From the NCBI GenBank assembly GCA_902806005.1, contig CADCUY010000569.1, positions 1 through 35,288 of the forward strand: DNA of 35,288 bases. The letters are read 5' to 3'. Source of the stretch: an uncultured Quadrisphaera sp. (GTDB lineage: Bacteria > Actinomycetota > Actinomycetes > Actinomycetales > Quadrisphaeraceae). The notes under the pieces were generated by a model, which was not told the origin of the DNA, did no database searches, and was given only the letters and a program-made list of their open reading frames with translations. The position numbers were made by a program, and so were the translations under genes. Positions 1-35,288 of this stretch are shown in pieces; the first letter of the stretch is position 1, and every line of letters starts with the position of its first letter.

Positions 1-1
1 G

Positions 2-1093
2 GTCCGCGCCGCCGTGCTGCCGCAGCGGGGCGCCCCGTTCGAGATCCGCGAGCTGCTGCTCGAACCGCCCCGCGCCGACGAGCTCGTGGTGCGGACGGTC
101 GCCACCGGCGTCTGCCACACCGACTCCTTCGCGCGCGACGGGCACTACCCGGTGCCGGTGCCGGTGGTGCTGGGGCACGAGGGCGCGGGCGTGGTGGAGG
201 CGGTCGGCGCCGACGTCCACGACGTCCGCGTCGGCGACCACGTCGTCCTCAGCTTCGCGCACTGCGGACGGTGCCCGACCTGCCGGGCCGGCCGCCCGGC
301 GCTGTGCCGCTCCGCCTACGAGCAGAACTTCGCCGCGCAGCGGGCGGACGGGAGCACGCCGCTGTCGGCCCCGGACGGCTCCCCGGTGCACGGGATGTAC
401 TTCGGCCAGTCCAGCTTCAGCACCGCGGTGCTGGCGCCCGCCGCGAGCGCCGTGGTGGTCGACGACGACGTCGACCTGACGGTCGCCGCCCCCTTCGGGT
501 GCGGCTTCCAGACCGGCGCCGGGGCCGTGCTGAACAGCCTGGCCCCGGCCCCCGGCTCCTCCATCGCCGTCTTCGGCGCCGGCACGGTCGGGCTGTGCGC
601 GGTCATGGCCGCCGTCATCGCCGGCTGCAGCACCGTCGTGGCCGTCGACCGCAACCCCGCCCGGCTCGCGCTGGCCGAGGAGCTCGGCGCGACCCACGTG
701 CTCGAGGCGGGCGAGCGGGTGCTGGCCTCGCTGCGGCAGATCGGGGGCGGTGGCGTCGACTCCGCGCTCGACACCACCGGCCACCCGGGGGTCGTCCGGC
801 AGGCCGTGGACGCCCTGCACGTCGCCGGGACCTTCGCGCTGGTCGGCTCCTCGGCGCTCGGCACGGAGGTCACCCTGGACATGCCCCACATGCTGTTCGG
901 GCGGACCTTCCGCGGGGTCATCGAGGGCGACAGCGTGCCGCGCGAGTTCATCCCGCAGCTGATCGAGCACCACCGCGCCGGCCGGTTCCCCGTCGACCGG
1001 CTGGTGCGCCGGTTCCCCTTCGACCAGATCGAGGCCGCCGTCGCCGCCGCCGAGCGCGGCGAGGTGGTCAAGCCGGTCCTGACCTTCGCCTGA
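2..1093 (+). CDS. Zn-dependent (MDR family) alcohol dehydrogenase, 5' end outside window
   Basis: Reading frame open from base 2 (VRAAVLPQRGAPFEIREL...); GHEGAGVVEAVG zinc-ADH motif, CGRCPTCRAGRPALC structural-zinc cysteines, GAGTVGLCAV Rossmann motif. Confidence 0.9.
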   Translation, partial: VRAAVLPQRGAPFEIRELLLEPPRADELVVRTVATGVCHTDSFARDGHYPVPVPVVLGHEGAGVVEAVGADVHDVRVGDHVVLSFAHCGRCPTCRAGRPALCRSAYEQNFAAQRADGSTPLSAPDGSPVHGMYFGQSSFSTAVLAPAASAVVVDDDVDLTVAAPFGCGFQTGAGAVLNSLAPAPGSSIAVFGAGTVGLCAVMAAVIAGCSTVVAVDRNPARLALAEELGATHVLEAGERVLASLRQIGGGGVDSALDTTGHPGVVRQAVDALHVAGTFALVGSSALGTEVTLDMPHMLFGRTFRGVIEGDSVPREFIPQLIEHHRAGRFPVDRLVRRFPFDQIEAAVAAAERGEVVKPVLTFA

Positions 1094-1110
1094 GGGCGCC
1101 TCCGCCGCCG

Positions 1111-1944
1111 CTACGCGGGGCGGGCCACCACGGAGAGCGCGACGTCGCGGTGCGCCTCGTGCTCGGCGAGCCGGGCGACCAGCGCCGCCCGGACGTCGTC
1201 GTAGGCGTCGGAGCCGAGCGGGAGGCGCAGCGGCGTCGCCCCGGAGTCGACCAGGCCGACCATCGCCTCGACGACCCTCTGCGGGTCGTTGGGCAGGGCG
1301 AGGGTGCCCTCGGTGACCGCGCGCCGGACCGCGCCCGCGGGCGTGTGCTCGTACTCCGGCATCACGGGCGCGGTCTGCAGGGAGGCGCCGAAGCCGGTGG
1401 GCGTCGCCCCGGGCTCGACGATGGTCAGCGCGAGCCCGAACGGGGCGATCTCGCGGGCGACGGTCTCGCAGAACCCCTCGATCCCCCACTTCGACGCGTG
1501 GTAGTAGCTGAAGTTCGGGTACGTGGTCTGCCCGCCGGCGCTGGAGACCTGCAGGATCCGCCCGCGGCCCTGGGCGCGCAGGTGGGGCAGGACGGCCCGG
1601 ACGACGTGGATCGAGCCGAGCAGGTTGGTCTCGACCACCCGGGTGACCTGCTCGTCGGAGGCCTCCTCGACGGCGGCGAAGACGCCGTACCCGGCGTTGT
1701 TGACGACGACGTCGATCGTGCCGAGCGCCTCGACGGCGGCGTCGACGACCCGGCGCACCGCCCGGGCGTCGGTGACGTCGAGCTGGGCCAGCCAGAGCCG
1801 GTCGCCGTGCTGGGCGCGCAGGTCCTCGAGCGCCTCGGGGCGGCGCAGGGTCGCCGCGACCCGGTCGCCGCGGGCCAGGAGGTGCTCGGTGAGCAGCCGT
1901 CCGAAGCCGGATGAGGTGCCGGTGACGAACCACGTGGTGGTCAT
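1111..1944 (-). CDS. SDR family oxidoreductase
   Basis: MTTTWFVTGTSSGFGRLL (TGxxxGxG), NNAGYG, SSAGG..YYHASK catalytic motifs; start placed at ATG 1944 rather than the longer ORF. Confidence 0.9.
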   Translation of the reverse strand: MTTTWFVTGTSSGFGRLLTEHLLARGDRVAATLRRPEALEDLRAQHGDRLWLAQLDVTDARAVRRVVDAAVEALGTIDVVVNNAGYGVFAAVEEASDEQVTRVVETNLLGSIHVVRAVLPHLRAQGRGRILQVSSAGGQTTYPNFSYYHASKWGIEGFCETVAREIAPFGLALTIVEPGATPTGFGASLQTAPVMPEYEHTPAGAVRRAVTEGTLALPNDPQRVVEAMVGLVDSGATPLRLPLGSDAYDDVRAALVARLAEHEAHRDVALSVVARPA

Positions 1945-1969
1945 GGGGGTCCTTTCGTCGGTGCCCTCC

Positions 1970-2000
1970 ACGCTAGGAGCTCGAGTCGACTCGAGGTCAA
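1970..2000 (-). promoter_or_regulatory. MerR-type promoter/operator driving the SDR at 1111-1944
   Basis: Minus strand TTGACC-N19-TAGCGT; the 19-bp spacer contains most of the perfect 16-bp palindrome ctcgagtcgactcgag (1980-1995). Confidence 0.75.
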
Positions 2001-2017
2001 GTCCGTACGATGGCGGC

Positions 2018-2440
2018 GTGACCACCACCTCGCCGACCACCCTGAGCATCGGTGAGGTCAGCGCCCTGACCGGCCTGAGCGCGCACACCCTGCGCTTCTA
2101 CGAGCAGGAGGGCCTGTTCGTCGCTCCCGTCCGGCGCACCGCGGGCGGGCGGCGCTGCTACACCCAGGAGGAGGTCGAGTGGCTCAGGGTGGGCGTGAAG
2201 CTGCGCTCGTCGGGCATGCCGCTGCCGGAGATCCGCCGCTACGTGCAGCTGGTGGGCGAGGGCGCCGGCACCGAGGCCGAGCGGCTGGAGGTCCTGCGCC
2301 GGCACGAGGAGCGGGTCCGGCAGCAGGTCGCCGACCTGCAGGAGGCCCTCCGGGTCATCCACACGAAGGTCGAGGTGTACGCCCGGCACCTCGCCGCGGG
2401 CACGGCCGACCGGGTCTGGAGCGACGGGCCCGCGTGCTGA
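2018..2440 (+). CDS. MerR family transcriptional regulator
   Basis: LSIGEVSALTGLSAHTLRFYEQEGLFVAPVRRTAGGRRCYTQEEVEWLRV typical MerR wHTH; GTG start at 2018. Confidence 0.92.
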   Translation: MTTTSPTTLSIGEVSALTGLSAHTLRFYEQEGLFVAPVRRTAGGRRCYTQEEVEWLRVGVKLRSSGMPLPEIRRYVQLVGEGAGTEAERLEVLRRHEERVRQQVADLQEALRVIHTKVEVYARHLAAGTADRVWSDGPAC

Positions 2441-2570
2441 GCCGACCCGGGTCCGGCGGACGCGAGCCGGTGGCGCGTCGCGCCGGGGGCTGCCGCGCGC
2501 GTCCTGCGCCCGGGCGACGACCGGGCGTGCACCTCGGTCACCGCACGCGGCAGCGCCCCCGAGCGGCCGA

Positions 2571-2593
2571 GTCACCTCCCGCGCGGGGGTGAC
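2571..2593. terminator. Candidate bidirectional hairpin terminator between convergent genes
   Basis: gtcacctcccgcgcgggggtgac folds into a 9-bp stem (one G-U) with a 5-nt loop; lies between MerR (+) and SDR (-) 3' ends; no U-tract. Confidence 0.4.
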
Positions 2594-2642
2594 CCGGTGG
2601 GGCTCGTCCCGGGACGACGGTCCTGACGTCGGGCAGGGGCGC

Positions 2643-3467
2643 TCAGTCCTGGGCCACGGGCGCGGGCGCGGTGGTGGAGGTCCCGCCGTCCACGTTGAGG
2701 ATCTGGCCGGTGATGAAGGCCGAGGCGGGGGCGGCGAGGAAGAGCACCGCCTCGGCGATGTCGTCGACCGTCCCCAGCCGACCGAGGGGGATCGTGCTCA
2801 CGAAGCCCTCGCGCACGGCCTCGTCGTCCAGCAGGGCCGCGGAGGCGTCGGTGCGGATCAGGCTGACCCGGACCCCGTTCACGCGCACCTGCCGCGGTCC
2901 CCACTCGGCGGCCAGGGCCCGGGTGGCGGCGTCCAGCCCGCCCTTGCTCGCCCCGTACAGGACGCTGCCGGCGCCGCCGGTCTCCCCGAGCCCGGAGGTG
3001 ATGTTGACGACGCTGCCCCCGCCCCGGCCGGCCATGTGCGCCGCCGCGGCAGCGGCCAGCAGCAGCGGCGCCCGCAGGTTGACCGCGAGGAGGGCGTCCA
3101 CGTCCTGCGCGGTCAGCGCGGCGCTGGCGCCGAAGTGGCCGATGCCGGCGTTGTTGACCAGCACGTCCACGGACCCGAGGGCCTCGACGGCCCGGTCGAA
3201 CAGCGCGCGGGGAGCCTCCGGGTCGGCCATGTCGGCGGCCAGGACCACCGGGTCGTTCGGCAGCTGCTCGGCCCAGGCGGCCAGCGCCCCCTCGTTGCGC
3301 CCGGTGATGGCCACGCGCGCGCCGGCCACGGCCAGGCGCCGGCTGATCGTGGCACCCAGGCCGCGGCCGCCACCGGTGACCAGGACGGTGGCGCCCTGGA
3401 GCGGAGCGGGGACGGGCGCCTGGACGGCGTCGGAGCTGGGGCGCGTGCTGGAGACGGTGGTCGTCAT
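2643..3467 (-). CDS. SDR family oxidoreductase
   Basis: VLVTGGGRGLGATI, VNNAGIGHFG, SGLGETGGAGSVLYGASKGG, VDGGTS motifs; ATG at 3467. Confidence 0.9.
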   Translation of the reverse strand: MTTTVSSTRPSSDAVQAPVPAPLQGATVLVTGGGRGLGATISRRLAVAGARVAITGRNEGALAAWAEQLPNDPVVLAADMADPEAPRALFDRAVEALGSVDVLVNNAGIGHFGASAALTAQDVDALLAVNLRAPLLLAAAAAAHMAGRGGGSVVNITSGLGETGGAGSVLYGASKGGLDAATRALAAEWGPRQVRVNGVRVSLIRTDASAALLDDEAVREGFVSTIPLGRLGTVDDIAEAVLFLAAPASAFITGQILNVDGGTSTTAPAPVAQD

Positions 3468-3544
3468 GGGAGATCCCCCTGCGGGCAGCAGGCCGCGGCG
3501 CGGTGGCCGGACCGGTGAGTGGAACCTCCAGCCTACCGACATGT

Positions 3545-3559
3545 GGAGGTATCGCCTCC
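3545..3559. promoter_or_regulatory. Inverted repeat, possible operator upstream of the SDR at 2643-3467
   Basis: ggagg-tatcg-cctcc with flanking atgt...acat (3541-3567). Confidence 0.35.
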
Positions 3560-3619
3560 GCAAACATCGGCCCGGGGCTCGTCGTGCCCGGCGGACGGCG
3601 CGCCCTGCGGGCGGGGGCG

Positions 3620-4330
3620 TCAGCCCAGCGGGTCGGGAGCGGTCGCCAGGGCCCGGGCGGCGCCGCCGAGGCGGGGAGGGCCGTGGCCGAAGCCGGCGAC
3701 CTCGACGCCGAGCGCGGCGAGCCGCTGCAGCGACCGGTGGGCGCCGGCGCGGTCGACGTGGAACGGCCCGAGCACCACCTGCCCGTCGACGTCCGCAGCG
3801 GTGTCGCCGGTGAGCACCGCGCCCAGGCGGGGGAAGTGCACCGCGATGCTGCCCGGGGTGTGCCCCGGCGTCGCCACGACCACGGCCTCGCCCGCGGGGT
3901 CGACCCGGTCGCCGTCGTCCAGCTCGCGGTGCACCGGGCAGGGGGGTGCGGGCGGCACACCGGCCCTGACCTGCTCGAACAGCGGCCGCTCGGCGTCGGT
4001 GACCAGCGGCGGTCGGCCCTCGGCGTCCCCCCGCACCACCGCCGCGTCGGCACGGCCCGCGCAGACCTCCACCTCGCCCCACGCGGCGATCTCGGCGGCG
4101 CTCCCGCTGTGGTCCGCGTGCCAGTGGGTGAGCACCACGCGGCGGACGTCGCCGCGGTCCAGGCCCAGCGCGCGCAGCGCCTCGGCCACCACCTCGCCCT
4201 GCCCGGGCAGGCCGGTGTCGACCACGGTCACCGCGCCGGCGTCGAGCCACAGGTAGGTGTTGCTCGGCCCGGTGGCCACCAGGTGCAGCCCCTCGGCGAC
4301 CCGGGCCGGACCTCCGGGTCCGTCAGCCAC
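3620..4330 (-). CDS. MBL-fold metallo-hydrolase
   Basis: VVLTHWHADHSGS (HxHxDH), ATPGHTPGSIAVH, LTGDTA; GTG start around 4330. Confidence 0.88.
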   Translation of the reverse strand: MADGPGGPARVAEGLHLVATGPSNTYLWLDAGAVTVVDTGLPGQGEVVAEALRALGLDRGDVRRVVLTHWHADHSGSAAEIAAWGEVEVCAGRADAAVVRGDAEGRPPLVTDAERPLFEQVRAGVPPAPPCPVHRELDDGDRVDPAGEAVVVATPGHTPGSIAVHFPRLGAVLTGDTAADVDGQVVLGPFHVDRAGAHRSLQRLAALGVEVAGFGHGPPRLGGAARALATAPDPLG

Positions 4331-4470
4331 GGGACGCCCCGGGCGGGAGGGGCCGGGCGCCGCGGTCGTCCTCGGAGGGGGCCATCCGCGGATGCTAGCG
4401 GCGAGGGCCGCGGGGCCGACCGGGCGAGGAAGCGGAGGACGGACCTCCAGCACAGGGCTACCCTCGCGCC

Positions 4471-5211
4471 ATGCCCGACCCGCCGTCGCGCACCGTCCAC
4501 GAGCAGCACCGCTCACCGGTGGGCGAGCGCCCGCTGCGCCGCGACGCCCAGCGCAACCGCCAGCTGATCCTCGACGCGGCGCAGGCGGTCTTCGCCGACG
4601 CCGGCCTCCAGGCGAGCCTCGACGACGTGGCGCGGAGGGCCGGGGTCGGGGTGGCCACGGTGTACCGCCGCTTCCCTGACAAGGAGGCCCTCGTCGAGGC
4701 GCTGTTCGAGGCGAGGATCGGCACGATCATCGACGTGGTCGAGCAGGCCCTCGCGCTGCCCGGCGGCTGGGACGGGCTGGTCCACGTCCTGCGCGAGGTC
4801 TCCCGCGTGCAGGCCGGCGACCGGGGGCTGCGGGAGATCGCCCTGAGCACCGGGTACGGCCGTTCCCGCGTCGCCGCCCAGCGCTCCCGGGTCGCGGCCG
4901 GGATCGAGCAGCTCATCGCCCGGGCCGAGGCGGAGGGGGTGCTGCGCGCCGGGATCACCGCCAACGACGTCCCCCTGGTCCTGTACATGGTCGGGGAGGT
5001 GGCGCAGAACACCAACGGCCTGCGCCTCGACCTCGCGGACCGCTACCTCGGCCTGGTCATCGACGGGCTGCGCGCCCGCCCCGGCACCGACCTCGGCCCG
5101 CCACCGGACGACGCCGAGCTGGAGCGCTTCATGCAGGGCTGGGGTCCCTCACCGCGGTCACCGAGGCCCGTGCCGCGGCCCGGCGCGGAGCTCCGCGTCC
5201 CGCAGACCTGA
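4471..5211 (+). CDS. TetR/AcrR family transcriptional regulator
   Basis: RNRQLILDAAQAVFADAGLQASLDDVARRAGVGVATVYRRFPDKEALVEALF HTH. Confidence 0.93.
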   Translation: MPDPPSRTVHEQHRSPVGERPLRRDAQRNRQLILDAAQAVFADAGLQASLDDVARRAGVGVATVYRRFPDKEALVEALFEARIGTIIDVVEQALALPGGWDGLVHVLREVSRVQAGDRGLREIALSTGYGRSRVAAQRSRVAAGIEQLIARAEAEGVLRAGITANDVPLVLYMVGEVAQNTNGLRLDLADRYLGLVIDGLRARPGTDLGPPPDDAELERFMQGWGPSPRSPRPVPRPGAELRVPQT

Positions 5212-5808
5212 GGGGCGCCGGCCGCCCGCCGCCGGGTCGCTCGCGGGCGCGGCGACGAGGTCGCGGACCTGCTCGGCGGCGTGGTGGAGGAGCACCGCGT
5301 AGTCGGCGGCCGGGTCGTGCATCCACGCCCGGGAGGCCTGCTTGAACACGGCCAGGGCGAGGTCGGCGACCAGGTGGGCGGCCGCGGGGTCCGATCCGCG
5401 CTCGACCAGGGCGCCGGCGACGGCGGCAGCGATGGTGGCCAGCTTGTGCGCCTCGCGCTCCTGCAGCTCGCCCGAGGTCGCGATGATCGCGTCGCGCCGG
5501 CGCAGGTGCTCGCGCTCGCGGGCGTGGAACAGCTCCTCGCACGCGGCCATGGCGTGCACGGCGGCCGCCATCGGAGGCAGGTCGGCGGGGGCGTCGCGCA
5601 AGGACCCGGTGACGCGCTCGCGCAGCTCCTCCGCGCCGGCGAAGAGGACCTCCCGCTTGTCGGGGAAGTAGCGGAAGTACGTCCGGGAGGTCACGCCGAC
5701 GTGGGCGGCGATGTCGCCGATCGTCGTCCGGTCGTAGCCGCGGACCGAGTACAGGTCCAGGGCGGCGAGCTCGAGCCGCTGCTTGGCGTGCGGTTCCCAG
5801 CGGGGCAT
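5158..5808 (-). CDS. TetR family transcriptional regulator
   Basis: LELAALDLYSVRGYDRTTIGDIAAHVGVTSRTYFRYFPDKREVLFAG HTH; ATG at 5808; 3' end overlaps the TetR on the opposite strand by 54 bp. Confidence 0.92.
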   Translation of the reverse strand: MPRWEPHAKQRLELAALDLYSVRGYDRTTIGDIAAHVGVTSRTYFRYFPDKREVLFAGAEELRERVTGSLRDAPADLPPMAAAVHAMAACEELFHAREREHLRRRDAIIATSGELQEREAHKLATIAAAVAGALVERGSDPAAAHLVADLALAVFKQASRAWMHDPAADYAVLLHHAAEQVRDLVAAPASDPAAGGRRPSGLRDAELRAGPRHGPR

Positions 5809-5828
5809 GCGCCACGGTAGCAGCGCCG

Positions 5829-5919
5829 ATGTCACAGCAGGACGACGTCTCCGGCCCGACCACCGTGATGTCGCAGTGCGACGACGCCTGCTAGTCTCCC
5901 GGATGTCACAGTGAGACAT
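5829..5919. promoter_or_regulatory. Three operator-like repeats between TetR and MFS exporter
   Basis: ATGTCACAGCAGGACGA (5829-5845), ATGTCGCAGTGCGACGA (5868-5884), ATGTCACAGTGAGACAT (5903-5919); the second and third are clear inverted repeats. Confidence 0.75.
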
Positions 5920-6010
5920 CGTGAGCGGCGTGCGGGACGCGCCCGGGCCAGCGGCACCGGCGCGGGACGTCCTGACCGCAGCGACCCTCCCCCTCGTCGA
6001 AGGACTGCTC

Positions 6011-7486
6011 ATGCCCGCCAGCTCGACCGCGCCCGCCCCACCGACTCGCGACTCCCCCACCCGACCCGCCCACCGGTGGTGGCTGCTCATCGCGATGTGC
6101 ACCGCCCAGCTGATGGTGATCCTGGACGCGACGATCGTGAACGTCGCCCTGCCCGACGCCCAGTCCGACCTCGGCTTCGCGTCCGCCGACCGGCACTGGG
6201 TCGTCACCGCCTACGCCCTCGTCTTCGGCAGCCTGCTGCTCGTCGGCGGCCGCGTCGCCGACCTGGTCGGCCGACGGCGGGCGGTCCTGATCGGCCTGGC
6301 CGGCTTCGGGCTCGCCTCCGCCCTCGGCGGGGCCGCTGACAGCCTCACCACCCTGGTCCTCGCCCGGGCGCTGCAGGGCCTGTTCGGGGCGCTCCTGGCC
6401 CCGGCGACGCTGGCGGTGATCACCACGACGTTCACCGACGAGGGTGAGCGCGGCAGGGCGTTCGGGATCTACGGCGCCGTCGCTGCCGGTGGCGGCGCTG
6501 TCGGCCTGCTGCTCGGCGGCGTGCTCACCGAGTACGCCAGCTGGCGCTGGACCCTGTACGTCAACACCGTGCTGGCCGCCGTCGGGGTCGTCGGTGCGCT
6601 GGCGACGCTGGCGCACCAGGAGCGGGTGCGCGGCCAGCGGCCCGACCTGGCCGGCGCCGCGACCATCACCGTGGGCCTGTTCGGGCTGGTCTTCGGCTTC
6701 TCCAACGCCTACGAGAGCGGGTGGTCCGCCCCGCTCACCGTGGTCTGCCTGGCGGGGGGCGCCCTGCTGGTCGCCGCGTTCCTGGTGGTCGAGGCGCGCG
6801 TCGCCGACCCGATCCTGCCGCTGCGGGTGCTGACCTCGCGGGTGCGCGGCGCATCGCTGCTGGTGCTCTTCCTCGGCAGCGTGGGCCTGTTCGCCGAGAC
6901 CCTCTTCCTGACCTACTACCTGCAGGAGAACCTCGGCTTCACCCCCCTCCAGGCCGGGCTGGCGTTCCTGCCCCAGACCCTCGGCGCCGTCGGAGCGTCG
7001 CTGGCCAGCGGGATCCTGCTGCGCCGGCTGCCGGCCCGGGTGCTGCTGCCGGTCGGCACCCTGGTGGCCGCGGGCGGCGCCCTGCTGCTGGGCCGCATCG
7101 ACGGGTCCGCCGACTACGCCGCGGTCGTCCTGCCGGGTTCGGTGCTCATCGGCGCCGGCATCGGCCTGGCCTTCTCCATCGCCGTCAACCTGGGCGTCTT
7201 CGGGGTCCGCGACGAGGACGCCGGAGTCGCCTCGGCCGCGGTCGCCGCGGTCCAGCAGATGGGCGGCTCGATCGGCCCGTCGCTGTTCAACACCATCGCC
7301 GGCACGGTGGTGGCCGGCTACCTCGCGACCCGCCCCGCCGGCGCCGATGTCGAGGCTGAGGCCGCCGCGTACTCCTACAGCGTGGCCTTCTACATCGCGG
7401 CCGCGGTCCTGGCAGGGGCCGCCTTGACCAGCGCTGCACTGCTACGAGCGCACGGACGCCGCGACACCCGCGACCGCACGCGGTGA
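6011..7486 (+). CDS. MFS drug:H+ antiporter, DHA2 (EmrB/QacA-like), 14-TM type
   Basis: LMVILDATIVNVALPDAQSDLGF motif, multiple hydrophobic helices; ATG 6011 preferred over upstream GTG 5921. Confidence 0.9.
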   Translation: MPASSTAPAPPTRDSPTRPAHRWWLLIAMCTAQLMVILDATIVNVALPDAQSDLGFASADRHWVVTAYALVFGSLLLVGGRVADLVGRRRAVLIGLAGFGLASALGGAADSLTTLVLARALQGLFGALLAPATLAVITTTFTDEGERGRAFGIYGAVAAGGGAVGLLLGGVLTEYASWRWTLYVNTVLAAVGVVGALATLAHQERVRGQRPDLAGAATITVGLFGLVFGFSNAYESGWSAPLTVVCLAGGALLVAAFLVVEARVADPILPLRVLTSRVRGASLLVLFLGSVGLFAETLFLTYYLQENLGFTPLQAGLAFLPQTLGAVGASLASGILLRRLPARVLLPVGTLVAAGGALLLGRIDGSADYAAVVLPGSVLIGAGIGLAFSIAVNLGVFGVRDEDAGVASAAVAAVQQMGGSIGPSLFNTIAGTVVAGYLATRPAGADVEAEAAAYSYSVAFYIAAAVLAGAALTSAALLRAHGRRDTRDRTR

Positions 7487-7534
7487 GGCACACCGGCCAC
7501 GAGCACCGTCACGGCTGACCGAGGAGACGATCAC

Positions 7535-8380
7535 GTGAGGACAGCCCTACCGCCGTTCACCCTCAACGACGGCGTCGAGTACCCGGCGATCGGCCTGGGC
7601 ACCTTCGGGATGCGCGGCAGCGAGGGCGTCGACGCGATCACCGCCGGGCTGGAGGCCGGCTACCGCCTGCTGGACACCTCCAGCGGCTACCGCAACGAGC
7701 CCGAGGTCGGCGAGGCCCTGCGCCGCACCACCGTCCCCCGCTCCCAGGTCCGGGTCACCACCAAGCTGCTCGGGCCGGACCACCCCTACGAGAGGGCGCG
7801 GCGGTCGATCCGGGCGTCCCGGGAGCGTCTGGGCGGCGACCCGATCGACCTGTACCTGATCCACTGGCCCAACCCGCGCCAGAACCGCTTCGTCGAGGCC
7901 TGGCGCGCCGTGATCGACGCCCGCGAGGCTGGCGACGTGGTCAGCATCGGGGTCTCCAACTTCGAGCGGCCCCACCTCGAGGCGATCATCGACGCGACCG
8001 GCGTCGTCCCGGCCGTCGACCAGGTCGAGATCCACCCGTACTTCGTCTCCGAGCCGCTGCGGGCGTTCACCGCCGGCCTCGGGATCGTCACCGAGTCGTG
8101 GAGCCCGCTCGGGCTGGGGCGGGCGCTGCACGACCCGGTGGTCACCTCGGTCGCCGCCGAGCACGGCGTCACCGCGGCGCAGGTCGTGCTGCGGTGGCAC
8201 CACCAGATCGGCTGCCTCCCGGTCCCGCGGTCCTCGGACCCGCGGCGGCAGGCCGCGAACCTCGACCTGGCCCTCGTCCTCTCCGAGGAGGAGGTGGAAC
8301 GGATCAGCGCCCTGGGCCGCCCGGGCTCCCCGCGGTACGGCCGCCTGTGGGGTGGCGACCCGGCGACCGAGGAGCGCTGA
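7535..8380 (+). CDS. Aldo/keto reductase
   Basis: YPAIGLGTFGMRG, GYRLLDTSSGYRNEPEVGEAL, DLYLIHWPNP, SIGVSNFE motifs. Confidence 0.93.
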   Translation: MRTALPPFTLNDGVEYPAIGLGTFGMRGSEGVDAITAGLEAGYRLLDTSSGYRNEPEVGEALRRTTVPRSQVRVTTKLLGPDHPYERARRSIRASRERLGGDPIDLYLIHWPNPRQNRFVEAWRAVIDAREAGDVVSIGVSNFERPHLEAIIDATGVVPAVDQVEIHPYFVSEPLRAFTAGLGIVTESWSPLGLGRALHDPVVTSVAAEHGVTAAQVVLRWHHQIGCLPVPRSSDPRRQAANLDLALVLSEEEVERISALGRPGSPRYGRLWGGDPATEER

Positions 8381-8457
8381 CCGACCCGCACCGCAGCACG
8401 CGCCGGAGGAGGCCCTCCCCCGGCTCACCGCACGACACCTCATGAACGGGGACCACC

Positions 8458-8868
8458 GTGGACATCACCCGCAACGGCCGCACGACCGTCACCAGGGCGC
8501 CCGAGTCGACCTTCACCGGCGACGTCCTCATCGGCGGCTACTTCCACCGCGCCGCGCCGAGCCGGCTGGCCGGCGCCGTCGTGACCTTCACCCCGGGCTC
8601 GCGCACGCCGTGGAAGGTGAACCCGGCCGGTCAGACGCTGGTCGTCACCAGCGGCACCGGCTGGGCGCAGGCCGAGGGCGAGCCGATCGTCGAGATCCGC
8701 GCCGGCGACCTGGTCTGGTGCCCACCGGGGCAGCGGCACTGGGAGGGCGCCACCCCCGACCACGAGCTGACCTGCGTCGCCGTCCAGGAGGAGGGCAGCG
8801 GCGGGGGCGTCAGGTTCCTGGCGAAGGTGAGCGACGAGGAGTACCTCGCCGGTCCCGGCGGTCGTTAG
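8458..8868 (+). CDS. Cupin domain protein
   Basis: AVVTFTPGSRTPWKVNPAGQTLVVTSGTGWAQAEGEPIVEIRAGDLVWCPPGQRHWEGA cupin motifs; GTG start. Confidence 0.85.
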   Translation: MDITRNGRTTVTRAPESTFTGDVLIGGYFHRAAPSRLAGAVVTFTPGSRTPWKVNPAGQTLVVTSGTGWAQAEGEPIVEIRAGDLVWCPPGQRHWEGATPDHELTCVAVQEEGSGGGVRFLAKVSDEEYLAGPGGR

Positions 8869-8911
8869 CGCAGCGCCGCCGACCCGGGACGGGCGGCCGG
8901 GACAGGGCGCG

Positions 8912-9421
8912 TCAGCTCGGGACGTCGCGGACGGGGTCGCTGCCGTCCCAGTCCACCGCGGCCTGCGAGACCAGGGCACGGAGGCCGTCGAAGAGGGCGT
9001 TGCGCTCGACCAGCTCGGTCATCAGGCCGATCGTCGGGCGGGTGTCGAGGTAGACGACCCTCACGCCCCCCAGGGCGCTCTCGTACGGCACGTCCCCGCC
9101 GGCGGCGCGGTGCCGCTCCAGCTCGGCGTCGAGGTCGTCGGTGATGGCCCCGAGGTGGTGCGGCGCGTCCCGCCCCGCCGGGACGCTGTCGCGGTACGCC
9201 GAGGGCCGGTCGTCGTGCTGCTGCACCAGCTCGACCTGCAGCGCGCCGGCCTGGGCCCACACCACGCTGGTGTCCAGCGGCACCGCCGCGCCGTGGCGGA
9301 GCACCTCCACCCCGCGCGTCCCGGGCAGGCGGTAGAAGGGCCCCACTCCCGCCGCGAGCCACCCCGCCACGGCGGACTCCAGGTCGTCGACGACCCAGGC
9401 CGTCTGGAAGTAGTCGCGCAC
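8912..9421 (-). CDS. VOC family (glyoxalase-like) protein
   Basis: FQTAWVVDDLESAVAGW...PFYRLPG, VELVQQH, HHLGAITDDLDAELERHRAAG typical VOC pattern; GTG start 9421. Confidence 0.85.
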   Translation of the reverse strand: MRDYFQTAWVVDDLESAVAGWLAAGVGPFYRLPGTRGVEVLRHGAAVPLDTSVVWAQAGALQVELVQQHDDRPSAYRDSVPAGRDAPHHLGAITDDLDAELERHRAAGGDVPYESALGGVRVVYLDTRPTIGLMTELVERNALFDGLRALVSQAAVDWDGSDPVRDVPS

Positions 9422-9500
9422 GGCACGACGATAGCGAGACCCAGGGCCCCGGCCGGGCGGGTCCGCTGCGTCGCGACGGCCGTGCGCGCCCGGCGTCGGG

Positions 9501-10328
9501 TCAGCCCTTGAGGCCGCTCGCGAAGCCGCGGATGACGTACTTCTGCAGGACCACGAAGACCAGCAGGATGGGGAGGGTCGCGAGGACGACCGAGGCGAAG
9601 ACCAGGCCCCAGCTCGCCGTGTACTGCCCGACGAACTGGTAGATGACCACGGGCAGCGTCTCCTTCGAGGACCCGCCGAGGTAGAGCAGGGGGGTCAGGA
9701 AGTCGTTCCAGATCGCCACGGCGTTCAAGATGATCACCGTGCCGGTGATGGGCCGCAGCAGCGGGAAGACGACGCGGGTGAAGCTCTGGAACTGGCTGGC
9801 CCCGTCCACGAGGGCGGCTTCGGCGTACTCGGCGGGCAGAGCCCTGAGGAAACCGGTGTACAGGAAGATCGAGAACGGCATCTGCAGGCCCACGTAGAAC
9901 AGGACCATGGACGTGTAGGACCCGAGGAGGCCGGCCTCGTAGACGAGGCGGTACAGGGGCACGAGGGCCAGCTGGAAGGGCAGGACGATGCCCAGCAGGA
10001 ACAGGATGTACATCCCGTAGCTCAGCCTGGAGTGGACGCGTGACAGGTAGTACGCCGCCAGGGAGCCGACGAGCACGATGATCAGGATGCTCGTCGTGGT
10101 GATGACCACGGAGTTGAGCAGGGCCGGTCCGAGCGTGGCCCCCAGCCAGGCCTGCGGGTAGTTGTCGAGGTACAGCTCCCTCGGCAGCCCGAGGCCGCCC
10201 TCGTTGATCTCCGACGGGGTCTTCAGGGAGAGGGCCACCAGCACGTAGGCGGGGAAGAGGAAGGCGACCGCCACGGCGACCATCACGAGCTCGCGGACGA
10301 GCGTGCCGAGTCCGTAGCGCTGAGTCAT
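9501..10328 (-). CDS. Carbohydrate ABC transporter permease (MalG/CUT1-type)
   Basis: FPAYVLVALSLKTPSEI, EAALVDGASQFQSFTRVVFPLLRPI EAA loop; start ATG 10328 overlaps upstream gene stop (ATGA). Confidence 0.93.
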   Translation of the reverse strand: MTQRYGLGTLVRELVMVAVAVAFLFPAYVLVALSLKTPSEINEGGLGLPRELYLDNYPQAWLGATLGPALLNSVVITTTSILIIVLVGSLAAYYLSRVHSRLSYGMYILFLLGIVLPFQLALVPLYRLVYEAGLLGSYTSMVLFYVGLQMPFSIFLYTGFLRALPAEYAEAALVDGASQFQSFTRVVFPLLRPITGTVIILNAVAIWNDFLTPLLYLGGSSKETLPVVIYQFVGQYTASWGLVFASVVLATLPILLVFVVLQKYVIRGFASGLKG

Positions 10329-11293
10329 CCCGCGACCTCGCGCGACCGGAGGATCCTCAGCTGGACGAGGGCGACGGCGGCCACGAGGAGCGCGAGGACC
10401 AGCGCGATGGCGGTGCTGTACCCGTACCGGCCGTACACGAAGGCCTCCTTGTAGATGAGGGTCGACGGGACCTCGGTGGCGTAGCCCGGTCCCCCGTTGG
10501 TGATCGCGAAGACCTGGTCGAAGAGCTTCAGGCCGCCGATGGTCGAGAGCATCACGTTGATCGTGATGGCCGGGGCGATGAGCGGGAGGGTCACGTTGCG
10601 GAACCGCGCGACGAGGCCGGCGCCGTCGAGCGCCGCCGCCTCCTCGAGCTCGGCGGGGATCCCCTCCATGGCCGCCAGGAAGATGACCATCGAGTAGCCG
10701 GCGTACTGCCACACCACCGTCGCGCCGATCGCCCAGAGCGCCACCGACGGGTCGCCGAGCCAGTTCTGCTGCAGCCCGTCCAGCCCGACGAGCCCCAGGA
10801 CCGCGTTGATGCCCGCGGTGGGCGCCGGGTTGAACAGGTACTTCCACAGGAACGCGATGATGACCGGGCTCACGACCGCGGGGGCGAAGAAGACGGCGCG
10901 CAGCACGAACCGGGACTTGATCATCCGGTGGACCCCGAGGGCCAGCAGCAGACCGACCAGGTTCTGGACGACGACGATGAAGACGGCGAGGAGCACCGCG
11001 TTCCGCAGGGCGCCGGCCGACTGGGGGTTGGTGAAGACCCGTCGGATGTTGTCGAGACCGACGAAGCTGCGCTCCTCCCCCAGGCCGCTCCAGTCCGTGA
11101 AGGCGAACAGCGCCCCCGACAGCGAGGGGTAGATGATCACCAGCAGGTAGACGGCCAGGGCCGGGAGGGCGAACAGGACCGACGGGGACAGGCGCCGTGC
11201 CCGCCCACGGGGCCGTCCAGGCGGGGACCCAGCGCTGCGTGCCGCCGGGGCGCCCGGTGACGGGCGCCCCGGGGCGGTGCTGACAGCGCTCAT
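10325..11293 (-). CDS. Sugar ABC transporter permease (MalF/CUT1-type)
   Basis: LPALAVYLLVIIYPSLSGALFAFTDW, EEAAALDGAGLVARFRNVTLPLIAPAI; ATGA overlap with the SBP gene. Confidence 0.93.
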   Translation of the reverse strand: MSAVSTAPGRPSPGAPAARSAGSPPGRPRGRARRLSPSVLFALPALAVYLLVIIYPSLSGALFAFTDWSGLGEERSFVGLDNIRRVFTNPQSAGALRNAVLLAVFIVVVQNLVGLLLALGVHRMIKSRFVLRAVFFAPAVVSPVIIAFLWKYLFNPAPTAGINAVLGLVGLDGLQQNWLGDPSVALWAIGATVVWQYAGYSMVIFLAAMEGIPAELEEAAALDGAGLVARFRNVTLPLIAPAITINVMLSTIGGLKLFDQVFAITNGGPGYATEVPSTLIYKEAFVYGRYGYSTAIALVLALLVAAVALVQLRILRSREVAG

Positions 11294-12600
11294 GACCCTT
11301 CTGCGTAGGCCGCGTCGAGCTGGGCCAGGGCACCGTCGATGTCCGTCGACCCGGCGAAGAGCTCCTGGACCACGGCGAAGTGCGCCGGCTGGACCTGGGC
11401 GTTGGGCCACTCCTGGTCCATGTAGGGCACGGAGCGGTCCTCGGCGATGTAGGGGACGAAGGGCTGCAGCGACTCCTCCACCGTCGACGGGTCGTCGACG
11501 CCGAAGGGGATGATGGCCGTGGCCTCGGCGAAGGCGGCCGTGTTCTCCGGCTGGCCGAGGAACTCGATGAAGGCCTTGGCCTCCTCGAGGTTGTCGCTGT
11601 CGGGGCTGACGGCGTACCCGGAGCTGATGCCGGCCGGGATCTTGAGCGCCTCGGCGGTGTCGGCCGCCGGGAGCGGGAACATGCCGAACTCGGCGCGGCC
11701 GGCGGCGGCGTCCGCCACCTGCGGGAGGATCGTCGAGACCTGCACCATCATGGCCGCCTCGCCCTCCGCCGTCAGGCTGATGGCCTGCTCGAAGGTGGTG
11801 CCGTTCGGGTTCTCCTGGAAGTAGCCGCGCTCGTTGAGCTCCAGGTAGCGCTGGAAGGTGTCGCGCCAGCCGGAGTCCGAGAAGGTCGCCTCTCCCTCGA
11901 GCATCCGGGTGGCCAGGTCGGGGTCGTCAGCGAAGGCGACGGACGGGGCGATCGCGTAGTTGATGAGCTGGGTGACCCACGGCGTCTGGTTGCCCAGCGC
12001 GAGCGGGGTGACACCGGCGGCCTTCAGCGCCTCGCAGGCGGCGAGGAACTCCGGCCAGGTGGTCGGCTCGGTGATGCCCTGCTCGCTGAAGATGTCCTTG
12101 TTGTAGATGACCCCGATGACGCCGACTCCCGGCGACCACATGAGGGTGTCCTGCCCGTCCCCCAGCAGCCGACGGAGCGACTCGGGCACCGACTCGACCC
12201 AGGCCTGGTCGGTGAGCGGTTCCATGGCGCCCGCGGACGAGAGCTGGGCCGTCGACATGGCGCTGCCGTTGCCCGGCCACGCCACGTAGACGTCCGGCGC
12301 GTTGCCCGCGCCGATCTGCGCGCGGAGCGCCGTCTGGAGCTGGTCGACCGGGGCGTAGGAGACGTCGATGGTCGTCCCGGGGTTCTCCGCCTCGAAGGCC
12401 GCGATGATCGGGTCCAGCGCGGCCTTCTGGTCGGTGTTCCCGGTCAGCGTCAGGCCGGCGCCGCCGGCGCCGCCGCCACCTCCCTCGGGGTCGGTGCCCC
12501 CGCAGGCGACGAGCACGACGGTCAGCGACAGCCCCAGCAGGGCTGGAGCGGCGCCGCGGCGCAGGCGGGGTGAGCGGGACGGGCGGGGTGTCGACTGCAT
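11290..12600 (-). CDS. Extracellular sugar-binding lipoprotein (ABC SBP, CUT1)
   Basis: LSLTVVLVACGG lipobox, gly-rich linker, IIAAFEAENPGTTIDVSYAPVDQLQTALRAQIGAGNAPDVYVAWPG. Confidence 0.93.
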   Translation of the reverse strand: MQSTPRPSRSPRLRRGAAPALLGLSLTVVLVACGGTDPEGGGGGAGGAGLTLTGNTDQKAALDPIIAAFEAENPGTTIDVSYAPVDQLQTALRAQIGAGNAPDVYVAWPGNGSAMSTAQLSSAGAMEPLTDQAWVESVPESLRRLLGDGQDTLMWSPGVGVIGVIYNKDIFSEQGITEPTTWPEFLAACEALKAAGVTPLALGNQTPWVTQLINYAIAPSVAFADDPDLATRMLEGEATFSDSGWRDTFQRYLELNERGYFQENPNGTTFEQAISLTAEGEAAMMVQVSTILPQVADAAAGRAEFGMFPLPAADTAEALKIPAGISSGYAVSPDSDNLEEAKAFIEFLGQPENTAAFAEATAIIPFGVDDPSTVEESLQPFVPYIAEDRSVPYMDQEWPNAQVQPAHFAVVQELFAGSTDIDGALAQLDAAYAEGS

Positions 12601-12758
12601 GGGTTCGTCCTCTCCGGGGGATCCGGCGGACTCACCGGATCAGCCGGTCGTGGTGGGGGTCGTCCGTCGACCTGCCCGGGAGCTCACGTCCTCGAGCATC
12701 GGTGCACGAGGGCTCCTGCAGAGTTGGCACGCACATCGCTGTGGCGCCAGGTGCTGGA

Positions 12759-12772
12759 TTGGAACGGTTCAA
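12759..12772. promoter_or_regulatory. LacI-type operator O1 (ABC operon)
   Basis: TTGGAACGGTTCAA, imperfect dyad; related to sites at 20951 and 21096. Confidence 0.7.
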
Positions 12773-12782
12773 TGCACCGCCG

Positions 12783-12811
12783 AAGGTACGCAGCGGCGCC
12801 CCGCGCGTCAA
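12783..12811 (-). promoter_or_regulatory. Promoter of ABC operon
   Basis: Minus strand TTGACG-N17-TACCTT, operator O1 beginning 39 bp after the -35 start. Confidence 0.65.
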
Positions 12812-12827
12812 GACCTCCGCGTGATCG

Positions 12828-13832
12828 TCACCCCGCCGTGGGCGGGGCGAGCACGCGGGCGCTCGACGCCCGCGGGACGAGGTCGGGCTCGAAGACCGCC
12901 AGCCGCGCCTCGTCGCCCGAGCCGAGCAGCAGCTCCGCCGCGCGCCGGCCGAGCTGCTCCCGCGGCTGGCGCACCGACGACAGCGGCACCGCGGCTGACG
13001 CGGCGTAGTCGATGTCGTCGTAGCCGACGATGGCCAGGTCCTCCGGCACCCGGACGCCTCGCAGGAGGCACTGCTGGAGCACCCCCAGCGCGACGAGGTC
13101 GTTCGCGCAGAAGACGGCCGTCGGCCGCTCGTCCTGCGGGAGGTCGAGCACGACCGCAGCGGCGCGCCGCCCCTCGGCCACGGAGAGCCCCGCCGTCAGG
13201 ACCGTCGTGGTGGAGGCGGCCCCCACCACCTCCAGGAAGCCCTGCTGGCGCTCGCGCACCTGCGGCACCGACAGCGGCCCGCCGAGGAAGGCCGTCCGGG
13301 TGTGCCCGCGGTGCACGAGGTGCTCCCCGACCGCTCGTCCGCCGCGCACGTCGTCGACCGCGACCGCCCCCGCCGTCCACCGCTCGCCCGGCCCCGCGGC
13401 GCGGTCGACGAGCACTGCCGGCACCTCGCTGCGGCGCAGGATCTCCAGGCTCGGTGCGGAGACGGGGGTGATGAGCACCCCCATCACCCTCATCTCCGCC
13501 AGCCGGGCGAGCTGCCGCCGCTCGCGCTGCTCGTCGCCACCGCTGCTCGAGACCACCACGAGGGCGTCCTGCTCGTCCGCGACGGACTCCACGCCCGCCA
13601 CGACGTCCGTGAAGAAGGGGTTGGCGATGTCCAGGACCACGACGGCGATGGTGCGGCTGGCGCCGGCCCGCAGCTGGCGCGCCGACTCGTTGCGGACGAA
13701 GTCCAGGTCCTCGATGGCAGCGAGCACGTGCTCCCGCGTGCGCTCGGCGACCAGCTGGGGCCGGTTCAGGACGTTGCTCACGGTCCCCACCGACACACCG
13801 GCGCGACGAGCGACGTCCTTGATGCCGCTCAT
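12828..13832 (-). CDS. LacI family transcriptional regulator
   Basis: MSGIKDVARRAGVSVGTVSNVLNRPQLVAERTREHVLAAIEDLDFVRNESARQLRAGASRTIAVVVLDIANPFF HTH and sugar-binding domain. Confidence 0.95.
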   Translation of the reverse strand: MSGIKDVARRAGVSVGTVSNVLNRPQLVAERTREHVLAAIEDLDFVRNESARQLRAGASRTIAVVVLDIANPFFTDVVAGVESVADEQDALVVVSSSGGDEQRERRQLARLAEMRVMGVLITPVSAPSLEILRRSEVPAVLVDRAAGPGERWTAGAVAVDDVRGGRAVGEHLVHRGHTRTAFLGGPLSVPQVRERQQGFLEVVGAASTTTVLTAGLSVAEGRRAAAVVLDLPQDERPTAVFCANDLVALGVLQQCLLRGVRVPEDLAIVGYDDIDYAASAAVPLSSVRQPREQLGRRAAELLLGSGDEARLAVFEPDLVPRASSARVLAPPTAG

Positions 13833-16800
13833 CCTGCGCCCGGCGGGAAGGGGCCGCCCTGCCCGGTCGCCCACGGTCGTACCGTATCCGGACCGGGCGC
13901 GTCCCGGTCGGCTGGTGCGGCCACCTTCTCGAGGCGCACGGGTCCCCGGAGTCCCGCGCGCTCCTGGCCGCGGAAGACCGCGGGGGTGGGTGATGCCACC
14001 TGGAGGTAGCCGGCGAGGGTGCCACGGACGACGACCTCGAGCTCCAGCTCGGCGGTCCGGCGGCCCGCGAGCGCTGCCCGGAGCGCCGACGTCAGGTCGG
14101 CCCGGTACGGGCTCCAGGCGAGGGACGCGACGGGGGCACCCGCCAGGAGCACCTGGACGCTCCCGCGCACCGCGCCGAGGTCGAGGACGAGGCGCTCCCC
14201 GTCGGCGAGCGGGACCGCGGGCAGGGTCGTGCGGTAGGCCACCTCCCCGGCCAGCGCCCCGAGCCCGAGCTCGCCCCAGTCCACCAGGGGAGCCGCCGCG
14301 GGCCCCACCTCGGCGGAGACCGGTCCCTCGAGGAGCGCCCCTCCTCGCCGACCTCCCGGCCGGTCGAAGCGGAGGAGCACCTGGTGGCGCCCCTCGGCCG
14401 CGGCGGGCAGCCGGACCACGGGACCCTCGACCGCCAGCTCCCCGCCCTCGCACCACGCGGTGAAGGCGAGCTCCGTCGGCACCGTCAGCGTCCGGGCGCC
14501 GAGCGGGGCGCCCAGCCGGAGCCACCTCACCTCGTGCTGCGACGGATCGAGGTCGGGCACCACGGGCACGACCGCTCCGGCGCCGCCCCGCACCTCCTCC
14601 AGCCAGCCCGCTCCCGGCAGGGGGTGCGGCCGCGCGACGATGCACGCCGCCCTGGGGTCCTGCCACGGCAGGTGGCGCAGGTGCGCACCGACCTGCACCC
14701 CGTCCCGTCGCGCCGTCCACCGCCCGGCCCCGGTGACGACGCCGAGCCCGCCCAGGGCGACCGGCGCCGAGTCGACGAGGACCGCCGCCCCCCTGGCCGT
14801 GCTGGTGCTGCGCAGCGACAGCACGTTGTCCCCCTCCCGCAGCAGCGCCCGCAGGTCGTAGTGGTGGTAGCGGGCGAAGCGCCGGCCCTCGTACGGGTCG
14901 AAGGCGCTCTGCCGACCGACCTCGACCCCGTTGACGACGACGGTGCAGGGCTGTTCCGAGCCGATCTGGACCCGTGCGTCGCGCAGGCCCGCAGGGGCGG
15001 TGAACACGGTCTCCACCTCGACGGTGCTCGCGGGGGTCGACTCGCCCTCGGCCACCACCCACTCGGGGCGGCGGTAGGCCGTGGTGTCGGTGACCACCGC
15101 GAAGGAGGCGCGCAGCTCGCCCGCGTCGACGGCCCGGAACCACAGCTCCACCGCCCGCGCTCCCGGCGCGAGCGGTGTCAGGGTCCAGTGCCCCTCGCCC
15201 CCCACGGGGGCCTCGACACCGTCCAGGAGCACCGTGCGAGGAGCGCCGGCCCCGACGACCAGGGTCGCGGGCCTCCCGTCGTCGGGGACGTCGAGGGTCG
15301 TGCGGAGGCCGACCTGCTCGCCGGGTGCCAGGTGCGCCCAGGCCAGGAACTCCTCCGGGACGTACCCCTTCGGCCCGAGGGTCTCCCCGTGCGTCGGGTC
15401 GTCCTGGATCCCGCGGGAGAGGGACCACGAGGCAGGCGCCCACGCCGCGCCCGTGCGCCACGGCTCCGCCACGGCGGCGGGGACGGGGCCGGTGACCACG
15501 GCGAACGGGCCGTAGGTCGCCGTGACCGGGTACCACCCGGAGGGCTGGTCGCCCTCGGCGCTCTCCAGGGACCACACCTGCGGCGGGAGGAGCTCCAGCT
15601 GGTCGCGGGGGCCCACGTCCCCCCAGGTGTTGTCCAGCCGGGAGCGGGCCAGGAGGCTGAAGTCGGACAGCTCGGCGACGACCTCGCCGGCGACGTCCGG
15701 CACGCCGTCAGCGGGGGGCAGGTCGGTCCCCGCGACCAGGACCGTCACCGACCCGTCGCAGAAGCTGCCGTCGACGGTCAGGGAGCCGCCGGCGTCGGCC
15801 AGTGCGGCCACCGCCCGCCGCGTGCCGTCGCGCGGGTCCCACTGCTGCACCTGCGACCCCGGGTCCAGGCCGTGCAGGACGACCCGCCAGCTGCGCCCGG
15901 TGACGGGCACGAAGCCGTACCCCTCGTCGCGAGCGGTCCTCCAGTAGGTGTCCCATCCGCCCGTGACGAAGTCCTCGAAGCCGACGACGCCCGGCATGAT
16001 CGGCTGCCGCGTGCCCGTCCGGTCGTCGTGGGCGAACACCCCGACGACCGTCGTCGTCCCGACCCGGCGCAGCAGCGCCGGCGCGTCGGCCTCGACGTGC
16101 ACCGGGCCGTGGTGCAGCGCCGCCGGCACCTCGGCCGCGGTGTCCACCCGTCGGACGCGTCCTCGGGCGAGGGCGGCGGCGAAGCGGTCGCCACCGTCGT
16201 CACCCTCGCCTCCGGGGAACCAGGACGGTGCGGCGCCCACGACGACCACGGTGCCGCCGGAGTCGGCCAGGTCGGCCAGGCGCCCCGCGGCGGCCGCGTC
16301 CAGCGCGGTGGCTGCCGGGAGGACGGCGTTGCGGAACGCCAGGTCGCCGAGCCTCAGGACCCCCGCGTCCACCGCGCCCCTCGCCAGCGCGGCGTCGTCC
16401 AGGACGGAGTAGTCCCACCCGGCCGACTCCAGGACCCCGCGGCGCTCGTGGTACCAGGCCGGCTCGCCGTTGAGCTGCTGGTAGACCTCGGCCGACCGCG
16501 CCGCAGCCGGGAGCGGGCCGTCCAGGGCCGTGCCGCCCTGGGCCGTGGTGCTGGGGTGCAGGAGCACGGTGTCGGAGACGTGGCGCCCGGTGCTGAACAG
16601 CCGGCAGAGGCGCGCCACGGCACCGGAGAGCACGTGGTACTCGGGCCAGTACGGCTGACGGAAGCACGTGGAGGGCGGTGCCCACTCCCACCAGCCCCCG
16701 GCGGTGCTGTAGTACACGGCGTGGGGGTCGAACAGGGTCGCCCCCCGGCGCAGGAACGGTGCCAGCCAGTCGTAGGTCTCCTCGAGGGTGCCCCCCCACC

Positions 16801-17974
16801 CCGAGGAGTGGAAGGCCTCGATCCACGTGCGCCGGTGCCCGTGGGCGTGGGCGAGGGAGCTGTGCAGCTTCGTGTCGCCCCAGTGGTCGCTGCCGGGCAC
16901 CGCGTAGCCCCGGTGCGTCCCGAGGTAGTCGCCGTAGAGCCCGACGGCTCCGGTGGGGTGCCCCTCGCGCGCCGGGCTCTGCTGGTCGAAGCCGCAGACG
17001 AGGCCGTGCTCGGCGAACCAGCGCTCGAGCGGGTCGAAGAACGACCTCCGGGCCGAGGCGGCGCGGTGGCGGTGGTAGTCCAGGCGCACCCGCTCGCCCG
17101 TCAGCTCCCCGCCCCGGCCGTCGACCCCCTCGATCGGCTCGCCCCACAGCGCCGGCAGCACCGACGTCAGGTCGTAGGCGTGGTCCGCCGCGAAGGACGC
17201 CGCGAAGCGGGGGCCCCAGGTGGGCGTCGTCGGCAGCTCGTCCTGGAAGAACCCGGGGATCACGGTGCCGAACCACCGGCCGACCCGGCGCGCGAACTCG
17301 CCGTGGACGGTGTCGATCAGCGCTGCGCAGGCGGCCGGGCTGTAGTAGTCGAAGCCGTTCTCCTGGGCGAAGACCAGGACCAGCCGGTCCCCCGGTCCCT
17401 CCCACCGGGCCGTCCCGTCGACCACCTCGACGGGCGTGGTGCGCGACCCGCCGTCGGTGACGTAGGCGAGGAGGGCGACGGCCCCGTGGGGGGTGCTCAG
17501 GGAGGCGCCTCCCGGGTGGTCGAGGTGCACCTCGACCCGGCCGAGGGCCTGACCGGCCCACTCGGGGCGCTGGGTCACGAGCCGGCCCTGGAAGTTGGCC
17601 CCGGAGAAGCCGACCTGGTCGTAGGGCCACAGCCGGAAGTCGAGGTCCTCGGCGACCTCGCACGCCCCCTCGAAGAGCTGCCACCACTCCTCGGTGAGGT
17701 AGGCCGGGTCGTCGGCGAGGGAGCCGAACAGCGGCCCGGTGGGCGCGAGGTTCATGACGACCGCCTGCGCCACCCCCTGGGAGCGCAGCTGCCGCATCTG
17801 CCAGGTCAGCCGCTCCGGCCGGACCGTGCCACCGCTCCACCACCAGATGGGCACAGGACCGAAGCCGGCCGCGTCGGGCACCGCGAACGCCGCAGCCAGG
17901 GACGCGGCGTCCCCGTCCTCGGGCAGGAACGGGCGCGCCACGGGACGGGCCGGCCGGGCCTCGGGACGGGTCAT
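13829..17974 (-). CDS. Large GH106-like alpha-L-rhamnosidase family glycoside hydrolase (about 1381 aa)
   Basis: N-terminal GFGPVPIWWWSGGTVRPERLTWQMRQLRSQGVAQAVVMN and downstream barrel-like region, C-terminal jelly-roll-like segment (DVTTTAYRRPEW..VVVNGVEVGRQSAFDPYEGRRF..DLRALLREGDNVLSL-type); ATGA overlaps on both sides. Confidence 0.7.
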   Translation of the reverse strand: MTRPEARPARPVARPFLPEDGDAASLAAAFAVPDAAGFGPVPIWWWSGGTVRPERLTWQMRQLRSQGVAQAVVMNLAPTGPLFGSLADDPAYLTEEWWQLFEGACEVAEDLDFRLWPYDQVGFSGANFQGRLVTQRPEWAGQALGRVEVHLDHPGGASLSTPHGAVALLAYVTDGGSRTTPVEVVDGTARWEGPGDRLVLVFAQENGFDYYSPAACAALIDTVHGEFARRVGRWFGTVIPGFFQDELPTTPTWGPRFAASFAADHAYDLTSVLPALWGEPIEGVDGRGGELTGERVRLDYHRHRAASARRSFFDPLERWFAEHGLVCGFDQQSPAREGHPTGAVGLYGDYLGTHRGYAVPGSDHWGDTKLHSSLAHAHGHRRTWIEAFHSSGWGGTLEETYDWLAPFLRRGATLFDPHAVYYSTAGGWWEWAPPSTCFRQPYWPEYHVLSGAVARLCRLFSTGRHVSDTVLLHPSTTAQGGTALDGPLPAAARSAEVYQQLNGEPAWYHERRGVLESAGWDYSVLDDAALARGAVDAGVLRLGDLAFRNAVLPAATALDAAAAGRLADLADSGGTVVVVGAAPSWFPGGEGDDGGDRFAAALARGRVRRVDTAAEVPAALHHGPVHVEADAPALLRRVGTTTVVGVFAHDDRTGTRQPIMPGVVGFEDFVTGGWDTYWRTARDEGYGFVPVTGRSWRVVLHGLDPGSQVQQWDPRDGTRRAVAALADAGGSLTVDGSFCDGSVTVLVAGTDLPPADGVPDVAGEVVAELSDFSLLARSRLDNTWGDVGPRDQLELLPPQVWSLESAEGDQPSGWYPVTATYGPFAVVTGPVPAAVAEPWRTGAAWAPASWSLSRGIQDDPTHGETLGPKGYVPEEFLAWAHLAPGEQVGLRTTLDVPDDGRPATLVVGAGAPRTVLLDGVEAPVGGEGHWTLTPLAPGARAVELWFRAVDAGELRASFAVVTDTTAYRRPEWVVAEGESTPASTVEVETVFTAPAGLRDARVQIGSEQPCTVVVNGVEVGRQSAFDPYEGRRFARYHHYDLRALLREGDNVLSLRSTSTARGAAVLVDSAPVALGGLGVVTGAGRWTARRDGVQVGAHLRHLPWQDPRAACIVARPHPLPGAGWLEEVRGGAGAVVPVVPDLDPSQHEVRWLRLGAPLGARTLTVPTELAFTAWCEGGELAVEGPVVRLPAAAEGRHQVLLRFDRPGGRRGGALLEGPVSAEVGPAAAPLVDWGELGLGALAGEVAYRTTLPAVPLADGERLVLDLGAVRGSVQVLLAGAPVASLAWSPYRADLTSALRAALAGRRTAELELEVVVRGTLAGYLQVASPTPAVFRGQERAGLRGPVRLEKVAAPADRDAPGPDTVRPWATGQGGPFPPGAG

Positions 17975-20889
17975 CGACGTACCTCCGGGGTGGGTGGTGG
18001 AGCGGGACGGCCGGTCGGGGCCCGGTCGAGCGCCGCGGCGACCGCCATCAGGGCCGGCTCCCCGACGGGGATGCCCCCGCGGGGTGAGACGGCCGCCGCG
18101 AAGTCGCGCACGGTGCCGTCGCGGTGAGGCGCCGCACGGGCGGCGACCTCCGCCTCGTCGGCCCCGATGCCGAGCCCCACCAGCGCAGCGGCGGTCGCCG
18201 CCCACGCGCGGGGCTCGTCCAGGAGGTGGCGCACCGGCGAGTCCATCGTGACCTCGGGCGGCCGGGCGGCCTGCGGCGGCCACGGGAGGGTCCACGCGTG
18301 CCGGCCGCTGGGCACGTCGAGGGGGACGCTGCCGTCCGGGAGGTGGACCTCCGCCGTCGCGCCGGGCGGCACCGCCAGGGCCAGGTGCCACGAACCGCCC
18401 TCCACGCGCCAGTCGACGCTGACGGGGCCGTAGGGGCTGGCGTGGCGAGCGGAGGCCGAGGTCAGGCCCCCGCCGGGCACCGGCGCGACGAGGACCCGGC
18501 GGTAGCCCGGGGCAGCCGGTGCGAGCCCGGCGACGGTCCGGTGCAGCCAGTCGGCCACGGCCCCCAGGGCGTAGTGGTTGAAGGACGTCATCTCTCCGGG
18601 GTTGACGGACCCGTCGGGCAGCATGCTGTCCCAGCGCTCCCACACCGTGGTCGCCCCCATGGTCACGGGGTACAGCCAGGACGGGCACGAGCGCTGCAGC
18701 AGCAGCCGGTAGGCCAGGTCCGCGCGTCCCGTCGCCGTCAGGGCGTCGGCGACCAGCGGGGTGCCCACGAAGCCGGTGCTGATCCGGAACCCCGAGGCGC
18801 GCACGAGGTCCGCCAGCCGCTCGCCGGCCCGTCGGCGCTGCTCGGGCTCCACGACCAGGTCCCAGGCCAGGGCCAGGGCGTAGACCGTGGGGCAGTCGCT
18901 CAGCACTCGACCCCCTGCCGTCACGTACTCGGCGACGAACGCTCGGCGAGCCCGCTCGGCGAGGGCCCCGTAGCGGTCGGCGGCCTCCTGCCGTCCCAGG
19001 GACCGAGCGGCACGAGCCAGCAGGGCGGTCGAGCGCACCACGTGGGCGCTGGCGACGACGTCGGGGTCGGCCTGCGCCGCAGCTGCGTCGTCGGGTGGCG
19101 CGGTGGGGTCGAGCCAGTCGCCGAACTGGAAGCCCCCCGTCCACAGCAGGTCGTCCCCCGCCGCCGCGAGGATCCGCTCGACCCAGGCCACCATGCTGTC
19201 CCACTGGTCCTCGAGCACCCCCCGGTCGCCGCTGCGCTCGAAGACCACCGAGGGCACGACGGTGGCGGCGTCGCCCCACGCCGCGGCCGGCAGGACCGGC
19301 CCCGGCAGCACGTCCGGCACCACGAAGGGCACGGCGCCGTCGGCGGCCTGGTCGGCGGCGAGGTCCTTGAGCCACGAGACCAGGAAGCCGCCGGCGTCGG
19401 CCAGGAACAGGGCGGTCGGGGAGAAGACCTGGATGTCCCCGGTCCATCCGAGCCGCTCGTCGCGCTGGGGGCAGTCGGTGGGGACGTCGACGAAGTTGCC
19501 CTGCATGCTGCGGCGGACGTTCTCGTGCAGGGCGACGACGTCGGGCTCGGAGCAGGTGAAGGTCCCCGCCGGCTCCAGGTCGGAGCCGACGACCACCGCC
19601 TCGACGTCCTCGGCCGCGAGGCCGGCCAGGCCGCGCACCTCGGCGTAGCGGAACCCGTGCAGGGTGAGCGCGGCGTCCAGCACCTCCTCCCCCCCTGCGA
19701 GGTGGTAGGTGTCGGTGGCCCTCGCCGAGCGCAGCGGGCGGACGGCGAGGCGACCGTCGTCCAGGACCTCGGCGTGCCGGACGACGACGCGCGCGCCGCG
19801 CTCCCCGCGGGCCCGCAGGCGCACGCGGCCGACGACGTTCTCGCCGAAGTCGACGAGCACCCCGCCGTCCGGCGGACGGACGACCGACACCGCGGGCACG
19901 GTCCTCAGCGCGCGCACCGGTGGTCCGTCCGCCGCGACCAGCACCGCGGCGTCGAAGGAGTCCTGGGGCAGCACGTCCACGGCGGCCCACCCCGCGGCGT
20001 CGTGGCCCGGCTCCGACCAGCCCCGCTCCACGCGGCGGAGGTCGACCTCCTGGCCGTCGTACAGGTCGTCGGAGAGGACGTGGCTGGGCGACCAGCGCCA
20101 CTGCTCGTCGGTGGCGACGAGGTCCTCGCCGCCGTCCTCGTAGTGCAGCTCGAGCTGGGCGAGCAGGGAGCGCCGGGTGCCGTAGTGGGCGCGCGCGCCC
20201 GACCAGGCCATGCGCCCCCGGTACCAGCCGTTGCCGAGCAGGGACGCGATCGCGTTCTGACCCTCGCGCAGCAGCGCGGTGACGTCGTGGGTGCGGTAGC
20301 GCAGACGGTGCGCGTAGGAGGTCCATCCCGGCGCCAGCACCTCGTCGCTCACCGGGCGACCGTTGATCCAGGTCTCGTGCGTGCCGAGCGCCGTGACGTG
20401 CAGCCGGGCGCGGAGCAGGCCGGGACCCACCGCGAACTCCCGCCGGACGCGCGGCGCCGGGCCGGGGGCGCTCCCCGGGGCGAGGTGGGCCGCGTCCGGG
20501 TCGCCGGTGACCGGCCGCGCGACCCAGTCGTGGGGGGCGAGCAGTCCGGCCTCGAGGAGCGCGCCGTCGCTCCACGCCGTCGCCGTGCCGTCGACCGCCG
20601 TGGCCCGGACCCGCACCACCCGGCCCTCCCGGCTGCGCAGGGGGTCGAACGGCCACCTGACGCACAGCTGCTCGGCCGAGGGGACCTCCCCCGTGGACTC
20701 CGACACCCCGCCGTCGTCGTCCAGCAGCTGCAGCTCGTACGACGACTGCACCCAGCCGGGCCGGTCGGTCCTCACCTGCCACGACAGGCGCGGGGCGGCC
20801 GTCCCCAGCCCCAGGGCGGTCCCGGGCGGTCGGTGCTCGGCGCGCAGCCGCGCGATCCGAGCGGCAGCCGGAGCGGCGAGCTCGCGCAT
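17971..20889 (-). CDS. GH78 alpha-L-rhamnosidase
   Basis: LGTHETWINGRPVSDEVLAPGWTSYAHRLRYRTHDVT, GNFVDVPTDCPQRDERLGWTGD hallmark, DLLWTGGFQFGDWLDP, MTSFNHYALGAVADWLHR. Confidence 0.95.
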   Translation of the reverse strand: MRELAAPAAARIARLRAEHRPPGTALGLGTAAPRLSWQVRTDRPGWVQSSYELQLLDDDGGVSESTGEVPSAEQLCVRWPFDPLRSREGRVVRVRATAVDGTATAWSDGALLEAGLLAPHDWVARPVTGDPDAAHLAPGSAPGPAPRVRREFAVGPGLLRARLHVTALGTHETWINGRPVSDEVLAPGWTSYAHRLRYRTHDVTALLREGQNAIASLLGNGWYRGRMAWSGARAHYGTRRSLLAQLELHYEDGGEDLVATDEQWRWSPSHVLSDDLYDGQEVDLRRVERGWSEPGHDAAGWAAVDVLPQDSFDAAVLVAADGPPVRALRTVPAVSVVRPPDGGVLVDFGENVVGRVRLRARGERGARVVVRHAEVLDDGRLAVRPLRSARATDTYHLAGGEEVLDAALTLHGFRYAEVRGLAGLAAEDVEAVVVGSDLEPAGTFTCSEPDVVALHENVRRSMQGNFVDVPTDCPQRDERLGWTGDIQVFSPTALFLADAGGFLVSWLKDLAADQAADGAVPFVVPDVLPGPVLPAAAWGDAATVVPSVVFERSGDRGVLEDQWDSMVAWVERILAAAGDDLLWTGGFQFGDWLDPTAPPDDAAAAQADPDVVASAHVVRSTALLARAARSLGRQEAADRYGALAERARRAFVAEYVTAGGRVLSDCPTVYALALAWDLVVEPEQRRRAGERLADLVRASGFRISTGFVGTPLVADALTATGRADLAYRLLLQRSCPSWLYPVTMGATTVWERWDSMLPDGSVNPGEMTSFNHYALGAVADWLHRTVAGLAPAAPGYRRVLVAPVPGGGLTSASARHASPYGPVSVDWRVEGGSWHLALAVPPGATAEVHLPDGSVPLDVPSGRHAWTLPWPPQAARPPEVTMDSPVRHLLDEPRAWAATAAALVGLGIGADEAEVAARAAPHRDGTVRDFAAAVSPRGGIPVGEPALMAVAAALDRAPTGRPAPPPTPEVRR

Positions 20890-20950
20890 GAGACCTCCGT
20901 GTCTCGTCGTCACGCTCACAGCGGGACGCCGCTCGCCGTGCCGGACGGTG

Positions 20951-20964
20951 CTGAAACGATCCAA
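20951..20964. promoter_or_regulatory. LacI-type operator O2 (rhamnosidase operon)
   Basis: Minus strand TTGGATCGTTTCAG, 62 bp upstream of the GH78 start. Confidence 0.65.
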
Positions 20965-20992
20965 CAATGGAGGTCGCCGGCACCGCCGTCAA
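20964..20992 (-). promoter_or_regulatory. Promoter of rhamnosidase-LacI operon
   Basis: Minus strand TTGACG-N17-CATTGT, -10 abutting operator O2. Confidence 0.5.
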
Positions 20993-21056
20993 TCCTCGCG
21001 TCAGCGGCGCGCTGGACCGAGGGCTCCTCGTCACGGCCGCGCCGGCGGAGCCCTCC

Positions 21057-21085
21057 TTGACGGCCGGGGCTCCCCCGACTAGCGT
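21057..21085 (+). promoter_or_regulatory. Promoter facing the rhamnose catabolic genes
   Basis: TTGACG-N17-TAGCGT, followed by operator O3. Confidence 0.7.
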
Positions 21086-21095
21086 CGTGCCGCGT

Positions 21096-21109
21096 TTGAA
21101 ACCTTTCAC
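21096..21109. promoter_or_regulatory. LacI-type operator O3
   Basis: TTGAAACCTTTCAC starting 39 bp after the start of the -35 element, same geometry as O1. Confidence 0.7.
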
Positions 21110-21119
21110 CGGGGGCGAT

Positions 21120-21383
21120 GTGGCCGACCAGCTCAGCAGGGCGCTGCGCACCCTGCGCGACGCCGGTGAGTCCTGCGGCGCCGTCCGCGCCCCCTGCGGC
21201 GCCCACCTCGACGCCCTGCACGGTGATCGCCACGCTCTCGTCCGTGGAGGGGGCTCCGGCAGGTCGACGCTGGTCGAGGTGCTGGCGGGCGTCCACCGCC
21301 CCGACTCCGGCGGGGTGCTGCTGCTCGGCCGACCGGGGACCTCCTCGGCCCCGCGGACGCCCGGGCCGCCGGCGCCTCCGTGA
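21120..21383 (+). pseudogene. Truncated N-terminal remnant of a sugar ABC transporter ATP-binding protein (RbsA/RhaT-type)
   Basis: GTG-start ORF VADQLSRALRTLRDAG..CGAVRAPCGAHLDALHGDRHALVRGGGSGRSTLVEVLAGVHRPDSGGVLLLGRPG..*; resembles the usual FGxVxALdGVdLdv..[38 protein letters not shown], then stops after 87 codons; Walker A Lys replaced by Arg. Confidence 0.6.
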
Positions 21384-21738
21384 GCCACCGGGAGCCCGCC
21401 CTCCCCCCTGGCCCCGCCGTGGTCGAGGACACCCCCCACCGGTCGCCACCACCGGGGGCGGGGCGTGGCGGTGGAGGCCGGGGGAAGGGCGAGGTCGTGC
21501 TCGGCCCCCGACGACGCCCGACGCGGGCGACGTCGACCACTCCGCCCGACCCGTGCCCGTCACTCCTCCACCCCGCACCTGCGGGACGCAGGCACGCCGG
21601 GCGTCGTGCAGGCGCAGGGCCTCCCCGGAGCGCAGGCGGCCGTGGCCGGCACCGACGTGGACACCCGCCGGCAGGCTGGGACGGCCCCGTTCCTCGACCT
21701 CGACGCCCACCGACGCACGCGCAGTCAGGAGACAGGCC

Positions 21739-22920
21739 ATGAGCACGACCACCCAGGAGCGCCAGGACTCAGCCCTGGCGGCGCTCGCCGCCCAGACCAT
21801 CGAGCTGCCCTCGTGGGCCTTCGCCAACTCGGGCACCCGCTTCAAGGTGTTCTCGCAGCGGGGCGTCCCCCGCGACCCGTTCGAGAAGGTCGCCGACGCC
21901 GCGCAGGTGCACCTGCACACCGGCGTGGCGCCGCGGGTCTCGCTCCACATCCCGTGGGACCTGGTCGACGACTTCGGCAAGCTCTCCGCCCACGCCGCCG
22001 ACCTGGGCGTGAGCATCGGGGCGATCAACTCCAACGTCTTCCAGGACGACGACTACATGCTCGGCTCGCTCACCCACCCCGACCCCGCGGTGCGCGACAA
22101 GGCCGTGGCCCAGCACCTGCGGTGCCTCGACGTCATGCGGGCCACCGGGTCGACCGACCTGAAGGTCTGGCTGCCCGACGGGCTGAACTACCCCGGCCAG
22201 GACGACATCCGCAGCCGCCAGGAGCGGCTCGCCGAGTCCCTGCAGCGGGTCTACGCCGAGCTCGACCCCGAGCACCGGCTGATCCTGGAGTACAAGTTCT
22301 TCGAGCCGGCCTTCTACGCCACGGACGTGCCGGACTGGGGCACCTCGCTGCTGCACTGCCTGGCGCTGGGCGACCAGGCGATGGTGGTGCTCGACACCGG
22401 CCACCACGCACCGGGGACGAACATCGAGTTCATCGTCGCCCAGCTGCTGCGCATCGGGCGGCTCGGGGCCTTCGACTTCAACTCCCGCTTCTACGCCGAC
22501 GACGACCTCATCGTCGGCGCGGCCGACCCCTTCCAGCTGTTCCGGATCATGCACGAGATCGTGCGCGGCGACGCCCTGCGCCCCGACTCGGGCGTGCGCT
22601 TCATGCTCGACCAGTGCCACAACGTCGAGCCGAAGGTCCCGGGCCAGATCCGCTCGGTGACCAACGTGCAGGAGGCCACGGCCAAGGCCCTGCTCGTCGA
22701 CCGCGAGGCGCTCGCCGCCGCGCAGCGGTCCGGTGACGTGCTCGGCGCCAACGGGGTCCTGATGGACGCGTACAACACCGACGTGCGCCCCCTGCTCGGC
22801 GACCTGCGGGAGTCGATGGGCCTGGCCCGCGACCCCTACGCCGCCTACGCCGCGTCGGGGTACGCCGAGCGGATCGCCGCCGAGCGGGTCGGCGGGGCGC
22901 AGGCCGGGTGGGGGGCCTGA
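21739..22920 (+). CDS. rhaI: L-rhamnose isomerase (actinobacterial RhaI type)
   Basis: IELPSWAFANSGTRFKVFSQRGVPRDPFEKVADAAQVHLHTGVAPRVSLHIPWDLVDD...DLKVWLPDGLNYPGQDDIRSRQ...LEYKFFEPAFYATDVPDWGTS. Confidence 0.92.
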   Translation: MSTTTQERQDSALAALAAQTIELPSWAFANSGTRFKVFSQRGVPRDPFEKVADAAQVHLHTGVAPRVSLHIPWDLVDDFGKLSAHAADLGVSIGAINSNVFQDDDYMLGSLTHPDPAVRDKAVAQHLRCLDVMRATGSTDLKVWLPDGLNYPGQDDIRSRQERLAESLQRVYAELDPEHRLILEYKFFEPAFYATDVPDWGTSLLHCLALGDQAMVVLDTGHHAPGTNIEFIVAQLLRIGRLGAFDFNSRFYADDDLIVGAADPFQLFRIMHEIVRGDALRPDSGVRFMLDQCHNVEPKVPGQIRSVTNVQEATAKALLVDREALAAAQRSGDVLGANGVLMDAYNTDVRPLLGDLRESMGLARDPYAAYAASGYAERIAAERVGGAQAGWGA

Positions 22921-24410
22921 TGGCCGAGAACGCCGACAGCGCGCCCGCGGCCGCCGCCACCACGGACGGCGTCCCCGCTGGTGAGCGCCTCGCCGGCCTC
23001 CTCCCAGCCAAGCAGCGCCGCCGCACCCGGATCGGCCTGGTCGCGGGCGGGCTGGGGACGTACTGGCCCCAGTTCCCCGGCCTGCTGCCCCAGCTGCAGG
23101 AGTCCGCCCGGTACGTCGCCGGGCGCTTCGCGCAGATGGACGCCGACGTCGTCGACGCCGGCTTCGTCTCCGACGCCCAGGAGGGGGCCGCGGCGGCCGA
23201 GCAGCTGCGCCGGGCCGACTGCGACCTCATCGTCCTGTTCCTGACGACCTACCTGACGTCGTCGATGGTGCTGCCGATCGCGCAGCGGGCGGGCACCCCG
23301 GTGCTGGTCATCGACCTGCAGCCCACCGAGCGGATGGACCACGCGACCTTCGACACGGGGGCGTGGCTGGCGTACTGCGGGCAGTGCCCCGTCCCGGAGG
23401 TGGGCAACGTCTTCCGCCGCGCCGGCATCCCGTTCCGGTCCGTCTCCGGCTGGCTCCGCCAGGACTCGGCCTGGGAGCGGATCGGGCAGTGGATCAGGGC
23501 GGCCCACGTGCGGGCGGCGCTGCGCCACGCCCGGCACGGGCTGATGGGGCACGTCTACCCCGGGATGCTCGACGTCTCCACCGACCTCACGCTCCTGCCG
23601 GCCACGTTCGGCTCCCACGTCGAGGTGCTGGAGCTCGACGACCTGCGCGTGCGCGTGGAGGCGGTCACCGACGCCGAGACCGAGGAGCGCAAGGACCTCG
23701 CCCGGGCCCTGTTCACCCTCGACGACGCGGTCGACGAGACCGACTTCGCCTGGGGCGCGCGCGTCTCGGTCGGGATGGACCGGCTCGTCGACGACTTCGA
23801 CCTGGACTCCCTCGCCTACTACCACCGCGGCCTGGCCGGCGAGCAGCACGAGCGCCTCGGCGCCGGGCTCATCCTCGGCGCCTCCCTGCTGACCGCCCGC
23901 GGCATCCCCGCCACCGGGGAGTACGAGCTGCGGACGACCGTGGCCCAGCTCGCGACCCAGGTGGTCGGGGCCGGCGGCTCCTTCACCGAGATCCAGGCCC
24001 TGGACTTCCAGGACGGCGTGGTCGAGATGGGCCACGACGGCCCGGCGCACCTGGCGGTCAGCGCCCGCGACCCGCTGCTGCGCGGGCTGGGGGTCTTCCA
24101 CGGCAAGCGCGGCTGGGGCGTCAGCGTCGAGTTCGACGTCCGCCCCGGACCCGTGACCCTGCTGGGCCTGGGGCAGGACCGCGACGGGTCGCTGAGCTTC
24201 GTCGCCTCGGAGGGCACGGTCGTCCCCGGCCCCCTGCTGGCCATCGGCAACACCACCAGCCGCGTCGACTTCGGCCGCGACCCCGGGGAGTGGGTCGACG
24301 CCTGGAGCGCCAGCGGCGTCGGCCACCACTGGTCGCTGTCCCTCGGCCACCGCAGCGGCGACTACGCCGCGGCCGCCAGCCTCCTCGGCATCGACTTCCG
24401 GAAGGTCTGA
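22920..24410 (+). CDS. L-fucose/L-arabinose isomerase family protein
   Basis: RIGLVAGGLGTYWPQFPGLLPQL, LFLTTYLTSSMVLPIAQRAGTPVLVIDLQP, GSFTEIQALDFQDGVVEMGHDGP, GVGHHWSLSLGH; start overlaps rhaI stop (TGATG). Confidence 0.85.
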   Translation: MAENADSAPAAAATTDGVPAGERLAGLLPAKQRRRTRIGLVAGGLGTYWPQFPGLLPQLQESARYVAGRFAQMDADVVDAGFVSDAQEGAAAAEQLRRADCDLIVLFLTTYLTSSMVLPIAQRAGTPVLVIDLQPTERMDHATFDTGAWLAYCGQCPVPEVGNVFRRAGIPFRSVSGWLRQDSAWERIGQWIRAAHVRAALRHARHGLMGHVYPGMLDVSTDLTLLPATFGSHVEVLELDDLRVRVEAVTDAETEERKDLARALFTLDDAVDETDFAWGARVSVGMDRLVDDFDLDSLAYYHRGLAGEQHERLGAGLILGASLLTARGIPATGEYELRTTVAQLATQVVGAGGSFTEIQALDFQDGVVEMGHDGPAHLAVSARDPLLRGLGVFHGKRGWGVSVEFDVRPGPVTLLGLGQDRDGSLSFVASEGTVVPGPLLAIGNTTSRVDFGRDPGEWVDAWSASGVGHHWSLSLGHRSGDYAAAASLLGIDFRKV

Positions 24411-24414
24411 GCCC

Positions 24415-26475
24415 ATGGCCACGCCCGTCGCCGACCTGCTCGCGCGCTCGAACGCCCTCGGGGCCGACCCGAGGAACACCAACTACGCCGGCGGCAACAC
24501 CTCCGCCGCGGGCCGCGACGTCGACCCGGTCACGGGAGACGACGTGGACCTGCTGTGGGTCAAGGGCTCCGGTGGCGATCTCGCCACCCTCACCGAGGCC
24601 GGGCTCGCCGTCCTGCGCCTGGACCGGGTGCGCGCGCTGCGCGGGGTCTACGCCGGGGTCGAGCGCGAGGACGAGGTGGTGGCCGCGTTCGACCACTGCC
24701 TGCACGGCCGGGGAGGGGCGGCGCCGTCCATCGACACCGCGATGCACGCCCTCGTCGACGCCCCGCACGTCGACCACCTGCACCCCGACTCCGGCATCGC
24801 GCTGGCCACGGCCGCCGACGGGGAGGCCCTGACGAGGGAGGTGTACGGCGACCGCGTGGTGTGGGTGCCGTGGCGCCGACCGGGCTTCCAGCTGGGGCTC
24901 GACGTCGCCGCGGTCGCCGCCGAGCACCCGGAGGCGATCGGCTGCGTCCTCGGCGGCCACGGGATCACCGCCTGGGGAGCCACCTCCGAGGAGTGCCGGG
25001 CCCGGTCGCTGGAGATCATCCGGACGGCGGAGGAGTTCATCGACCACCGGACGGCGCAGCTCGCGGCGCGGGGCCGCCACCCGTTCGGCGAGGAGCTCGA
25101 CGGGTACGGGCCCCTGCCGGACGGCGAGCGCCGGGCCCGGGCCGCCGCGCTGATGCCGGTGCTCCGCGGCCTGGCCAGCACCGACTCCCCCGCCGTCGGA
25201 CACCTCACCGACACCCCCGAGGTGCTCGAGTTCCTGGCCCGCGCCGAGCACCCCCGCCTGGCCGCGCTCGGGACCTCGTGCCCCGACCACTTCCTGCGCA
25301 CCAAGGTGCGCCCGATGCTCGTGGACCTGCCGGCCACCGCTCCGCTGGAGGAGGTGCTGACCCGGCTGCCCGCCCTCCACGAGGCCTACCGCGCCGACTA
25401 CGCCGCCTACTACGCGCGCCACGCCGCGGCGGACTCCCCCGCCATGCGCGGCGCCGACCCCGCCGTCGTCCTGGTGCCCGGGGTCGGGATGGTCAGCTAC
25501 GGCCGCGACAAGCAGACGGCCCGGGTCGCCGGGGAGTTCTACCTCAACGCCATCAACGTCATGCGCGGCGCGGAGGCCGTCAGCACCTACGCGCCCATCG
25601 ACGAGGCGGAGAAGTTCCGCATCGAGTACTGGGCGCTGGAGGAGGCCAAGCTCGCGCGGATCCCCGCACCGAAGCCGCTGGCCACGCGCGTGGCCCTGGT
25701 CACCGGCGCCGCGTCCGGCATCGGCAAGGCGGTCGCCGCGCGGCTGGCCGCGGAGGGCGCGTGCGTCGTCGTCGCGGACCTCGACCTCGCGAAGGCGCAG
25801 GCCGCAGCGGACGAGGTCGCCGGCGGGAGGGGCTCCGACGTCGCCGTCGGCGTGGCCGTGGACGTCTCCGACGCCGCCGCGGTCACCGCCGCCGTGCAGG
25901 AGGCGGTGCTGGCCTTCGGCGGGCTCGACCTGGTGGTCAACAACGCCGGCCTGTCGATCTCCAAGCCGCTGCTGGAGACCACCGAGCGCGACTGGGACCT
26001 CCAGCACGACGTCATGGCCAAGGGGTCGTTCCTGGTGTCCCAGGCCGCGGCGAGGGTGCTCATCGCCCAGGGCATGGGCGGCGACGTCGTGTACGTCTCG
26101 TCCAAGAACAGCGTCTTCGCCGGCCCGAACAACATCGCCTACTCGGCGGTCAAGGCCGACCAGGCGCACCAGGTGCGGCTGCTGGCTGCCGAGCTCGGCG
26201 AGCACGGCGTGAAGGTCAACGGGATCAACCCCGACGGCGTGGTGCGAGGCTCGGGGATCTTCGCCGGCGGGTGGGGCGCCTCCCGGGCGAAGACCTACGG
26301 GGTGCCCGAGGAGGAGCTGGGCGCCTTCTACGCCCAGCGCACCCTGCTCAAGCGGGAGGTGCTGCCCGAGCACGTGGCGAACGCGGTGTTCGTGCTGTGC
26401 AGCGCGGACCTGAGCCACACCACCGGGCTGCACGTGCCGGTCGACGCCGGCGTCGCCGCTGCCTTCCTGCGATGA
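24415..26475 (+). CDS. rhaEW: Bifunctional rhamnulose-1-phosphate aldolase / short-chain (lactaldehyde) dehydrogenase fusion (RhaE-RhaW)
   Basis: N-terminal class II aldolase (NTNYAGGNTSAAG, WVKGSGGDL, DHLHPDSGIALA), C-terminal SDR (ALVTGAASGIGKAVA, VVNNAGLS, YSAVKADQAH). Confidence 0.93.
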   Translation: MATPVADLLARSNALGADPRNTNYAGGNTSAAGRDVDPVTGDDVDLLWVKGSGGDLATLTEAGLAVLRLDRVRALRGVYAGVEREDEVVAAFDHCLHGRGGAAPSIDTAMHALVDAPHVDHLHPDSGIALATAADGEALTREVYGDRVVWVPWRRPGFQLGLDVAAVAAEHPEAIGCVLGGHGITAWGATSEECRARSLEIIRTAEEFIDHRTAQLAARGRHPFGEELDGYGPLPDGERRARAAALMPVLRGLASTDSPAVGHLTDTPEVLEFLARAEHPRLAALGTSCPDHFLRTKVRPMLVDLPATAPLEEVLTRLPALHEAYRADYAAYYARHAAADSPAMRGADPAVVLVPGVGMVSYGRDKQTARVAGEFYLNAINVMRGAEAVSTYAPIDEAEKFRIEYWALEEAKLARIPAPKPLATRVALVTGAASGIGKAVAARLAAEGACVVVADLDLAKAQAAADEVAGGRGSDVAVGVAVDVSDAAAVTAAVQEAVLAFGGLDLVVNNAGLSISKPLLETTERDWDLQHDVMAKGSFLVSQAAARVLIAQGMGGDVVYVSSKNSVFAGPNNIAYSAVKADQAHQVRLLAAELGEHGVKVNGINPDGVVRGSGIFAGGWGASRAKTYGVPEEELGAFYAQRTLLKREVLPEHVANAVFVLCSADLSHTTGLHVPVDAGVAAAFLR

Positions 26476-26482
26476 GCGACCG

Positions 26483-27931
26483 GTGACCGGCGCGACGCCG
26501 GGCAGCGTCGCCGCGATCGACCTGGGCGCCACGAGCGGGCGGGTGATCACCGGCTCGCTCCACGACGGGGAGCTCCGGCTGCGGCACGTCGCACGGTTCC
26601 CCAACACCCCCGTCCGGCTGCCCGACGGGCTCCACTGGGACGTGCTCTCGCTGTACTCACAGGCCATGACCGGCCTGGGCCGCGCGTCCCGCGAGGAGCC
26701 CGGGCTGCTCGGGGCGGCGGTCGACTCCTGGGCGGTCGACTACGGCCTGCTGCGCCGGGGATCCCTGCTCGGGAACCCCCACCACTACCGCGACGACCGG
26801 AACGCCGCCGGTGTGGCGGCGGTGCACGGCGTCGTCTCCGCCGAGGAGCTGCACCGGCGCAACGGGCTGCAGCACCTGCCCTTCAACACCGTCTTCCAGC
26901 TGGCCGCCGCGGACGCCGCCGGCGAGCTGGAGGCCGCGGACCGCCTGCTCCTCGTCCCCGACCTCGTCGGCTACTGGGCCACCGGCCGGCAGGTCACCGA
27001 GCGCACGAACGCCTCCACCACCGGCCTGCTGCCCGTCGGCGGCGCCGACTGGGACCTCGAGCTGCTCACCCGCCTCGGCCTGCGCCGCGACCTGTTCGCC
27101 GACCTCGTCGACCCCGGCACGTCGCTCGGGCCGGTGACCCCGGGCGTGAGGGCCGAGTTCGGCATCGCCGGCGACGTCGCCCTGACCACCGTGGGCTCGC
27201 ACGACACCGCGTCGGCGGTGGTCGCGGTGCCCCTGGACCCCGACGACGCCGTCTACGTCTCGTGCGGCACGTGGTCCCTGGTCGGTGCGGAGCTGCCCTC
27301 CGCCGTCGTCACCGAGGACGCCCGCCGGGCGGGCTTCACCAACGAGGCCGGGGTCGACGGCCGCACGCGCTTCCTGACGAACGTCATGGGGCTGTGGCTG
27401 CTCTCGGAGTCGCTGCGCGCCTGGGAGCGGCAGGGCGAGCCGCAGGAGCTCGAGGCGCTGCTGGAGCAGGCGGCGCAGCTGAGCGGCGAGGTGCCCGTGT
27501 TCGACGCCGACGACCCGCGGCTGCTGACCCCAGGCGACCTGCCCGACCGCATCGCCGAGCTCGTCGTCGAGCGCGGTGGCCGGGCGCCCGCCTCCAAGCC
27601 GGAGCTCGTCCGGTCGGTGCTGCAGAGCCTCGCCGAGGCCCACGCCCGCGCCGTCCGCGAGGTCGAGCGCCTGACCGGCCGCAGGGCCAGGACCGTCCAC
27701 GTGGTCGGTGGTGGCGCCCGCAACGCCCTGCTGTGCCAGCTGACCGCGGACGCCACGAGCCTGCCCGTGGTCGCCGGGCCGGTCGAGGCCACCGCCGTGG
27801 GCAACCTGCTCGTGCAGGCCCGCACCCACGGCGCGCTCACCGGCAGCCTGGAGGCGCTGCGCGCGGTCGTCGCCCGCTCCTTCGAGCTGCGCACGTTCCG
27901 ACCCCGCACGGCCACCGCGACGAGAGGCTGA
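26483..27931 (+). CDS. rhaB: Rhamnulokinase (FGGY family)
   Basis: [76 protein letters not shown]. Confidence 0.93.
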
Positions 27932-27936
27932 TCCCT

Positions 27937-29175
27937 GTGGTGCAGCGCCAGTTCCCCCGGCCCGTCGAGGTCTTCGAGAACGTGCGGTTCAAGCGGCCCG
28001 ACCTGAACGGCCGACGGCGGCGCCTGGCGGCCGCGCTCACGGTCGAGGACCTGCGCGCGATCGCCGAGCGGCGGACCCCACGGGCGGCCTTCGACTACAC
28101 CGACGGGTCCGCCGAGGCGGAGATCTCCATCGCCCGGGCCCGGCAGGCCTTCGAGGACGTGGAGTTCCACCCGGAGGTGCTGCGCGACGTCGCGCACGTC
28201 GACACCACCGCCACCGTCTTCGGCGCCTCCTCCGCCCTGCCCTTCGGCATCGCGCCGACCGGCTTCACGCGCCTGATGCAGACCGAGGGCGAGACCGCGG
28301 GGGCCGGCGCCGCCGCCGCCGCGGGGATCCCGTTCACCCTCTCCACCCTCGGCACCACCTCCATCGAGGACGTGAGGGCGGCGAACCCCGAGGGCCGCAA
28401 CTGGTTCCAGCTCTACGTGATGCGGCAGCGGGAGATCTCGTACGGCCTGGTCGAGCGCGCGGCGGCCGCCGGCTACGAGACGCTCTTCTTCACCGTCGAC
28501 ACCCCGGTCGCCGGGGCGCGGCTGCGCGACAGGCGCAACGGCTTCTCCATCCCGCCCCGGCTCACCGTCGGCACGGTCCTCGACGCGGCGTCCCGCCCGT
28601 GGTGGTGGTTCGACTTCCTCACCACCCCCAAGCTCGAGTTCGCCTCCCTGTCCGCCACCGGCGGCACCGTCGGCGACCTGCTCGACCTCGCGATGGACCC
28701 CACCATCAGCTACGAGGACCTGGAGCTCATCCGCGGGATGTGGCCCGGGAAGATCGCCATCAAGGGCGTGCAGGGCCTGGCCGACGCCAAGAGGTTCGCC
28801 GACCTCGGCGTCGACGGCCTCGTCCTGTCCAACCACGGCGGCCGCCAGCTGGACCGGGCCCCCGTTCCCTTCCACCTGCTCCCCGAGGTGGTGCGCGAGG
28901 TCGGCGCCGACGTCGACGTCATCGTCGACACCGGCATCATGAACGGCGCCGACGTCGTCGCCTCGATCGCGCTCGGGGCGAAGTTCACGCTCATCGGGCG
29001 GGCGTACCTGTACGGGCTCATGGCCGGCGGCCGCGCGGGCGTCGACCGCACGATCCAGATCCTCACCGAGCAGGTCGTGCGGACCATGAAGCTGCTCGGC
29101 GCTCACTCCCTCGACGAGCTCTCCCCGCGGCACGTCACCCAGCTCGAGCGCCTGGTGCCCCGAGCCCGGTCGTGA
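27937..29175 (+). CDS. lldD: FMN-dependent L-lactate dehydrogenase / alpha-hydroxy acid oxidase family
   Basis: [82 protein letters not shown] 27937 or 27940 start. Confidence 0.9.
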
Positions 29176-29304
29176 CGGCGCAGGGGACGGGCGCGGCGCA
29201 CGCCCCGTGCCCGCGGTCCTGACCACCCGTCCTTGCGGGGCACCACCGGACTCGTCCATCCTGGCCGCCCCGACGCCACCCGCGGGTGGAGGATGGACGT
29301 GCCC

Positions 29305-29631
29305 ATGACGACCGAGCAGATGCCGCAGGTCTCCGACGGAGAGCTGATGATGAGCAACACGCTGGTGATCGCGCCGGAGCACCGCGACGAGTACCTGGAG
29401 GAGCTCCGGCTCGTGCTGGCCCCCGCGCGACAGCTGGAGGCCTGCCTCTCGCTCGAGGTCGGCGAGGTGGGCGACCAGCCGGGCACGTTCGTGCTGTCGG
29501 AGCGGTGGCGCAGCGGCCGGGAGTACGTCGAGGAGGTCCTGGCCCTGCCGTTCTACCAGCGCTACCTCGAGCGCAGCGAGCCCTTCTACGCCGCCCCGCG
29601 CAGCGTGCTCGTCCTCACCTCGGTGACCTGA
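29305..29631 (+). CDS. Antibiotic biosynthesis monooxygenase (ABM)-like dimeric alpha/beta-barrel protein
   Basis: NTLVIAPEHRDEYLEELRLVLAPARQLEACLSLEVGEVGDQPGTFVLSERWRSGREYVEEVLALPFYQRYLE; start could be 29293 or 29305. Confidence 0.65.
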   Translation: MTTEQMPQVSDGELMMSNTLVIAPEHRDEYLEELRLVLAPARQLEACLSLEVGEVGDQPGTFVLSERWRSGREYVEEVLALPFYQRYLERSEPFYAAPRSVLVLTSVT

Positions 29632-29637
29632 CCCCAC

Positions 29638-29681
29638 CCGTGCAGCCGGTGGGCCGCACGGAGGGGGGCGGCGCCCTCCGG
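29638..29681. terminator. Tandem hairpins between convergent genes
   Basis: ccgtgcagccggtgggccgcacgg (9 of 10 stem positions paired) followed by cggaggg...ccctccg; sits between convergent ABM and SDR genes. Confidence 0.5.
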
Positions 29682-29706
29682 GTCGTGGTCGGCAGGAGGC
29701 CGGTGC

Positions 29707-30432
29707 TCACCAGGGGATGGTGCCGCCGTCGTCGACGAACGTGCCGGTCGGGCCGCCGTCGGGCAGCGTCGCGAACCGCACGGCGACCGCCGCGCCCTCG
29801 ACCGCGGTGCGCGAGCCGCTGAAGCCGGTGAACGCGGTGGCGACGAACCCGGGGCACACGGCGTTGACGAGGATGCCGGGATCGGTCTCGGCGAACCGGC
29901 GCGCGTACTGCACGGTCATGGCGTTCAGCATCGTCTTCGACGGCGCGTACGCGGCCATGATCGGGCCGGTCCTCCGCGCCAGCGAGGCCATGTCCGTCGA
30001 GACGTTGACGATCCGGGGCGAGGCCGAGCGGCGCAGCAGCGGCAGCGCGGTGTTGATCACCCGCACCGCGCCCAGCACGTTGGTCTCCACGTCCGCTCGC
30101 AGCACGTCGAGGTCGAGGGTGAGGGGGTCCTGGAGCGCCCCCGCCGCGGTCGGCCCCGAGACGCCGGCGTTGTTGACCACCGCGTCGAGGTGGTCGAGGC
30201 GCTCGTCGAGCACCGCGACCGCCTCGGCCACGCTCTGGTCGGAGCTGACGTCGAGGCGGACGCCGAACGCCTCGGCTCCACCGCGCCGCAGCTCGGCGAC
30301 CGCGGCCTCCCGGCGCTCGTCGTCGCGCGCCCCGACGGCGACCCGGTACCCCTGCGCGGCGAGACCGGCGGCGATCGCGTAGCCGATGCCCTTGTTCGCG
30401 CCCGTGACCAGTGCCGTCTTCGTCTCCGCCAT
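29707..30432 (-). CDS. SDR family oxidoreductase
   Basis: KTALVTGANKGIGYAIAAGLAAQG, VVNNAGVSG, SPRIVNVSTDMAS, YAPSKTMLNAMT; alternative start 30441. Confidence 0.9.
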   Translation of the reverse strand: MAETKTALVTGANKGIGYAIAAGLAAQGYRVAVGARDDERREAAVAELRRGGAEAFGVRLDVSSDQSVAEAVAVLDERLDHLDAVVNNAGVSGPTAAGALQDPLTLDLDVLRADVETNVLGAVRVINTALPLLRRSASPRIVNVSTDMASLARRTGPIMAAYAPSKTMLNAMTVQYARRFAETDPGILVNAVCPGFVATAFTGFSGSRTAVEGAAVAVRFATLPDGGPTGTFVDDGGTIPW

Positions 30433-30490
30433 GATCCCCATGCTCGACGCCCGGTGCGGCCCGCGTCCAAGACCGATCCGGTCCGCTGTG

Positions 30491-30505
30491 ATGCCCGCCG
30501 GGCAT
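30491..30505. promoter_or_regulatory. LysR-type T-N11-A box
   Basis: ATGCCCGCCGGGCAT, perfect 7-bp arms around one base, in the SDR/LysR divergent gap. Confidence 0.7.
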
Positions 30506-30523
30506 GCGACGTAGGTTCGAGGC

Positions 30524-31426
30524 GTGGAGGACGTCGAGATCCGGGAGCTGCGCTACTTCGCCGCGGTGGCCGAGGAGCTCCACTTCGGGCGCGCCGCCGA
30601 ACGGCTCCGCATGAGCCAGCCGCCGCTGTCCCGGGCGATCCAGCGGCTCGAGCAGCGCCTCGGCGTCCAGCTGTTCGCACGGGACCGCCGCGGGGTCCGG
30701 ATGACGGCGGCCGGCGAGGTGCTGCTCGAGGAGTCGCAGAACGTCTTCGACGCGGCGAGCGCCGCCGTCGCGAGGTCGAGGCGCACGGTCGACCGCGACG
30801 ACCGGGTGGTGCTGGTGACCAAGGCGGGCGCCTCCCACGCCCTCCTGCGCGACCTGCTCGAGGCGTGCGCCGCCCAGCCCGGAGCCCTCCCGGTGGAGGT
30901 GCTGCTGTGCGAGGTCGGCGAGCAGCGGCAGGTGCTCCGCCAGGGTCGCGCGGACGCCGCGCTGGTGCACCACCCCTACGACGTCTTCGACGAGTTCTCG
31001 AGCCAGGAGGTCCTGACGGAGGGGCAGGTCGCCGTCGTGCCGCGAGGGCACCCGCTGGCGCTGCGCCCGCTGCTGACCCTGGCGGAGGTGGCCTCCGTGC
31101 CCGGCCTGCCGATCGCGCGGTGGCCGCGGCGCGACGGGACCTACCCGCCCGGACCGGGGCCCGAGGCGCGCACGCAGACCGAGCTGGCGCACCTGGTGGC
31201 GCTGGGCCGCGCCCTGCTGGTGATCCCGGAGTCGAGCCGGGCCTGGCAGTGGCCCGACCACGTCGCGGTGCCCGTCGTCGACGCCCCGCCCGTGACGACC
31301 CTGCTCGCGTGGCCCGCGTCGACGCGGCCCGGCCGGCTCGACGGCCTGCGCGGAGCGGCCGCGCAGGTCGCGCGGCGGGCCGCCGAGCTCCAGGGCCCCG
31401 GGGTCCGGCTGCCGGAAGCCGGGTAG
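30524..31426 (+). CDS. LysR family transcriptional regulator
   Basis: IRELRYFAAVAEELHFGRAAERLRMSQPPLSRAIQRLEQRLGVQLFARDRRGVRMTAAGEVLLEE. Confidence 0.94.
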   Translation: MEDVEIRELRYFAAVAEELHFGRAAERLRMSQPPLSRAIQRLEQRLGVQLFARDRRGVRMTAAGEVLLEESQNVFDAASAAVARSRRTVDRDDRVVLVTKAGASHALLRDLLEACAAQPGALPVEVLLCEVGEQRQVLRQGRADAALVHHPYDVFDEFSSQEVLTEGQVAVVPRGHPLALRPLLTLAEVASVPGLPIARWPRRDGTYPPGPGPEARTQTELAHLVALGRALLVIPESSRAWQWPDHVAVPVVDAPPVTTLLAWPASTRPGRLDGLRGAAAQVARRAAELQGPGVRLPEAG

Positions 31427-31436
31427 CACCGGTCCG

Positions 31437-32336
31437 TCAGCCGCGCACCGTCACGGACCGGAGCCTGTCGAGGGTGGACCGGGAGGGCTCGGCGAGGGTC
31501 GCCGTCGACTCGTCGACGAGCCCGGTCAGGCGGGCGACCTCGGCGTCGGTCAGGTGCTCGGCCACGCCGGCCGCCGCCGCGTTGGCCCGCAGGTGGTCGG
31601 CGCTGCTCGTGCCGGGGATGACGACCACGGCCGGGGAGCGGCGCAGCAGCCAGGCCAGCGCGACCTGGGCGGGGGTGGCGAGGAGGCGCCGTGCAGGCTC
31701 GGTCAGCGCCTCGTGGGCGGTGAGCTGCCCCGCGGCCAGGGGGTAGTAGGGGACGAACAGGATCCCGTGCGCCTCGCAGTCGGCGAGCACCTGGACGCCG
31801 CTGCGGTCGAGCAGGTTGAAGCGGTTCTGCACGGCGTGGATCGGCGTCAGCGCCTGCGCGCGGGCCAGCGCCTGCGGCGTCGCCCCGGACAGCCCGATGC
31901 GGCGGACCAGGCCCTGGTCGCGCAGCTCGACCAGGGCGCCGAGGGACTCCTCCAGCGGCACCTCGCTCCGCACCCCCGGGGTGTCACCGCTGAGGCGCAG
32001 GTAGGTCAGCTCGCTGGCCTCCGCCCTCGTGTCGACGAGGGCCTCGTGCACCTGCTGGCGGATCGTCTCCGGGTGGTCGGTGGCCAGCCACGACCCGTCC
32101 GGGCCGCGTCCGGCGCCGACCTTGTTGCCGATGACCACGCCGTCGGGGACCGGCGCCAGCGCCTGCCCGATCAGCTGGTTCACCGTCCTCGGGCCGTAGG
32201 CGTTGGCGGTGTCGAAGAAGGTGACGCCGAGCTCGACCGCGAGGCGCAGCACCCTCCTCGCCGCCTCGGGGTCCTTCGGCGGTCCCCAGACGTCCGGTCC
32301 TGCCAGCTGCATGGTGCCGTACCCGATGCGGTTCAT
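31437..32336 (-). CDS. Aldo/keto reductase
   Basis: IGYGTMQLAG, GVTFFDTANAYGPRTVNQLIGQAL, IGLSGATPQALARA, VVVIPGTSSADHL. Confidence 0.93.
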   Translation of the reverse strand: MNRIGYGTMQLAGPDVWGPPKDPEAARRVLRLAVELGVTFFDTANAYGPRTVNQLIGQALAPVPDGVVIGNKVGAGRGPDGSWLATDHPETIRQQVHEALVDTRAEASELTYLRLSGDTPGVRSEVPLEESLGALVELRDQGLVRRIGLSGATPQALARAQALTPIHAVQNRFNLLDRSGVQVLADCEAHGILFVPYYPLAAGQLTAHEALTEPARRLLATPAQVALAWLLRRSPAVVVIPGTSSADHLRANAAAAGVAEHLTDAEVARLTGLVDESTATLAEPSRSTLDRLRSVTVRG

Positions 32337-32378
32337 GATCCGTCCCTGCTCCGTTCCAGTGATACGCACAACAACGTA

Positions 32379-32397
32379 GCACTGCCTGGATCAGTGC
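32379..32397. promoter_or_regulatory. Inverted repeat, candidate TetR operator
   Basis: GCACTG-cctggat-CAGTGC between divergent AKR and TetR genes. Confidence 0.55.
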
Positions 32398-32424
32398 CTC
32401 ACCCGAGGCCGTAGCATCGGAACG

Positions 32425-33126
32425 GTGGAGGACGTGAAGGACCGCACCCGGCGGCAGGTGCTCGACGTCGCAGCCGACATCCTGGAGCGCGACGGCGCCC
32501 AGGCGGTCTCCACCCGTGCGGTCGCCGCCGCGGCCGGCATCCGCGCGGCCAGCCTGTACCAGCTCTTCGGCGACAAGGACGGGCTGCTCGCGGCCCTGGC
32601 CGCCCACGCCTTCGACCGCTACCTGGCCGAGAAGGGCGCGCTGGCGCACACCGACGACCCCGTCGCCGACCTGCGCCGCGGCTGGGACGCGCACGTGGAC
32701 TTCGGCCTGCGCCACCCCGCGGCCTACCTGCTGATGCACGGCACCGACCGCCCCGGCCGTCGCCCACCCGCGGCAGCGGCGGCCCACGACCTGCTGCTGG
32801 TCCTCCTCGACCGCGCCGCCGCGGCGGGTCGCCTCCGCGTCGCCCCCGCCCTGGCCGCTCGGCTCCTCCAGGCCGCCGTCTCCGGCGTCACCACGGCGCT
32901 GGTCGGCGCTCCCGACGACGACCGCGACCTCGAGGTCTCCGCGCGGATGCGCGAGACCCTCGTCGCCTCGCTGACCACCGGCCCGCCCCCGGCCACCGAG
33001 CCCGGCCTCGCGTCGCGGGCCCTCGCCCTCGACGCCGCCCTCGACGCCGGGCACGCACCCGCCGCTCCGCTCAGCCCGACCGAGACCGCCCTCCTCCGCG
33101 ACTGGCTGCACCGGCTCGCCCGGTGA
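32425..33126 (+). CDS. TetR/AcrR family transcriptional regulator
   Basis: RTRRQVLDVAADILERDGAQAVSTRAVAAAAGIRAASLYQLFGDKDGLLAAL HTH; GTG start. Confidence 0.93.
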   Translation: MEDVKDRTRRQVLDVAADILERDGAQAVSTRAVAAAAGIRAASLYQLFGDKDGLLAALAAHAFDRYLAEKGALAHTDDPVADLRRGWDAHVDFGLRHPAAYLLMHGTDRPGRRPPAAAAAHDLLLVLLDRAAAAGRLRVAPALAARLLQAAVSGVTTALVGAPDDDRDLEVSARMRETLVASLTTGPPPATEPGLASRALALDAALDAGHAPAAPLSPTETALLRDWLHRLAR

Positions 33127-33144
33127 CCGGGTCGCCGACGGCCC

Positions 33145-33738
33145 TCAGGCGTCGAACCCGCGCAGCAGGTGGTCGACCGAGCCCGCCAGGTCCGTGACCC
33201 AGGGGTGGGCCGGCTTGTGGATGCGCAGGGAGACGAGGCCGTGCAGCGAGGTCCACAGGTGCTCCGCCGCCGGCACCGGCCCGGGGGCGGCCGGCCGGCC
33301 CGCGGCGGCGTGCGCCTCCAGCAGCTCGGTGGTGCGGGCCACCAGCTCCGCCGACGGCTCGACGGAGGCCCACTCCCGCTCCAGCTGGTCGGCGCTCTCG
33401 AAGAGCAGCTGGTACAGGCCGGGGTTGCCGACGCCCCACACCGCGTAGGCGTGGGCGAGGTCGCGCAGGCGCTCGACCGGCTCACGCCCGGGGTCGTCCG
33501 CCGTCAGGACCGCGCGCTCGAAGGCCTGCAGCTCGGCGGTCAGCACGGCACGCGTCAGCGCCCCCTGGGAGGCGAAGTGGCGGTAGACGGCCGTCGGCGA
33601 GACCCCGCAGGCCCGCGCCACCGCCCGCAGCGAGGGGATCACCACGGGGCGCGGGCTGACCGCCAGCGCCGTGGCCGCCGCCAGCAGCTCGTGGCGCAGC
33701 TGGTCGCCCTCGCGGCGCTGGCGCTCCTGGGCCACCAC
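33145..33738 (-). CDS. TetR/AcrR family transcriptional regulator
   Basis: LLAAATALAVSPRPVVIPSLRAVARACGVSPTAVYRHFASQGALTRAVL; GTG 33738 preceded by ggaggtgag SD. Confidence 0.92.
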   Translation of the reverse strand: MVAQERQRREGDQLRHELLAAATALAVSPRPVVIPSLRAVARACGVSPTAVYRHFASQGALTRAVLTAELQAFERAVLTADDPGREPVERLRDLAHAYAVWGVGNPGLYQLLFESADQLEREWASVEPSAELVARTTELLEAHAAAGRPAAPGPVPAAEHLWTSLHGLVSLRIHKPAHPWVTDLAGSVDHLLRGFDA

Positions 33739-33775
33739 GACCTCACCTCCGGTGCAGCGGGCCTCCCCCGCCGTG

Positions 33776-33815
33776 GTTGACAACCGTACACCGATCGGGG
33801 TTAACGTGTGTCAAC
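33776..33815. promoter_or_regulatory. Overlapping divergent promoters with inverted TTGACA boxes
   Basis: GTTGACA at 33776-33782 and TGTCAAC at 33809-33815; + strand TTGACA-N18-TTAACG; minus strand TTGACA facing back; CCGATCGG palindrome between. Confidence 0.65.
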
Positions 33816-33846
33816 TGCATCTCGCAGGGCTACGAGCGGAGGCACG

Positions 33847-34632
33847 ATGCGCTACCGAGGGACGACCGCACTGATCACGGGCGCCAGCTCCGGTCTCGGC
33901 GAGCAGTTCGCCGCCGACCTCGCCGCCCGGGGCGCCGACCTCGTCCTGGTCGCGCGCCGCGCCGACCGCCTGGAGGCCCTGGCGCAGCGCCTCCGCGCCG
34001 AGCACGGCACCGCCGTGCTGCCCCTGGCGGCCGACCTGGCCGCACCCGGCGCCGCCGCGGCGCTGCGCTCGGCCCTGGCCGAGCACGGCACCACGGTCTC
34101 GACCCTGGTCAACTGCGCCGGCGTCGCGGCCACCGGGGCCTTCGCCTCGTCCGACGAGGCCGTCGTCCGCTCGCAGGTGGCGGTCGACGTGGCGGCGCTG
34201 GTGGAGGTGACGCACGCCCTCCTGCCCGACCTGCTCGCCCGCGGCGACGGCGCCCTCGTCAACGTCGCCAGCATGACCGCCTTCGCGCCCGTGCCCGGGA
34301 TGGCGGTGTACGCGGCCAGCAAGGCCTTCGTGCTGAGCTTCACCGAGGCGCTGGCCGTCGAGCTGCGGGCGAGCGCCGTCACGGTGCTCGCCCTCTCCCC
34401 CGGCCCCGTGCGCACCGAGTTCTACGCCGTCTCGGGCACCAGCGAGAGCGGCGCCCGCTTCGAGACGCCGGCGCAGGTCGTGGCGACCGCCCTGGCGGCC
34501 CTCGACGCGCGCCGCACCCCGCGCTCGGTGATCTCCGGGCGGCACAACCGCATCGCCCACGCGCTGGGCCGCCTGCTGCCCCGCGGCGTCCTCATCGACG
34601 TGATGGGGCGCTCGGTGCGGCCCGCCCACTGA
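33847..34632 (+). CDS. SDR family oxidoreductase
   Basis: TTALITGASSGLGEQFAADLAARGADLVLVARRADRLEAL, VNVASMTAFAPVPGMAVYAASKAF, LSPGPVRTEF. Confidence 0.93.
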   Translation: MRYRGTTALITGASSGLGEQFAADLAARGADLVLVARRADRLEALAQRLRAEHGTAVLPLAADLAAPGAAAALRSALAEHGTTVSTLVNCAGVAATGAFASSDEAVVRSQVAVDVAALVEVTHALLPDLLARGDGALVNVASMTAFAPVPGMAVYAASKAFVLSFTEALAVELRASAVTVLALSPGPVRTEFYAVSGTSESGARFETPAQVVATALAALDARRTPRSVISGRHNRIAHALGRLLPRGVLIDVMGRSVRPAH

Positions 34633-34683
34633 CGGCGGTGGCGACGGCGCCCGCCGGGGGCAGCGCCGCTGCTGGCCGCCGCG

Positions 34684-35288
34684 TCAGGCGCCGGGGACGG
34701 TGATGCCGTGCTCGTAGGCGTAGACGACGAGCTGGACGCGGTCGCGCACCCCCAGCTTCATGAGGACGCGGGAGACGTGGGTCTTCACCGTCGCCTCCCC
34801 GAGGAAGAGCGCGGCGGCGATCTCGGCGTTGGAGCGGCCGCGCGCGAGGTGGGCGAGCACCTCGCCCTCGCGGTCGGTGAGGCCGCTGGGCGTCGCGCCG
34901 ACCGGCGGGGGCGCGGGCCGCGGCGCGGCGCCGGGCTGGGCGGCGAAGCGCTCGATGACCCGCCGGGTCACGTCGGGGGCGAGCAGGGCGTCACCGGCGG
35001 CGAGCACCTGCACCGCCTCGATGAGCCGCTCGGCGGGGGCGTTCTTGAGCAGGAACCCGCTGGCCCCCGCGGCCAGGGCGTCGAAGAGGTAGTCGTCGCG
35101 GTCGAAGGTGGTGACGACCAGCACCCGCGCCGCCGCACCGGCCGCCACGATCGCGCGGGTCGCCGCCAGCCCGTCCATCCCGGGCATCTGCACGTCCATG
35201 CACACCACGTCCGGCTCCACCGCGAGGGCGCGCTCGACGGCGGCCGCACCGTCCGCCGCCTCGGCGACCACCTCGATGCCCGGCTCGG
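34684..35288 (-). CDS. NarL/LuxR-type response regulator, 5' end outside window
   Basis: VVCMDVQMPGMDGLAATR receiver, LLKNAPAERLIEAV, LTDREGEVLAHLARGRSNAEIAAALFLGEATVKTHVSRVLMKLGVRDRVQLVVYAYE HTH. Confidence 0.94.
   Translation of the reverse strand, partial: EPGIEVVAEAADGAAAVERALAVEPDVVCMDVQMPGMDGLAATRAIVAAGAAARVLVVTTFDRDDYLFDALAAGASGFLLKNAPAERLIEAVQVLAAGDALLAPDVTRRVIERFAAQPGAAPRPAPPPVGATPSGLTDREGEVLAHLARGRSNAEIAAALFLGEATVKTHVSRVLMKLGVRDRVQLVVYAYEHGITVPGA

What the first reader, a model, noticed from the sequence alone, without database searches (positions are those of the whole stretch)
22920..24410. Second, AraA/FucI-family isomerase translationally coupled to rhaI
Seen: the stop of rhaI and the start of this gene overlap (TGATG), and the protein keeps the acidic/His motifs (SFTEIQ, VEMGHDGP, GVGHHW) expected of a metal-dependent isomerase. 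Known: RhaI alone suffices for rhamnose to rhamnulose. Inference: the operon either handles a second 6-deoxy or pentose sugar (L-fucose, L-arabinose, 6-deoxy-L-talose) released with rhamnose, using shared kinase/aldolase, or this protein has a new role such as epimerisation.
Basis: partly seen in the sequence, partly recalled or inferred. Interest (0 to 1): 0.6.

Follow-up and report, generated by a model that had tools for sequence, protein, structure and literature searches.

The report
Uncharacterised second isomerase in rhamnose operon
Next to the usual rhamnose isomerase this bacterium carries a second, unrelated sugar isomerase from an unnamed family that is tied to rhamnose breakdown across many bacteria and, in some relatives, appears to be the only rhamnose isomerase they have.

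Summary
The gene is real: 22920-24410 (+), 496 aa, start codon overlapping the rhaI stop by one base. The protein has the AraA/FucI fold (AlphaFold pLDDT 89.5; L-arabinose isomerase TM 0.84) and all four AraA metal/catalytic residues (E334, E357, H372, H470), so it is very probably an active metal-dependent aldose-ketose isomerase. It is not AraA, FucI or sulfoquinovose isomerase: curated cut-offs are missed widely and the AraA pocket residues are replaced, in a pattern shared by its own clade. 74 of 80 close relatives lie within 10 kb of rhamnose genes; all 38 genomes tested also carry RhaI. The key new evidence is a 30%-identical branch of the same clade: in a related class, 13 of 13 genomes place it beside RhaB and RhaD and have neither RhaA nor RhaI; other genomes of the class pair RhaD with RhaA instead, never both. 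That is the pattern of a third, non-orthologous L-rhamnose isomerase. In the window it acts alongside RhaI, either as a second rhamnose isomerase (favoured) or on a rhamnose-like 6-deoxy sugar sharing the same kinase and aldolase.

The parts
22920..24410 (+). The isomerase gene (496 aa, P0001), uncharacterised clade of the AraA/FucI fold
22918..22922 (+). TGATG: rhaI stop and isomerase start overlapping by one base
23919..23921 (+). Codon of E334, equivalent of AraA E306
   Evidence: invariant in 50 of 50 rows
23988..23990 (+). Codon of E357, equivalent of AraA E333
24033..24035 (+). Codon of H372, equivalent of AraA H350
24327..24329 (+). Codon of H470, equivalent of AraA H450
21739..22920 (+). 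rhaI, L-rhamnose isomerase (xylose-isomerase-type TIM barrel, not homologous to the finding)
   Evidence: TIGR02635 596 bits, cut-off 531
24415..26475 (+). rhaEW, rhamnulose-1-phosphate aldolase fused to lactaldehyde dehydrogenase
   Evidence: TIGR02632 1013 bits
26483..27931 (+). rhaB-type rhamnulokinase
   Evidence: TIGR02627 376 bits (cut-off 528), best of all families
27961..29175 (+). FMN-dependent alpha-hydroxy-acid (lactate-type) dehydrogenase; start codon approximate
   Evidence: PF01070 414 bits
17971..20967 (-). GH78 alpha-L-rhamnosidase, divergent
   Evidence: PF17389 396 bits
13829..17974 (-). GH106-like protein, overlapping the GH78 stop; 37% identical to the protein beside this isomerase in Streptomyces
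   Evidence: no direct Pfam hit for the window copy
12828..13832 (-). LacI-family regulator of the rhamnoside island
   Evidence: PF00356/PF13377

Best explanation
The gene encodes a metal-dependent aldose-ketose isomerase with the AraA/FucI fold, from an uncharacterised clade dedicated to L-rhamnose-type sugars. It most likely converts L-rhamnose (or a close 6-deoxy relative) to L-rhamnulose by the enediol mechanism of AraA, using a divalent metal held by E334, E357, H372 and H470; RhaB phosphorylates the product and RhaEW cleaves it to DHAP and lactaldehyde and oxidises the latter. In another class of the phylum a distant member is the only isomerase in RhaB-RhaD operons, that is, a third, non-orthologous L-rhamnose isomerase beside RhaA and RhaI; in the window and its near relatives the enzyme works as a second isomerase together with RhaI. 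Shown: gene, predicted fold, conserved catalytic residues, clade, neighbourhood and occurrence. Inferred: activity, substrate, metal, co-transcription.
For: Fold: AF2 pLDDT 89.5, pTM 0.89; Foldseek best hits are all AraA (4f2d TM 0.84, E 1e-31), then FucI. Catalytic residues: E306/E333/H350/H450 of E. coli AraA align with E334/E357/H372/H470 and are invariant in all groups. Pocket: Q16, Q125, H128, M185, F279 of AraA replaced by L45, C153, C156, Y213, H302; L45, Y111 and Y213 are invariant through the clade, while the AraA-like groups D and E keep the AraA residues at these five positions; M185 and F279 help position the substrate in AraA (PMC11172353). Tree: the window's group A, group B, Deinococcus/rhizobia/Pantoea and group C on one side, AraA and araBD-linked groups on the other, 100/100. 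Context: 74 of 80 relatives within 10 kb of rha catabolic genes (17 of 25 non-Streptomyces) or GH106-like/GH78 genes (55 of 55 Streptomyces, 2 others); group B and Deinococcus members sit in operons with RhaI, RhaEW, RhaB, RhaM or rhamnose transporters. Co-occurrence: RhaI in 38/38, RhaEW in 36/37; phylum sample 5 of 5 carriers have RhaI against 25 of 291 others, p=8e-6. Replacement: in the class of G262, 13/200 genomes have the group C protein, all 13 with RhaD 13-240 bp away and a rhamnulokinase beside it, none with RhaA or RhaI; RhaA occurs in 10 other genomes, 9 with RhaD; the 20 best RhaD genomes split 12:8 with no overlap and no gap.
Against: RhaI is always present with groups A/B, so for the window no pathway gap demands a second rhamnose isomerase. 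Group C is only about 30% identical to the window protein; specificity may have changed. In Streptomyces the gene forms a unit with an MFS transporter and a GH106-like gene away from rhaI/rhaEW/rhaB, and in rhizobia it stands with AraC and its own sugar ABC transporter, with no kinase or aldolase beside it, which could mean a different sugar. One distant branch (C2: L106, L107) is not in a rha operon, and one of its genomes, G060, has RhaA elsewhere. No member has a measured activity that I could find.
Confidence: 0.58

Rival explanations
1. It isomerises a second 6-deoxy sugar released with rhamnose (for example 6-deoxy-L-glucose, which would also give L-rhamnulose; L-fucose; 6-deoxy-L-talose; a methylated rhamnose) and feeds it into the shared kinase and aldolase, while RhaI handles L-rhamnose.
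For: RhaI always present; separate Streptomyces unit with MFS and GH106-like gene while rhaI lies elsewhere; group A pocket differs from group C at some positions (H302 for Y, Y335 for G, C153 for L); rhamnulokinases are known to accept L-fuculose and L-xylulose too (PMC3245297).
Against: Group C sits alone in an otherwise standard RhaB-RhaD pathway; L45, Y111 and Y213 are shared between A, B and C; no L-fuculokinase over cut-off in 37 genomes (weak because the cut-off is E. coli-based).
Confidence: 0.32
2. It is an L-arabinose isomerase, as much public annotation says ('arabinose isomerase', 'L-fucose/L-arabinose isomerase family protein').
For: Same fold and metal ligands; annotation labels.
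Against: PRK02929 27.5 bits against a cut-off of 622; pocket residues replaced; no araB/araD in the window's operon, whereas the truly AraA-like group D sits with them.
Confidence: 0.04
3. It is a C2 epimerase, a ring-opening or mutarotation helper, or a non-catalytic partner of RhaI rather than an isomerase.
For: Redundant with RhaI; sometimes next to rhaM (L102, L103).
Against: All catalytic residues conserved; a RhaM mutarotase is present in addition in several of the same operons; group C has no other known isomerase to assist.
Confidence: 0.06

Closest known systems
L-arabinose isomerase AraA (PDB 4f2d, 2ajt, 4r1o)
   Same: Whole fold (TM 0.84), four metal/catalytic residues
   Different: About 18% identity; pocket residues Q16, Q125, H128, M185, F279 replaced; rhamnose instead of arabinose gene context
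L-fucose isomerase FucI (PDB 1fui, 4c20)
   Same: Same superfamily fold (TMq 0.71-0.76)
   Different: 13-15% identity, about 100 residues shorter, PF02952 below cut-off
Sulfoquinovose isomerase SftI (NF048012)
   Same: Best NCBIfam hit of the window protein (1.8e-7)
   Different: 30 bits against a cut-off of 700; no sulfo-SFT gene among the neighbours identified
L-rhamnose isomerases RhaA and RhaI
   Same: Predicted reaction and pathway slot
   Different: Both are of the xylose-isomerase-type TIM-barrel kind (established knowledge; RhaI also hits PF01261); no match of this protein to either; in the class of G262 RhaA and the group C branch never occur together

Membership tests
L-arabinose isomerase (AraA) | AraA fold and metal ligands E306, E333, H350, H450 | tested here: met
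L-arabinose isomerase (AraA) | Curated score PRK02929 (622 bits) | tested here: not met
   27.5 bits
L-arabinose isomerase (AraA) | Substrate-pocket residues Q16, Q125, H128, M185, F279 | tested here: not met
   L, C, C, Y, H
L-arabinose isomerase (AraA) | araB/araD neighbours | tested here: not met
   rha genes instead; group D does meet it
L-fucose isomerase (FucI) | Pfam PF02952 over gathering score 29.3 | tested here: not met
   13.1 bits
L-fucose isomerase (FucI) | L-fuculokinase in genome | tested here: inconclusive
   none of 37 over the E. coli-based cut-off; RhaB-type kinases may act on L-fuculose
Sulfoquinovose isomerase (SftI) | NF048012 over 700 bits | tested here: not met
   30.3 bits
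L-rhamnose isomerase RhaI or RhaA (sequence family) | TIGR02635 or TIGR01748 match | tested here: not met
   neither is listed for protein 1
L-rhamnose isomerase (function, non-orthologous) | Fills the only isomerase slot of a RhaB-RhaD operon without RhaA/RhaI | tested here: inconclusive
   met for the 30%-identical group C, not for the window genome, which has RhaI
L-rhamnose isomerase (function, non-orthologous) | Converts L-rhamnose to L-rhamnulose | not testable with these tools
   needs an enzyme assay

The most novel reading that the evidence does not exclude
Actinomycete rhamnose operons run two isomerases in parallel because the second one opens a new entry: it takes an as yet unrecognised rhamnose-like 6-deoxy sugar (for example 6-deoxy-L-glucose or a modified rhamnose cut off by the GH106-like enzyme) to the common intermediate L-rhamnulose, while its distant relatives in another class are a third kind of L-rhamnose isomerase.
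Probability: 0.27. Interest if true: 0.62.

Novelty: new variant of a known kind. Interest (0 to 1): 0.48.

Why it matters
A widely spread gene now labelled 'arabinose isomerase' or 'L-fucose/L-arabinose isomerase family' appears to belong to rhamnose metabolism, and one branch fills the missing isomerase step in 13 genomes that have RhaB and RhaD but neither known rhamnose isomerase. If true it adds a third, structurally unrelated solution to the same reaction and corrects annotation over hundreds of genomes; the reaction is cheap to test. Isomerases with new specificity are also wanted for rare-sugar synthesis.

Tried and rejected
L-arabinose isomerase: rejected on score, pocket residues and context. 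Fucose and sulfoquinovose isomerase: scores far below cut-off. I first wondered whether the gene replaces RhaI in Actinoplanes, where RhaI is missing from the neighbourhood; the whole-genome search found RhaI elsewhere in every such genome, so rejected. For the Sinorhizobium homologue I guessed that its transporter was SMb21587/GafA, which binds L-arabinose and D-galactose (PMC10191376); the published primer sequence is not in that locus, so that lead was wrong and is not used. A second guess at its locus tag (SMb21377) does not fit the gene order either. Literature searches for this family by name or COG number, for RhaI with fucose isomerase, and for an AraA-type enzyme in rhamnose operons found nothing on its function; the main comparative study of rhamnose pathways names only RhaA and RhaI as isomerases (PMC3870299). 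The L-fuculokinase search is too unspecific to count.

Full report
Observation. The finding is accurate in every detail. The stop codon of rhaI is at 22918-22920 and the next gene starts at ATG 22920, sharing one base (TGATG); the gene ends at 24410 and encodes 496 residues, kept as P0001. Codon composition is that of a coding frame in this 75% G+C genome. The window is one contig of a draft genome of 2.86 Mb in 606 contigs, 76% complete.

Surroundings. On the + strand: rhaI (TIGR02635, 596 bits), the finding, rhaEW (TIGR02632, 1013 bits), a RhaB-type rhamnulokinase (376 bits; best family but below the equivalog cut-off), and an FMN-dependent hydroxy-acid dehydrogenase. Divergently on the - strand: a GH78 alpha-L-rhamnosidase, a 1381-residue protein 37% identical to a GH106-like protein of Streptomyces, a LacI regulator, and an ABC sugar transporter with solute-binding protein and permease. 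The whole is a rhamnoside-utilisation island.

What the protein is. By sequence it falls far below every curated family: sulfoquinovose isomerase 30 bits (cut-off 700), L-arabinose isomerase 27.5 (cut-off 622), Pfam fucose isomerase C-terminal domain 13 (cut-off 29); among solved structures the only isomerases that match are AraA chains, at best E 5e-5. The AlphaFold model, built on 32 sequences, is confident (pLDDT 89.5, pTM 0.89) and its best structural matches are L-arabinose isomerases over the full length (TM mostly 0.83-0.86, about 18% identity), then L-fucose isomerases. Alignment with E. coli AraA puts the metal/catalytic residues E306, E333, H350 and H450 on E334, E357, H372 and H470, without exception in all 50 rows. 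These four are named as the active residues of AraA in PMC11172353, and M185 and F279 among those that position the substrate; the other pocket positions I compared (Q16, F83, Q125, H128) rest on my own knowledge of AraA structures. At Q16, F83, Q125, H128, M185 and F279 the window protein has L45, Y111, C153, C156, Y213 and H302. L45, Y111 and Y213 are invariant in the clade. The groups that are really AraA-like (D and E) keep the AraA residue at all of these except F83, which is Y in group D. The N-terminal part of that alignment is at low identity and less sure than the core.

Clade and spread. At least 231 stretches in the species-level genome collection encode relatives: Streptomyces, Actinoplanes, Micromonospora, Microbacterium and other Micrococcales, Nocardioides, Gordonia, Patulibacter, and a Chloroflexi bin. 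Further members are in Deinococcus, Sinorhizobium, Rhizobium, Devosia and Pantoea. A maximum-likelihood tree puts group A (window type), group B (47-51% identity, other families of the phylum), the Deinococcus/rhizobia/Pantoea set and group C (30%) on one side of a 100/100 branch and AraA, group E and the araB-araD-linked group D on the other. The split between C and the rest of the clade has lower support (89/87), and some long branches meet, so the inner order is provisional.

Gene context. Of 80 close relatives, 17 of 25 outside Streptomyces have rhaI, rhaEW or rhaB within 10 kb, two more have rhamnosidase-type genes, and all 55 in Streptomyces have a GH106-like or GH78 gene nearby but no rhaI/rhaEW/rhaB. 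In most of the Streptomyces the unit is an MFS transporter plus the isomerase, divergent from the GH106-like gene and a LacI regulator; that MFS is 32-37% identical to MFS proteins of group B rha operons. In Cryobacterium, Nocardioides and others the gene stands inside one rhamnose operon with transporter, mutarotase, rhaI, rhaEW and rhaB. In group B it is in the rha operon too, in two cases next to rhaM, and so it is in Deinococcus. In rhizobia it stands with an AraC regulator and its own sugar ABC transporter, in Pantoea without any evident catabolic partner.

Co-occurrence. Every one of 38 genomes with a group A gene also has RhaI (37 over the cut-off, one at 488 bits), and 36 of 37 genomes with groups A or B have RhaEW, the exception being the small Chloroflexi bin. 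In 297 genomes of the phylum, all 5 other carriers of group A/B have RhaI, while 25 RhaI genomes lack the gene (Fisher p = 8e-6). So the gene presupposes the rhamnose pathway, but the pathway does not need it.

The replacement pattern. Two genomes of the phylum sample, G262 and G112 (each 99% complete), have the operon AraC - rhamnulokinase - group C isomerase - rhamnulose-1-phosphate aldolase RhaD (in G262: kinase 547 bits, over the cut-off, and aldolase 325 bits) and have neither RhaI nor RhaA. The group C gene is in 13. All 13 have RhaD, 13-240 bp away, and a rhamnulokinase on the same small locus. None has RhaA or RhaI. RhaA is in 10 genomes, 9 of them with RhaD, none with the group C gene. 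The 20 genomes with the best RhaD scores (286 bits or more) split 12 to 8 with no overlap and no gap. The cut at 286 bits was chosen after seeing the data; over all 52 RhaD-like genomes exclusivity alone gives p = 0.06 because 30 lower-scoring ones have neither isomerase, while the association of the group C gene with RhaD gives p = 7e-9; neither test corrects for relatedness. This is the classical picture of non-orthologous displacement and the main reason to call the clade rhamnose isomerases.

Interpretation. Fold and catalytic residues: strong. Role in rhamnose or rhamnoside catabolism: strong (about 0.9). Group C as the L-rhamnose isomerase of its species: likely (about 0.8). L-rhamnose as the substrate of the window protein itself: favoured but open (about 0.58), because RhaI is always there. 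A precedent for two unrelated rhamnose isomerases in one genome is Bacillus licheniformis, with RhaA and RhaI (PMC3870299). The main rival is a second 6-deoxy sugar that enters through the same kinase and aldolase; rhamnulokinases are known to be permissive (PMC3245297), so context cannot separate the two. Only assays can.

Novelty. The superfamily and the reaction type are known; the clade has no assigned function in anything I could search, is labelled as arabinose isomerase in many public records, and one branch looks like a third type of L-rhamnose isomerase. I rate it a new variant of a known kind, of moderate interest and easily testable. The paper library holds only open-licence papers, so an earlier description elsewhere cannot be excluded.

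Noticed in passing
window 20967-21383 (+): N-terminal fragment of a sugar ABC transporter ATPase (about 42-43% identical over 60-90 residues to the sugar ABC ATPases of related rha operons), cut off just before rhaI; the rhamnose transporter seems to have been lost by deletion, or the draft assembly is faulty here.
   Followed up: partly
window 13829-17974 (-): 1381-residue GH106-like protein without any Pfam match of its own, 37% identical to the protein that stands divergently beside this isomerase in Streptomyces.
   Followed up: partly
L073 9980-12966 (Gordonia hankookensis): Two tandem paralogues of the isomerase (the second 48% identical to the window protein), followed by a sugar porter; the second is on a long branch, which suggests two different substrates.
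   Followed up: no
L110, L111, L113 (group D): araB - araD - short AraA-like isomerase operons whose isomerase keeps most of the AraA pocket but scores only 209 bits against a cut-off of 622: a divergent L-arabinose isomerase.
   Followed up: partly
L106, L107 (group C2; G060, G031): Relatives of group C not in a rha operon but next to a putative cyclase (PF04199, tested in L107); G060 has RhaA elsewhere, so this branch may have another role.
   Followed up: no
class of G262: 30 of 200 genomes have a lower-scoring RhaD-like aldolase with neither RhaA, RhaI nor the group C isomerase: another aldolase function or a further unknown isomerase.
   Followed up: no
L142, L148, L150 (Sinorhizobium, Devosia, Rhizobium): Conserved unit AraC | isomerase - sugar ABC transporter - CocE/NonD-type hydrolase (PF02129, tested in L142), with no kinase or aldolase; substrate unknown.
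   Followed up: partly
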